DNA of 64,000 nucleotides from Persephonella sp. KM09-Lau-8. GTDB taxonomy: Bacteria; Aquificota; Aquificia; Aquificales; Hydrogenothermaceae. The translations under genes and the position numbers were made by a program. Shown here piece after piece: positions 1 to 64,000 of the stretch. The DNA is taken from the NCBI RefSeq assembly GCF_000703085.1, contig NZ_JNLL01000001.1:1550001-1614000 (forward strand), in the 5' to 3' direction. The first letter of the stretch is position 1. Every line of letters begins with the position of its first letter. Below the pieces are notes generated by a model. It was not told where the DNA came from, did no database searches, and saw nothing but the letters and a program-made list of their open reading frames with translations.

Positions 1-343
1 CAGACAGCTTGAGAAACATATTATTCAGGAATTTACAGAAAAATCAGGATATATAGTCTCAACTGGAGGAGGTCTTGGGGCTGATATTGAGAATATGGAA
101 AAAATGAAAAAAAGCGGCACAGTTGTCTGGCTTGATGTTTCCCTTGATGAAATCCTAAAGCGAACAGAAAAAGACAGCACAGAAAGACCATTACTGAAAA
201 ATCCAAGGGAAAAGATTGAAAAACTGTATGAAGATAGAAAGAAAGTATATTCTATGGCCGATATCCATATAAAAGCAGAAAACAAATCCCCAGAAGAAAT
301 AGCACAGGAGATTTTAGATAAATGGAACTCTTTACAGGAATAG
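1..343 (+). CDS. aroK: Shikimate kinase, C-terminal part (5' end outside window)
   Basis: Open from the window edge in frame 2 to a TAG at 341-343, giving 113 residues. The product phosphorylates the 3-hydroxyl of shikimate with ATP in the chorismate pathway, in the cytoplasm. Visible family marks are STGGG (shikimate-binding glycine-rich motif), the VVWLDV strand, and the ERPLL lid segment followed by the EKIEKLYEDRKKVY helix, in the order expected for shikimate kinases. The N-terminal P-loop lies outside the window. The last 22 bases overlap the start of acpS, so the two are probably translationally coupled. Identification is from motifs only but the family is distinctive. Confidence 0.9.
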   Translation, partial: RQLEKHIIQEFTEKSGYIVSTGGGLGADIENMEKMKKSGTVVWLDVSLDEILKRTEKDSTERPLLKNPREKIEKLYEDRKKVYSMADIHIKAENKSPEEIAQEILDKWNSLQE

Positions 344-702
344 ACATAGTAGAAAACAACAGAATAGAAAAGGTTTACAAAAAATATGGTAAAAGATTTT
401 TAGACAGAATATACACCCAAAAAGAACAGGAATACTGCCTTCAAAAAACAGATCCTATACCCTGCCTGTCTGCAAGATTTGCAGCCAAAGAAGCATTTGT
501 AAAGGCTTTTAATCAGGCATTTGGAAAAAATCTTTCATACAAAGATATAGAAATATTGGGTAGATACAACAAACCTGCACAAATTTTGCTGCACTATCAG
601 GGATTTACAGACGGTATTCATCAAAACCGCTTAAAATATACTCTTTCCATATCCCACGAAAGAAACTATTCTGTGGCAATAGTTATAATCTACACAGTCT
701 GA
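322..702 (+). CDS. acpS: Holo-[acyl-carrier-protein] synthase
   Basis: A 126-residue protein, normal length for AcpS. It transfers 4'-phosphopantetheine from CoA to the serine of apo-ACP and so activates fatty acid synthesis. N-terminal GIDIVENNRIE carries the metal-binding Asp, and the signature ARFAAKEAFVKAF carries the second acidic ligand and the CoA-binding lysine. The C-terminus has the usual SISHERNYSVAIVI strand pair. The ATG lies inside the 3' end of aroK (22-base overlap) with an AGGAG about 11 bases upstream. A weak 5-bp hairpin (about 704-719) follows the stop, without a clear T run, then a new promoter region for flhF. Confidence 0.93.
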   Translation: MELFTGIDIVENNRIEKVYKKYGKRFLDRIYTQKEQEYCLQKTDPIPCLSARFAAKEAFVKAFNQAFGKNLSYKDIEILGRYNKPAQILLHYQGFTDGIHQNRLKYTLSISHERNYSVAIVIIYTV

Positions 703-771
703 TGCAGCAATTTTACTGCACCTTTCCTGATAGCCATCATAAAATCTGTTAAATTTCAATAACTTATGCTT

Positions 772-787
772 TGGCACACTTGTTGCT
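772..787 (+). promoter_or_regulatory. Sigma-54 (-24/-12) promoter upstream of flhF
   Basis: TGGCAC (772-777), five bases, then TTGCT (783-787). The GG and GC dinucleotides are exactly 10 bases apart, the fixed spacing required by sigma-54. It sits about 30 bases before the flhF ATG, leaving room for a start near 798 and the AGAGGGG ribosome site. Match to the consensus TGGCACN5TTGC is complete. Inference: the flhF-flhG-fliA transcript is a sigma-54-dependent middle class of flagellar genes; no activator binding site was identified. Confidence 0.75.
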
Positions 788-815
788 TATAAAATGTCGC
801 CAGAGGGGATAAATC

Positions 816-1772
816 ATGAAAATGAAAAAATACTTTGTTAGAAATCTGCAAGAAGGGTGGATGCTAATAAGGGAAGAATTAGGAGAGAATGCTATTATTA
901 TCTCCATAAAAGAGTCCAATGGAGAATTTGAAATAATAGCAGCCAGCCCTGAAAAGAGCATTCAAAAACCTAAAAATCTTCTTTATGAGACCTTTAAAAA
1001 ATCATTTAAGGATGAAAAAGATATATCAGGATACGAAAAACTAATAGATTTACTCACAAAACTAAAAAACACAGATTTACCTGATAAAGTTTTAACTGAA
1101 ATTCAGGATGAAATTTTCAAAATTTATACTCCTGTTATAGAAGGGATTAAAAAAGTAGATATTTCAAACAGAATAGAAAGGACTCCCCTACGAAAAAAAT
1201 ACATAAATATTCTCGGAAATATATCATCAGGAAAAAGCACAACCATTGCAAAACTGGCTTCAATTCTGAACTTTGAAAGGAACAAAAAAATAGCAGTAGC
1301 ATCCTTTGATTATTACAAAGTTGGTGGTTCAGAAAGTTTAAAGCGTTTCGCAGAAATGATGCAGATACCCTTCTTCTTTATAAAGAATGAAAAAGAGTTA
1401 ATCCTTTATAAAAATGCTTTTGATGAGTATGAACATATTATCTTTGATACTCCAGGGAATATTAAAAATTTAGTTGAAATTGAAAAGCTAATGACTTTTA
1501 TCACTTCCAGTCCAGAAGCAGAAAATATCTTAACAATACCTTTAACAAAAAAAGAATCGCTTATTGATAAAGATATCAGATATTTCAGCAAATTTAAGAT
1601 ACATCATCTAATATTAACCAAATATGATGAGATACAAACCTATACTCCACTTTACTTTATTCTTTCCCATTACGATTACAGGATTAGCTATATAACAAAT
1701 GGACTTGAAGTTCCACAGGATATTACAACTGCAGATGAAATTTTATCCAGAATTGCAGAGGTGATTAACTGA
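816..1772 (+). CDS. flhF: Flagellar biosynthesis GTPase FlhF
   Basis: A 318-residue SRP-type GTPase that places and numbers flagella in polar flagellates. The N-terminal segment (MKMKKYFVRNLQEGWMLIRE) is the typical FlhF start. The P-loop is GNISSGKST from residue 134, one position different from the common GPTGVGKTT, followed by VASFDYYKVGG (G2 region), DTPG (G3) and LTKYDE (G4-like). It is shorter than many FlhF proteins (about 380-450), mainly through a short linker between the N-terminal region and the GTPase core. The stop codon overlaps the ATG of flhG by one base. Expression is probably sigma-54 dependent. FlhF next to FlhG and FliA makes the assignment firm although the G4 motif is not canonical. 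Confidence 0.88.
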   Translation: MKMKKYFVRNLQEGWMLIREELGENAIIISIKESNGEFEIIAASPEKSIQKPKNLLYETFKKSFKDEKDISGYEKLIDLLTKLKNTDLPDKVLTEIQDEIFKIYTPVIEGIKKVDISNRIERTPLRKKYINILGNISSGKSTTIAKLASILNFERNKKIAVASFDYYKVGGSESLKRFAEMMQIPFFFIKNEKELILYKNAFDEYEHIIFDTPGNIKNLVEIEKLMTFITSSPEAENILTIPLTKKESLIDKDIRYFSKFKIHHLILTKYDEIQTYTPLYFILSHYDYRISYITNGLEVPQDITTADEILSRIAEVIN

Positions 1773-2635
1773 TGAGAGACCAGGCTGAAAAACTTAGAGA
1801 TATGGTAAAAAATAGGAAATCACTTGATTTTCAGGTTATATCTATAACCTCTGGTAAAGGTGGAGTCGGAAAAACAAGTTTTACTGTAAATCTGGCCTAT
1901 CAGCTTCAAAAAGCTGGTAAAAGTGTTCTTATACTTGATGCTGACCTTGCCCTTGCAAATGTGGATATTATTCTGGGAGAACGTCCTAAATACAACCTCC
2001 TTCATCTTTTATCAGGAGAAAAAAATATAAATGAGATTATCTGGGAATCAAAATACGGGATAAAATTCATTCCTGCATCCTCAGGATTTGAGGAACTGGC
2101 AAATCTTCCACAGGAAAAACAGATACAGATAATAAACTCTTTTCAGGAGATATATTACAACTTTGACATAATGCTGATAGACACATCAGCAGGAATATCT
2201 GAAAATGTAATTAATTTCTGCCTTGCTTCAGACAGAACAATTGTTATAACTACTCCTGACCCAACAGCACTGGCAGACTCTTATGCAATATCACGGATAC
2301 TCCTGAACTACAAATCAGACAATATGGATTTAGGCCTTGTTGTAAATCTGGTGGAAAGCGAAGAAGAAGCAGAAAAAATGTATAGAGGAATGAACAATAT
2401 ACTGAGAGAGTTCACAGGAAAGGAAATCAGTTATTACGGATTTATCAGAAAGGATAAAAAACTATCAGAATCTGTAAGAGACAGATATGTCTTATCTGCT
2501 GTAAATCCAAAAGCCACTTACAGTCAGGATGTTGAAGCAATTGCCAGATACATCATCGATGGCAAAAGACCAATAAGGAAAGAAAATTTCTGGAATAGAT
2601 TTCTAAATAATCTTAAAAACTTAAAACTTGATTAG
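1772..2635 (+). CDS. flhG: MinD-like ATPase FlhG (flagellar number regulator)
   Basis: A 287-residue ParA/MinD-family ATPase. The deviant Walker A KGGVGKT is at residues 29-35, followed by LILDADLALANVDIILG and the Walker B strand IMLIDTSAGI. In flagellate bacteria FlhG works with FlhF at the cell pole to limit flagellar number and to stimulate its GTPase. The N-terminal 20 residues include MRDQAEKLRDMV, resembling the short DQAxxLR helix that FlhG uses to activate FlhF. The gene follows flhF with a one-base overlap and precedes fliA by 11 bases. It is distinct from the true minD at 9197-9982. Confidence 0.88.
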   Translation: MRDQAEKLRDMVKNRKSLDFQVISITSGKGGVGKTSFTVNLAYQLQKAGKSVLILDADLALANVDIILGERPKYNLLHLLSGEKNINEIIWESKYGIKFIPASSGFEELANLPQEKQIQIINSFQEIYYNFDIMLIDTSAGISENVINFCLASDRTIVITTPDPTALADSYAISRILLNYKSDNMDLGLVVNLVESEEEAEKMYRGMNNILREFTGKEISYYGFIRKDKKLSESVRDRYVLSAVNPKATYSQDVEAIARYIIDGKRPIRKENFWNRFLNNLKNLKLD

Positions 2636-2646
2636 GAGGAGAGGCC

Positions 2647-3372
2647 ATGAAAATATCTACGAAAGAAAGAAATGAAATAATAATGGAATTCCTTCCAAAA
2701 ATTCACTATATAGTCCAGTCTATAAAGCAGGAAAATTTACCTCCTACAATTACAGAAGAAGACCTTGTTAATACAGGAGTTCTTGGTCTTATAGATGCAA
2801 TAAATAAATATGATCCTAACAAAGGGGTTAAACTATCCACATACGCAGAAATAAGAATTAGAGGGCATATCATAGATAGCTTAAGAAAACTTGACTGGGT
2901 GCCAAGAAATGTTAGACAAAAAGCAAGACATATAGAAACAGCCATTCTGGAAGTAGAACAAAAACTTGGTAGAGAAGCCTCTCCTGAAGAGATAGCAGAA
3001 TATCTTGGTATGGATGTAGAGGAATATATGAAATATGCAGAAAAAATATCAAATAGCGGACTTGTATCAATAGACAGTAAGGTTGGTTCCGATGAGGATG
3101 GAACAACAAGCCTGTGGCAAATTATATCAATTAATGATGATACTCCTGACAAATATGTTGAAGAAGAAGAGTTGAAAAGAATAATAACTGATATAATATC
3201 TAAGTTGAAAGAAAGGGAAAGACTGGTTATAACCCTTTATTACTATGAAGAGCTTTCTATGAAAGAGATAGGTGAGATTTTAGGGCTTACAGAGTCAAGA
3301 ATTTCACAGATACATACAAAAACAATGATGAAAATTAAAAATATGATTAGAAAATACATAGATAAGGACTAA
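2647..3372 (+). CDS. fliA: Flagellar sigma factor sigma-28 (FliA)
   Basis: A 241-residue sigma-70 family factor directing late flagellar genes. Region 2 is visible as EEDLVNTGVLGLIDAINKYD and YAEIRIRGHIIDSLRKLDWVPRNVRQ, the latter typical of the FliA/WhiG group. Region 3 (PEEIAEYLGMDVEEYMKY) and the region 4 helix-turn-helix (LSMKEIGEILGLTESRISQI) follow. A strong TAGGAGGAG ribosome site lies just before the ATG. It is the third gene after flhF-flhG, the common order in many flagellates. FliA would read TAAA/GCCGATAA-type promoters; I found none in intergenic parts of this window. Confidence 0.92.
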   Translation: MKISTKERNEIIMEFLPKIHYIVQSIKQENLPPTITEEDLVNTGVLGLIDAINKYDPNKGVKLSTYAEIRIRGHIIDSLRKLDWVPRNVRQKARHIETAILEVEQKLGREASPEEIAEYLGMDVEEYMKYAEKISNSGLVSIDSKVGSDEDGTTSLWQIISINDDTPDKYVEEEELKRIITDIISKLKERERLVITLYYYEELSMKEIGEILGLTESRISQIHTKTMMKIKNMIRKYIDKD

Positions 3373-3762
3373 ATGGAGAAAAATGTTTATATACATTACT
3401 TGATAGGCGAACTGGAAAGTTATGTTATAGATAACAGAAATAAGATAGAGAAGCTGATAAACAATCAGAAAAAAATAAGTGTGCAGGATAGTGTTTTTAT
3501 CTTTGATAAATTTTCAAACAGCCTCAGCAAAACAAAAGACCTTATTCAGCTTTCCCGTGAAATAAGTGATAGAGATACCCTCCGAACAATATCAATAATT
3601 TCCTCAGAAACTGTGGCTTGGGTTATGTTCACTTTACCTGCCATAGAATCCTCAATGCCTGTTTTTCTGGAAAACTTAATAGTTTACGACCGCCATATAA
3701 TTGATGTCCTTGGGAGCTACTACTTGAGTTTGATGAGTTTATTGAAACCCCTGAAAAACTAA
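3373..3762 (+). CDS. Unknown protein of the flagellar cluster, open frame of 129 residues (3' frameshift)
   Basis: Starts directly after the fliA stop. The open frame reads through a helix-rich, charged protein with no signal peptide and no motif I recognise, ending at 3762. The last 15 residues look out of character: from 3714 on, another frame continues for 48 codons with normal acidic, helical composition to a TAA at 3858-3860. Adding one base to the GGG at 3712-3714 would join both into a 162-residue protein. So this is either a sequencing error or a recent mutation. Position after flhF-flhG-fliA suggests a flagellar or export accessory role, but this is context only. Confidence 0.6.
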   Translation: MEKNVYIHYLIGELESYVIDNRNKIEKLINNQKKISVQDSVFIFDKFSNSLSKTKDLIQLSREISDRDTLRTISIISSETVAWVMFTLPAIESSMPVFLENLIVYDRHIIDVLGSYYLSLMSLLKPLKN

Positions 3763-3860
3763 AAGCCGTAAACCCTGAAGTGTTTAATATGATAAATGAG
3801 ATATCAATGACTTTTGGTCATTTATCAAGAATGATTGAGAAAGGGGCAGTAGAAAATTAA
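3714..3860 (+). pseudogene. Out-of-frame continuation of the fliA-distal gene
   Basis: In the frame starting at 3714 the sequence reads ELLLEFDEFIETPEKLKAVN and on to SRMIEKGAVEN before TAA. The composition (acidic, amphipathic) matches the upstream product, and there is no ribosome site or start codon of its own at the junction. Best explained as the true C-terminus of the gene beginning at 3373, displaced by loss of one G in the run at 3712-3714. The end overlaps the convergent fabL-like gene and lies in the loop of the hairpin at 3841-3868. Confidence 0.6.
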
Positions 3861-4641
3861 CGCCCCTTACAAGAGATAATCCACCGTCTACTATAATAGT
3901 CTGGCCTTGTATCCATTTTGCATCAGGTGTACAGAGAAATCCAACAACCCCTGCAATATCCTCAGGCATTCCCATTCTTCCAAGGGGTGTCAGTTTTATT
4001 GTTCCTTCTTTTACCTCTTCATAGTTAGGGAACAGCTGGATAGCCTCTGTATCTATTGGTCCACCGGAAACTGTGTTTACATTTATTCCTTTAGGTCCAA
4101 ACTCAACAGCTGCATATCTAACTAAGGCTTCCAGTGCTGATTTTGCTGCACCATGTATTGCATAGTTTGGCATATAATCTCTGGTTCCTGTGGAAGAGAT
4201 AGCTATAATTTTTCCTTCCCTTCCCTCCATAAGAGGAACAGCCCTCTGTGTGCTCCATATAAAACCCATAACTGTTATATCAAAAATCCTTCTTGTTCCT
4301 TTTTCTTTAAGTCTTAAAAATGGTGCAAATCCTCCTACAACCTCTCTTCCAGAGGCAACTGCATTGCTGACAAAGATATCCAGATATCCGAATTTTTCTT
4401 TTATCTCATCAAAAACCCTGTCTATATCCTCTTTTTTTCCAAAATCTCCCTGAATCGCGTATCCCTTTACACCTTTACTTTCTATTTCTTTTACAACCTC
4501 ATCAGCTTTTTCTTTGTTTTTGTAGTAGTTAATTATTACATCTGCTCCCATTTCAGCCAGTTTAAGGGCGATAGCTCTACCTATTCCTCTGCTTCCCCCT
4601 GTTATAAATGCAAGTTTTCCCTCAAGCTCTCTACAGGCCAT
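3784..4641 (-). CDS. fabL: Enoyl-ACP reductase of the FabL type (short-chain dehydrogenase)
   Basis: A 285-residue SDR. TGGSRGIGRA near the N-terminus binds NADPH; the active site is Y-x6-K (YAIHGAAK), the spacing of FabI/FabL enoyl-ACP reductases rather than Y-x3-K of most SDRs. SNAVASG, VSGGPIDTEA and GQTIIVDGG also match enoyl-ACP reductase III. It would reduce the enoyl-ACP double bond in fatty acid elongation. The family normally ends just after VDGG-x-SL, but here the frame runs about 30 residues further, antisense to the neighbour. One extra G in the GGGG near 3865 would stop it at once (ending VRGR). Last gene of the long minus-strand operon, 12 bases after the small membrane protein gene. 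Other SDR functions cannot be excluded. Confidence 0.75.
   Translation of the reverse strand: MACRELEGKLAFITGGSRGIGRAIALKLAEMGADVIINYYKNKEKADEVVKEIESKGVKGYAIQGDFGKKEDIDRVFDEIKEKFGYLDIFVSNAVASGREVVGGFAPFLRLKEKGTRRIFDITVMGFIWSTQRAVPLMEGREGKIIAISSTGTRDYMPNYAIHGAAKSALEALVRYAAVEFGPKGINVNTVSGGPIDTEAIQLFPNYEEVKEGTIKLTPLGRMGMPEDIAGVVGFLCTPDAKWIQGQTIIVDGGLSLVRGVNFLLPLSQSFLINDQKSLISHLSY
3841..3868. terminator. Hairpin between convergent genes
   Basis: Perfect inverted repeat AAGGGGC (3841-3847) and GCCCCTT (3862-3868) around a 14-base loop. It lies where the flagellar cluster (plus) and the minC-to-fabL operon (minus) converge, so it may end transcription from both sides. There is no long T run on either strand, so efficiency is uncertain. 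The stop codon of the frameshifted plus-strand gene falls in the loop. Confidence 0.45.
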
Positions 4642-4653
4642 TTATATCCTCCT

Positions 4654-4965
4654 TTAGTGATGCTGGTGTTTTTTAAGTTCTTCTAAAAATTTCTGTAAGA
4701 GAGTGTCTCCGTGATACCCCTCTTCCACAAGACTAAGGAAAATTCTCATCTCATCCTCATTAGGTTCTCTACCTAAAATATCAATTATTTTTTCAAATTC
4801 AACAAAAGTATCCTTTTCCCAGCCTTCTCCAAAGATTTCTCCATCTGTCACTGCAAGGGGGTCTTCAACTTTTGCTTTTAGGGCTTCTTTATATCCAAGG
4901 ATAAACATAATTACCATCAGCACTAAAAAAACAGCTGCAATAATAACAGACAGGATTAACTCCAT
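4654..4965 (-). CDS. Small membrane-anchored protein of unknown function
   Basis: 103 residues. The first 25 residues form one hydrophobic helix (LILSVIIAAVFLVLMVIMFI), followed by a soluble acidic, helical tail of about 75 residues ending in a histidine-rich KKHQHH. No family is recognised. A good GGAGGG ribosome site precedes the ATG. It lies in the operon between trpD (11 bases) and the fabL-like gene (12 bases), so it is co-expressed with envelope and biosynthetic genes. The tail is probably cytoplasmic by the positive-inside rule (GYKEALKAK after the helix). Confidence 0.75.
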   Translation of the reverse strand: MELILSVIIAAVFLVLMVIMFILGYKEALKAKVEDPLAVTDGEIFGEGWEKDTFVEFEKIIDILGREPNEDEMRIFLSLVEEGYHGDTLLQKFLEELKKHQHH

Positions 4966-4976
4966 TTCTACCCTCC

Positions 4977-5987
4977 TTAATTAAAATCTCTCAGCTTTTC
5001 AAGAATCTGGTATGCCTTTTTAGAATAAATGGTTTCCTTTGCAAGTTCAATACCTTCTTTGATATTATCTACAATTCCTACCACCTTCAGGGCAAAAGCA
5101 GCATTTATTGCAACAAAATCTGTTTTAGGAGAGTTATCCTTTCCTTCAAGAATTGAAAGGGCAATTTTCAGATTATACCCAAGGTCTCCACCCTGAATAT
5201 CCTGTAGAGAGGCTGATTTAAGTCCAAAATCTTCCGGTCTTACAGTATAGATATTTATTTCACCTTCATTCACTTCTCCTACAAGGGTTTCTCCTGTTAT
5301 TGATACCTCATCAAGTCCTTCCATACCGTGAACCACAAATGCCTTCTCTATGCCAAGATTTACTAAAACTCTGGATAAAGGTTCAATAAGCTTTTGGTCA
5401 TAAACCCCCATAAGCTGATATTTCGCTTCAGCTGGATTTGAAAGGGGACCCAGTATATTAAAAATAGTTCTGACTCCTATCTCCCTTCTTTGTCTAATTA
5501 CATTTTTCATTGCAGGATGGTAGATAGGTGCAAATAAAAATGCCAGTCCGATTTCTTCAAGGGCTTTTGCTGCTTTTTCCGGAGGCATTTCTATATTGAT
5601 ACCAAGGGCTTCCATTATATCTGCACTGCCACATTTTGAGGAAACTGACCTGTTTCCATGTTTTGCAACTTTTGCTCCTGCTCCTGCAACAACAAATGCA
5701 GTTATTGTAGATACATTAAAGGTGTTTACCTTATCTCCACCAGTCCCGCAGGTATCAACAAGATTTGATTTATCTTTGACAGGGACTTTAACTGCATTTT
5801 GCCTCATTATTTTTGCAGCAGAGGATATTTCATCTACTGTCTCACCTTTCATTTTGAGTCCAACAAGGACAGCACCTATCTGAGCATCAGTTAACTCACC
5901 CTTCATAAGAAGGGAAAACAGCTTCTCAGTTTCTTCAGGAGTCAAATCCTTAAATTCAGTGATTTTTTTTATCAGCTCTTTAATCAT
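4977..5987 (-). CDS. trpD: Anthranilate phosphoribosyltransferase
   Basis: 336 residues, standard length. Transfers the phosphoribosyl group of PRPP to anthranilate, second step of the tryptophan branch. Diagnostic motifs are GTGGD at 81-85, KHGNRS at 109-114 (both PRPP/anthranilate binding), [13 protein letters not shown] and the metal-binding GLDEVS. The enzyme stands apart from other trp genes here, eight bases after the surA-like gene, which is common in Aquificota where the trp genes are dispersed. High confidence from motif order alone. Confidence 0.95.
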
Positions 5988-5995
5988 TTTTTCCC

Positions 5996-6856
5996 CTACT
6001 GTAGAGATTTATCTAAATACTCTATAGATGCCTGCTGTCTGAGCTTTTTAAGCTGTATTTCAAACTCTTTTTTAAGCTGTTTTTGAATTTCTTCTCCTTT
6101 AGGTGGTTGTTGAACCATTTTGTTCTCTTCTTTTTCAATATAAACAAAATAAATTCCCTTTTTATCAGGCACTTCAAATATATCCCCTACTTTGTGCTGC
6201 CATATTCTTTCATCAAGGGAGGATACCAGGTCGCCCTTTTTGACTTCTCCCAGTAAACCTCCTTTTTCTGCTGTTAAAGGGTCATCGGAGTATTTTTTTG
6301 CCATTTCTGCAAAATTTTCAGGTGTAAGTTTTTCTTTAATCAGATTGTATTTTTCCTTAAAGTCAGGCTTCTGGCTTGAGAGAAATATTATTCTGATTTT
6401 TCTGAGTTTTTCTTCCTTACCTTCCTTAATTCCACCAAACATACTTCTACGCAAATAAATCTGAATGTATCTCTGAACAAGGAGTTCTCTTTTTACAAGG
6501 TCTTTAAACTCACTAAAGGATATATTCTGGCTTTCAAGCTTTTTCTTAAATTCTTCTATGCTGTTTATCCCATTTGCCTTTGCCATTCTGAGAATTGCCT
6601 GATTTATCTCATCTGAGGAAACTCTCACTCCATATTTTTCTGCCGCCTGTGCAACAAGTATCTGGTCTATCAGTTTTTGGGCTGCCTGTTTTTTGTCTGT
6701 TGTTCCAAACCACTGCATTGCCAGTTCCAGTTCTGACTGGAGAACAGGATATCCGTTTACCACCATAACTATTCTGTCAAAAAGCTGGATATTATCCTTT
6801 GCAGGAGCAAGCCCTATAAAAAGTAGCACCAATAGGATTATTAATCTATTTTTCAT
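5996..6856 (-). CDS. SurA/PpiC-type periplasmic peptidyl-prolyl isomerase
   Basis: 286 residues from the preferred ATG at 6856; eight residues further upstream are possible but lie deeper in glm[20 protein letters not shown] is a clear signal peptide. Then comes a SurA N-like chaperone domain ([20 protein letters not shown] ... [17 protein letters not shown]) and a parvulin domain ([25 protein letters not shown]). It probably chaperones outer-membrane or secreted proteins. Only one parvulin domain is present, unlike E. coli SurA. The start overlaps the 3' end of glmU by 11 bases. Confidence 0.85.
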
Positions 6857-8300
6857 GTTTCTTTTTCCTTTTTTCTGCATAATTTTCTATTATCTTTTGC
6901 TGGTTTCTTTCTATAGCAAGAGCTTTGTCTGGAACATCCTTGGTTATTACTGAGCCTGATCCTGTTATTGCTTCTTCTCCTATTGTTACAGGAGCAACAA
7001 GCATAGTATCGCTGCCGATAAAGGCTTTGTCTTTTATTACAGTTTTATGCTTCTGGAAACCATCATAATTGCATGTTATTGTTCCTGCCCCAATATTTAC
7101 ATCCTTTCCTATCTCTGCATCACCAAGATAAGTAAGATGTTTGGCTGCTGTATTTTCTCCTATTGTGGAGTTTTTTATCTCTACAAAATTGCCTATCTGG
7201 GCATTTTGTTTTATAACAGAATTGTTTCTGATTCTTGCGTATGGCCCAATAACAGCATTGTCTTCTATTACCGAGTCTTCTATTATTGAACCTTTCAGGA
7301 TTTTCACATTTTTGCCTATTTTAGAGTTTATAATAGTAGCATTTTCTTCTATTACAGTATCTTCCCCTATTGTTGTCCTGCCTTTCAGGGATACACCTTG
7401 ATATATCTCAACATCTGGAGATAATTCCACATCAAACTCTATATAAACTGTTTCAGGATTGTGAAATGTGGTTCCTGCATAAGACCAGAACTGGAGATAT
7501 TTCATCCTGAGAATATTTTCTGCTTTTGCTAAATCCCATCTATCGTTAACTCCAATAAACTGGGTATAATCTGGCACCAGAAGCGCATAAACCTCTTTGC
7601 CCATCTCATTTAGAAGCTGTATCACATCTGTAAGATAGTATTCTTTCTGTGCGTTGTTATTTTCCAGTTTATCTATCACCTGTTTCAGATAAGGGGCATA
7701 GAATAGATAAATTCCTGTGTTTATCTCGTTTATCTGCTGTTCTTCATGGGTAGCATCCTTTTCTTCAACTATTTTTATTATTCTGTGGTTTTTGTCTTTT
7801 ATGATTCTCCCATATCCCAGTGGATTTGGAACTATGGTTGTTATTACAACACCTGCAATATTCTCATTTCGGTAGTTGGGGTCAACATTTCCCTCAACAA
7901 AAGCCCCTTCAAATTTGAGTAAAGCCTCCATATACTTAACTGCATTTTTTAATGTTTCCCCTTCAACAAGTGGAAGGTCTCCATTAAGAATCATTACTAT
8001 CCCATCAAAGTTTTCCCAGTAAGGTTTGGTCTGGGCTACAGCATGACCTGTTCCCAGTTGTTCTTCCTGTTCTACGTAAACACAATTAAGGCAGTTTATT
8101 GCTTTAATTACCTGCTGTTTTTCATGGCCTACAACATATATAATTTTCTCTGGATTACTCCATCGTGCAGCAAGGGAAACATAATGAATCATAGGTTTCC
8201 CAAGGATTTTATGAATTACCTTGGGCTTTTTAGATTTAAATCTTGTTCCTTTTCCTGCTGCAAGTATTATGGCTATATGCTTTTCATGGTGGTGTCCCAT
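6846..8300 (-). CDS. glmU: Bifunctional GlmU: glucosamine-1-phosphate acetyltransferase / GlcNAc-1-P uridyltransferase
   Basis: 484 residues. N-terminal nucleotidyltransferase with LAAGKGTRFKSKKPKVIHKI, NGDLPL and EKDAT-type motifs, then a left-handed beta-helix built of hexapeptide repeats from about residue 260 (many I/V-G-x-x-A/V repeats) and the acetyl-CoA region near IGAGTITCNYDGFQKH. It makes UDP-GlcNAc for peptidoglycan and LPS. The N-terminus MGHHHEKH is naturally histidine-rich. Start supported by AAGGGGT seven bases before. Lies three bases after hisG in the min operon. Confidence 0.95.
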   Translation of the reverse strand: MGHHHEKHIAIILAAGKGTRFKSKKPKVIHKILGKPMIHYVSLAARWSNPEKIIYVVGHEKQQVIKAINCLNCVYVEQEEQLGTGHAVAQTKPYWENFDGIVMILNGDLPLVEGETLKNAVKYMEALLKFEGAFVEGNVDPNYRNENIAGVVITTIVPNPLGYGRIIKDKNHRIIKIVEEKDATHEEQQINEINTGIYLFYAPYLKQVIDKLENNNAQKEYYLTDVIQLLNEMGKEVYALLVPDYTQFIGVNDRWDLAKAENILRMKYLQFWSYAGTTFHNPETVYIEFDVELSPDVEIYQGVSLKGRTTIGEDTVIEENATIINSKIGKNVKILKGSIIEDSVIEDNAVIGPYARIRNNSVIKQNAQIGNFVEIKNSTIGENTAAKHLTYLGDAEIGKDVNIGAGTITCNYDGFQKHKTVIKDKAFIGSDTMLVAPVTIGEEAITGSGSVITKDVPDKALAIERNQQKIIENYAEKRKKKHEK

Positions 8301-8303
8301 TTG

Positions 8304-8939
8304 TTACCCCTTAACAAGTGTATTTTCAAGTTTTTCTATAATATCCATAACTTTTTGATTTTTGGTTTTATAGGTTGCTCTGTTAACAATTAATTTTGCT
8401 GAAGATGGAGCTATCTCTTCTATAACCACCAGACCATTTTCCCTTAAAGTTCTTCCTGTTTCAACAATATCAACAATAAACTCAGATAGGCCTACAAGCG
8501 GTGCAAGTTCTATTGAACCGTAAAGTTCTATTATTTGAACCTCTATACCTTTTTTACCAAAAAATTCCCTTGCTATATTAGGGTATTTTGTTGAGATTTT
8601 TAGGGATGTTGGATTAGAAAAATATTTTTCTCTGTCCTGTGGAAGCCCTGCAACCATTATTGTGCAGGCACCAATTCCCAAATCAACAGGTCTGTAAACA
8701 TCTGGTTTCATTTCCATTAATAAATCATCACCGGCTACCCCAAGGTCAGCAACGCCATATTCCACGTAGGTTGGAACATCCTTTGCTCGGACAAGTAAAA
8801 ACCTGAAATCTGCAGTTTCCAGAATAAGTTTCCTTGAGTTCTGCTGAACTTCTTCCTTTAAAATATCACTCTCTTTAAAAATTTGTATAGTCTGGTCAAA
8901 CAGTCTTCCCTTAGGTAAAGCAACTGTCAGCTTTTCCAT
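8304..8939 (-). CDS. hisG: ATP phosphoribosyltransferase, short form
   Basis: 211 residues: the short form, lacking the C-terminal ACT-like regulatory domain, which elsewhere needs the HisZ subunit. First step of histidine synthesis, joining ATP and PRPP. Motifs: ALPKGRLFDQTIQIF, VEYGVADLGVAGDD, and the PRPP-binding EFIVDIVETGRTLRENGL. No hisZ gene is in this window. It is placed between minE and glmU with three-base gaps, an arrangement with no obvious functional link. Confidence 0.95.
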   Translation of the reverse strand: MEKLTVALPKGRLFDQTIQIFKESDILKEEVQQNSRKLILETADFRFLLVRAKDVPTYVEYGVADLGVAGDDLLMEMKPDVYRPVDLGIGACTIMVAGLPQDREKYFSNPTSLKISTKYPNIAREFFGKKGIEVQIIELYGSIELAPLVGLSEFIVDIVETGRTLRENGLVVIEEIAPSSAKLIVNRATYKTKNQKVMDIIEKLENTLVKG

Positions 8940-8942
8940 AGA

Positions 8943-9194
8943 CTACTCGCTTTCTTCCTTAGCAAATGGTATGCTAATCCACAGCTGGTCTACAGAACCA
9001 TCATTTTTTATCTCAACTTCTATTCTGTGTGAATCAAATTGGGGATATTTGCCAAATACCTGAACCAAATCCTGCTGGAGTATTTCAGCAAAATTTGGTG
9101 GAAGACCCCTTCTTTCATAAGAAAGAATCATCATCAATCTGTTTTTAGCCACCTCAGAAGATTTTTTTCTTTTAAATAGGTCAAATAACGACAT
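8943..9194 (-). CDS. minE: Cell division topological specificity factor MinE
   Basis: 83 residues. N-terminal amphipathic MSLFDLFKRKKSSEVAKNRL targets membranes, followed by the MinD-stimulating LMMILSYERRGLPPN-type segment and a C-terminal dimer domain (QVFGKYPQFDSHRIEVEI). It drives pole-to-pole oscillation or a MinD gradient so that division occurs mid-cell. Two bases after minD. Identification rests on the conserved ILSYERRG/ILQQDLVQVFGKY pattern and on the minCDE order. Confidence 0.92.
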   Translation of the reverse strand: MSLFDLFKRKKSSEVAKNRLMMILSYERRGLPPNFAEILQQDLVQVFGKYPQFDSHRIEVEIKNDGSVDQLWISIPFAKEESE

Positions 9195-9196
9195 TA

Positions 9197-9982
9197 TTAC
9201 CTCCCAAATAACCTTGCAAAAAATCCTTTTTTAACTTCTAACTCATTAAATGGGATATTTTCCCCTTCAAGTCTTCTTGCGATATTCATTAATGCTTTTC
9301 CTGCTGCATATTCCTCATGGAGAACAATTGGTTCTCCTTTGTTTGTAAAGTCCACCATCTTTTCTTCATCTGGGACTATTCCTATTTTGGGAATCTGGAG
9401 TATCTCTTCTATATCTTCAACAGATAACATCTCTCCTTTCTTAACCTGATGGGGTCTTATTCTATTAATGATTAGTTTTATGTTTTCCTTTTCCATTTTC
9501 TCTAACAAGCCAATTATTCTGTCTGCGTCTCTAACAGAGGATACTTCTGGATTTGTGACTACAAGTGCCTCATCGGCAGGAGTTGCAGCTGTTTTAAATC
9601 CCCCTTCTATACCAGCTGGAGAATCTATAAATATATAATCAAATTCCTCCCTGAGCTCATCAACAACCTCTTGTAACTGCTCAGGCTTAACGGCATCTTT
9701 ATCTTTTGTCTGTGCAGCTGGTAGTAGATAAAGTGGATTTCCTCTCTTGTCCTTAACCAGTGCTTTTTTTGCTGGGACTCTTCCCTCAACAACATCCACA
9801 ATGTCATAAACAATTCTGTTTTCCAGCCCCAGTATCATATCCAGATTTCTAAGTCCTATATCTGCATCTATTGTAAGCACCTTTTTTCCCATTTTAGCCA
9901 GTGCTGTGGCTATATTGGCTGTTACTGTAGTTTTTCCTACCCCACCTTTTCCTGATGTTACAACCAAAACTCTTGCTGTCAT
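9197..9982 (-). CDS. minD: Septum site-determining ATPase MinD
   Basis: 261 residues. Walker A SGKGGVGKTT near residue 11, TIDADIGLRNLDMILGLENR, Walker B FIDSPAGIEGG, and a C-terminal amphipathic helix (LEVKKGFFARLFGR) for membrane targeting. MinD recruits MinC to the membrane and is released by MinE. Order minC-minD-minE is the classic one. The paralogue at 1772-2635 lacks this membrane helix pattern and belongs to flagellar placement. Confidence 0.96.
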   Translation of the reverse strand: MTARVLVVTSGKGGVGKTTVTANIATALAKMGKKVLTIDADIGLRNLDMILGLENRIVYDIVDVVEGRVPAKKALVKDKRGNPLYLLPAAQTKDKDAVKPEQLQEVVDELREEFDYIFIDSPAGIEGGFKTAATPADEALVVTNPEVSSVRDADRIIGLLEKMEKENIKLIINRIRPHQVKKGEMLSVEDIEEILQIPKIGIVPDEEKMVDFTNKGEPIVLHEEYAAGKALMNIARRLEGENIPFNELEVKKGFFARLFGR

Positions 9983-10004
9983 AATTAATACCCCTACTTC
10001 TTGT

Positions 10005-10616
10005 TTATTTGATACTTTCTATAACAATGCTATTTCCATCAATGTATGCCTTTTCTGGATACTCGGGCATTTCTTGTTGCTCAATATTATCAGGAGCTCT
10101 GGTATAGAAACTTGCTATTCTTAACTGCTGTGGCATTAACTTAAGTGCCATAACAGTTGCCGTTTCATCCCCGTTGGCTCCTGCATGAACAACACCCCTC
10201 AGGGCACCCATTACTATGATGTTTCCTGAAGCAATTATATATGCGTCAGGATTGACATCTCCTATAACAAGGACATCTCCGTCATACTCTATTCTCTGAC
10301 CACTTCTCAGGGTTTTGTTAATAATCTTCAGTGATTTTTTCTCTGTGATTTCAGGTATCTGTCTCTTTGGTTTTTCCTTTTTTTCGTTTTTGTAGCCTAA
10401 AACTTTAGTATTGTATTTTTTTAGTAATTCTTCAATTTTTTGTATTTCTTCATCAGAATAATCTGTATCTGATATATCAAGTATTGAAACAGAACCTTTA
10501 AAAAATGCAGAAGATAATTTCTCCTCTAATTCTTTTAAATTTTCTTCAAGGGATTTATTTTTGTCTAATTTAATAAGTAAAGCTGGAACAGTGACACCTT
10601 TAATTTCTAATCCCAA
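10005..10616 (-). CDS. minC: Septum site-determining protein MinC
   Basis: 203 residues. An N-terminal FtsZ-destabilising domain (about 1-95), a linker rich in Lys/Pro/Glu, and a C-terminal right-handed beta-helix (about 110-195) with LRSGQRIEYDGDVLVIGDVN, GNIIVMGALRGVVHAG and LMPQQLRIASFYTRAPD, all diagnostic of MinC. It inhibits FtsZ ring formation at poles. First gene of the minus-strand operon, 22 bases before minD; its promoter lies in the 90-base divergent gap shared with lysA. Confidence 0.93.
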   Translation of the reverse strand: MGLEIKGVTVPALLIKLDKNKSLEENLKELEEKLSSAFFKGSVSILDISDTDYSDEEIQKIEELLKKYNTKVLGYKNEKKEKPKRQIPEITEKKSLKIINKTLRSGQRIEYDGDVLVIGDVNPDAYIIASGNIIVMGALRGVVHAGANGDETATVMALKLMPQQLRIASFYTRAPDNIEQQEMPEYPEKAYIDGNSIVIESIK

Positions 10617-10627
10617 AGTTATCTCTC

Positions 10628-10656
10628 TTGAGTAATTTTTGTATATAAACTATCAT
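10628..10656 (+). promoter_or_regulatory. Candidate promoter of lysA-purD
   Basis: TTGAGT (10628-10633), 17 bases, TATCAT (10651-10656): four of six matches at each hexamer with ideal spacing, in the only gap upstream of lysA. The same gap must hold the divergent minC promoter, which I could not pick out. AT-rich background makes chance matches likely. Confidence 0.35.
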
Positions 10657-10706
10657 AATATACCTTAGAGTAAGATTTCAATTTATAGGAGGAATTCCTG
10701 AAAAAT

Positions 10707-11993
10707 ATGGAAGAATCTTTCAATTCTTATTTTAGATATAAAGGAAATCAGCTTTTTTGTGAAGATATTCCTGCTAAAGATATTGTTGCTGAATATGGAA
10801 CTCCTGTTTATATATACAGCAAAAAGGCAATAGAAGACAAAATAAAGCAATACAAAGAGGCTTTTTCAGGTTATCCAACCCAGATATGTTATGCAGCAAA
10901 GGCAAACTCAAATCTATCCATTTTAAAAATATTTAATAAACATGGACTTGGGCTTGATATTGTTTCTGGAGGAGAGCTTTACAGAGGACTAAAGGCAGGA
11001 TTTCCTCCAGATAAAATTGTTTATGCAGGGGTAGGTAAAACGGATAATGAATTAATTCAGGCTATTGATGCAGGAATACTTTCCTTTAATGTTGAGAGTT
11101 TAATGGAACTGGATGTTTTAAATGAACTTGCTGGAAAATTAGGTAAAAAAGCAAATGTATCTATCAGAATAAACCCTGATGTTGACCCGAAAACACATCC
11201 TTATATCTCAACAGGAATGAAAAAAAGTAAGTTTGGCATAGATATGGAAGATGCTGAAGAAGCATTTTTAAAAGCAAATAAACTGCCAAACCTTAATCTT
11301 GTTGGTATTCACTGTCATATTGGTTCACAAATTATGGATGTTTCCCCATATAAAGAAGCTGTTGAAAAAACTGTGGAACTGGTATTAAAACTACAGAAAA
11401 AAGGAATAAATCTTAAACATATAGATATTGGCGGTGGACTTGGAATTAAATACAAACCTGAAGACAATCCACCCCATCCCAGAGAGCTGGCAGAAGCAGT
11501 TATTCCAGTTGTCCGTGAAACAGGACTTAAACTGCTTATTGAACCGGGAAGGTCTTTAATAGGAGAGGCTGGCATACTGGTATCTCAGGTATTATTCCTG
11601 AAGGATAAAGGAGATAAACACTTTATCATAATAGATGCAGGTATGAATGATCTGCTCAGACCGGCAATGTATAACGCTTACCATCATATTATTTCTGTAG
11701 AAAAGAAAAAGGAAAAATTAGTGGCTGATATAGTGGGACCTATCTGTGAGACAGGAGATTTCTTTGCCCTTGATAGGGAAATAGACGATGTCCAGAGGGG
11801 AGATTTTCTTGCTGTTATGAGTGCTGGTGCCTATGGATTTTCAATGGCCTCAAACTATAACACAAGACCCAGAGCAGCAGAAGTTCTAATAGATGGCAAC
11901 AGGGCATATCTGATTAGAGAAAGGGAAACTTATGACTATATTGTTCAGCCTGAATTAGATGCTTTAAATAATATAGATGGAGAGGTGAAATAG
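10707..11993 (+). CDS. lysA: Diaminopimelate decarboxylase
   Basis: 428 residues. Converts meso-diaminopimelate to L-lysine with PLP. The PLP lysine is K65 in CYAAKANSN; HIGSQI, the phosphate-binding GGGLGIKY, EPGRSLIGEAG and the CETGDFF substrate motif follow in alanine-racemase-fold order. The ribosome site AGGAGGA is 13 bases before the ATG, which is rather far; an in-frame CTG at 10698 would be better spaced but is an unlikely start. The stop is immediately followed by the purD ATG. Confidence 0.96.
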   Translation: MEESFNSYFRYKGNQLFCEDIPAKDIVAEYGTPVYIYSKKAIEDKIKQYKEAFSGYPTQICYAAKANSNLSILKIFNKHGLGLDIVSGGELYRGLKAGFPPDKIVYAGVGKTDNELIQAIDAGILSFNVESLMELDVLNELAGKLGKKANVSIRINPDVDPKTHPYISTGMKKSKFGIDMEDAEEAFLKANKLPNLNLVGIHCHIGSQIMDVSPYKEAVEKTVELVLKLQKKGINLKHIDIGGGLGIKYKPEDNPPHPRELAEAVIPVVRETGLKLLIEPGRSLIGEAGILVSQVLFLKDKGDKHFIIIDAGMNDLLRPAMYNAYHHIISVEKKKEKLVADIVGPICETGDFFALDREIDDVQRGDFLAVMSAGAYGFSMASNYNTRPRAAEVLIDGNRAYLIRERETYDYIVQPELDALNNIDGEVK

Positions 11994-13277
<1,284 letters not shown>

Positions 13278-13278
13278 G

Positions 13279-13301
13279 CAGGGGATATCTTCCCCTGTTT
13301 T
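13279..13301 (+). terminator. Rho-independent terminator after purD
   Basis: CAGGGGA (13279-13285), loop TATCT, TCCCCTG (13291-13297), then TTTTA. Seven-bp perfect stem beginning two bases after the purD stop. The minus-strand gene stop lies at the T run. Confidence 0.8.
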
Positions 13302-13686
13302 ATATATAATCCTTCAATAAAACAGACAAAATCATAAAAAAACCACCAAAACCGGCCAGTATTATTCCAATTGTTCCATTACGGGAAAGCTGATTAATAA
13401 CGATACTATTTATATCTGTTTTATCAATAAATCTAATTTTTTCCACAGGAATTTTTTGACCATCAACAGATAAAACAATCCTGCCGTCTTTTCTTTCTAT
13501 TGCTTTTATCTGGCCGCTTAAATGTTTTCCATCATATAACACAATACTAACAGTTTTATTTTCAGGGATAAATTTCTTATATAAAGACAGCTCATCAATA
13601 TTTAAAAAATAATAACCTGTTATAACAGAAATAAATCCTCCTAGGAAAAGAGCATAAAGGAAAATAGAGGTAAAAATTCTTTTCAT
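13300..13686 (-). CDS. Unknown membrane protein with two terminal helices
   Basis: 128 residues. Hydrophobic segments at about 8-28 and 102-122 flank a soluble middle (about 30-100) of beta character, SIVLYDGKHLSGQIKAIERK followed by GRIVLSVDGQKIPVEKIRFI, which resembles a small SH3-like or Sm-like barrel of two repeated strands. With both ends as membrane helices the middle would lie outside the cytoplasm. Not assigned to a family. The ATG overlaps the cvpA stop by four bases, so the two are coupled. Confidence 0.7.
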   Translation of the reverse strand: MKRIFTSIFLYALFLGGFISVITGYYFLNIDELSLYKKFIPENKTVSIVLYDGKHLSGQIKAIERKDGRIVLSVDGQKIPVEKIRFIDKTDINSIVINQLSRNGTIGIILAGFGGFFMILSVLLKDYI

Positions 13687-14114
13687 CTTTTCATCAATTC
13701 CAGAATTTTAGAGTCAGCGGTAAGCTGTCCAATAAAGTTATTGGTTATAGAAAAGTAGTAAACGGTAGAGAGAATAATCAGGAATACCAGAAAACCTCCA
13801 ATAGCTCCAAGTGTCCTGTCTGCAATAGAAAATTTTTTCTTTTTGTAAATATGACTTTTTATATACCTGTAAATAAAAAAAGAAAGACCAAAAAAAGTTA
13901 TTAAAATCAGAAAAAAGGAAAAAAAAGAAAGTATCAGCTGGGAAGTTTTGAAATAATTTGATAAAAAGCTGGCAAAAGGTTTTTCATAATAAAGGGCTAC
14001 AAAAAACCCAGCCCCTATTCCTATACTTTTTATAAAAAGCTCAGTAAATCCTCTGTATGCTCCCAGCAAAAGAAGATATAAAAGTAAAACAGATAAAATT
14101 AAATCAAGCACCAT
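13683..14114 (-). CDS. CvpA-family membrane protein
   Basis: 143 residues with about four membrane helices. The first (VLDLILSVLLLYLLLLGAYRG) plus FTELFIKSIGIGAGFFVALYY is the usual CvpA pattern: a helix, then a Gly-rich loop and helix. CvpA proteins affect envelope stability and colicin V export in enteric bacteria; the precise role is unsettled. It overlaps yqeY by one base and the next gene by four, in the rpsU operon. Confidence 0.8.
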   Translation of the reverse strand: MVLDLILSVLLLYLLLLGAYRGFTELFIKSIGIGAGFFVALYYEKPFASFLSNYFKTSQLILSFFSFFLILITFFGLSFFIYRYIKSHIYKKKKFSIADRTLGAIGGFLVFLIILSTVYYFSITNNFIGQLTADSKILELMKR

Positions 14115-14563
14115 TACCCGGAAAGTTTATTTTTAACTATAGCACTGACTGTTGCCCCGTCAGCTCTACCTTTGACTTTGTCAAGGACAGCTTTCATAAC
14201 CCTGCCCATATCCTTCATAGAGGAAGCACCCAGCTCTGCTATTGTTTCATTAATGATTTTTTCCAGCTCTTCCTGAGAAAGAGGCTGGGGCAGGAACTCC
14301 TGAACCACACCAAGCTCAAATTCTTCCTTTTGGGCAAGGTCTTCCCTGCCAGCTTCCCTGTATTGCTTTATAGATTCCTTTCTCTGTTTTGCGTATCTCT
14401 GTAAAACTTCTATTATTTCTTCGTCTGATAACTCTTTTTTCTTATCTATCTGAACTTTTTTAATCTCAGATATAAGCATACGAATAACAGATAATCTATC
14501 CTTTTGGCCGCTTTTCATAGCGGCTTTCATCTCATCTTGAAGCTTCTTAAGAAGCTCAGCCAT
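14114..14563 (-). CDS. YqeY/GatB-tail-like protein
   Basis: 149 residues, all helical, related to the C-terminal tRNA-binding domain of GatB. LQDEMKAAMKSGQKDRLSVIRMLISEIKK at the N-terminus and the C-terminal DMGRVMKAVLDKVKGRADG are diagnostic of the YqeY family. Function is not well established. It lies 10 bases after rpsU; rpsU-yqeY pairing is very common in bacteria and supports the call. Confidence 0.9.
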   Translation of the reverse strand: MAELLKKLQDEMKAAMKSGQKDRLSVIRMLISEIKKVQIDKKKELSDEEIIEVLQRYAKQRKESIKQYREAGREDLAQKEEFELGVVQEFLPQPLSQEELEKIINETIAELGASSMKDMGRVMKAVLDKVKGRADGATVSAIVKNKLSG

Positions 14564-14573
14564 TATAAACTCC

Positions 14574-14774
14574 TTATAAAAGACCTTTTTTCTTGAGTGC
14601 CTTAATTAATCTTTTTCTTGCTGCTCTTTGTTTTCTCTTTCTTTTAACAGAAGGTTTTTCATAGAACTCTCTTCTTTTCATTTCTGTGATAATACCTTCT
14701 TTTTCGCATATTTTCTTGAATCTTTTTAAAGCTTTTTCGAAGCTTTCTCCTTCCTGAACTCTAACTACTGCCAT
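14574..14774 (-). CDS. rpsU: Ribosomal protein bS21
   Basis: 66 residues, basic. [21 protein letters not shown] and the following basic helices ([19 protein letters not shown]) are typical of bS21, a small-subunit protein near the anti-Shine-Dalgarno end of 16S rRNA. Good AGGAGG site in front. First gene of the rpsU-yqeY-cvpA-unknown operon. A small basic protein in an ordinary context; confident call. Confidence 0.95.
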
Positions 14775-14843
14775 CTAATATCAGTCCTCCTTTATTAAGA
14801 TTTTTTTAGATTTTTATAGGATAAAACAGTTTATCTATCTGTG

Positions 14844-15164
14844 TCAAAGTTTTGTCACCCTGTAAATATCTTCCTTATCCTCATAATACAAAATAATCTC
14901 AAAATTATCTAAGCTCTGTAAAATTTCAAGCATTTTAGGTTCTTTAACTTTTAGATATTTTTTGGTAGTGGTCAGGTCTTCAATATCCTCTGAAGGTAAA
15001 GTATCCACCGAAAATATTTCCTGATTTGATTTCCATATTCGGGATATTAATCCCATGGTAGGATGTTCCTGAACTTCTATAGGGAACATAGAGATAAGTT
15101 GTTGAGGTGTTATGGTTATCTCTAATTTGGTTGGATAAAATCTTTCAAGCCTAAAATGGCTCAA
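14844..15164 (-). CDS. Unknown small soluble protein
   Basis: 106 residues, no signal peptide, no cysteines, mixed alpha/beta with a C-terminal NFEIILYYEDKEDIYRVTKL strand pair. I recognise no family. It lies between the peroxiredoxin terminator and rpsU, about 70 bases before rpsU, which has its own ribosome site; a weak AAAGGATG lies about 10 bases before the ATG. Whether it shares a transcript with rpsU is unclear. Coding is supported by length and normal composition, not by homology. Confidence 0.6.
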   Translation of the reverse strand: MSHFRLERFYPTKLEITITPQQLISMFPIEVQEHPTMGLISRIWKSNQEIFSVDTLPSEDIEDLTTTKKYLKVKEPKMLEILQSLDNFEIILYYEDKEDIYRVTKL

Positions 15165-15206
15165 ATAAGCTCACATCCTTTCTTTTTTTAATTATTATAA
15201 CATAAA

Positions 15207-15222
15207 GCCCCCGTCTGGGGGC
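15207..15222 (-). terminator. Terminator of the peroxiredoxin gene
   Basis: Six-bp perfect stem GCCCCC/GGGGGC with a four-base loop, about eight bases after the stop of the minus-strand peroxiredoxin gene. On the minus strand the stem is followed by TTTATG, a short T run. Confidence 0.7.
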
Positions 15223-15229
15223 AAGTTTA

Positions 15230-15832
15230 TTATTCATTGAGAGCTTCGTAAACGTGTCCAACAAGCTCTTCAGAAGGTTTGAGTGTTTTCTTACCAGGTT
15301 CCCATTTAGCTGGGCAAGCTTCTTCTGGGTGTCCAATAAGGTAAGCATTGGCTTCCATTTTTCTTAGAAGCTCATCAGCATTTCTTCCAACATTGTAGAA
15401 GTTAACTTCAGAACCTACAAGTTTTCCTTCTGGAGATATGATGAATGTTCCTCTGAGTGCAAGTCCTGTATTTTCATCATAAACACCAAACATTCTTGAA
15501 ATTTTTCCTGTTGGGTCAGCACCCATTGGGTATTTTACATTTTCAAGAAGTTTTTCATCTTTGTGCCATGCAAGGTGAACGAATTTTGTATCTGTAGAAA
15601 CTGAAACAACTTCAGCTCCCAGCTCTTTGAGTTTTGGATAAACTTCTGCAAGGTCAGCTAATTCGGTTGGACATACAAATGTAAAGTCTGCTGGGTAGAA
15701 GAAGAGAATTGTCCATTTTCCTTCTTCTTTAGCTTTTTTGAGAGAGAATGTTCCGAATTTTCCTGTTTCAGGCTCGTAAGTTTCCATTTCAAAATCTGGA
15801 ACTTCCTGACCTACTAAGATAATTTCTGACAT
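15230..15832 (-). CDS. 2-Cys peroxiredoxin (AhpC/Prx1 type)
   Basis: 200 residues. The peroxidatic cysteine is C54 in FVCPTE and the resolving one C173 in EEACPAKW, as in typical 2-Cys peroxiredoxins. It reduces H2O2 and organic hydroperoxides, fed by thioredoxin or a dedicated reductase not present here. Strong AAGGAGGT ribosome site. Single-gene unit with its own terminator. The 100 bases upstream hold an AT-rich stretch with ATCATTATCATTAATG, vaguely like a Fur/PerR half-site, which I do not claim as an operator. Confidence 0.95.
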   Translation of the reverse strand: MSEIILVGQEVPDFEMETYEPETGKFGTFSLKKAKEEGKWTILFFYPADFTFVCPTELADLAEVYPKLKELGAEVVSVSTDTKFVHLAWHKDEKLLENVKYPMGADPTGKISRMFGVYDENTGLALRGTFIISPEGKLVGSEVNFYNVGRNADELLRKMEANAYLIGHPEEACPAKWEPGKKTLKPSEELVGHVYEALNE

Positions 15833-15935
15833 TTTTCTTACCTCCTTTAATTTTTGCTATTAATTAATTTTAGCTGATTTTTATAAAGTTTACATTAATG
15901 ATAATGATTCCTGATTAGATTGGTAATGATATTTC

Positions 15936-17642
15936 TCATATCTGGGATGGTTTCATGTCTTTGATTATGAAATCTACTGTTATTTTGCCGTTCCAGTTTG
16001 ATATTTTTGGTGTGTAAACAATATCAACATACATTCCAACCGACAGATTTTTTATGTGTTCTGCAAAATTCCACCAGAGTCCCTGAAAAGCATTTTTTTG
16101 TTTGTCTACAAACCAGAATTTAAGATGCTGATTTGTGGGGCCTACAGTAATAAAATCACTGATTCTAAGATTTTTTGCCATAAAAACAGGATAAGGATTT
16201 CCTTCTCCAAACGGTTCAAGAATCGAAAGCTGACGGACTTTTTCAGGTGTCCAGTAAGAAAGTGGAACTTCCATATCTATTTCTATAACAGGAAGTTGCT
16301 CATCAGGTGATATCTCCCTAAGTGTATTTGATATAGCCTGTTTTAGTTTAGGTATGTTCTGGGTTTTTATGGTTAACCCTGCTGCAAGAGCGTGTCCTCC
16401 AAATCTTTCAAATAAATGGGAGTGTTGCTGCATTATTTCGTATATATTTAATCCAGGGACACTTCTTGCAGAGCCAACAGCTTTACCATTTTTCTTGGCA
16501 AGGACAATAGCGGGCATTTTATATTTTTCTACCAGTCTCCCTGCCACTATCCCAACTATTCCAGGATGCCATTTTTCATCTGCCACAACTATACTGTTTA
16601 ACTCTTTTTCTTTTTTTATTTTTTGTTCCACTTCTTTAAATGCATGCTCAGTAAATTTCTGTCTTTTTTTGTTTAAAAATTCAAGTTCATTGGAAATCTG
16701 TTTTCCTGTTGATTCTCTGGCTGTTATAAGCAGTTTAACTGCCTTTTTGGCGTCATCCAACCTTCCAGCTGCATTTAAACGAGGAGCAATATTAAAACCT
16801 ATCTCAAATGAGGAAACCTTTTCTACCGATATACTTTCAAGTAATGCTTTAATACCCGGTCTTTTTCTTTTATTTATTTCTTCTATCCCTTTTTTAACAA
16901 ATATTCTGTTTATAAGGGATAATGGAACAACATCGGCAACAGTGCCTATGGCAACAATATCAAGATAAGGTTTTAGTTTTACGTCAATTCCTAATAATCT
17001 TCTTAGCATTATCAGCAAATAAAAAGATATTCCAACAGACGCCAGATGCTTGAATAACGGGTTTATATCCGAATGAAGCTTTGGGTTAAGAATTAATATT
17101 TTTTCTTCCTGCCAGTTTGGATTTTCAGGTTCATGATGGTCTAATACAAAAACCTCAAGGCCAAGTTTTTTCGCCAACAAAAGCTCCTCATGGGCATTTG
17201 TTCCACTATCTACAACAATAAGGACATCGGCAAGCTGGCTTATTTTACGGATAGCCTTTGTGTTAAGGCCATATCCTTCATCAAACCTGCTGGGAATGTA
17301 ATACTTAACATCTGCCCCTATGTCTCTGAAAAAATTCACCAGCAAAGCTGTGCTGGTTATACCATCAGCATCATAATCGCCATAAATAACAAATTTCTTT
17401 TTCTGTTTTACAAGGGTTGCAATTCTATGGGCTACCTTATCAAGGTCAAAGAAAAGCTGAGGATCTAAGAGTTTTTGGAGAGATGGATATATATTATCTT
17501 CATCAAGATTATTATTAAAAAGCTCTCTCCTGTTGTATATTAGCTGTCCTAAAACATGGCCATAATTCTGCACTACCTCCTGTGGTGCCTTGTTCTTCTC
17601 TGATATTATTATCCATCTTCTTCCTGAAAGTCCGGTGGCCAT
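15936..17642 (-). CDS. recJ: Single-stranded-DNA exonuclease RecJ
   Basis: 568 residues. DHH phosphoesterase motifs in order: DYDADG (89-94), DSG (145-147), DHH (168-170), NPK, then the DHHA1 part (EKWHPGIVGIVAGRL, GSARSVPG, and GGHALAAG), and a C-terminal OB-like domain. It degrades ssDNA 5' to 3' in recombination and mismatch repair with Mn2+ or Mg2+. Length fits the family. Stands alone between the peroxiredoxin gene and the divergent gene at 17727. Confidence 0.95.
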   Translation of the reverse strand: MATGLSGRRWIIISEKNKAPQEVVQNYGHVLGQLIYNRRELFNNNLDEDNIYPSLQKLLDPQLFFDLDKVAHRIATLVKQKKKFVIYGDYDADGITSTALLVNFFRDIGADVKYYIPSRFDEGYGLNTKAIRKISQLADVLIVVDSGTNAHEELLLAKKLGLEVFVLDHHEPENPNWQEEKILILNPKLHSDINPLFKHLASVGISFYLLIMLRRLLGIDVKLKPYLDIVAIGTVADVVPLSLINRIFVKKGIEEINKRKRPGIKALLESISVEKVSSFEIGFNIAPRLNAAGRLDDAKKAVKLLITARESTGKQISNELEFLNKKRQKFTEHAFKEVEQKIKKEKELNSIVVADEKWHPGIVGIVAGRLVEKYKMPAIVLAKKNGKAVGSARSVPGLNIYEIMQQHSHLFERFGGHALAAGLTIKTQNIPKLKQAISNTLREISPDEQLPVIEIDMEVPLSYWTPEKVRQLSILEPFGEGNPYPVFMAKNLRISDFITVGPTNQHLKFWFVDKQKNAFQGLWWNFAEHIKNLSVGMYVDIVYTPKISNWNGKITVDFIIKDMKPSQI

Positions 17643-17726
17643 GTTTTATCCTATTTTTGTTTTTGTGTCATATATTATAACAATCTATGTATAATAATTT
17701 GAAATAACAGAGAAAGAGGTCTGAAA

Positions 17727-18152
17727 TTGGGTAAAATCATAAAGTTTAATAAACCTCAAGAAGATGAAAATAATCAGCAAAAGTCTGAAATAGAATCACA
17801 CTCAAATGTTAAAAATATTTTCTCTGTAGAAGCTTTAGCAGATAAAGTCAGAAAAGGGGTTGAAGAATATATACTTTATAACTTTGCAGTAAAAGAGATA
17901 TTAGGAATGGATATTGTTTTTAAAGAAAATGATAAAAAGGAAATAGGTGTTTTAGGGGCGATTGCATACGAGCATAAACGTAAGCCTGGAACATTTATCG
18001 CTGATTTTATAGGAAAGGGACATATAGATAATAAAGACAATGTAGTAATAGACGAGCTTGCCTTTAGGGCAGGTGAACCTGAATACTACAACACAATATC
18101 TAAAATTTTAAAGGCAAAAAAATTACTACCTGAAATAAAGGAGAAGGAATAA
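17727..18152 (+). CDS. Unknown soluble protein, TTG start
   Basis: 141 residues from a TTG at 17727, chosen because AGAAAGAGGT lies about seven bases before it and no in-frame ATG is available until far inside. The first 30 residues are hydrophilic and disordered (KPQEDENNQQKSEIES), then a folded part with FSVEALADKVRKGVEEYILYNF and GVLGAIAYEHKRKPGTF. No family is recognised; no signal peptide. The last base overlaps the ATG of the next gene, so it is coupled to the nitronate monooxygenase-type protein. Confidence 0.65.
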   Translation: MGKIIKFNKPQEDENNQQKSEIESHSNVKNIFSVEALADKVRKGVEEYILYNFAVKEILGMDIVFKENDKKEIGVLGAIAYEHKRKPGTFIADFIGKGHIDNKDNVVIDELAFRAGEPEYYNTISKILKAKKLLPEIKEKE

Positions 18153-19261
18153 TGGCACTGCCACCACTCAGAATAGGTAAATATGAAATACAGTATCCAA
18201 TAATACAGGGGGGAATGGGAGTTGGTATATCATGGGAGAACCTTGCAGGAAGTGTTAGTAAACATGGAGGCCTCGGTATAGTATCTTCTGTGGGAACAGG
18301 GTATAGGCATCCTAACTATGTCCGTCTCAAAGATGGTAGACCGGTAGGAAGCAAATATATACACAGCACAGAAGCACTACAAAGAATTATCAGGGATGCC
18401 AAAGAGATAGCAGGCGGAGAAAAAGCTGTAATCGGGGTTAATATTCTGTATGCAATTACAGATTTTGGTAGAGTTGTCCGTGATGCCATTGAGGCTGGGG
18501 CAAATTTACTATTTGTTGGTGCCGGACTACCGCTTACACTGCCTAAATACGCACCTGAGGAAGATGTTGCACTTGTCCCTATAGTTTCATCTGCAAGAGC
18601 ATTAAGGGTTATATGCAAACACTGGAAGAAAAAATACAACAGGCTGCCTGATGCTGTAGTAGTTGAAGGTCCAAAGTCTGGTGGTCATCAGGGAATACCG
18701 TATGAGGACTGCTTTAAACCTGAATTTCAGCTGGAAAATCTTGTTCCTGAGGTAATTAAGGAAAGGGATAAATGGGGTGATTTTCCCGTAATAGCAGCCG
18801 GAGGAATATGGGATAAAAAGGATATTGAGTATTACCTTAGCCTTGGAGCTGCCGGTGTCCAGATGGGGACAAGATTTGTTGGAACTTATGAATGTGATGC
18901 TTCTGATGAGTTTAAGCAGGTTATTATAAATGCCAAAAAAGAGGATATTGTTTTACTAAAATCTCCTGTTGGTTATCCAGCAAGGGGAATAGTAACCCAG
19001 CTTATAAAAGATATAGAAGAAGGTAAAGCCCCTGAAGTCAAATGTGTTTCAAACTGTGTTGTGCCATGTAATCATGGAGAGGAAGCCAAAAAGGTTGGAT
19101 ATTGTATAGCTGATAGACTTGGAGATGCGTATCTGGGAAGAAAAGAAACAGGTCTGTTTTTCAGTGGTTCAAACGGATACAGAATTAAAAAACTGGTGCA
19201 TGTTAAAGACCTGATGAGAGAACTTGTGGAAGGAATACCATCAGGGCAGGAGGAGCCTTAA
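18152..19261 (+). CDS. Nitronate monooxygenase / 2-nitropropane dioxygenase family protein
   Basis: 369 residues, FMN-dependent TIM barrel. PIIQGGMGVGISWENLAGSV is the classic start of this family, followed by VEGPKSGGHQG (FMN and catalytic loop), PVIAAGGIWD and GAAGVQMGTRF (phosphate binding). A C-terminal region has clustered cysteines (CVSNCVVPCNHGEE), typical of the larger epsilonproteobacterial/Aquificota branch. Possible activities are nitronate oxidation or an FabK-like enoyl reductase; the sequence alone does not decide. Its stop overlaps the stop of the convergent DUF2914 gene by four bases. Confidence 0.85.
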   Translation: MALPPLRIGKYEIQYPIIQGGMGVGISWENLAGSVSKHGGLGIVSSVGTGYRHPNYVRLKDGRPVGSKYIHSTEALQRIIRDAKEIAGGEKAVIGVNILYAITDFGRVVRDAIEAGANLLFVGAGLPLTLPKYAPEEDVALVPIVSSARALRVICKHWKKKYNRLPDAVVVEGPKSGGHQGIPYEDCFKPEFQLENLVPEVIKERDKWGDFPVIAAGGIWDKKDIEYYLSLGAAGVQMGTRFVGTYECDASDEFKQVIINAKKEDIVLLKSPVGYPARGIVTQLIKDIEEGKAPEVKCVSNCVVPCNHGEEAKKVGYCIADRLGDAYLGRKETGLFFSGSNGYRIKKLVHVKDLMRELVEGIPSGQEEP

Positions 19262-19647
19262 GGCTCCTGCCAGTTTTCTGTTATTTCAAATGATTTCTGT
19301 GCAATTTTGTTGCCCTCTTCATCTTCCACAACAACAGTCCACTTACCTGTCTGATTTGGAAGTATTTTCTTGGAACTCCACGTTCTAAATGTTGGATATG
19401 TAATTCCCAGTTCAACCCTTGCCATTTCATTTCCTTTATAAATCCATACATGATAAATCTTTGTAGGAACTTTGGTTGCAATAACTTTTGTCCAGCAATA
19501 AATCCGTCCTATATCTGGCGGAAACTTTTCAGATATTCCTATAGGTTCCCTATCCTGAATAGCCACTGCAAATTTCATATCCTCAACCTGAATATTCTGG
19601 GCAAATGAAAAAGAAAACACTAATAGAAAAACCATTAACCAGCGCAT
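19258..19647 (-). CDS. Exported DUF2914-type protein
   Basis: 129 residues with a signal peptide (MRWLMVFLLVFSFSFAQ). The mature part is a small beta domain: YCWTKVIATKVPTKIYHVWI followed by RTWSSKKILPNQTGKWTVVV, the pattern of DUF2914, seen in exported proteins of many Gram-negatives with no known function. It may bind another envelope component. Its 3' end converges with the nitronate monooxygenase-type gene with a four-base overlap and no terminator hairpin visible. Confidence 0.75.
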   Translation of the reverse strand: MRWLMVFLLVFSFSFAQNIQVEDMKFAVAIQDREPIGISEKFPPDIGRIYCWTKVIATKVPTKIYHVWIYKGNEMARVELGITYPTFRTWSSKKILPNQTGKWTVVVEDEEGNKIAQKSFEITENWQEP

Positions 19648-19674
19648 TATTGAACCCTCCAGCTTATTATTATT

Positions 19675-19704
19675 CTGATATTAATATAAAGCGGGTGTTA
19701 TAAT
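19675..19704 (+). promoter_or_regulatory. Candidate promoter of purN
   Basis: CTGATA (19675-19680), 18 bases, perfect -10 TATAAT (19699-19704), then 28 bases to the purN ATG. Lies in the 85-base divergent gap between purN and the DUF2914 gene. Confidence 0.5.
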
Positions 19705-19732
19705 TGTTTCAAACCAAATTAGAAGGTTATAG

Positions 19733-20380
19733 ATGGATATAGTTGTTCTAATTTCCGGAAGAGGCTCAAACTTAGAGGCTATAGCAAAGGCATATAAGGA
19801 CGGCAAAATACAGGGAAAAATAAAATTAGTTATATCAAATAAAAAAGATGTAAAAGGGTTGGAAATAGCGAAAAAATATAGTATTCCTGCAGAATTTCAT
19901 GACCCATCTAAATTTGATAACAGACTTGAATATGACAGGCACCTGATAAACAGAATAAAAAAGGAAAATCCACAGCTTGTTGTTCTGGCAGGTTATATGA
20001 GGATATTATCAGATGAGTTTATTGATGCATTTGAGGGGAAACTTATAAATATTCATCCATCTCTAACTCCGGCTTTTACAGGGCTCAAAGCACAAAAACA
20101 GGCAATAGAATATGGAGCGAAGTTTTCCGGCTGCACCGTTCATTTTGTATCCAAAGAGCTGGATACTGGGCCAGTCATAGTGCAGGCTGTTGTCCCCATT
20201 ACTCCGGAAGACACAGAGGAAACCCTTTCTGAAAAAATACTTAAGTTTGAACACAGAATTTATCCACAGGCAATAAAATGGATTTCTGAAGGAAGGGTCA
20301 AAATAGAAGGAAGAAAAGTTATTGTTGAATATGCCAGATATGGCACAATTCCTGTAAATCCAGCCTTAGAGGATTTTTAA
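19733..20380 (+). CDS. purN: Phosphoribosylglycinamide formyltransferase
   Basis: 215 residues. Adds a formyl group from 10-formyl-THF to GAR. VLISGRGSNLEAI at the N-terminus binds phosphate; LAGYMRIL, NIHPSLTPAFTG with the catalytic His, and GCTVHFV...DTGPVIVQ are family signatures. The stop codon overlaps the stop of the convergent glycosidase gene. purM lies close by on the other strand. Confidence 0.95.
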   Translation: MDIVVLISGRGSNLEAIAKAYKDGKIQGKIKLVISNKKDVKGLEIAKKYSIPAEFHDPSKFDNRLEYDRHLINRIKKENPQLVVLAGYMRILSDEFIDAFEGKLINIHPSLTPAFTGLKAQKQAIEYGAKFSGCTVHFVSKELDTGPVIVQAVVPITPEDTEETLSEKILKFEHRIYPQAIKWISEGRVKIEGRKVIVEYARYGTIPVNPALEDF

Positions 20381-22446
20381 TCTTTATTCAAATTCCAGTC
20401 ATAAGATATGTATCTTATTTTGATGTTCTGACTATTCTGAAGGAATTCCCTTTTCTTATCATCTGTTATGTATTTTGCAATAAAATCAAATATATCTTTA
20501 TCTGTTGAAAAGTAGTCTTCGTTCCATCTGAAAAATTCTGATATTAAAACAGTCTGCTTCTCTGGAACAACAATAACTTCAGGACTGTTCACAAAATCAG
20601 ATGCTATCTGGTCAAGGATTTTTTCTATATGATTGCCATCAACAAATCTGAGAGCCGAGGATGAAGCAGTTCCTTTAACAAGGGCAAAAGGCACCCTCTT
20701 ATCTCCAAACTCAAACAGCTTTGCCTTTATGTCATCCAGTGAATATTCTCTGCCTCCTATCTTGTATTTTAGTTTTGTAAAAAATCCATCAATCTCCTTA
20801 ACAGAGTGTTGTATTTTCATCTTAATAACAAAATCAATAACCATAAAGTTATACAGATTTATCAAAAATGCTTTCTGGGAGTTTCCATTTGTGTAGTTGA
20901 CCACATTCTTATGATTAAATTTTGAAACAATTGATTGAAGAATTTTGTATTCAGGGGAAAGCTGTATTTTTTTATAATCAACAGAGCCTTTTTTAGCATA
21001 CTGACTTATTATTTTTTTGAAAAAGTAAGAAAAATCCTGTATCAGTTGTGGTGTATTCTCAACAAGAACAGTATTGCCATTGGTATTCATTAAAAGGGTC
21101 TGGTTTAATTTCCTTTTACTCTTAGGTTTTTCTTTAAATGCATCATAAATCAGGTCTATAAATAATGCTGCACTCCAAGAGAAATCCTTTGTCCCGTATC
21201 CTGTTCCTTTAAAGCAGTCAAAATACTCATAAAACCCAAATCTTATAGGCAACTCCAGAATCGTTTTTTCAAGGTGCTCTGCCTTTTGTTTAAAACCATA
21301 TCTTTTTAAACCGTGGTATATCAACCAGTTTATATTTATCCAGATTGGACCCCGCCAGTAGTTATTACTTTTGAAATCCTTTTTGGTTTTATCATAATTG
21401 GGGATTGCAAAGCAGTTCTTTTCTCCTATCTGGCAAAAGTTCAAAGAATTGATATGATGAAAAAGTCTTAAAGCCTGATGGGTTGAAGCAACACCACCAA
21501 AAAGTGGAACAAATCCTGCTGCAGTTTCAACCTCAATCAGTTTTTTATCTATATAGTCATAAGCAAAGAAAATATTTTTTTCGTTGCTGAAAAGATTATC
21601 CCTTACTGCTTTTGTGGTCATATAATACCATTCTTCCGGCTTTTTGTAGTCTTCTCCGATGATATCTGCTATTTTTACCAGAGCCTCATTTGAAGCCGCC
21701 AGTATAGAATTAAACATAGGGTCAAAAACTATAAATGGACTTTCTTTAAATATTTTTTCTTCTTGATAGTTATTTTTTCTAAACAGGTCCACCAGATATA
21801 TATATCTGTAATAATCCTCATCCTTTGGCCTGTGTTCAGGGTCAATTATCTTGTTGTCTTTTCTTTCAAAATAGGGAACTTCCACTTTAGACAGATCTAT
21901 CTTTTCCAGAACGCTGTCCCACATAGGGGAGTTGTCCATTCCGGATTCCCATGGATGTCTTATATAAATAAGCCCGTTATCATCAGGATTTCTCTCAAGA
22001 TAAAAATACATATGGAGCTTTATAAGTTTTGGATAAATCCACTTAAGGAATTCCTTTGCTTTTTCTTTGTCAGGTGCATTTTCATATATTTTCAGTGCTG
22101 CATATCCATGGATTGGAGGCTGTGTTATTCCTGAGGTCATAAATCCATCTGGAACAAGTCCTGACTTTTCAGCCTGCCAGAAGTCAGGTTCAGGAAAGTA
22201 TTTCCCCAGATTTTTCTGGTTGAAAACAATATGGGGAAGCATCCCATTTTTCCACTGGGCATTAAACAGTGAAGTTAACTCCTTTACAGCCCTTTCAAAG
22301 TTATATCTTGAATATCCAATGGCTATAAAACCACTATCCCAGTTCCATTGATGAGGGTATAGATGGACGGATGGAACGGTGTATTCACCAGTCCAGTTTT
22401 TATCTAAAATTTGTTTGGCTTTATCTATATATTCTTTCAAAGGCAT
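20377..22446 (-). CDS. GH63/MGH-like glycoside hydrolase fused to a DUF547-like domain
   Basis: 689 residues, no signal peptide. Residues 1 to about 460 form an (alpha/alpha)6 glycosidase of the mannosylglycerate/glucosylglycerate hydrolase and trehalase-like group: HQWNWDSGFIAIGYSRYNFE, HPWESGMDNSPMWD (catalytic acid region) and NYWRGPIWININWLIYHGL. Residues from about 475 to the end look like DUF547: QKAFLINLYNFMVIDFVI, GGREYSLDDIKAKLF, DKRVPFALVKGTASSSALRF. Substrate could be a compatible solute such as mannosyl- or glucosylglycerate, which is inference. It is four bases upstream of nothing else but lies five bases after purM on the same strand, so it may be co-transcribed with purM. Confidence 0.8.
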   Translation of the reverse strand: MPLKEYIDKAKQILDKNWTGEYTVPSVHLYPHQWNWDSGFIAIGYSRYNFERAVKELTSLFNAQWKNGMLPHIVFNQKNLGKYFPEPDFWQAEKSGLVPDGFMTSGITQPPIHGYAALKIYENAPDKEKAKEFLKWIYPKLIKLHMYFYLERNPDDNGLIYIRHPWESGMDNSPMWDSVLEKIDLSKVEVPYFERKDNKIIDPEHRPKDEDYYRYIYLVDLFRKNNYQEEKIFKESPFIVFDPMFNSILAASNEALVKIADIIGEDYKKPEEWYYMTTKAVRDNLFSNEKNIFFAYDYIDKKLIEVETAAGFVPLFGGVASTHQALRLFHHINSLNFCQIGEKNCFAIPNYDKTKKDFKSNNYWRGPIWININWLIYHGLKRYGFKQKAEHLEKTILELPIRFGFYEYFDCFKGTGYGTKDFSWSAALFIDLIYDAFKEKPKSKRKLNQTLLMNTNGNTVLVENTPQLIQDFSYFFKKIISQYAKKGSVDYKKIQLSPEYKILQSIVSKFNHKNVVNYTNGNSQKAFLINLYNFMVIDFVIKMKIQHSVKEIDGFFTKLKYKIGGREYSLDDIKAKLFEFGDKRVPFALVKGTASSSALRFVDGNHIEKILDQIASDFVNSPEVIVVPEKQTVLISEFFRWNEDYFSTDKDIFDFIAKYITDDKKREFLQNSQNIKIRYISYDWNLNKD

Positions 22447-22450
22447 GGCT

Positions 22451-23473
22451 TTACACTATATCAACGGATTTTTCACCCTTTGCCAGCTCCCCTATAACAA
22501 AGAATTTTTCTCCCTGTTTTTCTAATATCTCCACTGCTTTATCCCTTTCCTCTGGTGGAACCACAAGTATTAAGCCTATGCCCATATTAAATGTCCTGAA
22601 CATCTCTTCTTCAGGAACATTACCTTCTTTTTGTATCCATTTGAATACAGGTGGCACTTCCCAGCTTCCTTTCTGTATGACAGCTTTTAATCCGTCATTT
22701 ATAACTCTTATTAGATTACCTGGAATTCCCCCACCTGTAATATGAGCTATAGCATGTATATCAACTTTTTCGGCAAGAGAGAGAACCGTTTTTACATATA
22801 TCCTTGTAGGTGTTAAAAGCTCTTCACCAAGTTTTTTATCAAACTCTTTTATATACATATCGTAGGAATAGCCTTTTATATCTATCAGCTTTCTGACAAG
22901 GGAATATCCATTGCTATGAATTCCCGAAGATGCAATTCCTATCAGGATATCCCCTTCCTGTGTTTTGGAGCCATCAAGCATTTTTTCTCTTTCCACAACA
23001 CCAACAGCAAATCCTGCAAGGTCATACTCTCCTTCATCATACATCCCCGGCATTTCGGCAGTTTCTCCACCTATCAGTGCACATTCAGCCTGTTTACAAC
23101 CTTCAGCTATGCCTTTTACAACATCTACAGCAACTTCAGGTTTTAGCTTTCCAGTGGCAAAATAATCAAGGAAAAATAGAGGTTTTGAAGTGGTTGTCAC
23201 CAGGTCATTAACACACATTGCAACAAGGTCTATACCAATTGTGTCGTGTTTATCAAGTATCTGGGCTATTTTCAGCTTTGTTCCTACACCATCGGTTGAA
23301 GAGGTTATAACAGGCTCTTTATACTTTGCAATTTCCAGCAGATATGCCCCTGCAAATCCACCGATTGGAGTAATAACATTTTTATTAAATGTTTCCTTTA
23401 CAAATCCCTTTATCTGCTGGACAAATCTATCTGCCTTTTCTATATCAACACCTGCATCTTTATAACTGAGCAT
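22451..23473 (-). CDS. purM: Phosphoribosylformylglycinamidine cyclo-ligase (AIR synthetase)
   Basis: 340 residues. YKDAGVDIEKAD, TDGVGTKLKIA, IGIDLVAMCVNDL, GGETAEMPGMY and HITGGGIPGNLIRV match PurM throughout. Closes the imidazole ring of AIR with ATP. The stop is four bases before the ATG of the glycosidase gene, and it follows the L,D-transpeptidase gene by ten bases, so 24916 to 20377 may be one transcript (pgpA, transpeptidase, purM, glycosidase). Confidence 0.97.
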   Translation of the reverse strand: MLSYKDAGVDIEKADRFVQQIKGFVKETFNKNVITPIGGFAGAYLLEIAKYKEPVITSSTDGVGTKLKIAQILDKHDTIGIDLVAMCVNDLVTTTSKPLFFLDYFATGKLKPEVAVDVVKGIAEGCKQAECALIGGETAEMPGMYDEGEYDLAGFAVGVVEREKMLDGSKTQEGDILIGIASSGIHSNGYSLVRKLIDIKGYSYDMYIKEFDKKLGEELLTPTRIYVKTVLSLAEKVDIHAIAHITGGGIPGNLIRVINDGLKAVIQKGSWEVPPVFKWIQKEGNVPEEEMFRTFNMGIGLILVVPPEERDKAVEILEKQGEKFFVIGELAKGEKSVDIV

Positions 23474-23483
23474 CTTTCTTCTC

Positions 23484-24380
23484 CTAAAGATTTTCTTCTG
23501 TAATAATTTTTAGTTGTCCTTTATCACGGATTAAATATAATACTTTGTTTACTGCCTTTATTTCATCACCTGAAAGATAAGCAAGTTTAAAGGCAATTAC
23601 ATAATAGGTCTGGTTTCTTCTTTTATCTAAAAAAGCCTTTTTATTGAGTATATGCACAAAAGGTTCATTATTATTTATTGAGTAAAACTCTTTTTTAAAC
23701 TGTGTTTTCAGGTCAAAAATATCTCCACCTGCGAAATTGAAATAAGGAGAATAAACGGAAAATATTCCATCTGTTTTGCCTTTATAAATATCAAGAAGAA
23801 CTTTCTGCCATCTATTTAAAAAATCATCAATACTCTGTCTAAGCTGTTTATATTTATTCTCATCCAGCATTACAAAATTTTCCTGAATAATAACAGGTGT
23901 TTTGTTAATCTTTATGTAGTCTGATATTTTTGCAAAATCCCTATTTGTAAGAATTACACATCCCTTTGAGCTAAAAAATAAAGGATTTTCCTTATCTGTT
24001 GCATGTATCCAGATACCATCCCCATTCCTGTGGATGATATATTTATCAAGGGCATTCGGATAGTTTAATGGATAGGCACCTATCCCATAGGCAGGTGGAA
24101 GCTGATTTTTAGGTTTATAACTTTTTGGAAAATAAACACCTTCAGGTGTTTTCATATCTCCAAGCTCTTTCTTATCTCCAAACTTAAAGCCTGTGATTGC
24201 AATAGAACTGTCCATAACCTCAGGAATTCCATTTTTAATCTGAACCACAATCAGTTTTTGCTTTGATTTACTTACAACTATAGCCCTTTCCATAGGTGGA
24301 AGATAAATAACATTTCCATATAAAAGCCCTTGAGCTGAAGCCATTGATATCAGAAATAAAACTGCTAATAAATACCTCAT
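23484..24380 (-). CDS. YkuD-family peptidoglycan enzyme, Csd6-like
   Basis: 298 residues with a signal peptide (MRYLLAVLFLISMASA). The YkuD catalytic domain covers about 35-165 with His126 (IHATD) and the nucleophile Cys141 in SSKGCV. The C-terminal 120 residues look like an NTF2-fold dimer domain (WQKVLLDIYKGKTDGIFSVY, followed by a curved sheet pattern), the architecture of Helicobacter Csd6 and Campylobacter Pgp2, which trim peptidoglycan tripeptides and set helical shape. Activity could be L,D-transpeptidase or L,D-carboxypeptidase. The ATG overlaps the pgpA stop by four bases. Confidence 0.8.
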   Translation of the reverse strand: MRYLLAVLFLISMASAQGLLYGNVIYLPPMERAIVVSKSKQKLIVVQIKNGIPEVMDSSIAITGFKFGDKKELGDMKTPEGVYFPKSYKPKNQLPPAYGIGAYPLNYPNALDKYIIHRNGDGIWIHATDKENPLFFSSKGCVILTNRDFAKISDYIKINKTPVIIQENFVMLDENKYKQLRQSIDDFLNRWQKVLLDIYKGKTDGIFSVYSPYFNFAGGDIFDLKTQFKKEFYSINNNEPFVHILNKKAFLDKRRNQTYYVIAFKLAYLSGDEIKAVNKVLYLIRDKGQLKIITEENL

Positions 24381-24916
24381 ATCCCAAAAAACTTAACCAG
24401 AATAAACATAATTATCCAGGTATAAATCCCTGCAATAATATCATCGGCCATAACTCCTAAACCTGAAGGGAGTTTTTCAAACATTTTGATTGGTGGAGGT
24501 TTGAGGATATCAAAAATTCTGAACAAAATAAAAGCTATTAAAAGGTGCTGCCATGAAGGATAAAAACCAATCATTGATACCATATACCCTGCTATTTCAT
24601 CAATCACAACATATTCAGGGTCTTTGTCCTTAAAGGTTTCCACCACAACAGTAGAAGCCCAGATACCAATAAGAAAAACCGCAAGTGTAATAAAAATCTG
24701 GTTCCAGAGCTGATACTCTCCACCTCTTGTCCAGTAGATAAGGATTGGGAAAATTCCAACAAGTGTTCCAATAGTTCCAGGAGCAATGGGGATTTTTCCA
24801 ACAAACAGCCCTGTAGAAAGCATAAAAGCAACCATAGTTTTAAAATCCTCTGGAGCCTGTTCCTCTGGAGTTTGATTCTGTGTGTTTTCCTGCTGCTGAA
24901 CTTCCTGTTTTTCCAC
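24377..24916 (-). CDS. pgpA: Phosphatidylglycerophosphatase A
   Basis: 179 residues with four membrane helices. The PgpA pattern is clear: GTIGTLVGI near the first helix, DPEYVVIDEIAGYMVSMIGF (metal-binding acidic residues), FRIFDILKPPPIKMFEKLPSGLGVMADDIIAG. It dephosphorylates phosphatidylglycerol phosphate in the inner membrane. A hydrophilic N-terminal stretch of about 25 residues (QQQENTQNQTPEEQAPED) precedes the domain and is unusual. First gene of a minus-strand unit. Confidence 0.92.
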   Translation of the reverse strand: MEKQEVQQQENTQNQTPEEQAPEDFKTMVAFMLSTGLFVGKIPIAPGTIGTLVGIFPILIYWTRGGEYQLWNQIFITLAVFLIGIWASTVVVETFKDKDPEYVVIDEIAGYMVSMIGFYPSWQHLLIAFILFRIFDILKPPPIKMFEKLPSGLGVMADDIIAGIYTWIIMFILVKFFGI

Positions 24917-24966
24917 TTTTCCTCTCCTGAAAACCAGTTTTAAACTAAGTAATTATAACCATAAAG

Positions 24967-24995
24967 TTGATAAAAAATTTTTTAAGATTTAAAAT
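24967..24995 (+). promoter_or_regulatory. Promoter of nuoCD-nuoI
   Basis: TTGATA (24967-24972), 17 bases, TAAAAT (24990-24995): five of six at both hexamers with ideal spacing, 45 bases before the nuoCD ATG, which has GGATGGAGAGG as ribosome site. Confidence 0.55.
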
Positions 24996-25040
24996 TTATA
25001 ACACTGTTTTAAAAAATTCTGGAAAGGATGGAGAGGCGAT

Positions 25041-26777
25041 ATGTCCTGGATAAGTCTTGACAAGATAAATAAATTGAAAGAAAGATTTGATTATGTAGAA
25101 ATAAATGAAAGTGATAAAGGTTTCCATTCTGTAAATGTTCCAAAAGAAAATCTAAAAGATTTTCTCAAATTCCTCAAAACTGACCCAGAATACAGTTTTA
25201 AAATGTTTATAGACTGGACAATTATAGACCATGGAGTAAAAGCAGACCCAAGATTTGAGGGTGTATTAATTCTATTTTCTCCAGAACATAAAGAGAGAAT
25301 AATTGTAAAATCCTGGGCTATAGATGAAACCCTCCCAACCTTGACAGATATCTGGCCAGGTGCAAAATGGGCAGAAAGAGAAGCCTGGGATATGTTCGGT
25401 ATAAAGTTTGAAGGCCATGAAAATCTGGTCAGAATGTTTATGTGGGAAACTTATCCATATCATCCTCTCAGAAAAGATTTCCCGTTAAGAGGACATGAAG
25501 AGGTTGAACTGCCATCTCTAAACGAAAAAGAGAGAATGGATCAGCTGGAAGGTCTTCAAAACTACTCAAGAATGCATACAGCCCTGCCAACGCTTGAAGA
25601 CCTTGAAATAACACAGAAAAAAAGATTACCAAATAAGAAATCACAGGTTGTTCTAAACTGGGGTCCTCTCCATCCAGGAACACATGGAACAATCTGGTTT
25701 TTATTTGATATGGAAGGTGAGTATGTTCAGGAGTGTGATATTATCATTGGACAGCTCCACAGGGGTGTTGAAAAACTTGCAGAAAACATGAATGTCCAGC
25801 AGATAATCCCTTACACAGACAGAATGGACTATATCGCCTCAATGAATGAAAACCATTCTGTATGTGTTGCAGCAGAAAAGCTCCTTGGGATACATGAAAA
25901 AATCCCTGAAAAAGCAAAATATATCAGAACAATGCTTGCTGAGCTTTCAAGAATAAACTCACACCTGCTCTGGCTTGGAACTTATGCACTGGACCTGGGT
26001 GCCCTGACAATGTTCCTGTACACATTCAGGGAAAGGGAAAAAATTATGGATATTTTTGAGGGTATCTCAGGTGCAAGGTTTACAATAAATTACTTCAGAG
26101 TAGGCGGTGTTTATGCAGACCTGCCTTATGGGGCTTTAGATGCTATTGAGCATTTTATAAAAGATTTCCCAACAAGATTAAGCGATTATGAAACACTTCT
26201 AACAAGAAATAGAATATGGCTCAAAAGAAATATAGATGTCGGAATCATTTCAGAAAAAGATGTTTATGATTACGGGCTTACAGGTGCAGTTGCAAGAGCT
26301 TCAGGGGTTCCTTACGACCTGAGAATCATAGACAAATATGATGCTTACGGTGAAGTTGAGTTTGACGTGCCTGTTGGAGAAAAAGGAGACTCTTACGACA
26401 GATATCTGGTCAGAATAGAAGAGATGAAACAGTCTGCAAGGATTGTTGAGCAGTGTATTGAAAAACTGAGAAAGATGTCAAAAAATGACCCATTCTTCTA
26501 TGAGCCTGAAGATAAAAAGATGAAAATTACAATAGACGGTAGAGGAACAAAACTATTCAAAGGTGAGGTTTACGCAGGAGCAGACAACCCAAGAGGTGAA
26601 CTTGGTGTTTATATTTACATGCCAAAAGATGGTATAAAACCACACAGATTTAGACTTAGATCTGGAGCATTTTACAACCTGCAGATATTCCCAAAACTTA
26701 TGATAGGAAGACCAATTGCAGATGCTATAACAATCCTTTCAACAATTGACCCAGTTGTTGGGGAAACAGACAGATAG
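25041..26777 (+). CDS. nuoCD: NADH-quinone oxidoreductase subunit C/D (fused)
   Basis: 578 residues. The first 190 are NuoC (30 kDa): FKMFIDWTIIDHG, PTLTDIWPGAKWAEREAWDMFGI, HPLRKDFPL. The rest is NuoD (49 kDa): LNWGPLHPGTHG, GQLHRGVEKLAENM, PYTDRMDYIASMNENH, and ending DPVVGETDR. It forms part of the quinone-reducing arm of complex I. Arg241 in LHRGVEKL corresponds in motif to the NDUFS2 arginine that is dimethylated in mitochondria. Only nuoI follows; the other complex I genes are not in the window, so the operon is dispersed. Confidence 0.96.
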   Translation: MSWISLDKINKLKERFDYVEINESDKGFHSVNVPKENLKDFLKFLKTDPEYSFKMFIDWTIIDHGVKADPRFEGVLILFSPEHKERIIVKSWAIDETLPTLTDIWPGAKWAEREAWDMFGIKFEGHENLVRMFMWETYPYHPLRKDFPLRGHEEVELPSLNEKERMDQLEGLQNYSRMHTALPTLEDLEITQKKRLPNKKSQVVLNWGPLHPGTHGTIWFLFDMEGEYVQECDIIIGQLHRGVEKLAENMNVQQIIPYTDRMDYIASMNENHSVCVAAEKLLGIHEKIPEKAKYIRTMLAELSRINSHLLWLGTYALDLGALTMFLYTFREREKIMDIFEGISGARFTINYFRVGGVYADLPYGALDAIEHFIKDFPTRLSDYETLLTRNRIWLKRNIDVGIISEKDVYDYGLTGAVARASGVPYDLRIIDKYDAYGEVEFDVPVGEKGDSYDRYLVRIEEMKQSARIVEQCIEKLRKMSKNDPFFYEPEDKKMKITIDGRGTKLFKGEVYAGADNPRGELGVYIYMPKDGIKPHRFRLRSGAFYNLQIFPKLMIGRPIADAITILSTIDPVVGETDR

Positions 26778-26787
26778 GAGGCTAAAA

Positions 26788-27489
26788 ATGGGGATTAAAA
26801 AAGTCGGTTTAAATAGAAACGTTCAGCCTCAGACTATAGCTGAAAAAATATTTTTCCTTGATTTTATGAAAGGGCTGAAAACAACAATAAAACACCTGTT
26901 CAGAAAAGTAATAACAGTAGATTTTCCTTTTGAGCTGGTAGAACCTGCCCCAAGATTTAGAGGTGTTCATGGCCTTAGGAATGTTGATGGAACAGAAAAA
27001 GATGACTTTGAGGCATGGGTCAAAAAGCTGAAAATTAAGCCCCCTGAAATGGGAGAAACCAGATGTATCGCATGTAAATTCTGTCAGGCTGCCTGCCCAG
27101 TCCCTGAGATATTCATAATCAAGGCAGAAAAGCTTGATGTTCCAGAAGACCACCCCCACCATGGCCTAAAGGTTCTAAGCCAGTTTGATATGGATTTATC
27201 AAAATGTATGTTCTGTGGATTATGTACACTGGCATGTCCAACAATATGTATTATTCATACTGATATTTACGACCTGTCTTCCTACACAAGAAGAGGATGG
27301 GTACTGGATAAAGATGTTCTATCTAAAATTGCTGATGACTTTATAGCAAGAAGAGGAAAAGAAAAATACGACGATAAATCAGAATGGCCAGACTGGCAGA
27401 AAATCTGGGATGATGCTGATGCCGCAAGGGCAAAAGCATGGGATAATAATCCTCCAAAACTTGGGCCAAACTACGCAGACCAGCAATAA
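26788..27489 (+). CDS. nuoI: NADH-quinone oxidoreductase subunit I
   Basis: 233 residues from the ATG at 26788, preceded by AGGAGG; an earlier in-frame ATG inside nuoCD has no ribosome site. Two 4Fe-4S motifs: C93, C96, C99 with C103, and C140, C143, C146 with C150, the N6a/N6b clusters of complex I. The segment between them is longer than in E. coli (EKLDVPEDHPHHG), and a C-terminal tail of about 70 residues is rich in Asp/Trp/Lys. Follows nuoCD by ten bases and ends at a terminator. Confidence 0.93.
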   Translation: MGIKKVGLNRNVQPQTIAEKIFFLDFMKGLKTTIKHLFRKVITVDFPFELVEPAPRFRGVHGLRNVDGTEKDDFEAWVKKLKIKPPEMGETRCIACKFCQAACPVPEIFIIKAEKLDVPEDHPHHGLKVLSQFDMDLSKCMFCGLCTLACPTICIIHTDIYDLSSYTRRGWVLDKDVLSKIADDFIARRGKEKYDDKSEWPDWQKIWDDADAARAKAWDNNPPKLGPNYADQQ

Positions 27490-27495
27490 AAAAAC

Positions 27496-27520
27496 AGGGG
27501 ATTTGCAGTCCCCTTTCTTT
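27496..27520 (+). terminator. Terminator after nuoI
   Basis: AGGGGA (27496-27501), seven-base loop, TCCCCT (27509-27514) and TTCTTT. Seven bases after the nuoI stop. Confidence 0.75.
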
Positions 27521-27563
27521 GCTTTATAATATTTCACCTTAATTTCTAACTGGTGGTTCTTTT

Positions 27564-28718
27564 ATGAAACTTACAGGTAAAGAAGAGCTTATATCAATAA
27601 TCAAAGACAGAATAAAATCTGAAGGGAAAATATCATTCAGAGATTTCATGGACATTGCCCTTTATTATCCGGAACTGGGATATTACACATCACCTGAGGA
27701 AAAAATAGGTGGTTTTGGGGATTTTTTCACAGCTTCAGAGCTGGATAGAGCCTTCGGAGAACTCCTAACAAAGCAGTTTGTTGAGATATACCACAAACTT
27801 GGAACAGATAAATTTCAACTTGTTGAACTGGGAGCAGGTAAAGGATACCTTGCTTACGATATTTTGAACTACTTGAAATCCCATTATCCAGATATCTATA
27901 AAAAAACTGAATACATAATCATTGAAAAATCTCCTTATCATATCCAGACCCAGAAAAAACTACTTTCAGAATTTGAAAATGTAAAATGGGTTCAGGACAT
28001 AATAGATTTTGAAGACGAAAGCATAACAGGTGTGATTTTTTCTAATGAACTGTTTGATGCTTTTCCTGTTCATCTTATTAGGAAAATAAAAGGCAAAATT
28101 TATGAAGTATTTATAACCCTTGATGAAAATGAGGAAGTTAAAGAAATTCTGGAAGAAGCAAACGAAGATATCCTCAGATATCTAAGGGAGCTAAATATCA
28201 ATATTCCAGAGGGTATGCAAACAGAAATAAATCTGGATGCCGTTGATTACATCAAAAAAATAGGCAGAAAACTAAAAAAGGGATATGTGATTACCATAGA
28301 TTATGGATATCCTTCTGCAGAGCTTTATAAACCATACAGAATGAGGGGAACACTCCTCTGTTATTACAGGCACAGATATTCTGAAAACTTTTATGAAAAT
28401 GTAGGAATGCAGGATATTACTTCTCACGTTAACTTTTCTGCATTGAAGTATTATGGGCATGTTGCAGGATTGGACTTTACAGGTTTTACAGACCAGGCAC
28501 ACTTTTTAACAAATTTAGGTCTTATGGATATCTTTGCACAACTACAGGAACAAAATGATATAGAGTCCTATGAAAGGTTGAACAGACTGAAAACTCTTGT
28601 TCTTCCAAAAGGAATGGGAGAAAAATTCAAGGTCTTAGTCCAGCATAAAAATGTTGAAAATCCACAAATTCAGGGGCTTGAAATGCTCCCTTACGCCAGT
28701 GATAGATATAAACTCTAA
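27564..28718 (+). CDS. MidA/NDUFAF7-type SAM-dependent methyltransferase
   Basis: 384 residues. GDFFTASELDRAFGELL and VELGAGKGYLAYDIL (SAM binding), IFSNELFDAFPVHLI and TIDYGYPSAELY are signatures of the COG1565 family. Its mitochondrial member NDUFAF7 symmetrically dimethylates an arginine of NDUFS2, the NuoD homologue, during complex I assembly. Here it lies directly after nuoCD-nuoI, though behind a terminator and with its own start region (short TTGG/GGTGG ribosome site). The bacterial substrate is inference, strongly suggested by position. Confidence 0.85.
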   Translation: MKLTGKEELISIIKDRIKSEGKISFRDFMDIALYYPELGYYTSPEEKIGGFGDFFTASELDRAFGELLTKQFVEIYHKLGTDKFQLVELGAGKGYLAYDILNYLKSHYPDIYKKTEYIIIEKSPYHIQTQKKLLSEFENVKWVQDIIDFEDESITGVIFSNELFDAFPVHLIRKIKGKIYEVFITLDENEEVKEILEEANEDILRYLRELNINIPEGMQTEINLDAVDYIKKIGRKLKKGYVITIDYGYPSAELYKPYRMRGTLLCYYRHRYSENFYENVGMQDITSHVNFSALKYYGHVAGLDFTGFTDQAHFLTNLGLMDIFAQLQEQNDIESYERLNRLKTLVLPKGMGEKFKVLVQHKNVENPQIQGLEMLPYASDRYKL

Positions 28719-28766
28719 AGAGTAATGTATAATTAATATTTCTAAATCCTTCAAAATGGAGAAAGT

Positions 28767-29144
28767 ATGTTAGAAACCCTTCTTATGTCCATTGTTATTT
28801 TGGGAATAGGTAGTTTTTCCCTGTGGTATGCAGGCAGACTTGCACTTATAAGAAGTATTACACTAAAAAAGGCATTCATAATAACACTAATTGGATATGT
28901 GGGTATCGGGGCAGCAAGAGCTATTTTGATATACGCAGGTTACTATAAGCCGGGAATGTTATGGCTCCCTATTTTGATGGGACTTTTAATAGAAGGAATT
29001 CTTGTTCATCTATTTTTCAGGGAAAATCTGTTAAAAACAATTATAGCTGTCGTTGCAGGATTTATAATAACAGTTGTTTTAATACTACCTGTCTTCGTAA
29101 TAGCAGGCGGCTTATGGACTTATTTCAATATGCCCAAAGGTTGA
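28767..29144 (+). CDS. Unknown four-helix membrane protein
   Basis: 125 residues with four predicted membrane helices, at about 4-26, 36-58, 65-84 and 90-117, joined by very short loops (RSITLKK, YKPG, RENLLK). No conserved catalytic motif and no family that I recognise. It follows the MidA-type gene by 48 bases with GGAGAAAG as ribosome site, and the prfB promoter TTGACA begins at its stop codon. Function unknown. Confidence 0.7.
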   Translation: MLETLLMSIVILGIGSFSLWYAGRLALIRSITLKKAFIITLIGYVGIGAARAILIYAGYYKPGMLWLPILMGLLIEGILVHLFFRENLLKTIIAVVAGFIITVVLILPVFVIAGGLWTYFNMPKG

Positions 29145-29168
29145 CAGCTTTATAATTTTCCATATTAT
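29141..29168 (+). promoter_or_regulatory. Promoter of prfB-queC-topA
   Basis: Perfect -35 TTGACA (29141-29146), 16 bases, TATTAT (29163-29168), 33 bases before the prfB ATG. The -35 overlaps the stop of the upstream membrane protein gene. Confidence 0.6.
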
Positions 29169-29201
29169 ATTGGCAAAAAAACACTAAAATAAAAAACAGC
29201 C

Positions 29202-30317
29202 ATGATAGTAGAATTAAAAGAAAAATTAGAAGAGCTTACAAATAGGTTTGAAAATATAAAAGAGATTCTTAAACCTGAAGAGTTAGAAGAGGAACTCAGC
29301 AAGCTGGATAACCTGATGGGACAGTCTGATTTCTGGGAAGACCAGAAAAAAGCTCAGGAAATAGCAAGTAAGAGAAACTCCATTGCAAACAAATTAGAAG
29401 AAATCAAAGCTGTAGAGAAAAAGCTTACAGATATTGATGAATATATCCAGCTTCTTGAAATGGAATATGATGAAGATACAGAAAAAGAATTAGAAAAAGA
29501 GCTTAAAGTCCTTGAAAAAGAGATAGACAGACTGGAAACAGCAAGCCTGTTATCTGGAGAGTATGACTTTAAAAACGCAATACTTACACTTCAAGCCGGC
29601 TCAGGCGGTGTAGAAGCATGCGACTGGACAGAAATGCTTCTCAGAATGTATCTCAGATGGGCTGAAAAAAATGGCTTTGAAATAGAAATGGTAGATTACC
29701 AGCCTGATGATGTTGCAGGTATAAAAAGTGCAACCCTTATAATAAAAGGTCCTTATGCATACGGATATCTAAAAGGGGAGCAGGGAGTTCACAGACTTGT
29801 AAGAATTTCACCATTTGACTCAAACAAAAGAAGACATACATCTTTTTCTGCTGTTTCTGTAATACCGGAGATTGGAGAAGATGTTAAAGTTGAGATTAAA
29901 GAGGAAGACCTGAGAATAGATACATTTAGAGCCTCAGGGGCAGGTGGACAGCACGTTAACACAACAGATTCAGCAGTTAGAATTGTCCATATCCCAACAG
30001 GAATAACAGTATCCTGCCAGAGCGAAAGGTCTCAGATACAAAACAGAGCAAAAGCAATGCAGATGCTAAAAGCCAAGCTCTATCAGTATGAACTTGAAAA
30101 ACAAAAGGAAAAACAGAAAGAATTAGAAGGTGAGAAAAAGGATATAACATGGGGTAGTCAGATTAGGTCTTATGTTTTCCATCCATACCAGATGGTAAAA
30201 GACCTGAGAACAGGACATGAAACAGGTAATATTCAGGCTGTTATGGATGGTGAACTTGATGAATTTATTGAAAGCTATCTAAAATGGAATGCAAACCAAC
30301 AAAATCATAAGGAATAA
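29202..30317 (+). CDS. prfB: Peptide chain release factor 2
   Basis: 371 residues. Reads UGA and UAA. GGQ at residues 248-250 ([16 protein letters not shown]) triggers peptide release, and SPF in [16 protein letters not shown] recognises the stop. The N-terminal coiled coil ([20 protein letters not shown]) runs straight into [13 protein letters not shown], with no in-frame UGA, so the programmed +1 frameshift used in many bacteria is absent here. Promoter TTGACA-N16-TATTAT just upstream; one base before queC. Confidence 0.95.
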
Positions 30318-30318
30318 T

Positions 30319-30999
30319 ATGGAAAAAGCAATAATCCTTGTATCAGGTGGAATGGACAGTGCCACACTTCTGTGGCTTGCAAAAGAAAAATTTAAAGAGG
30401 TATATGCAATCTCATTTGATTACGGACAAAAGCACAGAATAGAGCTTGATTTTGCGAAAGAGTTAGCCAAAGAAGCAGGAGTTAAAAAACATTTTATAGT
30501 AGAGGTTCCACATCTAAAAGGAATAGAAGGTTCTGCCTTAACAGACCAAAATATAGAAATCCCATCAGAAAGCTATCCAGATGAACCTCCAATAACAACT
30601 GTTCCGATGAGAAATCTAAACTTCCTTGCAATAGCTGCCTCATTTGCAGATGTGTATGAGATAGAAACAATAGGTATAGGAATACACTCTGTTGATAGTC
30701 CTTATCCAGATTGTAGGGCTGAATTTGCATCGGCAGCAGAAGCAGCCATAAATGCCTCATCAGTTATGGTTGCAAAGAAAAAGAACAGAATAACTGTCTG
30801 GACACCATTTCTGGGAATGACAAAAGCCGATGTTTTGAAAACAGGTATAAAGTTAGGTGTTCCATACGAAAAAACCTACTCCTGTTATAAAGGCACAATT
30901 CCACCGTGTGGCGAATGTGCAACCTGTCAGCAAAGGGAAGAAGCATTTGAAGGACTTGGGTTAACAGACCCATGGAAAATAAAAAGAGAAGGTAAATAA
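30319..30999 (+). CDS. queC: 7-cyano-7-deazaguanine synthase
   Basis: 226 residues from the ATG at 30319; ten residues upstream are possible but lie in prfB. LVSGGMDSATLLW is the PP-loop ATPase motif; CPGC-type zinc site appears as CYKGTIPPCGECATCQQREEAF. Converts 7-carboxy-7-deazaguanine to preQ0 for queuosine. queE, the preceding enzyme of the pathway, is at 43277-43906. The GGAATA before the ATG is a weak ribosome site, and it is probably coupled to prfB. Confidence 0.95.
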   Translation: MEKAIILVSGGMDSATLLWLAKEKFKEVYAISFDYGQKHRIELDFAKELAKEAGVKKHFIVEVPHLKGIEGSALTDQNIEIPSESYPDEPPITTVPMRNLNFLAIAASFADVYEIETIGIGIHSVDSPYPDCRAEFASAAEAAINASSVMVAKKKNRITVWTPFLGMTKADVLKTGIKLGVPYEKTYSCYKGTIPPCGECATCQQREEAFEGLGLTDPWKIKREGK

Positions 31000-33036
31000 A
31001 TGGCAAAATCAAAAAAAATTGTAATTGTAGAATCTCCAAAAAAGGCAAGGGAAATACAAAAATTTTTAGGTAAGGAGTATTCTGTAAAGGCAACAATAGG
31101 TCATTTTAAAGACCTACCAGAAAAAGAAATGGGCGTTGACCTGAAAACATTTAAACCAAAATTTGTAATAAAATCCAAAAACCATAAAAAAATACTTTCA
31201 GAGCTAAAAAAATTAGCTGAAAATGCAGAGGTCTATATAGCAACCGACCCGGATAGAGAAGGATATGCCATCGGATACTTTATGTATGATGAGCTAAAGA
31301 AAAAAGCAAAAGAGATCAAAAGGGCAGAATTCCACGAAATAACACCAAAACATATAAAAGAAGTAATAAAAAAAGCCCCTAAATTTGAAGAAACAAATTT
31401 TGGTCTGTTTGATGCCTTTTTAGGCAGAAGGGTAGGGGACAGAATAGTCGGTTATATACTCTCGCCTGTAGCCTCAAAGGAAATCGGCGGAAGATTCAGT
31501 GTAGGAAGAGTCCAGTCCCCTGCTGTCAGGCTGGTGGTAGAAAGGGAAAGGGAAATTCAGGCCTTCAAACCTACCCCTTATTATGTCCTATCTGCAATTT
31601 TAGAAAAAAACAATATAAAATTCACGGCATTTTATGAAAAACAGAGAATTGAAGATAAAGAATTAGCAGAAAAGATATTCAATGACATAAAGACAGAAGA
31701 CTCTGCAATAGTAATTGATATAACGAAAAAACAGGTTAAACAATCTCCAAAACCACCATTTACAACCTCTGTTTTACAGCAAACAGCCAACTCACAGCTG
31801 AGATTTTCTCCTGAAAAAACAATGATGCTGGCACAGGACTTATTTGAAAATGGTCTCATTACATACCACAGAACTGACAGTGTCAGGATATCAGATGAAG
31901 CAATCAAAAATATCAGAAAGTTTATAAAAGAGCAGTTTGGAGAAGAATATCTACCTCCAAAAGCTAAAAAATACAAATCCAAAAACACACAGGCAGATGC
32001 CCACGAAGCAATAAGAATAACTAACTTTGTTCCTCTGGAAAAACAAAAACAGCTTGTTCAGGAAAAAGGCCTGACAGAAGACCATTTCAAACTGCTTAAG
32101 CTGATATACCAGAGAACAATAGCCTCACAGATGAAAGAGGCCATTTATGAAAGAACAACAGCACTGTTTGATATAAAAGGATACAGATTTAAAACAACCG
32201 GTTCTGTTCTGAAATTTGATGGATATAAAAGACTTTACAATATAGAAGATAAAGAGGAAACACAACAACTTCCTCCTCTAAAAAAAGGAGAAAAAATCAA
32301 AAAAGTTGACCAGAAACTTGAGGAAAAATGGACAAAACCCCCACCAAGATACACGGAAGGTTCTCTGGTTAAAAAGCTTGAGGAACTGGGAATAGGAAGA
32401 CCTTCAACTTACGCAACAATTATGAAAACAATCAAAGACAGAGGCTATGTGGTAAAAGAAGGAAATGCCCTTAAGCCTACACAGGCAGCTTATGAACTTA
32501 TAGACTATCTGGATAAAAAATACCACTGGGTTGTTGATTATGATTTCACTAAAAAAATGGAAGAATTCCTTGATTATGTAGAACAAAGGAAAAAAGACTG
32601 GAAGGAGTTTGTAAAAGAGCTATACGATAAAACCCAGTCCTCACAGAAAGCAGTAATATCCAAAAAAATGCTAAACTATGCCCTTGACCTTGCAAAAAAA
32701 CATGGCAAAGATATATCAGACATACTTGACAATCCAGAAGAACTAAAAAAATTCATAGATGAGCACAAAGAAACAAAACCGACAGAAAAACAGATAGCAT
32801 ACGCAAAATCCCTTGCAGAAAAAACAGGTATTGAGCTGCCGGAAGATGTTTTAGAGGATAAAGAAAAAATCAAAAAATGGATAAACAAAGCCAAAAAAGA
32901 AGCAATGAAAACTTACCAGCTTTCTGAAAAACAAAAGGCCATACTAATTAAAAACGGGAAAGAAGACCTGATTGATAAACCGGAAAAAGCTCTTAAATGG
33001 CTTGATAGTTATTTCAAAAAAATGAGAAAAAAATAA
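31000..33036 (+). CDS. topA: DNA topoisomerase I (type IA)
   Basis: 678 residues. Toprim domain at the N-terminus (VIVESPKKAREI, ATDPDREGYAIGY), SVGRVQSPAVRLVVERE, catalytic Tyr289 in GLITYHRTDSVRIS, and HEAIR. Relaxes negative supercoils. Zinc ribbons normally found at the C-terminus are missing. In their place, from about residue 552, are three repeats of about 40 residues with a shared pattern (K-x-Y-A-x-x-L-A-x-K ... D ... LKKFID / IKKWIN / LKWLDS). Directly follows queC with a TAA stop before the ATG. Confidence 0.95.
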   Translation: MAKSKKIVIVESPKKAREIQKFLGKEYSVKATIGHFKDLPEKEMGVDLKTFKPKFVIKSKNHKKILSELKKLAENAEVYIATDPDREGYAIGYFMYDELKKKAKEIKRAEFHEITPKHIKEVIKKAPKFEETNFGLFDAFLGRRVGDRIVGYILSPVASKEIGGRFSVGRVQSPAVRLVVEREREIQAFKPTPYYVLSAILEKNNIKFTAFYEKQRIEDKELAEKIFNDIKTEDSAIVIDITKKQVKQSPKPPFTTSVLQQTANSQLRFSPEKTMMLAQDLFENGLITYHRTDSVRISDEAIKNIRKFIKEQFGEEYLPPKAKKYKSKNTQADAHEAIRITNFVPLEKQKQLVQEKGLTEDHFKLLKLIYQRTIASQMKEAIYERTTALFDIKGYRFKTTGSVLKFDGYKRLYNIEDKEETQQLPPLKKGEKIKKVDQKLEEKWTKPPPRYTEGSLVKKLEELGIGRPSTYATIMKTIKDRGYVVKEGNALKPTQAAYELIDYLDKKYHWVVDYDFTKKMEEFLDYVEQRKKDWKEFVKELYDKTQSSQKAVISKKMLNYALDLAKKHGKDISDILDNPEELKKFIDEHKETKPTEKQIAYAKSLAEKTGIELPEDVLEDKEKIKKWINKAKKEAMKTYQLSEKQKAILIKNGKEDLIDKPEKALKWLDSYFKKMRKK

Positions 33037-33041
33037 AAAAG

Positions 33042-33062
33042 GCGGGTCTATTGCAGACCCGC
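33042..33062 (-). terminator. Hairpin after topA, minus-strand orientation
   Basis: GCGGGTCT (33042-33049), five-base loop, AGACCCGC (33055-33062): a perfect eight-bp stem. On the plus strand no T run follows. On the minus strand the stem is followed by CTTTTTTATTT, so as an intrinsic terminator it faces minus-strand transcription, although no minus-strand gene is near. It might also act as an RNA 3' end protector for topA. Confidence 0.5.
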
Positions 33063-33069
33063 AGGAAAT

Positions 33070-33087
33070 GGAGGGGAGGGAGGGGGA
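33070..33087 (+). other. G-rich purine tract (possible G-quadruplex)
   Basis: GGAGGGGAGGGAGGGGG: four G runs of 2, 4, 3 and 5 separated by single A, in an otherwise AT-rich gap of 247 bases. No other such tract occurs in the window's gaps. It could form a two-layer quadruplex, or be a very strong ribosome site (ATG follows 1 base later but is closed after three codons, ATG CTA ACT TAG). Confidence 0.4.
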
Positions 33088-33283
33088 TGCTAACTTAGGG
33101 TGATATTAATATATAAGTATATTTGCTTATTAGGAATGATTTTTATCATAATGTTAGATAAAAAATAAAAAACTATCGAAAATATTAAGTTTTCCAATAA
33201 CTTATGATAAAACAGGTATTTTAAAGACAACTGAATAATGTTAAAATTTGTTAGTCCGAAAATACAAAAGAAAGGGGAAAGTA

Positions 33284-33574
33284 ATGATAGACAAAGAAAC
33301 TGTTATTAATGTAGCAAAGCTTGCAAAATTAAATCTTACAGAAGAAGAGATTGAGCTTTTTTCCAAGCAGTTGCCTGAAATAATAAAGTTTGTAGAAAAA
33401 CTTGAAGAATTAGACACAGAAAATATATTACCTTTCTATGAATTAATTCAGCAGGAAACACCTATGAGGGACGATATACCTGAAGAAGGACTTCCAAGGG
33501 AAGAAGCCCTTAAAAATGCACCACAGGAAAAAGACGGATTTTTTGTAGTCCCAAGGGTTGTTTCCGCTGAGTAA
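33284..33574 (+). CDS. gatC: Asp/Glu-tRNA amidotransferase subunit C
   Basis: 96 residues from the ATG at 33284 (AAGGGGAAAG ribosome site). INVAKLAKLNLTEEEIELFSKQL, LEELDTENILPF and MRDDIPEEGLPREEAL are diagnostic. GatC stabilises the GatA-GatB complex that makes Gln-tRNA and Asn-tRNA by transamidation. gatA and gatB are not in the window. An upstream start (12 more residues, Arg/Lys-rich) was rejected. Leads the recA operon with a 19-base gap. Confidence 0.92.
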   Translation: MIDKETVINVAKLAKLNLTEEEIELFSKQLPEIIKFVEKLEELDTENILPFYELIQQETPMRDDIPEEGLPREEALKNAPQEKDGFFVVPRVVSAE

Positions 33575-33593
33575 AAAGGAGGATATTTAGAAG

Positions 33594-34610
33594 ATGGAAG
33601 AAACCATTAATCAAAAAGAATTAGAAGCAAAAAGAAAAGCACTTGAGAGTGCCCTTGCCCAGATAGAAAAAAAATTTGGCAAAGGGTCTGTAATGACCCT
33701 CAGTGATGAAGCAGTCAAATCCGTTGAGGCAATACCATCAGGTTCTTTAACCCTTGACCTTGCAACAGGTATCGGAGGAATACCAAGGGGAAGGGTTACA
33801 GAGATATATGGACCTGAATCTTCAGGAAAAACAACACTTACACTGCATCTCATAGCAGAAGCCCAAAAAAGAGGTGGTAAAGCTGTTTTCATAGATGCAG
33901 AACACGCATTTGACCCTAAATATGCAAAGGCAATCGGAGTTAATATAGAAGACCTGATTGTTTCCCAGCCTGACTACGGTGAACAGGCGCTTGAGATTGC
34001 AGAGACACTTATCAGAAGTGGTGCTGTAGATGTTGTAATTATTGACTCTGTTGCAGCACTTGTTCCAAAGGCTGAATTAGAAGGTGATATTGAAGACTCA
34101 AACGTAGGACTGCATGCAAGACTGATGTCCAAGGCAATGAGAGTCTTAAAAGGAGCAGTAAACAAATCAAATACAGCCTTAGTCCTTATAAACCAGATAA
34201 GGGAAAAAGTTGGTGTAATGTTTGGAAACCCTGAAACAACAACAGGTGGAAGGGCTATCAAATTCTTTGCGGATATGAGACTGGAAGTCAGGAAAAAAGA
34301 TATAAAAGATGCCGGTGAAAAAGTAGGAAGCAGAGTAAAAGTAAAAGTTGTTAAAAACAAACTGGCACCTCCATTTAAAGAGGCTGAATTTGATGTTATT
34401 TACGGAGAAGGTATATCCAAAGAAGGAGAAATCCTTGACCTTGGAGAAGAACTGGGAATCATCAAGAAAAGCGGTGCATGGTATTCTTACGGAGATATGA
34501 AGATTGGACAGGGAAGGGAAAAAGCCAGAGAGTTCCTGAAAGAAAATCCTGAAATAAGGGAAGAAATAGAACAGAAAATAAGGGAGGCTATCACAGGTGG
34601 AGCTCAATGA
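33594..34610 (+). CDS. recA: Recombinase RecA
   Basis: 338 residues. [21 protein letters not shown], Walker [39 protein letters not shown]-type Walker B and [21 protein letters not shown] (L2 loop) are all present. Strand exchange and SOS co-protease. The C-terminal tail is short. AGGAGG site precedes; its 3' end overlaps pilT by 14 bases. No LexA box was identified. Confidence 0.98.
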
Positions 34611-35715
34611 AGTTTTAACAAAAGCAGTTAATAGCAATGCTACAGATATTCACTTAAAGATTGGTAGATACCCGATTTTCAGAATAAACAGAAAGCTGGT
34701 CAATATTGAAGAGTTTGGAAAAATAACAGAACAGGATGTTGTTAATTTCATAAATCAGGTTGTAAAAAGTGAAGTAAAAAAGGCGGAGCTTATTAAAAAA
34801 GGAGAACTGGATATATCATACTCTATTCCAAAGGTAAGCAGATTCAGGGTAAATATATACAGACAAAGGGGGACTTACGCATTTGCATTCAGGATTTTGA
34901 AAACAAAAATCCCATCCTTCGAGGAGCTTAATCTTCCTCCAAAACTATCTGAAATTGCACTTGAAAGAAGAGGTCTTGTCCTTGTTACCGGTCCAACAGG
35001 AACAGGTAAGTCAACAACCCTTGCTGCAATGATTGATTACAGAAATCAAAATATGGAAGATGTTATCATCACCATTGAGGACCCTATTGAGTATGTTTTC
35101 AGAGACAAAAAATCATATATAGTTCAGAGGGAAATTGGGCTTGATACTTCAACATTTTCAACAGCCCTAAGAGCAGCTCTCAGGGAAGACCCTGACGTTA
35201 TCATGGTTGGTGAGATGAGGGATATTGAAACAATAGAAACTGCTCTCAGAGCTGCTGAAACCGGACACCTTGTTTTCTCAACACTTCACACACAGGATGC
35301 AAAAGAGACAATAAACAGGATTATTGATATGTTTCCTCTTGAAGCTAAAAACCATATCAGGCTTATGCTTGCTTCTACATTGAAAGCAATCATATCCCAG
35401 AGATTAATTCCAAGAGCCGATAGAGAAGGTATTGTTCCTGCTGTTGAAATACTGATCAATACAGGGGCCGTATTTGATGCCATCATAGACCCTGACAAAT
35501 TTGAACAGATTACAGACCTTATGGAAAAAGGTAAAACAGAATACGGAATGCAAACATTTGATATGGCTATTCTTGATCTATATAACAAAGGATGGATTTC
35601 TTACAAAGATGCCCTTGCGTATGCTACAAATCCATCAGACCTTGACCTGAAAATCAAAGGTGTATCTTCTGGAGAATATGACACAGGTTTATATGGTTTT
35701 GATGGAAATGTTTAA
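34597..35715 (+). CDS. pilT: Type IV pilus retraction ATPase PilT
   Basis: 372 residues of the secretion ATPase family. ATDIHLKIG and [10 protein letters not shown]-type N domain, Walker [21 protein letters not shown] (Asp box), [22 protein letters not shown] (Walker B), [12 protein letters not shown] (His box). The conserved AIRNLIRE-like C-terminal motif is not obvious, so PilU or a more divergent PilT is possible. Retracts type IV pili for twitching and DNA uptake. Overlaps recA by 14 bases and recX by one. Confidence 0.9.
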
Positions 35716-36131
35716 TGAAAAAAATAAAATCTGCAGCTCTTCGACTACTTGCAAAAAGGGATTACTACAGACAAGAATTAAAACAAAAACTTTTGCAAAA
35801 AGGATTTGATGAAAATCAGATAGATAAAGTTTTAGATAAACTAGAAGAAAAAGGATATATAAATGACGATAACCTAATTCAGAGGCACAAAGAACTTGCT
35901 ATCCAGAAAGGAAAAAGTCCTTTATATCTGAAGAAAAAACTGTATCATAAAGGAATATCACAGATAGATTTTACCTATGAAGAGGAGCTTGAAGCAGCAT
36001 TAAATTTGCTACAAAACAAATACAAAAAACAAAAAAATTTCTACGATGTAGTAAAATTTTTAAAGAATAGAGGATTTTCTTATGGTGTAATTCAAGAGGC
36101 AGCTAATAAATTTCTAAACGAGGAAGAATGA
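35715..36131 (+). CDS. recX: Regulatory protein RecX
   Basis: 138 residues of three-helix repeats: ALRLLAKRDYYRQELKQKLLQKGF (first repeat, with the RecX pattern R-S-x-x-E-L), DKVLDKLEEKGYINDD (second) and a third near the C-terminus. RecX caps RecA filaments and stops their growth. It is one gene away from recA, with pilT between, and the ATG overlaps the pilT stop by one base. Confidence 0.88.
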   Translation: MKKIKSAALRLLAKRDYYRQELKQKLLQKGFDENQIDKVLDKLEEKGYINDDNLIQRHKELAIQKGKSPLYLKKKLYHKGISQIDFTYEEELEAALNLLQNKYKKQKNFYDVVKFLKNRGFSYGVIQEAANKFLNEEE

Positions 36132-37048
36132 AAGTTCTCACAGAACAGGATTTACCCTTAAAGGAAGAAACTGTATGCACAATAGGAAGTTTTGATGGTT
36201 TTCATATTGGACATATTCATCTACTGGAAAAAACTAAAGAAGAAGCCAAGAGAACAGGGAGGAAATCTCTTGTAATTACTTTTGAACCTCATCCTAAAAA
36301 AATCTTATCTCCTCAGAATGCTCCATGTCGTATAACTGATTTAACTACAAAGTTAGAACTTCTAAGATATCAAAAGATAGATTATGTCTATGTGATTCAC
36401 TTTACTAAAGAATATGCTAAGAAACCCGCAGAAGAATTTCTGGACTTTTTAACAGAAAATCTTAGATGTAAAAAAATCATAGTTGGTCATGACTGGCGTT
36501 TTGGCTATGGTGGAAAAGGTTGTGTGGAATTTGCATCAGAATATGGAAAAAAAGCAGGTTTTGAAGTTGAAGTAATTCCTCCCATAAAAATTGACAGAAC
36601 CAGAATAAGCAGCACAGAAATCAGAAAACTTCTAAAAGAAGGCAGAGTAGATGAAGCAGAAAAATATCTGGGAAGAACTTACTGCATAAAAGGTAAAGTA
36701 ATAAAAGGGGATAGACTCGGACAGAAAATAGGATTTCCCACAATAAATATTATCCCAGATGTTGATTTATGCCTGAAAAAAGGTGTTTATATGGGATATG
36801 TATCCTTTGACCACAAACTTTACCCAGCAGTTATAAACTATGGAACAAGACCAACTGTTGATGGGAAAAAAACATTTATAGAAGCTCACATTATAGGCGA
36901 AAAATTAGAAAAAGATATAAAAGAAGTAAAGATATTTTTTAAAAGATTTATCCGGGAAGAAAAAAAATTCAACAACATTCAGGAGCTTCAAAACCAGATT
37001 AAAAATGACATACAGAAAGCAATTAACGCATTAGAGGTAAAAACATGA
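36128..37048 (+). CDS. ribF: Bifunctional riboflavin kinase / FAD synthetase
   Basis: 306 residues. N-terminal FAD synthetase with CTIGSFDGFHIGHIHLL (HxGH), ITFEPHPKKIL, and VGHDWRFGYGGKG; C-terminal riboflavin kinase with GKVIKGDRLGQKIGFPTINI and GVYMGYV. Converts riboflavin to FMN and FAD. ATG overlaps recX by four bases and the stop overlaps the TPR gene by four. Confidence 0.95.
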   Translation: MKVLTEQDLPLKEETVCTIGSFDGFHIGHIHLLEKTKEEAKRTGRKSLVITFEPHPKKILSPQNAPCRITDLTTKLELLRYQKIDYVYVIHFTKEYAKKPAEEFLDFLTENLRCKKIIVGHDWRFGYGGKGCVEFASEYGKKAGFEVEVIPPIKIDRTRISSTEIRKLLKEGRVDEAEKYLGRTYCIKGKVIKGDRLGQKIGFPTINIIPDVDLCLKKGVYMGYVSFDHKLYPAVINYGTRPTVDGKKTFIEAHIIGEKLEKDIKEVKIFFKRFIREEKKFNNIQELQNQIKNDIQKAINALEVKT

Positions 37049-39840
37049 AAAAAACAGCTTTTTTAATATTGTTTTTAATCTTCAATATCTCCTTTGCTTC
37101 ACAGGTAAAAGTCCCGGAAGTTACATTTCCAGTAGAAATAACCGTTGAAAAAATAGAACAAAAACCTTTTCTACAACCTCCAGATAGACTAAAACTGAGT
37201 CAGAAAATAGAAACCCAGCTATTTGTTGAAGAATTCCCACCAATTCCTCCTTACAATGTGGAACCCCCATCAATCCCTCTTGAAAAACCATCCTCATTTA
37301 TGGGGATACCTGAAGAAAATGCCCTGATGGCCGGTGCTATAGATGATTTCTTTAACGGAAAATATCTATCAGCACGGGATAAACTGATAAAACTGCTGAA
37401 AAAATACCCTGATGTAAAATTTAAAACAGAAGCCAAATATCTTCTTGGTCTTGTGTATTACAAACTTGGTGAAAAAGAAAAAGCCCTAAAACAGTTTGAA
37501 AATACCTGTAAAACAGAAGAAACAAGCCCAATCAGAGACAAAGCCTGTTTATCTGCTGCAATACTATTACTGGACTACGGAAAGATAAAAGAAGCTGACC
37601 AGCTCCTCAAAAATGCAGAAACCCCTGATGAAAACTTTCTGTTCTGGCACGGAGTAATATTTGCCCATAACAAGAAATATAAAGAAGCATTTAATCTGAT
37701 TAAAGATATAAAATGCGAAAATCTGAATGTTGAGTTTATAGATTACTGCAAATATATGAAAGGTTATCTCTATTTTGCCAATAAACAGTTTGAAAAGGCA
37801 GTTGAAACATTAAACCAGATCAAATCTCCTGATTACTGGAGACATATCCTTCTGATAAAAGGTTTCTCCTATTTACGTCTGGGAGATTATGCAAAGGCAG
37901 AAAGCTATTTCAAAAAATATCTTGAAGGATACGGCACTGCCACCCCAATGGCAGCCTATGCAATTTACGGCCTTGGGATAATAGACCTGAAAAAAGGTAA
38001 TATCAAATCAGCCCTTGAAAAAGCAGGTATCCTTGAAACAAGAGATAAAACCCTTGCACAAAATTTATACATAAAAATAGCAGAGGTACTGGCTGATAAA
38101 GGAGATTTTGAAACAGCATTTGTCCTCCTTCAAAAATCTGCATTAACAGGTGGAAAATATGTTGAATATCTAAAGAAAAAACTTGCTATAACTGCCTATA
38201 ACTCAGGCAAATACAGATATGCATTCTTGATGTTTAAATCCATAAACCAGCCAGAGTTTGACCTTTATGCAGGATATGCCCTCCTGAAGCTAAACAGACC
38301 ACAGGAAGCAGCAGAATACATAGAAAAGGCATTAGACAGACTGACAGACCCAGAGAAAAAGCTGCAGGCACTAAAATACCTTGCAGATATATACTTCCAG
38401 CTTAAACAATACAAAAAATATCTACAGGTTGTAAAAGAGATAAGCCAGTATGACGAGGATTATGCAAGGGATTTACTGGGATGGTATTTCTTTATTAAAA
38501 AAGAATATAAAAAAGCATATCAAGCCTTTAAAGACCCTTACCTGAAAGCAATCTCAGCATTTAATGCAGGCCTTCTTGATGAAGCCCTCCAGATAGCCCA
38601 GAAAATCAATGACAGAAAAAGCAAACTCCTGATTGCCTATATATTCATCAAAAAACAACAACCTGAACTGGCCAGAAAAGTGCTGGAAGAACTATCTCAA
38701 GGAGATGATGAGATAGCCCAGAAAGCAAGCTATTTATATGCTTATACATACTTTTTACAGGGAGATTACCTTACAGCTGCACAGGAGTTTGAAAACTTTG
38801 CAAACAGATACCCAAATACAAAGCTTGGAAAGCAGGCAATTCTCAGAATGGCAAACAGCTATTACAATGCAGGAGAAACTGAAAAAGCAAGGGAGATATA
38901 CAGGCAGTTTATTGAGAAATATGCAGACAGTCCCGAGGCTATAGATGCAGCCTACCAGTTAACACTCCTTGAGATGAAAAACTCAAAAGATACGGATGTG
39001 GCAACCCAGATTAAGAAATTTATTGAGAAATACCCAGATTACCCATTTGTAAATCTTCTTAAAATTCAGCTTGCAGACTATTACCTTAGCAAAGGGAAAT
39101 TTGATGAGGCTGAGAAGTTATACTCCCAGATTATAGAACAGGATATCAAAGAAAGTGATTACGCCCTTTATAAGCTGGGATATCTCTACTACCTGAAAAA
39201 TAATTATCCTGATGCAATTAATACCCTCAGGCAGTATCTGGAAAAATATCCACAGGGTGAGTATTCCCTGAATGCAAAATCCCTGTTGGTGAAAATTTAT
39301 ATTAAACAAAAAGACCTGAAAAAAGCCATTGAAGTTCTTAAACAGATGCCAGATACAGATGAAAACAGATATCAGCTTGCAATTTTATACTACAAATTAG
39401 GGGATTTAACTCAGGCAAAAAGCTATTTTGAAGACCTTTACACAAGATTTCCTAAATACAGAAATGATATTGCCTACTATCTGGCAAAAATCCAGCTAAA
39501 ACTGGGATATCCACAGCTTGCTAAAAAATATCTGGAAGAAGCTGTAAATGGCTCAGATTACAACCATGTAGCAGAAAGTTATTATCTCCTTGGGCTGATA
39601 TACCAGCAGGAAGGTAATCTGGAAAAAGCCCTTAACAATTTTGTAAATGTGGTTTATCTTTATCCTGAAGCTAAGGAATTTGTGATAAAGGCCAGAATTA
39701 AAGCAGCCGAAATAATGAAAAGTAAAGGTCATAAACAGGAAGCCGCCTGTATGCTGAAACCCCTTAAGAAATATAATCTCAGCCCTCCCCTGCAACAAAA
39801 GGTAAAACAATTGCAAAAAGGGCTTCCCCAATGTAGATAA
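37045..39840 (+). CDS. Large exported TPR-repeat protein
   Basis: 931 residues with a signal peptide (MKKTAFLILFLIFNISFAS), a Pro/Glu-rich linker of about 70 residues, then TPR-like helix pairs through to the C-terminus (e.g. KYLLGLVYYKLGEKEKALKQ, ADYYLSKGKFDEAEKLYSQI, YLLGLIYQQEGNLEKALNNF). Probably periplasmic, acting as a scaffold. It lies directly ahead of exbB/exbD type motor genes, as YbgF/CpoB and BamD-like TPR proteins accompany Tol-Pal. Its partner is unknown. Overlaps ribF by four bases. Confidence 0.8.
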   Translation: MKKTAFLILFLIFNISFASQVKVPEVTFPVEITVEKIEQKPFLQPPDRLKLSQKIETQLFVEEFPPIPPYNVEPPSIPLEKPSSFMGIPEENALMAGAIDDFFNGKYLSARDKLIKLLKKYPDVKFKTEAKYLLGLVYYKLGEKEKALKQFENTCKTEETSPIRDKACLSAAILLLDYGKIKEADQLLKNAETPDENFLFWHGVIFAHNKKYKEAFNLIKDIKCENLNVEFIDYCKYMKGYLYFANKQFEKAVETLNQIKSPDYWRHILLIKGFSYLRLGDYAKAESYFKKYLEGYGTATPMAAYAIYGLGIIDLKKGNIKSALEKAGILETRDKTLAQNLYIKIAEVLADKGDFETAFVLLQKSALTGGKYVEYLKKKLAITAYNSGKYRYAFLMFKSINQPEFDLYAGYALLKLNRPQEAAEYIEKALDRLTDPEKKLQALKYLADIYFQLKQYKKYLQVVKEISQYDEDYARDLLGWYFFIKKEYKKAYQAFKDPYLKAISAFNAGLLDEALQIAQKINDRKSKLLIAYIFIKKQQPELARKVLEELSQGDDEIAQKASYLYAYTYFLQGDYLTAAQEFENFANRYPNTKLGKQAILRMANSYYNAGETEKAREIYRQFIEKYADSPEAIDAAYQLTLLEMKNSKDTDVATQIKKFIEKYPDYPFVNLLKIQLADYYLSKGKFDEAEKLYSQIIEQDIKESDYALYKLGYLYYLKNNYPDAINTLRQYLEKYPQGEYSLNAKSLLVKIYIKQKDLKKAIEVLKQMPDTDENRYQLAILYYKLGDLTQAKSYFEDLYTRFPKYRNDIAYYLAKIQLKLGYPQLAKKYLEEAVNGSDYNHVAESYYLLGLIYQQEGNLEKALNNFVNVVYLYPEAKEFVIKARIKAAEIMKSKGHKQEAACMLKPLKKYNLSPPLQQKVKQLQKGLPQCR

Positions 39841-39853
39841 AGGAGGATAAAAG

Positions 39854-40498
39854 ATGGAATATATAATCCAGATTTTCCAGAAAGGTGGACCTATAATGTA
39901 TCCCCTTTTATTTTTGGGGATACTGGCAATAGCATTTATTATTGAACGATTATACTCCCTTTCCTCAAGGAAAACCTTTCCTGTCAGAAAATTAGAAGAG
40001 ATATCCTTTTACATACAGGAAGGTAGATTTGCAGAAGCAATAACAATAGCTAAAAATACAAACTCGGTAGCAACAGCCCTTGTGGCTGGAGTTCTGGAGG
40101 CATACATAAGAGGAAGAAAAGACGAAGAACAGCTTAAAACCGTTGCAGAGGAAATTGCAAGGGCTGAAATTCCTAAACTTGAAGGATATATAAATGCAAT
40201 AGGAGCTATTGCTGCCATAGCCCCATTACTTGGTTTCCTTGGAACAGTAGTCGGTATGATACAGGTTTTTGAGGCACTATCTGTTGAAGGACTTTCAAAT
40301 CCAGAGGTGTTATCCTCAGGAATATCACAGGCATTGATAACCACGGCTTTTGGTCTTTCTATTGCCATTCCAACACTGGCAGCATACTGGTATTTCAGGT
40401 CTAAATTATCATTTATTGTTTCCCAGATGGAAAATCTGGCAACAGAGCTTATATACCAGCTTACAGAACTTTCCAGCAAGGAAGGTGAGCAAAAATGA
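39854..40498 (+). CDS. exbB: ExbB/TolQ-family proton channel
   Basis: 214 residues with three membrane helices: about 14-32, 110-135 and 160-180. IEGYINAIGAIAAIAPLLGFLGTVVGMI and ALITTAFGLSIAIPTLAAYWYF are the MotA/TolQ/ExbB signature. Powers envelope processes with the proton motive force together with ExbD/TolR. It follows the TPR gene by 13 bases and overlaps exbD by four. Naming as exbB rather than tolQ is a matter of context. Confidence 0.88.
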   Translation: MEYIIQIFQKGGPIMYPLLFLGILAIAFIIERLYSLSSRKTFPVRKLEEISFYIQEGRFAEAITIAKNTNSVATALVAGVLEAYIRGRKDEEQLKTVAEEIARAEIPKLEGYINAIGAIAAIAPLLGFLGTVVGMIQVFEALSVEGLSNPEVLSSGISQALITTAFGLSIAIPTLAAYWYFRSKLSFIVSQMENLATELIYQLTELSSKEGEQK

Positions 40499-40893
40499 AT
40501 TTCAGAAAATATATGAAAACACAGGATACGGGCTTTGTTGTTGATATGACAGCCCTTGTTGATATTGCTTTTATAATTATATTATTTTTAGGAATAGTAA
40601 GCACACTTGCTCCAATATCATCAATAAATGTGGAACTACCACAGGCAACAGCAGAAAAAACATCAATAGAACCTGTAAAGATATTTGTTGATAAAGATGG
40701 AAATTACTATATTGGCAGTCAAAAAGTAACAGACGCAGAAATTGCCCAATTTTTAAAATCAAAAAATGCAAAATCCCTTGTGGTTATAGCTGACAGAAGA
40801 GTTGAATATGGTAAAGTTGTTCATCTTATGGATATCGCAAAACAAAATGGCGTAGAAGAAATAAATATAGCCACAAGGAGAGGTGGTCAGTAA
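40495..40893 (+). CDS. exbD: ExbD/TolR-family biopolymer transport protein
   Basis: 132 residues: short cytoplasmic N-terminus, one membrane helix (about 15-35, VDMTALVDIAFIIILFLGIV, with the conserved Asp), and a periplasmic domain ending in MDIAKQNGVEEINIATRRGG. Motor partner of the ExbB-like protein. No TonB or TolA gene is seen nearby. Overlaps exbB by four bases and rimM by one. Confidence 0.9.
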   Translation: MNFRKYMKTQDTGFVVDMTALVDIAFIIILFLGIVSTLAPISSINVELPQATAEKTSIEPVKIFVDKDGNYYIGSQKVTDAEIAQFLKSKNAKSLVVIADRRVEYGKVVHLMDIAKQNGVEEINIATRRGGQ

Positions 40894-41396
40894 TGGCTAA
40901 AGAAGAAATGGTCATTGCTGGGAAAATACACGGAACACACGGGGTTAGAGGAGATTTAAAAATAGAGATATTTCCCCCTAACTTTAAACTGCCTGAGATT
41001 ATTTACATAAAAGATAAAGAAGGAAATCTTCAGCCTCTTGAAGTTGAGGCATTTTCAAGAAAAAAAGGCTTAATCAGATTTAAAGGATATGATGATTTAG
41101 ATAAAGCAAAAAAAATAAAACATAGATACTTTTATGTGGAAACATCCAGACTTCCAAAACCTGAAAAAGATACATTCTACGAATACCAGCTTATAGATGC
41201 CGATGTTATTTATAATGACAAAGTTGTAGGAAAAATCATAAAAGTGGATGATAGGTTATCAACAGCATATCTAATTATAAAATGCACCGATGAAAAAATC
41301 AGACATCTACCATTTATTAACGAGTTTGTGAAGGAAATAGATGTGGAAAATAAAAAAGTTTATATTCAGCCACCGGAAGGTTGGTTTTCACTTTAA
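40893..41396 (+). CDS. rimM: Ribosome maturation factor RimM
   Basis: 167 residues. GKIHGTHGVRGDLKIEIF (RimM N domain) and a C-terminal PRC-barrel (EYQLIDADVIYNDKVVGKI, RHLPFINEFVKEIDVENKKV). Assists 30S subunit head assembly by binding S19. Usually beside trmD and rplS, but here placed between exbD and phoH. ATG overlaps the exbD stop by one base. Confidence 0.93.
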   Translation: MAKEEMVIAGKIHGTHGVRGDLKIEIFPPNFKLPEIIYIKDKEGNLQPLEVEAFSRKKGLIRFKGYDDLDKAKKIKHRYFYVETSRLPKPEKDTFYEYQLIDADVIYNDKVVGKIIKVDDRLSTAYLIIKCTDEKIRHLPFINEFVKEIDVENKKVYIQPPEGWFSL

Positions 41397-41459
41397 AGTT
41401 GAAAATTTTTAAAAATGAATAAATTATCACCGTAGATAAATAAAAAGGAGGTAAGAAAG

Positions 41460-42437
41460 ATTTTAAAATTAGAAGTTCAGATTCCACAGGAAGCTTTCTG
41501 GAGCATAGTTGGAAACAGAGATGAAAATATAAAGTTCTTTGAGGATATATTCGGGGTTGATATATTTGCCAGAGGAACAAGTTTGATTGCAGAAGGAACA
41601 GAAGAAGAATTAGACAGATTTGAGGATTTTATGCAAAAAGTAGCATCTTATTTTGAAGGCGGTCATCAATTATCCCCGCAGGATGTGAGAAATCTGGCCG
41701 TTGGATACAAAAATGAAACTCCCCAGCAGCAGATAGTTGGAAATTACGAAGCGATTTTATTTACCCACAGAAAAAAACCAATAATGGCCAAAACCCCTTC
41801 CCAGAAGGCATACATAGAAACCATAAAGAAAAATGATATAACCTTTGGAGTAGGTCCTGCAGGAACAGGCAAAACATATCTTGCAATGGCTATGGCTGTT
41901 TCATATCTGAAACAACAAAAAGTAAACAGAATTATCCTGACAAGACCAGCAGTTGAAGCAGGAGAAAAACTTGGATTTCTACCGGGAACATTAACAGAAA
42001 AGGTTGATCCATATCTCAGACCTTTATACGACGCTTTATATGAAATGGTTGACCCTGACAAGATTAGAGATATGCTGGAAAAAAATATTATAGAGATTGC
42101 ACCACTGGCATTTATGAGAGGAAGAACCCTTAATGATGCTTTTATCATTCTTGATGAGGCACAGAACACAACAAAAGAACAGATGAAAATGTTCCTCACC
42201 AGAATAGGTTTTGGTTCAAAGGCAGTTATTACAGGTGATATAACACAGATAGACCTGCCGAAAGTAAGCCAGTCAGGTTTAGTAGAAGCCCTCGAAGTCC
42301 TCAAGGATGTGAAAGGCATAGGAATATGCAGGTTCTCAGAAAAAGATGTAGTCAGACATCCTGTAGTTCAGAGAATTATTACAGCTTACGATAAATACGA
42401 AAGGGAAAAAGAAAATGAACAAAATTCTAATAAGTAA
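41460..42437 (+). CDS. phoH: PhoH-like protein, ATT start
   Basis: 325 residues if begun at ATT 41460. GVGPAGTGKTYLAMAMAVSYL is Walker A, and FMRGRTLNDAFIILDEAQNTT is Walker B with the DEAQN motif. A perfect AAGGAGGT at 41445-41452 lies seven bases before ATT, and the residues that follow (LKLEVQIPQEAFWSIVGNRD) match the KH-like N domain expected in PhoH/YbeZ. The next ATG (41614) would remove that domain, and no ATG, GTG or TTG lies in frame between the stop at 41433 and it except TTG at 41583. An initiating ATT is rare (infC is the known example). Role in ribosome maturation with YbeY is established for YbeZ. Confidence 0.85.
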   Translation: MLKLEVQIPQEAFWSIVGNRDENIKFFEDIFGVDIFARGTSLIAEGTEEELDRFEDFMQKVASYFEGGHQLSPQDVRNLAVGYKNETPQQQIVGNYEAILFTHRKKPIMAKTPSQKAYIETIKKNDITFGVGPAGTGKTYLAMAMAVSYLKQQKVNRIILTRPAVEAGEKLGFLPGTLTEKVDPYLRPLYDALYEMVDPDKIRDMLEKNIIEIAPLAFMRGRTLNDAFIILDEAQNTTKEQMKMFLTRIGFGSKAVITGDITQIDLPKVSQSGLVEALEVLKDVKGIGICRFSEKDVVRHPVVQRIITAYDKYEREKENEQNSNK

Positions 42438-42876
42438 AGATATATACGACAGATATATCACAAAAAAGTTTGTGAAAGAAGTTGCAGAAAAAATCCTGAA
42501 AGAGCTTAATCTGGATAATGTGGAACTCAGCATAACCCTGACAGATAACGACACAATACAACAGATTAATAAAGAGTGGAGAAAAAAGGATAAACCAACA
42601 GATGTCCTATCCTTCCCTATAGATGAAAAACCTCCAGGATATAGATACAAAATACTGGGAGATGTGATTATCTCCCTTCCTTATGCAAAAAAACAGGCAG
42701 AAGAGATAGGTCTGTCCTACAAAGAAGAAATAGTCAGGCTTCTAACCCACGGAATTTTACATCTACTTGGCTATGACCATGAAACCTGCCCTGCAGAAGC
42801 CAAAAAAATGTTTGACCTGCAGGACAGAATATTTGAAAAAGTTATTTCTGATTATACTCAACAGGAAAGTTCTTAG
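42415..42876 (+). CDS. ybeY: Endoribonuclease YbeY
   Basis: 153 residues. HGILHLLGYDHE is the zinc-binding H-x3-H-x5-H motif; DVLSFPID and LGDVIISLPYAKKQA are conserved. It matures 16S rRNA 3' end and handles ribosome quality. Overlaps phoH by 23 bases, the usual YbeZ-YbeY pair. Its end overlaps the convergent rhodanese gene by 35 bases. Last gene of the gatC-to-ybeY operon. Confidence 0.93.
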   Translation: MNKILISKDIYDRYITKKFVKEVAEKILKELNLDNVELSITLTDNDTIQQINKEWRKKDKPTDVLSFPIDEKPPGYRYKILGDVIISLPYAKKQAEEIGLSYKEEIVRLLTHGILHLLGYDHETCPAEAKKMFDLQDRIFEKVISDYTQQESS

Positions 42877-43222
42877 CTTTCCATTCCAAAATACCGCCTT
42901 TAAGGTTATATACATGTTTTAATCCCATCTGTTCCAGCATTTTACTGGCTGTAACACTTCTGTTGCCACTTCTACAGTAAACTAAAACCTTTTTGCCTTT
43001 AAACCCTTTTCCACCAAGAAATATATACTGGAAAAGTTGAACGGGAATTAGATTGGCACCTTTTATATGACCATCTTTAAAATATTCGTCTGGAGTTCTA
43101 ACGTCTAACACAACAACATCTTTTTCCTTCATAAGCTTTGCAAATTCCTCAGCTGAAACATCTGTATAGGCAAAAGCTTTTGCAAAAATAAAGATTCCAA
43201 GAATAACAGCTAATTTTTTCAT
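42842..43222 (-). CDS. Periplasmic rhodanese-like protein
   Basis: 126 residues with a signal peptide (MKKLAVILGIFIFAKAFA). Single rhodanese domain: VVLDVRTPDEYFKDGHIKGA and VYCRSGNRSVTASKML with the catalytic Cys in CRSGNRS. Possible thiosulfate:acceptor sulfurtransferase in periplasmic sulfur metabolism, in keeping with a sulfur-oxidising Aquificota lifestyle, which is inference. Single gene, 35-base tail overlap with ybeY. Confidence 0.88.
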   Translation of the reverse strand: MKKLAVILGIFIFAKAFAYTDVSAEEFAKLMKEKDVVVLDVRTPDEYFKDGHIKGANLIPVQLFQYIFLGGKGFKGKKVLVYCRSGNRSVTASKMLEQMGLKHVYNLKGGILEWKAKNFPVEYNQK

Positions 43223-43276
43223 ACCTCACCTTCCTATGTAATAGTTCTAAAATTTTAAGAAAAGCCAGTTGAAATT

Positions 43277-43906
43277 TCAATCAACCTTAAAAAATTTGTG
43301 TATCTGGGGAATTATCCTGACTTCTATACCTTTTTTTATCAAGGATTTTTGTATTTTTAATGCCTTTCTGAAAAACTCCTGCTTGTTTCCCTCAGGTTGA
43401 AGGGTTATTGGAAAATCTACAAAAGCAGAAACAATATTTTCAGTTAAAAATTCATCAACAACAAGTTTCATCTCTGATATATATGGCTTTAAATCTATAT
43501 GAACCATGTAATTACTATCTGGCTTTGGTGAACAGACAACATATATATTTTCACTATATTCTGGATATAACTTTCCAATGATTTCTCTATAAACTGTGCC
43601 GTTAGTTTCAAGTATTACATAGTAATTTTCTTTGATTAAAGCCTCAAAAAGAGGGTCAAACCCTTCATTAACAAGGGGTTCTCCCCCTGTTATACATACT
43701 TTTTTATTGGAAAAATCTTTTATTGTATTTAGTATTTCTTCAATGGACATCAATTTATAGTTCTCTGTATCATAGGAGTAAGGAGTATCACACCAGGAAC
43801 ATCTGAGATTGCATCCTTCCAGCCTGATAAAAGAAACCGGATACCCTATAAGCCTGCCTTCACCTTCTATGGAATCAAATATCTCTACTACTTTTATTTT
43901 CTGCAT
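43277..43906 (-). CDS. queE: 7-carboxy-7-deazaguanine synthase
   Basis: 209 residues, radical SAM. IFDSIEGEGRLIGYPVSFIRLEG, then Cys32, Cys36, Cys39 (CNLRCSWC), CITGGEPLV and a short C-terminus. Converts 6-carboxy-tetrahydropterin to CDG, the substrate of QueC (30319-30999). The two enzymes of one pathway are in different operons here. Preceded by the ankyrin protein with an eight-base gap. Confidence 0.93.
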   Translation of the reverse strand: MQKIKVVEIFDSIEGEGRLIGYPVSFIRLEGCNLRCSWCDTPYSYDTENYKLMSIEEILNTIKDFSNKKVCITGGEPLVNEGFDPLFEALIKENYYVILETNGTVYREIIGKLYPEYSENIYVVCSPKPDSNYMVHIDLKPYISEMKLVVDEFLTENIVSAFVDFPITLQPEGNKQEFFRKALKIQKSLIKKGIEVRIIPQIHKFFKVD

Positions 43907-43914
43907 TTAACCCT

Positions 43915-44394
43915 TTAGGATAAAATCTTAATCATCTTCTCATCATTGAGTTCCATTGCTAAATCCAAGGGTGTTTTTCCAAATTTATTTTTTATCTCTT
44001 TATTAGCACCATGGGATATAAGTTCATAGGCTATATCTGCAGAGCTTGCTATAACTGATAGATGGAGAGGTGTATTTCCTTCATTACTCTGGACGTTTGG
44101 GTCTGCTCCTTTTTCAAGAAGCAGTTTAACTATATCAAGATATCCTCTATCAACAGCAATATGCAGAGGTGTTTCTCCAAAAGCTCCTTTTATATTAGGG
44201 TCTGCTCCTTTGTCTAAAAAATATTTAACTGATTCTATATCTCCTTCTTTCACAGCAACATGTAAAGGGCTTCCTTCATATTCATAAATCTGATTTAAGT
44301 CCACCTTTATTAGTTCAACAAGTCTATAAACCTCGTCATAATCCCCTTCCATCACTGCATCAATCAGCTTTTTTAGTAGTCTTACCTTTTCCAT
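43915..44394 (-). CDS. Ankyrin repeat protein
   Basis: 159 residues, about four ankyrin repeats: GSPLHVAVKEGDIESVKYFL, GETPLHIAVDRGYLDIVKLL, GNTPLHLSVIASSADIAYEL, GKTPLDLAMEL. No signal peptide, so probably cytoplasmic protein binding. No partner is suggested by neighbours: queE on one side and a toxin-antitoxin pair on the other. Good GGAGGG ribosome site. Repeat pattern is plain; function unknown. Confidence 0.88.
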   Translation of the reverse strand: MEKVRLLKKLIDAVMEGDYDEVYRLVELIKVDLNQIYEYEGSPLHVAVKEGDIESVKYFLDKGADPNIKGAFGETPLHIAVDRGYLDIVKLLLEKGADPNVQSNEGNTPLHLSVIASSADIAYELISHGANKEIKNKFGKTPLDLAMELNDEKMIKILS

Positions 44395-44421
44395 AATGAC
44401 CCTCCTTAGATTATTTTATAT

Positions 44422-44790
44422 TTAAATAAGTTTTAAACCTTCTATATACTTGAAATCTTTCGTATTGTAAGTTAACAATGGAGTATTATAATATAAAGCA
44501 GTTGAGGCTATTAAAGCATCTGGAATTTCTAATCCATGACTTTTTGAGTATTTTTCTATTAACTCTAAAGCAATTTTTGAAATTTCTTCATTTATCAATA
44601 GTAAATCAAACGCCCCTAAAAATTTCTTTATCTTATTTAATTCTCTTTTGTTTTTAGCTCCAAAATATAATTCCATAGCAGTTATTACACTGATTGCAAA
44701 ATCCTCTTCTTGAATATTTTTGAGGAGGTCAATGGTTTCTACATCTCCTTTAAATAATTCAATAATTATATTTGTATCCAAGATTATCAT
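44422..44790 (-). CDS. vapC: PIN-domain toxin, VapC type
   Basis: 122 residues. The four acidic residues of PIN nucleases are visible: D5 (ILDTNII), E41 region (AMELYFG), D in IPDALIASTA, and the last acidic in YNTKDF. VapC toxins cut tRNA or rRNA. Overlaps the antitoxin gene by four bases (ATG within TGA), the classic coupled order antitoxin then toxin. Its products are presumably neutralised by the 69-residue partner. Confidence 0.88.
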   Translation of the reverse strand: MIILDTNIIIELFKGDVETIDLLKNIQEEDFAISVITAMELYFGAKNKRELNKIKKFLGAFDLLLINEEISKIALELIEKYSKSHGLEIPDALIASTALYYNTPLLTYNTKDFKYIEGLKLI

Positions 44791-44996
44791 TTATTTCTTT
44801 TTCCCCAAGCTTTTTCTCTAATACCTTTCAACGTAATATCCCTATCTTTCCATATTCCAAAAACAGCTTCAAAATCCGGTTTCCTTTTCTTTTTTTTAGA
44901 TTCAATCTTAATATTTTTCACATATGGAATATCTTTTAGCATATTAATTAAATGTTTAGCTTTTTCTTCATTAGACACATCAATTACTATTTTCAT
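44787..44996 (-). CDS. Antitoxin of the VapC pair
   Basis: 69 residues. N-terminus MKIVIDVSNEEKAKHLINML is a compact alpha/beta part, then a Lys-rich linker and a C-terminal FGIWKDRDITLKGIREKAWG, the toxin-wrapping pattern seen in many VapB/DUF2281-like antitoxins. No helix-turn-helix or ribbon-helix-helix of usual VapB is apparent at the N-terminus. Overlaps the toxin gene by four bases. Confidence 0.75.
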   Translation of the reverse strand: MKIVIDVSNEEKAKHLINMLKDIPYVKNIKIESKKKKRKPDFEAVFGIWKDRDITLKGIREKAWGKRNK

Positions 44997-45031
44997 TCTA
45001 TGTCTCCTGAAAACTCCCTATATATTTAAAT

Positions 45032-45301
45032 CTATACCACTCTACCTGTTATGACAGTCTTTGTTTTGCCATTTTTATTTAATACCTGTGCAAGCGCATA
45101 TATCTCCACTTCTTCCTGAGTATCATTTTCAATAGCCCTTATAGAACTAATTTTACCTTTTCTAACAACAACTGGCCTATCTGTCGGCGTATATCCCTGT
45201 TTTTTAAAAGCATCCATAAGAACATCTGTCAGTTTATCCTCGTCTAACTGCTCTATATCTATATCATTTAGAACTATCATAATCTGCTTAACATCTTCCA
45301 T
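45032..45301 (-). CDS. Small unknown protein
   Basis: 89 residues, acidic at the N-terminus (LNDIDIEQLDEDKLTDVLMDAF), then a basic, beta-rich part (RPVVVRKGKISSIRA) ending in TGRVV. No signal peptide or cysteine. No family is recognised. Four bases after the thioredoxin-fold gene, so probably in the same transcript as mtaB. Not clearly linked to the toxin-antitoxin pair 35 bases further on. Confidence 0.65.
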   Translation of the reverse strand: MEDVKQIMIVLNDIDIEQLDEDKLTDVLMDAFKKQGYTPTDRPVVVRKGKISSIRAIENDTQEEVEIYALAQVLNKNGKTKTVITGRVV

Positions 45302-45304
45302 ATT

Positions 45305-45871
45305 TTACTCCTGAATCAGTTTTTGGATATATTTGTCTAAAAGTTTTATACTCTGGGCAGTTCTTTCTTCTATTGTTTCTTTTTTCTGTAAATCCTTTTC
45401 AAATGGATAAACTTCTTCCATTTCAGACTCAGGTCTTGCAACTATATTTGTAATCAGACCATCTTTATCAACAAGAATAATAAGAGGAACATCTACCTTT
45501 CTAATATTGTAGTTATCAATTGCATCTTTATATCCAAGATAGACAGGAATTTTAAGTGGAAGCATTTTTTTCAGTTCCTGAACCTCTTTTTTATCAGACC
45601 TGCTTAGCAGAACAGCCATAAACACAACTTTATCTTTGTATTTGTCATAAAGCTCGTTCATATGTGGTAGGAATTTAAATGTTCCTGGCTGGTCACCTAT
45701 GGCAAAAAATATAATCACAGCAGGTTTATGGTCAATTACCTGAGATGCTTTTACGACTTTTCCGGTTTCATCAATAGAGGTAAAATCTCTAAACTCTTTT
45801 CCTACAAGGGTATTATCAAATGCAAAACTAAAAGAAAAAATTGTTAAAAATGCCATTATTATCTTTCTCAT
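45305..45871 (-). CDS. Exported thioredoxin-fold protein without cysteines
   Basis: 188 residues from the ATG at 45871, preceded by AAGGAG and directly following the mtaB TGA. Signal peptide MRKIIMAFLTIFSFSFA. The body has the redoxin order, GKEFRDFTSIDETGKVVKAS, AVIIFFAIGDQPGTF at the position of the CxxC loop, VFMAVLLSR and DVPLIILVDKDG (cis-Pro loop), but there is no Cys at all in the protein. It thus cannot do thiol chemistry and may be a binding or structural relative of TlpA-type proteins. Confidence 0.8.
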   Translation of the reverse strand: MRKIIMAFLTIFSFSFAFDNTLVGKEFRDFTSIDETGKVVKASQVIDHKPAVIIFFAIGDQPGTFKFLPHMNELYDKYKDKVVFMAVLLSRSDKKEVQELKKMLPLKIPVYLGYKDAIDNYNIRKVDVPLIILVDKDGLITNIVARPESEMEEVYPFEKDLQKKETIEERTAQSIKLLDKYIQKLIQE

Positions 45872-45872
45872 C

Positions 45873-47177
45873 TCAAATCTCCTTTCCGATATTATTTTCC
45901 CTTTCATCCCCTACCTCCGTTAAAACAACCTCTGTTATGCTGTTTACAGGTTTTTGGGAATTAAATTTTATATGGATATAATTCCCTGTAAGTCCCACTT
46001 TTTTTCCATCCCTTTCTGATATAACAAGAACTTCCAGCGGTTTGCCTAAGTAATTTTCCCTAAACTTTTTATTTTTTTCTTCTGAAATCTGTCTGATAAT
46101 TTTTGTTCTTCTTTTTTTCTCCTGTGGATGAACTTTATCCCCTATTTTCTGGGCTGCTGTTCCTTTTCTTTCTGAATATGTAAAAACATGTATATATGCA
46201 AAAGGCAGTTCTTTTATCACTTTTACAGTATTTTCAAAAGCCTTTTCATCCTCTGTTGGAAAACCTGTTATTAAATCTGTTCCTATTGCTGTATCCGGTC
46301 TTCTTTTAATAATCTCATTAACTACCTGTGCGTACTGGGAAACAGTGTAATTTCTTTTCATGTCTTTCAGGACTCTGTCATCACCAGACTGGATAGACAG
46401 ATGAAAATGGGGAGCAATTTTTTCCTCTGATGTTATCAGGCCAAGAAGTTTATCATCTATCTCATTAATTCCCATTGAGGAAAGCCTTATTCTGTAAAGT
46501 CCATCTATTCTAATAAGCTGTTTTAATAAATCATATAAAAATCCTTCTTTATGGTCGTATCCAAACTGGGAGAGCTGTGTTCCTGTTAAAACAATCTCTT
46601 TAAAGCCTCTATCAACAAGGATTTCCGCCTGCTGGACAATCTGGTCAATTCTGGCACTTCTGACCTTTCCCCTTGCAAAAGGAATTATACAGAATGAGCA
46701 AAAACTATTACATCCTTCCTGAACTTTCAGAATAGGACGGGCACCTTCATAAAAAGTGCTTATCTGGAATGTTTCAAACTCATTTTTTCTAAAGATATTA
46801 TCTATAAAAACCTTGTCCTGTCTTCTTTCATTTATATACTGCTCAACCAGTTCCAAAACAGCTGTTTTATGGGAATTTCCAATAACAAGGTCAACTTCTT
46901 CCATTTTTGCCAGTTCTTCTGGAGAAACCTGTGCATAACAGCCGGTTGCAACCACAATAGCTTCAGGATTTCTTCTTTTAGCCTGTCTGATTGTTTTTCT
47001 TGAAGTTCTATCAGCATCGTTTGTAACTGTGCAGGTATTTATCACATATATGTCAGCCCTATCCTCAAATTCAGACAGAATATACCCTTTATTTTCAAAT
47101 TCCTCTTCCATAGCAGAGGTTTCAAAATGGTTCATTCTGCATCCTAAAGTTGAAAAGGCAACTTTCAGTCTTTCCAT
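45873..47177 (-). CDS. mtaB: tRNA threonylcarbamoyladenosine methylthiotransferase MtaB
   Basis: 434 residues. N-terminal UPF0004 domain with three cysteines (FSTLGCRMNHFE, INTCTV, ATGCYAQ), radical SAM CNSFCSFC, and C-terminal TRAM-like part (LVISERDGKKVGLTGNYI). Adds methylthio to t6A37 of tRNAs. Subfamily chosen by the N-terminal STLGCRMNHFE. The TGA is followed by one base before the ATG of the next gene. Upstream region (47178-47239) is shared with the divergent radical-SAM gene. Confidence 0.92.
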   Translation of the reverse strand: MERLKVAFSTLGCRMNHFETSAMEEEFENKGYILSEFEDRADIYVINTCTVTNDADRTSRKTIRQAKRRNPEAIVVATGCYAQVSPEELAKMEEVDLVIGNSHKTAVLELVEQYINERRQDKVFIDNIFRKNEFETFQISTFYEGARPILKVQEGCNSFCSFCIIPFARGKVRSARIDQIVQQAEILVDRGFKEIVLTGTQLSQFGYDHKEGFLYDLLKQLIRIDGLYRIRLSSMGINEIDDKLLGLITSEEKIAPHFHLSIQSGDDRVLKDMKRNYTVSQYAQVVNEIIKRRPDTAIGTDLITGFPTEDEKAFENTVKVIKELPFAYIHVFTYSERKGTAAQKIGDKVHPQEKKRRTKIIRQISEEKNKKFRENYLGKPLEVLVISERDGKKVGLTGNYIHIKFNSQKPVNSITEVVLTEVGDERENNIGKEI

Positions 47178-47239
47178 ACCAATCCTAAAAAAAATTTATT
47201 CAACACAAGATAATTTTATACAGATTTTATGAAATTCAA

Positions 47240-48216
47240 ATGAAATTAATCAGAAAGATTGCGGATTTTCCCACAGGGTATAAATTTTTAAAAAATTTTC
47301 AGCAAAGGTTGTTTATGAAAAATCCAGCTTACATAAAACTTCTTGAAACTGGGGAACTGAAAGATAGGGTAGAAAAAGCAAAAGAGATGTTATCAGAGTG
47401 CATAGTTTGTCCCCGAGACTGTAAAGTTAATAGACTTGAAAACAAAACAGGTTTCTGCAAAACAGGTAAAAATGTTTATGTGGCTTCCTTCTTTCCCCAT
47501 CACGGAGAAGAATTCCCAATTAGAGGAAATCACGGAAGTGGAACAATATTTTTCTCATACTGCAATCTGGGATGTGTATACTGCCAGAATTACGATATAA
47601 GCCAGTTAGGAGAGGGTAAAGAGATATCCCCTAAAGAACTTGCAGCAATTATGCTTTATCTTCAGGAAGAAGGATGCCATAATATAAACTGGGTAACTCC
47701 TTCCCATATTGTTCCCCAGCTTATAGAAGCTACATACATAGCAGTCCAAAAAGGACTTAAAATTCCGATTGTTTATAACACTTCTTCTTATGACAGTATA
47801 GAAAGCCTGAAATTACTTGATGGGATAGTGGATATCTATCTTGCAGACCTGAAATATCTGAATGAAGAATACGGCAGGAAATACTCAAAGGTAAAAAATT
47901 ATCCCCAGGTAGCCAAAGAAGCTATAAAAGAGATGCACAGACAGGTAGGAGACCTGAAAACAGATGAAAATGGAATAGCTTACAGGGCTTACTGGTCAGA
48001 CATCTTGTTCTGCCTAATGATATATCCACGTCAAAAGAAGTAATTGATTTTCTCAAATCTGTTTCATCTAATATGCATGTAAACATAATGGCCCAATATC
48101 ATCCATACTACAAAGCCTACGATTATCCTGAATTAAGCAGAAAAATTACAACAAAGGAATACTTTCAGGCTTTAGATTATGCAGAAGAATCAGGCCTGAA
48201 TATAATCAAAGATTAG
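47240..48216 (+). pseudogene. PflX-like radical SAM protein, frameshifted
   Basis: The start codes for N-terminal cysteines C54, C57, C61, C73 and the radical SAM cluster C108, C112, C115 (CNLGCVYC) as in COG1313 PflX. The open frame ends at 48043 in a foreign-looking tail, but from 47988 another frame gives LVRHLVLPNDISTSKEVIDF to LNIIKD and a TAG at 48214. Adding one G to the GGG at 47985-47987 restores YRGLLVRHLVLP, the conserved family motif. So this gene is either a recent pseudogene or bears a sequencing error. Its restored length would be about 325 residues, full length. The substrate of PflX-like proteins is unknown. Confidence 0.85.
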
Positions 48217-48308
48217 GCACATTTAGAACATTTTTTTCTTTTAAAGATTTTTTTATACAGCACATATAAAGAAAAAACCAGTAATATTCCAATTATCAGA
48301 TACTCCAT
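48213..48308 (-). CDS. 31-residue single-pass membrane protein with C-terminal CxxC
   Basis: Begins at ATG 48308 with AAGGAG (48320-48315) six bases upstream. Reads MEYLIIGILLVFSLYVLYKK, then a basic segment and a terminal KKCSKCA. One membrane helix and a cysteine pair at the cytoplasmic end, like the FeoB-associated Cys-rich proteins, suggest iron or zinc binding, but this is inference. The stop overlaps the stop of the convergent radical-SAM gene by two bases. ATGATG before the chosen start could give one more Met. Confidence 0.55.
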   Translation of the reverse strand: MEYLIIGILLVFSLYVLYKKIFKRKKCSKCA

Positions 48309-48373
48309 CATCATCTCCTTCAAATAATATTTATACAAAATTGAGTCTAAATTTCAAAAGAAACAAACTACAC

Positions 48374-48397
48374 AAATATAAGAGTATTCTTATATTT
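48374..48397. promoter_or_regulatory. Palindrome upstream of PEP synthase gene
   Basis: Perfect inverted repeat AAATATAAGA, four bases GTAT, TCTTATATTT, centred 53 bases before the ppsA ATG. It has the size and position of a regulator operator, overlapping possible -10 elements (TATAAG/TATATT). No T run, so not a terminator. Repressor unknown. Confidence 0.45.
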
Positions 48398-48438
48398 ATA
48401 AATGTGGCTGCATTTCAATAGAATAGGGAGGCTTCCAA

Positions 48439-50874
48439 ATGGTTAAAAAATTAGTTGTATGGTTAAAAGAAGTTACAATGGATGATGTTCCTCTGGTTGG
48501 AGGGAAAAATGCTTCTCTTGGAGAAATGATAAATGCATTATCTTCAAAAGGAGTAAATGTTCCAAACGGTTTTGCTACCACCTCTGAAGCTTACTGGTAT
48601 TTCCTTGACTACAACAATCTGAGAGAAAAAATTAAAGAAGCATTAAAAGATCTTGATGTAAATGATGTGGAAAATCTTCACAAACATGGAGTAGAAGTCA
48701 GAAATCTCATCAGAGGAGGAGAATTTCCACCGGACTTGAAAGAACAAATCCTTGATTATTATCATCAACTCAGCAAAGAATACGGAAAAGAATATATTGA
48801 CGTCGCCGTTCGTTCCTCTGCTACGGCGGAAGACACAGAAGAAGCTTCTTTTGCAGGACAGCAAGAAACATATCTAAATATCAAAGGAGACGAATCCTTA
48901 TTAGATGCAATTAAAAGATGTTATGCATCACTTTTCACAGATAGGGCTATCTCATACAGGGAAACATTTGGATTTGATCATTTCTCTGTAGCTCTTTCTG
49001 CAACTGTTCAAAAAATGGTTCGTTCTGATAAAGGTTCATCAGGAGTAATGTTTACTTTAGATACTGAAAGCGGATTTAAAGATGTTGTTTTAATTACATC
49101 AATATATGGATTAGGAGAACTTATAGTGGGTGGTGCTGTTACTCCTGATGAGTTCCTTGTATTCAAACCAACTCTCCAAAAAGGCTATAAAGCAATAATT
49201 GAGAAAAAATTAGGACACAAAGATAAAAAGATGATTTACGGGGAAGGAGAGGAAAAAACGAAAATAGTCCCAGTTCCTTTAGAGCAACAAAAAAAATTCT
49301 CACTCACCGATAAAGAAGTTCTCAAACTTGCCAGATGGGGAATTCTTATTGAAGAACACTATTCAGAAAGAAATGGCAGATGGACTCCCATGGATATAGA
49401 ATGGGCAAAAGATGGAGAATTAAATGAACTGTTTATAGTTCAGGCAAGACCTGAAACAGTCCATTCAAGGAAAGACCATACAAAAATCAAAGTTTACCAG
49501 ATCACAGAGCCCATAGAAAAAAGAAGAAAAAAAGTTCTTGTTACTGGTATTGCTGTAGGAAACAAAATAGCTTCTGGAAAAGTAAAAATACTTATGTCTC
49601 CAGAAGAAGGAGAAAACTTTAAAGAAGGAAACGTTCTTGTTACAGACATGACAGATCCAGACTGGGAACCAATTATGAAAAAAGCAGCTGCTATTGTTAC
49701 AAATAGAGGAGGAAGAACCTGCCATGCTGCAATTGTTGCAAGGGAACTTGGAGTTCCTGCTGTTGTTGGTGCAGGTAATGCAACAGAAGTGTTAAAAGAT
49801 GGTCAGCTTGTAACGGTTTCCTGTGCAGAAGGAGATACTGGATACGTTTATGATGGGGAAATAGAGTATAAAGAGGAGGAATTTGACCTTACAAAACTAC
49901 CTAAAACAAAGACACCTATAATGATGAACATTGCAACTCCTGAAAATGCATTTATGTATTCATTCTTCCCAAATGCAGGAGTAGGTCTTGCAAGGGAGGA
50001 ATTTATTATAAACAACTATATTGGGATCCATCCTAACGCATTACTGAATTTTGAAGAAATCAAAGAAAAAGACCCTCATCTTGCAAGAGAAATAGAAATC
50101 AGAACATTTGGATATGATAGTTGCACTCAATTTTATGTGGATAAACTTTCCTATGGCATAGCAAAAATAGCAGCTGCATTTTACCCAAAGCCAGTGATAG
50201 TTAGATTCTCAGACTTCAAATCAAATGAGTATGCAAATCTTTTAGGTGGTCTTTACTTTGAACCAAGAGAAGAAAATCCAATGCTTGGATGGAGAGGAGC
50301 TTCAAGGTATTACTCTCCAGAATTTAAAGAAGCCTTTGGTCTTGAATGTAAAGCAATTAAAAAAGTCAGAGAAGAAATGGGACTGGACAATGTAATAACA
50401 ATGATACCTTTCTGCAGAACAGTAGAAGAAGGTAAAAAAGTAGAAGAGGTAATGAATGAATACGGCCTTAAAAGAGAAGAAAATGGTCTGCAGGTTTACG
50501 TAATGACAGAAATACCATCTAACGTAATCCTCCTTGAAAAATTTGCCCAGTATTTTGACGGATTTTCAATAGGCTCAAATGATTTAACACAACTAACTCT
50601 TGGTCTTGATAGGGATTCTAACCTTGTTGCTCATCTGTATGACGAAAGAAATGAGGCCGTTAAGGAAATGGTAGCAATGGCTATTCACAAAGCTAAAAAA
50701 GTAGGAAGAAAAATTGGTATCTGTGGGCAGGCTCCATCAGACCATCCTGACTTTGCCCAATTCCTTGTTGAGCAAGGAATAGACACAATATCAATAAATC
50801 CAGACGCAATAATAAAAACAACACTCGCCGTATATGAAATAGAGAAAAAACTGGGAATGCACAAGGAGGATTAA
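48439..50874 (+). CDS. ppsA: Phosphoenolpyruvate synthase
   Basis: 811 residues. N-terminal ATP-grasp domain (VPLVGGKNASLGEMI, VAVRSSATAEDTEEASFAGQ), phosphohistidine His429 in GGRTCHAAIVARELG, and a C-terminal PEP/pyruvate TIM barrel with GSNDLTQLTLGLDRD and ICGQAPSDHPDF. Makes PEP from pyruvate and ATP, the key step leading from the reductive TCA cycle to sugars in autotrophs. Ribosome site AGGGAGG. Palindrome and promoter region upstream. Followed by a disulfide reductase two bases on. Confidence 0.95.
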   Translation: MVKKLVVWLKEVTMDDVPLVGGKNASLGEMINALSSKGVNVPNGFATTSEAYWYFLDYNNLREKIKEALKDLDVNDVENLHKHGVEVRNLIRGGEFPPDLKEQILDYYHQLSKEYGKEYIDVAVRSSATAEDTEEASFAGQQETYLNIKGDESLLDAIKRCYASLFTDRAISYRETFGFDHFSVALSATVQKMVRSDKGSSGVMFTLDTESGFKDVVLITSIYGLGELIVGGAVTPDEFLVFKPTLQKGYKAIIEKKLGHKDKKMIYGEGEEKTKIVPVPLEQQKKFSLTDKEVLKLARWGILIEEHYSERNGRWTPMDIEWAKDGELNELFIVQARPETVHSRKDHTKIKVYQITEPIEKRRKKVLVTGIAVGNKIASGKVKILMSPEEGENFKEGNVLVTDMTDPDWEPIMKKAAAIVTNRGGRTCHAAIVARELGVPAVVGAGNATEVLKDGQLVTVSCAEGDTGYVYDGEIEYKEEEFDLTKLPKTKTPIMMNIATPENAFMYSFFPNAGVGLAREEFIINNYIGIHPNALLNFEEIKEKDPHLAREIEIRTFGYDSCTQFYVDKLSYGIAKIAAAFYPKPVIVRFSDFKSNEYANLLGGLYFEPREENPMLGWRGASRYYSPEFKEAFGLECKAIKKVREEMGLDNVITMIPFCRTVEEGKKVEEVMNEYGLKREENGLQVYVMTEIPSNVILLEKFAQYFDGFSIGSNDLTQLTLGLDRDSNLVAHLYDERNEAVKEMVAMAIHKAKKVGRKIGICGQAPSDHPDFAQFLVEQGIDTISINPDAIIKTTLAVYEIEKKLGMHKED

Positions 50875-50876
50875 GA

Positions 50877-52283
50877 ATGGAAAAGTATGATGTGGTAGTT
50901 ATTGGAGCAGGTCCTGGAGGAACACCAGCAGCCGAATTTTTAGCAAAAAAAGGAAAAAAAGTTCTGTTAATAGATGAAAGAGGAAAACCAGGTGGAGAAT
51001 GTTTATTTGAAGGATGTATTCCCTCAAAAATCCTTGAAACTTCTGCAAATTATTTTTATCAGGCAAAGAAATTAGATATTTTCGGAATAGATATAGAAGG
51101 GAATATAAAAGTAAACTGGAAAAGTGTTATAAAAAGAAAAGATAGTATTCTTGAAAGAAGGGCAGATGCTGCACTTAAAAGACTTTCTCAAATAGAAAAT
51201 CTTACTTTTAAAGATGGCAAAGGAAGTTTTATTTCTGAAAATCATATTGAGATAAGAAAATCAGATGGTTCAACTGAAACGGTAGAATTTGAAAAGGCAA
51301 TAATTGCAACAGGTTCTTCCCCTTTTATCCCACCAATTGAAGGAAATGGATTAGATAAAATCTGGACAAACAAAAATATATTTGATGTTGAAGAACTTCC
51401 TGAATCAATTCTAATCGTGGGTGGTGGTCCCATAGGAATAGAATTTGGACAGATGTTTAATAAATTAGGCGTAAAAGTAATTATTGTTGAACTTATGGAA
51501 AGAATACTTATGCCTATTGATGAAGAATTTGCACTGATTCTGCAGGATAAGATACAAAGGGATGGAATACAGCTCCATCTCAAATCCCTTGTAAAAAGGA
51601 TTGATTTTGAAAACAACAGGTTTAGAGTCTCCTTTGAAAAAGAAGGAAATCTTCAAACAGTAGAAGTAGAAAAGGTTTTAATAGCAGTTGGAAGAAAGCC
51701 AAATATAGAGGGTCTAAATCTTGAAAAAGTTAATGTTGAATATGATAAAAAAGGAATAAATACAAACAAATACTATCAAACATCAAATCCAGATATATAT
51801 GCAGTAGGAGATGTTATAAAACAGCCAAAATTCCAGCATCTTGCAAGAAATCAGGGGTTAGCAGCTGCAAAAAATATTTTAGAAGGCAATAAACACACCG
51901 TTGACCTTGACAATCTATCATGGGTTTTATTCTCAGACCCAGAGATTGCATCAGCAGGAATAACAGAACAGCAGGCTAAAAGTAGAGGAATTGATTATAT
52001 AGTTGGTAAATATCCTTATCAGATAGATGCAAGAGCTCAGATATCTGATACAGATTTTGGCTTTCTAAAATTTGTGGTCAACAAACAAAATAACCAGATA
52101 ATAGGCATACATATCATAACAAAAGGAGCACCATCCCTTATTGGAGAGGCTTCCCTTATAGTAGCAAATAAATTAACTTTAGAGCAGGTAGCAAATGGAA
52201 TACATCCACATCCAACACTAACGGAAAGCTTTGAGCTACTTGCAAAGAGTATGCTTATGCAGGAGGTTAGCCAGCATGTGTGA
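50877..52283 (+). CDS. Dihydrolipoamide dehydrogenase-like FAD disulfide reductase
   Basis: 468 residues. FAD motif VVIGAGPGGTPAAEFL, redox pair Cys42 and Cys47 in GGECLFEGCIPSK, NAD motif ILIVGGGPIGIEFGQMFNKLG, second FAD motif IYAVGDV, and C-terminal HPHPTLTESFELLAKSM with the active-site His-Glu. Could be lipoamide dehydrogenase, mercuric-reductase-like, or another class. No lipoyl partner lies near. In the PEP synthase unit, two bases after ppsA. Confidence 0.85.
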   Translation: MEKYDVVVIGAGPGGTPAAEFLAKKGKKVLLIDERGKPGGECLFEGCIPSKILETSANYFYQAKKLDIFGIDIEGNIKVNWKSVIKRKDSILERRADAALKRLSQIENLTFKDGKGSFISENHIEIRKSDGSTETVEFEKAIIATGSSPFIPPIEGNGLDKIWTNKNIFDVEELPESILIVGGGPIGIEFGQMFNKLGVKVIIVELMERILMPIDEEFALILQDKIQRDGIQLHLKSLVKRIDFENNRFRVSFEKEGNLQTVEVEKVLIAVGRKPNIEGLNLEKVNVEYDKKGINTNKYYQTSNPDIYAVGDVIKQPKFQHLARNQGLAAAKNILEGNKHTVDLDNLSWVLFSDPEIASAGITEQQAKSRGIDYIVGKYPYQIDARAQISDTDFGFLKFVVNKQNNQIIGIHIITKGAPSLIGEASLIVANKLTLEQVANGIHPHPTLTESFELLAKSMLMQEVSQHV

Positions 52284-52410
52284 AAAAGATATCTTGTTCT
52301 GCATATTTTATTATCTTGGATACATATCGATAGGAGGAGCTTTATTTGCAGGCTTTTTCATATTTATGGATTGGATGAAAGGAAAAAAACAGGAGAAACA
52401 GGAGGGGTAG
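52276..52410 (+). CDS. 44-residue single-pass membrane protein
   Basis: ATG at 52276, eight bases inside the end of the disulfide reductase gene, with AGGAGG 61-66 upstream. Reads MCEKDILFCIFYYLGYISIG then a second hydrophobic stretch AGFFIFMDWMKG and a Lys/Gln tail. Ends four bases before the proton ATPase start and its AGGAGGGG is the ribosome site of that gene. Could be a small subunit or regulator of the ATPase; proteolipid companions of P-type pumps are known, but here it is inference. Confidence 0.55.
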   Translation: MCEKDILFCIFYYLGYISIGGALFAGFFIFMDWMKGKKQEKQEG

Positions 52411-52413
52411 AAA

Positions 52414-55086
52414 TTGGCTACCATAGACGAGTTCAAAGACAAACCTATTGATGAAGTAATAAAAGAACTACAAACAGATTTAAATAAAGGCCTATCAGAA
52501 GAGGAAGTAAAAGAAAGATTAAAAAAGTATGGATTAAACGAGATACCCGAAAAAGAAGAACCTCTCTGGCACAGGATATTCAGAAGATTTTGGGGACCTA
52601 TCCCGTGGATGATTGAGATTGCAGCTATTCTCTCCGCTGCTGTTCAAAAATGGGAAGATTTTACAATTATAATGATTCTCCTGTTTGTTAATGCAGGGGT
52701 TGATTTCTGGCAGGAGCATAAAGCCCTTTCTGCTCTAAAAGTTCTCAAAGAAAAACTTGCGAAAAAAAGTATAGTTCTGAGAGATGGTGTATGGAAAGAA
52801 GTTGATGCCCGATATATTGTCCCTGGAGATATCATAAAATTAAAGATTGGTGATATTATTCCTGCCGACGTTAAACTTGTTCAGGGTGATTTTATACTTG
52901 TTGACCAGTCTGCCCTTACAGGTGAATCCCTTCCTGTTACCAAAAAAGTAGGAGATATCGCATACGCAAACTCTATAGTAAAACAGGGAGAGATGATAGC
53001 TGTTGCTGTTGCAACCGGTTTAAATACATACTTTGGAAAAACTGTAAAACTGGTGGCAAAAGCAGAAAGAGAGCAGCGTTCACACTTTCAAGAAATGGTT
53101 ATCAAAGTTGGAAACTTCCTGATTGTGCTAACTCTTATAATTGTTGCCTTGATGATTTTATTTGAGTTAAACAGGGGGGCCGACTGGAAAGAACTTTTAA
53201 GGTTTGCTCTTGTTCTAACAGTTGCCTCAATTCCTGTTGCCCTACCTGCTGTCTTGACTGTCACAATGGCAATAGGTGCTTTATATCTTGCAAAACGACA
53301 GGTCATTGTAAGCCGTCTTGCTTCAATTGAAGAACTGGCAGGGGTAGATGTCCTATGTTCAGATAAAACAGGAACATTAACCAAAAATCAAATGACTATA
53401 TCTGTTCCTTTTACCGTTGACGGTTATAAATCAGAAGATCTTATGTTTTACGCTGCCTTAGCTTCTAAAGAAGAAAATAAAGATCCCATTGAAATACCAA
53501 TATTTGAGTGGCTCAAAAAACACGGACTCTATGAAAAAACAAGGCAATGCATTCAAAAGAAATTCATACCCTTTGACCCTGTAAGAAAAAGAACAGAAGC
53601 ATTAGTAGAATGTGATGGTAAAGAGATAGTAGTTACAAAAGGTGCACCTCAGGTGATTATAGAACTGTGTGATTCATCAGAATTTGATAAAAATGTAGCT
53701 TACCAGAGAGTTGAAGAATTTGCAGAAAATGGTTTTAGAACACTTGGAGTCGCCTTCAAAAATCCAGACGAAGAAAAATTCCATTTTGTAGGCTTAATTC
53801 CTCTATTCGACCCTCCCCGTGAAGATTCAAAACCAGCTATTCAGGAAGCAAGAAAATACGGTGTAGAAGTAAAAATGGTGACAGGTGATAATATTGCCGT
53901 TGCCAGATATATAGCAAAACTGCTGGGTATTGGAGATAAGATTTACAGTGCAAGAGAGTTAAGAGGAGAAACTTATGAAGAATATGTAATTCTGGCACAG
54001 GTTATAACAAAGGCCTTATTACAGGTTGAAGAGGGATTATCTCCTGAAGAGGCTGAAAAAAAAGCCAAAAAAATTGCAAAACTTGTGGAAAAAGAGCTTG
54101 AAGGAGCAAAACTCCCAAAAGGAGCAGTAAAAAGACATGAATCAGAAATAATAAGAATTATCGAAGAAGCAAATGGTTTTGCAGAAGTATTTCCAGAGGA
54201 TAAATATTTCATTGTTGATAAGCTTCAAAAAGCTGACCATATAGTAGGAATGACAGGGGACGGTGTTAATGATGCACCTGCCCTTAGAAAGGCAGACGCA
54301 GGAATTGCCGTCTCAAATGCCACCGACGCAGCCCGTGCAGCTGCAGACCTTGTTCTACTTGCACCAGGTCTAATGGTGATTATAAAAGCTATAGAAATAG
54401 CCCGCCAGATATTTGGAAGAATGGAAGCATATACAATCTATAGAATTGCCGAAACAATTAGGGTTGTATTCTTTATGGCTTTATCAATTATGATATTCCA
54501 GTTTTATCCTGTAACTGCCTTAATGATTATTCTTTTAGCCCTTCTCAATGACATACCTATCCTTTCCATTGCCTACGATAATGCAAAAATCTCTCCTAAA
54601 CCAGTCCGCTGGGATATGTATGAGATAAACATTATGGCTTTCTGGCTTGGAGTAGCAGGAGTTATCTCCTCATTTACCCTGTACGTTCTCCTTGAAGAAT
54701 ATTGGAAATTACCTCAGGATTTAATTCAATCTATTATATTCACAAAACTTGTTGTCGCAGGACACGGAACAATCTATAACACCCGTGTAAAAGACTGGTT
54801 CTGGAAAAAACCATGGCCTTCTCCAATATTATGGATTGCTACATTTGGAACAAGAATACTTGGAACAATCATAGCTGTTTATGGCTTTGGATTAATAACT
54901 CCTGTAGGCTGGGGCTGGGCATTATTCATCTGGGGATATGCAATGGTCTGGTTCTTATTTAATGACGCCGTAAAAATGGCAATCCTGAAAATGTATTGGT
55001 CTAAAAAGTTCTTCTTTGCACCTGGACATTTTACATGGCTAAAGAAAGAACTTGGTGGAGAAATAAAGCATAGTGAACAAAGATAA
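52414..55086 (+). CDS. Plasma-membrane type H+-ATPase (P3A)
   Basis: 890 residues from a TTG start with AGGAGGGG upstream. Phosphorylation site Asp317 in CSDKTGTLTKNQM, ALTGESLPVTK, FDPVRKRTEA, GDGVNDAPALRKAD; ten membrane helices expected. Close to the fungal/plant and archaeal proton pumps. A stretch of about 65 residues (near 520-590) with EEGLSPEEAEKKAKKIAKLV is inserted before the FAEVFPEDKY hinge. Proton export is likely, other monovalent ions are possible. It overlaps the Nramp gene by 14 bases. Confidence 0.88.
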   Translation: MATIDEFKDKPIDEVIKELQTDLNKGLSEEEVKERLKKYGLNEIPEKEEPLWHRIFRRFWGPIPWMIEIAAILSAAVQKWEDFTIIMILLFVNAGVDFWQEHKALSALKVLKEKLAKKSIVLRDGVWKEVDARYIVPGDIIKLKIGDIIPADVKLVQGDFILVDQSALTGESLPVTKKVGDIAYANSIVKQGEMIAVAVATGLNTYFGKTVKLVAKAEREQRSHFQEMVIKVGNFLIVLTLIIVALMILFELNRGADWKELLRFALVLTVASIPVALPAVLTVTMAIGALYLAKRQVIVSRLASIEELAGVDVLCSDKTGTLTKNQMTISVPFTVDGYKSEDLMFYAALASKEENKDPIEIPIFEWLKKHGLYEKTRQCIQKKFIPFDPVRKRTEALVECDGKEIVVTKGAPQVIIELCDSSEFDKNVAYQRVEEFAENGFRTLGVAFKNPDEEKFHFVGLIPLFDPPREDSKPAIQEARKYGVEVKMVTGDNIAVARYIAKLLGIGDKIYSARELRGETYEEYVILAQVITKALLQVEEGLSPEEAEKKAKKIAKLVEKELEGAKLPKGAVKRHESEIIRIIEEANGFAEVFPEDKYFIVDKLQKADHIVGMTGDGVNDAPALRKADAGIAVSNATDAARAAADLVLLAPGLMVIIKAIEIARQIFGRMEAYTIYRIAETIRVVFFMALSIMIFQFYPVTALMIILLALLNDIPILSIAYDNAKISPKPVRWDMYEINIMAFWLGVAGVISSFTLYVLLEEYWKLPQDLIQSIIFTKLVVAGHGTIYNTRVKDWFWKKPWPSPILWIATFGTRILGTIIAVYGFGLITPVGWGWALFIWGYAMVWFLFNDAVKMAILKMYWSKKFFFAPGHFTWLKKELGGEIKHSEQR

Positions 55087-56305
55087 AATAAAACAAAATA
55101 TTAAAAATTTAGGTCCAGGAATAATAACCGGCGGAGCTGGAGATGACCCCGCCGGTATCTTAACATATACCATTGTTGGAGCAACAACAGGATTTTCACA
55201 ATTATGGCTAATGCTTTTATCAACTCCAATGATGATCGCCGTTCAGGATACAGCTGCAAAACTTGCTCTTATCACAGGAAAAAGTCTACCGGAAATACTA
55301 AATACTTATTATTCTAAAAAAATTACATACCTTATAGTCCTGAGCCTTGCTATAGCTAATATTTTGACTATAGGGGCAGATTTAGAAGCAATTGCAACCA
55401 TTTTTGAAATTATTACAGGAATAAAATCTATTTATTTACTAATTCCAATCACTCTTTTAATTGCCTATCTGGTTATATTTAAAGCTTATAAAACAGTTAA
55501 AAAAGTTTTAATTATCCTTACATCTTTACTTGCTGTTTATATTATTTCTGCTGTTTTAGCAAAACCAGACTTAAAACAACTTCTGATCAATACATTTATT
55601 CCTCATATAAAACCTGATTTAGCATTTATACTGGCCGCTCTCGGACTTCTTGGGACAACTATTTCCCCCTACATGATTTTCTGGCAAGCTTCTGAAGAAA
55701 AAGAAGAGCACGCAACAGTATCACAGGCAAAAATTATGGAAGCAGATACAGCTATGGGAATGATTTATTCAAATATAATTGCCTATGCAATTATAGTGTC
55801 CTCAGCAGTTATGCTATTTGGTCACAAAGAGATTCAGACCATAGCCGATGCAGCTCTTGCACTGAAACCTGCAGCTGGGGAATATGCATTTTTGCTATTT
55901 AGTATAGGGGTAATAGTATCAGGGTTTCTGGCAATTCCTGTCCTTGCTGGTTCAACAGCCTATGCAGTGGCAGACACATTCGGCTGGCGTGAAGGAATGG
56001 ATAACAAGGTAAGTGATGCAAAAGGATTTTACCTGATATTTTTAGGCTCTTTGCTGGTTGGAGATTTAATTAATTTATCTGGAATATCAGCTGTTGACGC
56101 CCTTTACTACAGTCAGATATTTGATGGTATGTTATTACCTATATTAAGTGGACTATTATTTATTTTAGGGAATAACAAAAAAATATTAGGCAAATATATA
56201 AACACAAAATTTAATAATATATTTTTGATTATAACGTTTACAATTTCTTTTACGACCACTGTTTTAATGCTGTTTAATCTTATACAAAAATTCTTCTTCC
56301 TTTAA
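55073..56305 (+). CDS. Nramp-family transporter, divergent metal site
   Basis: 410 residues from a GTG start, 11 membrane helices. NLGPGIITGGAGDDPAGIL replaces the canonical helix-1 DPGN with DDPAG (24-28), and helix 6 has TTISPYMIFWQ where Mn/Fe Nramp proteins have MPHN; the metal-binding methionine is lost. Such changes are seen in Nramp-related Mg2+ carriers, so Mn/Fe transport cannot be assumed. Overlaps the proton ATPase by 14 bases. The tail overlaps the convergent GGDEF-EAL gene by 42 bases. Confidence 0.82.
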   Translation: MNKDKIKQNIKNLGPGIITGGAGDDPAGILTYTIVGATTGFSQLWLMLLSTPMMIAVQDTAAKLALITGKSLPEILNTYYSKKITYLIVLSLAIANILTIGADLEAIATIFEIITGIKSIYLLIPITLLIAYLVIFKAYKTVKKVLIILTSLLAVYIISAVLAKPDLKQLLINTFIPHIKPDLAFILAALGLLGTTISPYMIFWQASEEKEEHATVSQAKIMEADTAMGMIYSNIIAYAIIVSSAVMLFGHKEIQTIADAALALKPAAGEYAFLLFSIGVIVSGFLAIPVLAGSTAYAVADTFGWREGMDNKVSDAKGFYLIFLGSLLVGDLINLSGISAVDALYYSQIFDGMLLPILSGLLFILGNNKKILGKYINTKFNNIFLIITFTISFTTTVLMLFNLIQKFFFL

Positions 56306-58291
56306 TGGTCTTGAAAACAAATACCCTTGAAATAGTTTACATCCGTATTCATAAAGAAGTTTAAACTGTCTTTCATTTTCTACACCTTCAGCAATAACAT
56401 CAATTTTTAGATTTCGTGCCATTTCAATAATTGTTTTAACAATAGCAACAGTTTTTTCATCATGTAATATATCATCAACAAAAGATTTATCGATTTTCAA
56501 TTCATCTAAAGGTAAGTTCTTTAAGTAACGCATTGATGAGTATCCTGTTCCAAAATCATCAATGGAAAATTTAAAGCCATATTTTTTCAACTTATTCATT
56601 ACATCTAAGACAGTATCAATACTTCCGGCAACAACCTCTTCGGTGATTTCTAAAATAATAAAATCAGGTCTTACATTAAACTTTTTGGCATTATTTATAA
56701 GATTATCTACAAATTCTGGGGCACAAAACTGTGTCGGTGAAACATTAATTGCAATACTTTCCATTCCGAAGCTTTCTAAAGTCTGGACATTATCTTTAAT
56801 AAATTTAAAAACTTTTTCTATTACATAATTTCCTATTTTCACAATTAAGCCACTTTCTTCAGCTATAGGAATAAACTCTGCAGGTGATATTATATTTCCA
56901 TTTTCATCCTGCATTCTTAATAAAGCTTCGGCTGAAAAAATCTTATGTTGGTATGTAAATTTAGGTTGATATACAATGAAAAACAGATCTTTTTCTACAG
57001 CAGTTTTAATTAATTGTTCAAGATATAATCGTTTATCAATTATCTTTTGCATCTTTGGAGTAAAAAATACAATTTGCCCCCGTCCTTTTTCTTTAGCTCT
57101 ATACAAAGCGTTATCTGCTTGCTTCATTACAATTTCAGGGTCAGAGTCACCTCCAAATATTGCAATACCAACGCTTGTGGTAATTTTTATATTACTTTCA
57201 TCTATAATTATATCTTTAGAAACCGTGGATATTATTTTTTCTGCAAGTTCTAAAGCTACTTTTTCCAGTTTTTTTCTATCTAAAAATACCTCTTTTAAAA
57301 GGATAACAAACTCATCTCCAGATATCCTTGCAGGATAGCACTTATTTTTGCAGACAGATTTTAATCTTTTTGCAATTTCAAGTAAGATTTTATCTCCAAC
57401 TGTATGCCCCATAGAATCATTTATCAACTTAAACTGGTCAAGGTCTATATAAAGTAATGCGCTGTATCCATTATTTTCTTTGCATTTTTTAATTATTTCA
57501 GAAATTAATTTTTTTATCATTCTTCTATTGGGCAATCCTGTCAGTTCATCATGATAAGAGAGATACTCCAACTCAGCATATTTTTTAACTATCTCACGAT
57601 GCATTTCATTAATGGCATTAACTAACTCATCAAGTTCATCTTTTTCATCTTTAGGGTCTCTATTAAGAACAAGGTCATCTACTGCCCCTGTTTTATATCC
57701 ACCAAAGCGAAGTTTATCTGTATATTTTTTTATAGCCAAAATATATTTAACTGTAGAATTCCAGTAAATAAAAACAATAACTATACTTAAGAAAAAGAAG
57801 AATAGGAAAATCAAACCTATTATCTGAATAGCAAATTGTTTATATTTTTCATATATATGAGCTGTTGTAGCTATATAGATAAGTTTTCCTAAATAAATTC
57901 TTTTCCCATTAAGCTGTTTATAATAAATTGGAATAACTCTCTTTATTGCATGTTCTTTAATTTTCTTACCCTTTTCTAAAAGAATCTTTCCATTCTCATC
58001 AAATATTGCCACATATACAATATTTTTATTTAAAAGCAGGTCATCGGTTAGATTATCAAGGGCTTTAAGATCTAATACCCATAGATTATAAGTTAATGAG
58101 CTTTTTATAGATTGTTCGATTTGTGCCAAATCTTTTTTTAATACATTTATATCATTCTGATAGCTTTTATATATAGCCAGAGCAGATATAAGTAAAGCAA
58201 TAACTAAACTAAACCGAACTACTTGGAAAGTAAATCGTTTAGTTAATCTACTTTTTGCAATGATAAAAAGTTTTTCTAAATATCTCCCCAT
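56264..58291 (-). CDS. Membrane GGDEF-EAL protein
   Basis: 675 residues. Membrane helices at about 21-43 and 156-180 flank a periplasmic sensor of 110 residues; a linker follows. The GGDEF domain has SGDEF at 324-328 and no RxxD inhibitory site (CYPA at the place). The EAL domain has EALLR at 455-459, NVSPTQF, and DDFGTGYSSMRYL with the metal ligands, so phosphodiesterase activity is likely; cyclase activity less sure because of the Ser in SGDEF. Encoded ten bases after a solute-binding protein gene. Confidence 0.9.
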   Translation of the reverse strand: MGRYLEKLFIIAKSRLTKRFTFQVVRFSLVIALLISALAIYKSYQNDINVLKKDLAQIEQSIKSSLTYNLWVLDLKALDNLTDDLLLNKNIVYVAIFDENGKILLEKGKKIKEHAIKRVIPIYYKQLNGKRIYLGKLIYIATTAHIYEKYKQFAIQIIGLIFLFFFFLSIVIVFIYWNSTVKYILAIKKYTDKLRFGGYKTGAVDDLVLNRDPKDEKDELDELVNAINEMHREIVKKYAELEYLSYHDELTGLPNRRMIKKLISEIIKKCKENNGYSALLYIDLDQFKLINDSMGHTVGDKILLEIAKRLKSVCKNKCYPARISGDEFVILLKEVFLDRKKLEKVALELAEKIISTVSKDIIIDESNIKITTSVGIAIFGGDSDPEIVMKQADNALYRAKEKGRGQIVFFTPKMQKIIDKRLYLEQLIKTAVEKDLFFIVYQPKFTYQHKIFSAEALLRMQDENGNIISPAEFIPIAEESGLIVKIGNYVIEKVFKFIKDNVQTLESFGMESIAINVSPTQFCAPEFVDNLINNAKKFNVRPDFIILEITEEVVAGSIDTVLDVMNKLKKYGFKFSIDDFGTGYSSMRYLKNLPLDELKIDKSFVDDILHDEKTVAIVKTIIEMARNLKIDVIAEGVENERQFKLLYEYGCKLFQGYLFSRPLKEEEFLYKIKQH

Positions 58292-58301
58292 CTATAATTC
58301 T

Positions 58302-59102
58302 CTACTTTTGATTACATATAACAGGAGCTAAAGTGGCATATTTAATCCTTATGCGTTTTAATGTTCCATCCTTCTTCATTTCTTCAATTACCCTGTTAAA
58401 ATCCTGCAGTCTTTTAGCAAAGGGTGAGTCTTTTCTTATCAATAATCTAAATGGAATTTTTGCAAACATGGGTGCAATGGCAACCATATTTTGATAACCC
58501 TCAGCTAAAGAGCCTCCTTCAGCTCTCTTTTTTAATATATAACTAAACGCCTTCCAGCTATACATCATATATACATCTGCTCTTCCTTTTGCAACCATAT
58601 TAAATGCACTATCTACTGTTGGAACCCAAATAATCTTTTTAATTCCATACTCTTCATATTTTTCTTTAGTCCAACCAGAACCAATAGTTTCTACTATTAC
58701 TAAATTTTTTAAATCTTCAAAAGAATTTACTTTTAATATTTTGCAGGCTTTTGGATTATCCCGACGAAAAATTAAAGTTTCTTCTATATACCATATAGGT
58801 ATTGTTGCAACCATGTATTTTTGCCTTTCTTTTGTATACGCCGTAATTATTCCATCTGCTTTTCCTTCTCTTACTAATTTCTGTGCTCTTTCCCATGGAT
58901 ACACAGCTTTTTTTAATGGAATATGAAGGCGTTTAAAAATTTCAGTCATTATTTCATTAAAAATACCTGCAGGTTGACCATCTTTTCCACGATAAATTGC
59001 AGGACAATAATCCTCATCATCTACCCATATAAATGGTCTTTCTTGTGCGTAGGTAAAAGATAAAGAAGAAAACAAAAAAAATATTATTAATAATTTTTTC
59101 AC
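58302..59102 (-). CDS. Solute-binding protein, family 3
   Basis: 266 residues with a signal peptide (MKKLLIIFFLFSSLSFTYAQ). Family 3 fold marks: RGKDGQPAGIFNEIMTEIFK, VREGKADGIITAYT, GSGWTKEKYEEYGI, MVAKGRADVYMMYSWKAFS. It usually binds amino acids or organic acids. No ABC permease genes follow. It lies upstream of and 10 bases from a GGDEF-EAL protein with a periplasmic sensor, so it likely works as a ligand receptor for c-di-GMP control. Confidence 0.88.
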   Translation of the reverse strand: MKKLLIIFFLFSSLSFTYAQERPFIWVDDEDYCPAIYRGKDGQPAGIFNEIMTEIFKRLHIPLKKAVYPWERAQKLVREGKADGIITAYTKERQKYMVATIPIWYIEETLIFRRDNPKACKILKVNSFEDLKNLVIVETIGSGWTKEKYEEYGIKKIIWVPTVDSAFNMVAKGRADVYMMYSWKAFSYILKKRAEGGSLAEGYQNMVAIAPMFAKIPFRLLIRKDSPFAKRLQDFNRVIEEMKKDGTLKRIRIKYATLAPVICNQK

Positions 59103-59192
59103 TGGTTCTTTCCTGAATTCCTACATATATTGTTAAAATTACCATATTAATAACTACTATTTAATATTATATAAAATAAGGGAAAAAGACAA

Positions 59193-60785
59193 ATGAGAAA
59201 AATAGGTTTCTGGGAAGCTTATTCAATCGGTGTTGGTGGTATGATAGGTGGTGGCATTTTTGCTGTTCTCGGTTTGACTATTCTACTTGCTAAAGGAGCT
59301 GCACCTGTTGCTTTTATATTTGCAGGAATAATAGCCCTTCTTACATCTTATTCTTATGCAAAATTATCAGTTAGATATCCATCTGAGGGTGGAACTGTTG
59401 AATATTTAGTGAGAGCCTTTGGGAATAATATTTTTACTGCATATCTCAACACCCTATTACTTGCCAGTTATGTAATTATGCTTTCTCTATACTCTTATGC
59501 TTTTGGCAGTTATGCCTCTGCCTTATTTTTAGGACACGAAATAGAACTGGCAAAAAAATTATTTATTGTTTTAGTAATTATTTTCTTTACTGTAATAAAT
59601 GCATTTGGGGCTTACATAAGTGGAAAAGCCGAAGATGTAATGGTTTTTATGAAGGTTGGCATATTGCTGTTTTTCTCTGCCCTTGGATTTTTAACAGGTG
59701 ATTTTTCAAAACTATCTCCAGAACACTGGGAAAACATCCTGAAAATAATGACAGGAGGGTTAATCATATTCCTTGCTTATGAGGGCTTTGAGCTTATTGC
59801 AAATACAGCACAGGATATAGAAGACCCAGAGAGAACTCTTCCCAAAGCCTTTTATGCTGCCGTAACAACGGTAATTTTCGTTTATGTCCTTGTTTCTGCT
59901 GTAGCTGTAGCAAATTTGACATATGAAGAAGTTCAAAAATATCAGGATTATGCCCTTGCTGTAGCTGCAAAACCATTTTTAGGACAGGCTGGATTTGTTC
60001 TTATTGGAATTGCTGCACTTTTATCAACTGCATCTGCTATAAATGCCACTCTTTACGGAAGTGCACGGGTAAGCTATCTGGTAGCAAAATTTGGTGCATT
60101 ACCCAAAAATATAACAAAACATGTATGGAAACACGCAACAGAAGGACTTTTTATACTTGCTATTTTAACAATCATATTTGCCACAACATTTAATCTGGAA
60201 AATATATCCATTGCAGGTAGTTTAGGATTTTTAATCATATTTGCAGGAGTGAATCTTGCAAATGTAAAACTTGCCTATTATACAGATTCAAATAGATTGA
60301 TATCTCTAATAGCATTTTTATTATGTGTGATATCTATTGTGGTTCTAATTGGATATAATCTCAAAACAAACCCTGATGCCCTTGGATCTTCTATTGTAGT
60401 CCTTGTATTAACTCTTTTATTTGAGATTACATACAGATTTTTTACAAAAGTTCGATTACAGGAATATATAGATTGGAGACTAAAAGAAAGTGAAAATTTA
60501 ATTAAAAGTTATGAAAAAATACTTCCTGAAATAAGCCGAAAGATAAAAGAAAAATATAATAATCCAGAAGTATATCTAATAGGTAAACTTGTCGAAAAAG
60601 GTAAGGAAAAAGCAGGACATATAAATTTAGTTGTTATTACCGATAAAAAGATAAAAAATAAAACAGAAGAAGAAAACAAAATAAAAACATTGCTTAATTT
60701 GGCAAAACATCATCCAGTTCATATAAAATTTTTAAGTAGGGGAGAAAAAGAAAAATTACCCGAAACTGCCAAAAAAATTCAATAA
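59193..60785 (+). CDS. APC-family amino acid permease with nucleotidyltransferase-like tail
   Basis: 530 residues. GVGGMIGGGIFAVLGLT (substrate-binding helix 1), EGFELIANTAQDIEDPERTLP (helix 6-7 loop), and about 12 membrane helices to residue 420. From about 430 there is a cytoplasmic tail with NPEVYLIGKLVEKG from residue 457 and GHINLVVITDKK, spaced like the MNT nucleotidyltransferase fold (G-S ... D-x-D), but the acidic pair is His-x-Asn, so it is catalytically dead if homologous. The function is probably regulatory. Ten bases before the amidotransferase gene. Confidence 0.82.
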   Translation: MRKIGFWEAYSIGVGGMIGGGIFAVLGLTILLAKGAAPVAFIFAGIIALLTSYSYAKLSVRYPSEGGTVEYLVRAFGNNIFTAYLNTLLLASYVIMLSLYSYAFGSYASALFLGHEIELAKKLFIVLVIIFFTVINAFGAYISGKAEDVMVFMKVGILLFFSALGFLTGDFSKLSPEHWENILKIMTGGLIIFLAYEGFELIANTAQDIEDPERTLPKAFYAAVTTVIFVYVLVSAVAVANLTYEEVQKYQDYALAVAAKPFLGQAGFVLIGIAALLSTASAINATLYGSARVSYLVAKFGALPKNITKHVWKHATEGLFILAILTIIFATTFNLENISIAGSLGFLIIFAGVNLANVKLAYYTDSNRLISLIAFLLCVISIVVLIGYNLKTNPDALGSSIVVLVLTLLFEITYRFFTKVRLQEYIDWRLKESENLIKSYEKILPEISRKIKEKYNNPEVYLIGKLVEKGKEKAGHINLVVITDKKIKNKTEEENKIKTLLNLAKHHPVHIKFLSRGEKEKLPETAKKIQ

Positions 60786-60795
60786 GGAGAGTAAT

Positions 60796-61497
60796 ATGAG
60801 AATCCAATATTTTCAACATGTTCCTTATGAAACACCTGCAAATATATTCAGATGGGCAAAAGACAGGGATATAACTCAAATAAAAGGAACTCATCTATAT
60901 AAAAATGAACCATTTCCAGATTTTTCATCCTTTGATGCCCTTGTGATAATGGGTGGTCCTATGGGAGTTTATGATAAAGACAGATACCCATTTCTAAAAA
61001 AAGAAAAAGTTTTTATAGAAAATGCAATAAAACTTGGCAAAAAAGTTCTGGGAGTGTGTCTTGGGGCTCAACTGATTGCAGAAGTTATGGGGAGTAAAAT
61101 TTATAAATGTGAAAATAAAGAGATTGGATGGTTTCCTGTTTTCAAAACAGATAAAGCTGAGAAATCCAAATACTTTTACGATTTTCCACAGGAAGTAGAA
61201 GTCTTCCACTGGCATGGAGATACATTTGATATTCCGGCAGGCACAATACACACATTCTATAGTGAAGGATGTCCTAATCAGGCTTTTGAAACAGAAGATG
61301 GAAAAGTAGTTGCCCTTCAGTTTCACTTTGAGGTTGATTTAGAAAGCGTAAAGAAATGGATTAAAGAAGGGGAAAATGAACTTAAACAGGAAGGAAAATA
61401 TATCCAGAAACCTGAAGAGATGACTTCTGATTACAAAAAATTTATCCAGCTGGAAAACCATCTTTACCGATTTTTGGACAGATTCTTTTCTTTTTAA
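60796..61497 (+). CDS. Class I glutamine amidotransferase
   Basis: 233 residues, stand-alone. Catalytic Cys88 in VLGVCLGAQLIAEV, then EIGWFPVF, FHWHGDTFDIPAG and LQFHFEVD (the usual QFHPE with Pro replaced). Looks like GMP synthase-like GATase with unknown partner; members can be glutamine hydrolases for gamma-glutamyl compounds. The gene follows the permease by ten bases and precedes the DnaA-box region, with AT-rich sequence after the stop. Confidence 0.85.
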   Translation: MRIQYFQHVPYETPANIFRWAKDRDITQIKGTHLYKNEPFPDFSSFDALVIMGGPMGVYDKDRYPFLKKEKVFIENAIKLGKKVLGVCLGAQLIAEVMGSKIYKCENKEIGWFPVFKTDKAEKSKYFYDFPQEVEVFHWHGDTFDIPAGTIHTFYSEGCPNQAFETEDGKVVALQFHFEVDLESVKKWIKEGENELKQEGKYIQKPEEMTSDYKKFIQLENHLYRFLDRFFSF

Positions 61498-61931
61498 TTT
61501 TTAGATTTTAAAAAATAAATAATAATAAAAATAATAATAGCCTGTGGATATGTGGATAACTCAAATTTTTATAAATTTATCAATAACTTACAGCGAAAGA
61601 AGAATGTGGATAACTTGTGGATAACCTGTGGATAACTCAAATTTTAAAAAATCTTTTTATTACAATAACTTACAGGTTAGTATTTACTAGCTTTCTTTAT
61701 TTTTCAAATACTTAACCCTGTGGATAACTTTGTGGATAAGTTGAAGTTATCCACAATTTCAGGCCAAGTTATCCACAACTTTTGCTCAGTTATCCACAAT
61801 TTTTTCTGAGTTATCCACAACCCCTGTGGATAACTTGTGGATAACTTTTGGATTTTGTATGTTTATCAATCACTTAGCTGATTTTCTTATTGTGGATAAC
61901 CTGTGGATAACTTTTTTTCGAATATTCAGTA
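61495..61931. other. oriC: Candidate replication origin: DnaA box cluster with AT-rich unwinding tract
   Basis: Fourteen perfect DnaA boxes (TTATCCACA or its complement) and one with one mismatch occur between 61543 and 61910. Plus-strand TGTGGATAA at 61551, 61605, 61616, 61627, 61719, 61731, 61825, 61836, 61891 and 61902; TTATCCACA at 61747, 61769, 61790 and 61811; near-match at 61543. To the left (61495-61542) lies a nearly pure A/T tract ending in TAATAATAG-CC directly before the first box, the order of DnaA-trio plus GC spacer plus box. No gene lies here. dnaA is not adjacent. A DnaA-titrating region cannot be excluded. Confidence 0.8.
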
Positions 61932-61975
61932 TTACTTGAAAGTATTATAAAATATCCTTACCTTAATGTAAGGAG
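61498..61975. repeat. Direct and inverted DnaA boxes and CAATAACTTA repeats
   Basis: The gap holds clustered boxes, some spaced 11 bases apart (61605/61616/61627; 61825/61836; 61891/61902), one helical turn, and a switch in orientation in the middle (four inverted boxes 61747-61819). CAATAACTTA occurs at 61581 and 61663 and as CAATCACTTA at 61867. These features are absent from coding regions around. Boxes point inward from both flanks to the centre at about 61745. Confidence 0.75.
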
Positions 61976-61984
61976 GTGATAAAG

Positions 61985-62239
61985 ATGAGTGTAATTAAAA
62001 AAACTATTTCTATCCCTGAGGATGTTTACAAAGAAGCAAGAGAATTTTCAGAAAATTTTAGTCAGATAGTAAAAGAAGCACTTGAAGATTATTTAAAGAA
62101 AAAGAAAAAAGAAAAAATTTTGTCAATGGCGGGAAGTCTAAAAGATTGGGAAATAAAAGAGGGCTTGGAATATGAAAATAAAGCAAGAGAAGAGGATATT
62201 AGAACCCAAAAAGAAAGAGAAAAAGAATGGGATACATAA
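61985..62239 (+). CDS. vapB: Antitoxin VapB-like (ribbon-helix-helix)
   Basis: 84 residues from the ATG at 61985, with AAGGAGGTGAT (61970-61980), a near-perfect match to the 16S anti-Shine-Dalgarno. MSVIKKTISIPEDVYKEAREF is the RHH strand and helix; the long Lys/Glu-rich C-terminal helix would wrap the toxin. A GTG at 61976 lies within the ribosome site and was rejected. Overlaps the toxin gene by 13 bases. It follows directly the DnaA-box region. Confidence 0.85.
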   Translation: MSVIKKTISIPEDVYKEAREFSENFSQIVKEALEDYLKKKKKEKILSMAGSLKDWEIKEGLEYENKAREEDIRTQKEREKEWDT

Positions 62240-62616
62240 TAGACACTGATGTTTGTATAGATTTTCTAAAAAATAAAGATTATGCAGTAAATCTTTTTTC
62301 AGAAATTCTAAATGAAAATTGTTATATAAGTATATTAACTCAGTATGAACTATTAAAAGGAGCTTTTACACCACAACAACAAAAGATAATCCAAGATTTT
62401 GTAAAGCTGATAGAAATAATAAATTTAGATGGAAACATTATAAAAACTGGAGCTGAGTTTTACAGAAAATACAGAAAAAAAGGTATTACACTTTCTAATA
62501 TTGATTGTTTAATAATGGCAACTGCAAAAGAAAAAAATTTAAAAATGATTACAAGAAATGTTAAACACTATCCTGCGTTGGAACTTCTGTCGGAATTTTC
62601 TAAAAATTTACTTTAA
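62227..62616 (+). CDS. vapC: PIN-domain toxin, VapC type
   Basis: 129 residues. PIN acidic residues: D in IIDTDVCIDF, E in QYELLKGA, D in SNIDCLIMATAKE, N/K-rich end MITRNVKHYP. RNase toxin paired with the upstream antitoxin (13-base overlap). It ends four bases into the 3' end of folK on the opposite strand. A second VapBC pair lies at 44422-44996 with a different antitoxin. Confidence 0.87.
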   Translation: MGYIIDTDVCIDFLKNKDYAVNLFSEILNENCYISILTQYELLKGAFTPQQQKIIQDFVKLIEIINLDGNIIKTGAEFYRKYRKKGITLSNIDCLIMATAKEKNLKMITRNVKHYPALELLSEFSKNLL

Positions 62617-63104
62617 TAATTGCTTTTTGTAATTTTTCCGATTATAGATTTTTCCTGAAGATTATTAAGAAGCTCTTTGATTGTTTTTTTTAAAACAGGA
62701 TGGATAAACTCAGGTTCTAAGTCGCAAAGAGGTTTCAGGACAAAATCCCTTTCATGAATACGGGGATGGGGAATAATCAGGTTTTCTTTTTCTAAAACGA
62801 GGTTTCCATAAAACAGGATGTCAATATCTATCTCTCTGGGACCCCATCTAAATCTTTTTATCCTTCCTGTTTGTTCCTCAACCTGTTTTATAAATTTTAA
62901 TAACTCTTCAGGAGATAAATCTGTATATCCAGATATAGCCGTGTTCAAAAAATCAGGCTGGTTTTCGTAGCCTATAGCTTTTGATTCATAAATAGTAGCC
63001 TGTTTGATGTCTAAGATTTTAGTAGATAAAAACTTTATTGCTTGATTTATGTTTTCCTGTCTATTGCCGATATTTGAACCTAAAGCAAGAAATATTTTTT
63101 CCAA
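62613..63104 (-). CDS. folK: 6-hydroxymethyl-7,8-dihydropterin pyrophosphokinase
   Basis: 163 residues. LGSNIGNRQENINQAI, QPDFLNTAI, RWGPREIDIDILFYG (the HPPK signature) and IPHPRIHERDFVLKPL are all there. Second last step of dihydropteroate synthesis in folate biosynthesis. Standard length. Starts 13 bases from the divergent LysM/transpeptidase gene, with a very short shared promoter gap. Converges with vapC with a 4-base overlap. Confidence 0.95.
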   Translation of the reverse strand: MEKIFLALGSNIGNRQENINQAIKFLSTKILDIKQATIYESKAIGYENQPDFLNTAISGYTDLSPEELLKFIKQVEEQTGRIKRFRWGPREIDIDILFYGNLVLEKENLIIPHPRIHERDFVLKPLCDLEPEFIHPVLKKTIKELLNNLQEKSIIGKITKSNY

Positions 63105-63117
63105 ATAACCACCTTAA

Positions 63118-64000
63118 ATGATAAAATCTTTAGTTATGTATTTTATTTTAGCAGTTTTATTACTTATACAGGCAGCTTTTTCAGAGGATTTTAATGCTCT
63201 CCTGAATGATGCACTTACTCAGGCTGAACAGGAGAGCTTAGATAGAGATTATATTATTGCTTTAAGGTCTTTTAATGATGGATTGTATCAAATGGCTATA
63301 CACCATGGCCTTAAAGCCTTGAAAAAAATCAGCTCAGTTTCCCAAAAAGAAGACCTTGTTTATATGTTATCGATTGCCTATGCAAAAACAGACCAGAGAA
63401 AAAAATTACTTAATCTATTTAACAGGTATATAAACTCTAAATTTTCCACAGACACAAAAATGAGAATCTTTGTTGTGGTTAATAACTATTTTATAGACAA
63501 AGGCGCATACAAGATTAGTAGATATATAAAGAAAAAGGCAGCCCATCTGCTTAAAACAGAAAAACAGGTTTACGATATAACAACTCCAGAGTATCAAAGA
63601 TTTGACCCTGGGATTAATATCTTTAAGCTTCAGGAAGATAATCTTATAGGATGGAATGAACTTTATATATCAAAGGAAAATACAACAATTATAGAAATCG
63701 CTAAAAAGCTTGACCTTGGATATGATGAACTAAGGATTGCCAATCCGCATGTTAACCCGTTTGATGTTCAAAAAGGAATGGCTGTTTTCATCCCAAGAAG
63801 AAGACTTCTACCTGAACAAAATTTTGAATTTGGAACTATTTATATAAATCTTTCAGAAAAAAGGCTTTATTATCCTCTAATAATAGATGAAGATGCTTAT
63901 GTTATAACTTTTCCTGTTGGAATTGGGGTTGATGATAAAAAATCCCCTGTAGGAGAGTTTAAGATCACCCAGAAAAAAGAACATCCAGAATGGGTCGTTC
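63118..64000 (+). CDS. LysM and L,D-transpeptidase (YkuD) protein, 3' end outside window
   Basis: ATG at 63118, open to the window edge, 294 residues seen. Signal peptide SLVMYFILAVLLLIQAAFS, then an alpha-helical part of about 140 residues, a LysM (from about 185: NTTIIEIAKKLDLGYDELRI ... NPFDVQKGMAVFIP), and the start of YkuD: FEFGTIYINLSEKRLYY, FPVGIG and SPVGEF. Links peptidoglycan strands with 3-3 bonds. The catalytic Cys lies outside the window. Together with 23484 it makes two YkuD genes here. Confidence 0.85.
   Translation, partial: MIKSLVMYFILAVLLLIQAAFSEDFNALLNDALTQAEQESLDRDYIIALRSFNDGLYQMAIHHGLKALKKISSVSQKEDLVYMLSIAYAKTDQRKKLLNLFNRYINSKFSTDTKMRIFVVVNNYFIDKGAYKISRYIKKKAAHLLKTEKQVYDITTPEYQRFDPGINIFKLQEDNLIGWNELYISKENTTIIEIAKKLDLGYDELRIANPHVNPFDVQKGMAVFIPRRRLLPEQNFEFGTIYINLSEKRLYYPLIIDEDAYVITFPVGIGVDDKKSPVGEFKITQKKEHPEWVV

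Follow-up and report, generated by a model that had tools for sequence, protein, structure and literature searches.

Complex I contains a dimethylated arginine next to cluster N2, a conserved feature of medical relevance, the role of which is debated. The residue adjoins cluster N2 as well as the interface between NuoB and NuoD. It is part of the HRGxE motif of NDUFS2, in which Arg85 of the mature protein is symmetrically dimethylated in human and bovine complex I (PMC3829151, PMC3750175). The methyltransferase NDUFAF7 modifies this arginine, as the earlier note had correctly stated, and is required for complex I assembly (PMC3829151). Among bacteria, symmetric dimethylation of Arg65 in Nqo4 from Paracoccus denitrificans was reported in 2013 on the basis of mass spectrometry; the same arginine in E. 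coli NuoCD (Arg249) is unmodified (PMC3750175). Yarrowia mutants affected in the equivalent residue, R121, lose cluster N2 (PMC8042128). The Paracoccus protein is a particularly close counterpart of the case treated here, as residue and subunit are the same and the organism is also a bacterium; the mark has been measured there, whereas it is predicted for Persephonella. A paper published in Cell Reports in 2018 ('Proteobacterial origin...MidA') reportedly argued for a proteobacterial origin of MidA methylation. With this paper and the Paracoccus mark at hand, the proposal of the earlier note that the modification predates mitochondria agrees with existing knowledge but is not new.

A putative enzyme and its putative substrate are encoded side by side in the window, that is the whole stretch of 64,000 nucleotides from Persephonella sp. 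KM09-Lau-8 that was analysed (Table 1). A gene of the MidA/NDUFAF7 type indeed directly follows nuoCD and nuoI; all three genes are arranged in tandem on the plus strand, and midA starts 74 bp past the nuoI2 stop codon. NuoCD2 matches the Pfam families Complex1_30kDa (E 2.2e-38) and Complex1_49kDa (E 2.7e-90), and its sequence contains HPGTHG and TDRMDY as quinone-site motifs together with HRGxE, which qualifies it as a NuoC-NuoD subunit of complex I. Residue counting places Arg241 within CDIIIGQLHRGVEKLAEN, where it represents the arginine of HRGxE, so that the LHRGVEKL motif described earlier is present and its arginine occupies the position of NDUFS2 Arg85. The best NCBIfam matches of NuoI2 are NuoI families (top E 1e-31), and the protein carries two CxxCxxCxxxCP motifs for 4Fe-4S clusters. 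There is a single copy of midA in the genome and two copies each of nuoCD and nuoI. The 125-aa protein encoded behind midA, for which searches of Pfam and NCBIfam returned zero matches, is followed by prfB and trails midA in many Hydrogenothermaceae, including genomes without an adjacent nuoCD2.

Table 1. Features of the nuoCD2-nuoI2-midA region, numbered from the first nucleotide of the window
Feature	Position	Strand	Remarks
nuoCD2	25041-26777	+	578 aa; fused NuoC-NuoD, second copy; PF00329 and PF00346
Arg241 codon of NuoCD2	25761-25763	+	by residue count; in LHRGVEKL
nuoI2	26788-27489	+	233 aa; second copy; NCBIfam NuoI families
Terminator-like hairpin	27496-27514	+	between nuoI2 and midA
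TATAAT (-10-like)	27525-27530	+	5' of midA
midA	27564-28718	+	384 aa; COG1565/PF02636, NDUFAF7-family methyltransferase
AdoMet-binding motif I of MidA (E88-LGAGKG-94)	27825-27845	+	E88, G90, G92 and G94 invariant in 14 Aquificota MidA
Gene for hydrophobic 125-aa protein, probably membrane	28767-29144	+	3' of midA

The midA product is a member of the MidA/NDUFAF7 family (PF02636, COG1565). It covers the full Pfam model (1-249) with E 4.3e-65 and 220 bits at a cut-off of 23.3 and matches PDB entry 5ztz with E 2.4e-22. The AlphaFold2 model of the protein (pLDDT 92.7) matches the Dictyostelium structures 5ztz and 5zu0 over the full length of the fold (Z 38.9-39.0, 357-359 residues; for 5ztz Z 38.9, rmsd 2.7 and 357 residues). 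These two belong to the five nearest PDB entries, all of which are COG1565 proteins (Z 38-44), while the next methyltransferases follow at Z 15.5. With human and Dictyostelium NDUFAF7/MidA the protein shares the Pfam family, the AdoMet motif and the [NQ]E-[LF]FDA-P and DYG motifs; furthermore, the HRGxE target arginine exists in the same genome. In contrast to these proteins, it is bacterial, is encoded next to the gene for its putative substrate, exhibits 26-27% identity to them and has a predicted activity. Besides the motif I residues given in Table 1, N161, E162, D165, D246-Y247-G248 and D284 are invariant in the 14 Aquificota MidA proteins. The closest solved structure is that of a COG1565 protein from Burkholderia thailandensis (4f3n, 4g67; Z 43.9, 32% identity), which was deposited as uncharacterized, and the function is therefore not settled by this match. 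In a phylogenetic tree, Dictyostelium MidA groups with the Rhodopseudomonas protein (100/99) and then with that of Burkholderia, in agreement with the alphaproteobacterial ancestry that has been published for the mitochondrial gene. The window protein resides in a separate clade containing Aquificota (99/97), and the three Aquificota lineages share a larger, well-supported clade with an acidobacterium and Peribacillus. Window MidA is therefore a family member that does not belong to the mitochondrial lineage, and it is not an NDUFAF7 orthologue in the narrow sense of grouping with Rhodopseudomonas and Dictyostelium.

The nuoCD-nuoI pair had been described as isolated, which is true locally but not for the chromosome, because a complete nuoABCDHIJKLMN operon is present on the same contig (G000:C1:45842-56022, with the window pair at 1575041). 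Since this operon has its own nuoCD and nuoI, the pair in the window is, judged by sequence, a paralogous second copy; a dispersed sole copy is ruled out. NuoCD1 from the main operon also bears the target motif, as HRGVEKIAEN. In a NuoCD tree, the window copy joins CD2 from Aquificaceae (support 100/98); nuoI2 forms a clade of its own. In several Aquificaceae, this orthologous CD2 is part of a full second complex I set, nuoA2-CD2-H2-I2-J2-K2-L2-M2-N2, located in tandem behind the first, whereas in the Hydrogenothermaceae loci inspected the second set was seen only as nuoCD2-nuoI2, with midA added in half of the genera. The earlier idea that MidA assists assembly of complex I from dispersed operons is not supported, as the main operon is intact and the window pair is its paralogue; moreover, midA also precedes an ordinary nuoA-nuoB-nuoCD cluster in Nitrospirales. 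The arrangement bears the possibility, albeit a rather slim one, that NuoCD2-NuoI2 represents an interchangeable half of the Q-module and swaps for NuoCD1-NuoI1 in the single membrane arm, yielding a second form of complex I with, for example, another quinone or electron donor, and that midA was recruited alongside since this form depends on Arg241 dimethylation for its N2 site.

The gene order nuoCD2-nuoI2-midA was found in 23 of the 34 midA-bearing Hydrogenothermaceae genomes: it is present in all 12 genomes of the window genus and also occurs in genera g3, g4, g5 and g9, the order in g9 having been read across a contig end. In 11 genomes of this family (genera g2, g6, g7, g8 and g10) midA is located elsewhere. 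The genes next to which it was found in other members of the family include thiG/rlmN, tal and glmS-like genes. In the regions read for Aquificaceae and a further family (f4), midA had no nuo genes nearby. Neighbourhood conservation, which the earlier note had proposed to look for across Aquificota, thus applies to Hydrogenothermaceae, as given by the above count, but not to the phylum as a whole. The junction between nuoI2 and midA differs among the genera. In g3-g5 the nuoI2 stop either overlaps the midA start or precedes it by 0-10 bp, a spacing suggestive of translational coupling. A longer gap of about 43-97 bp is seen in the window genus; it usually harbours a stem-loop rich in GC together with a conserved TTTATAATAT, both of which indicate that midA probably has its own promoter there. 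In fact, TTTATAATAT is retained before midA in most relatives from this genus, and stems comparable to the hairpin in the window also precede midA in most of them; none was present in the genera with 0-10-bp gaps. Co-transcription of nuoI2 and midA in the window genus is therefore doubtful, given a gap with a terminator-like hairpin and TATAAT. The adjacency as such is not due to chance, because it recurs in more than one genus of the family, in the proportion given above, and, separately, in other phyla.

For these other phyla, 80 named loci retrieved by MidA alignment were inspected; the close relatives among them, Persephonella and other Hydrogenothermaceae, place the window in this family. 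Of the 74 loci from outside the Hydrogenothermaceae, 13 had complex I genes no more than 6 kb away from midA. In eight cyanobacteria the neighbour is ndhH, which encodes the counterpart of NuoD and lies on either side of midA and on the same strand. One further cyanobacterium has ndhC-K-J-like genes near midA, two Nitrospirales have nuoA-nuoB-nuoCD downstream of it, one acidobacterium has nuoA-nuoB and one bacteroidete nuoL-M-N nearby. Across 50 genomes, 10 NuoD neighbours of midA were observed versus 0.25 expected by chance, a value calculated from the sizes of the genomes and the numbers of gene copies with shared ancestry ignored; separate clustering events number roughly one per phylum in five phyla including Aquificota. 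A link between ndhH or cyanobacterial NDH-1 and NDUFAF7 was not found in the literature searched, which consisted mostly of non-subscription sources.

The presence of MidA also goes along with that of NuoD, in counts that treat genomes as independent and come from samples without Pseudomonadota. NuoD scored above the curated cut-off in 48 of 50 MidA-bearing genomes from Bacillota, Bacteroidota, Cyanobacteria, Desulfuromonadales, Nitrospirota, Acidobacteriota and Methanoperedens, and the two exceptions exhibited NuoD fragments or hydrogenase-like matches only. Complex I has a patchy distribution in Bacillota, and 249 genomes drawn evenly from this phylum contained NuoD in 25 of 26 strong-MidA genomes as compared with 59 of 223 others (P 2e-12, shared ancestry ignored). 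The co-occurrence that the earlier note had asked about in Aquificota was found in the outgroup families, where canonical NuoD (defined by a score class of E about 1e-160 or below) is encoded in 11 of 13 MidA-containing and none of 16 MidA-free genomes (P 2e-6, shared ancestry ignored), but it is not perfect, as two MidA-containing genomes yielded fragmentary NuoD matches. One genus of these families holds both states, with both genes in G082 and neither in G001 and G047. The relation is one-way, that is MidA implies NuoD and the reverse fails: NuoD occurs without MidA in 59 Bacillota genomes, and in Bacteroidota 174 of 198 genomes contain NuoD and a single one MidA. A rule by which every complex I needs MidA is thus rejected.

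The target arginine is retained in both NuoCD copies of the window genome and in every canonical Aquificota NuoD read. MidA-containing Bacillota have arginine at this position in all 29 NuoD proteins read; in MidA-free Bacillota arginine is retained in 57 of 61 and replaced by threonine in four. Threonine is also found at this position in NuoD from Thermus. In four acidobacteria with MidA the best NuoD match is of the threonine type; since each of them holds a second, arginine-type NuoD, arginine is available in every MidA-containing genome with NuoD read in the 50-genome set and the Bacillota draw. A divergent, long MidA coincides with the divergent motif HRNWEK in four Bacillota, and MidA-free Aquificota have diverged motifs (LHRMQEK, VTRNLEK) or solely hydrogenase-like NuoD. 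Loss of MidA is not strictly paired with loss of the arginine, as the MidA-free Bacillota demonstrate. Because the arginine is mostly kept in Bacillota without MidA and Bacteroidota possess NuoD without it, complex I has no general requirement for the enzyme. Bacterial complex I thus carries the methyl mark as an optional refinement, since the arginine is often retained in the absence of MidA, just as in E. coli.

Conserved neighbourhood, co-occurrence and target-arginine retention support the view that MidA and NuoD are functionally linked outside the Proteobacteria. We consider it likely that MidA dimethylates the NuoD arginine as an enzyme dedicated to complex I, in bacteria and archaea far beyond this group, and we infer by analogy that window MidA performs the mitochondrial-type reaction and role in Persephonella. 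The enzyme would catalyze AdoMet-dependent symmetric dimethylation of the HRGxE arginine of NuoD, its target in NuoCD2 being Arg241; the corresponding arginine in the main-operon protein NuoCD1 would very likely be a target as well. As the residue adjoins cluster N2 and the NuoB/NuoD interface, its dimethylation would aid joining of NuoD and NuoB and stabilise N2 during Q-module assembly. The occurrence of the gene order in 23 genomes and the tight nuoI2-midA spacing in three genera could also be taken to mean that MidA serves the second-copy NuoCD2-NuoI2 complex only and not NuoCD1. This is unlikely, because the HRGVEK motif is common to both NuoCD copies, some genomes of other phyla with a single NuoD also possess MidA, and Aquificota outside the Hydrogenothermaceae retain MidA without CD2 beside its gene.

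A broader function would be that of a general methyltransferase acting on a small molecule or another protein, the adjacency to nuoCD2-nuoI2 being a frozen accident of one family ancestor. The mobility of midA, with its thiG/rlmN, tal or glmS-like neighbours and its position away from nuo genes in Aquificaceae, fits this view, as do the separate hairpin and -10 element of midA in the window genus; the separate nuo/ndh clustering in four other phyla and the near-absolute dependence of MidA on the presence of NuoD render it quite improbable. Regulation of gene expression through DNA methylation has been proposed for Wolbachia MidA, which gave a PacBio signal when expressed in E. coli, but this signal was weak, lacked a clear motif and was termed preliminary by the authors (PMC12455994). 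Together with co-occurrence with NuoD, nuo clustering and the fold in common with the Dictyostelium NDUFAF7 homologue, all of which point to a protein substrate, this makes a DNA methyltransferase scarcely credible.

In comparison with earlier work, the breadth outside the Proteobacteria, the repeated clustering with NuoD/NdhH genes and the one-way dependence on NuoD seem to be what is added here. If MidA is indeed linked to NuoD in bacteria, it represents an old and optional enzyme dedicated to complex I in Aquificota, Cyanobacteria, Nitrospirota, Acidobacteriota, Bacillota and Methanoperedens, and simple, tractable hosts among them, such as cyanobacteria in which ndhH adjoins midA, could serve to separate the effect of the methyl groups from that of the arginine. 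Relatives with and without MidA in Bacillota and in the Aquificota outgroup families provide ready-made natural controls. The MidA protein encoded in the window very probably serves complex I assembly as an enzyme of an ordinary, though ancient, kind.

The nuoCD2-nuoI2 pair is all that is seen in Hydrogenothermaceae of a second set of complex I genes (25041-27489 in the window, compared with the main nuo operon, locus L035, G000:C1:45842-56022), and several Aquificaceae possess this second set complete and arranged in tandem (loci L107-L110). Among the second sets read, no second nuoB was seen. Upstream of the main nuo operon in the window's own genome, G000 (L035, 225-5314), a large gene for a RecD-like helicase precedes Cas1- and Cas2-like genes, as judged by eye.

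The acidobacterial genomes G161, G165, G167 and G170 contain two types of complex I NuoD side by side, a Thermus-like Thr-type with HTGFE or HTGIE and an Arg-type with HRGVE. In the Bacillota genomes G178, G225, G264 and G352, a divergent MidA lies within a long open frame of 540-1062 aa and the NuoD motif reads HRNWEK, not HRGxEK.

In one relative, G036 (L053, 549-5612), nuoCD2-nuoI2-midA is immediately followed by HyfB-, HyfC-, HyfE- and HyfF-like genes which, assigned by eye, resemble the membrane part of hydrogenase-4/formate hydrogenlyase.

Gene located behind midA in the window
Feature	Position	Strand	Location	Pfam comparison
125-aa hydrophobic protein gene	28767-29144	+	3' of midA	no match

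The order midA followed by this gene is common to many Hydrogenothermaceae (the window; loci L003, L005, L013, L023 and L053), is retained in loci of the family even without adjoining nuoCD2, and in some genera the spacing is almost zero. The encoded protein may be a hitherto unrecognised partner, either of MidA or of complex I.
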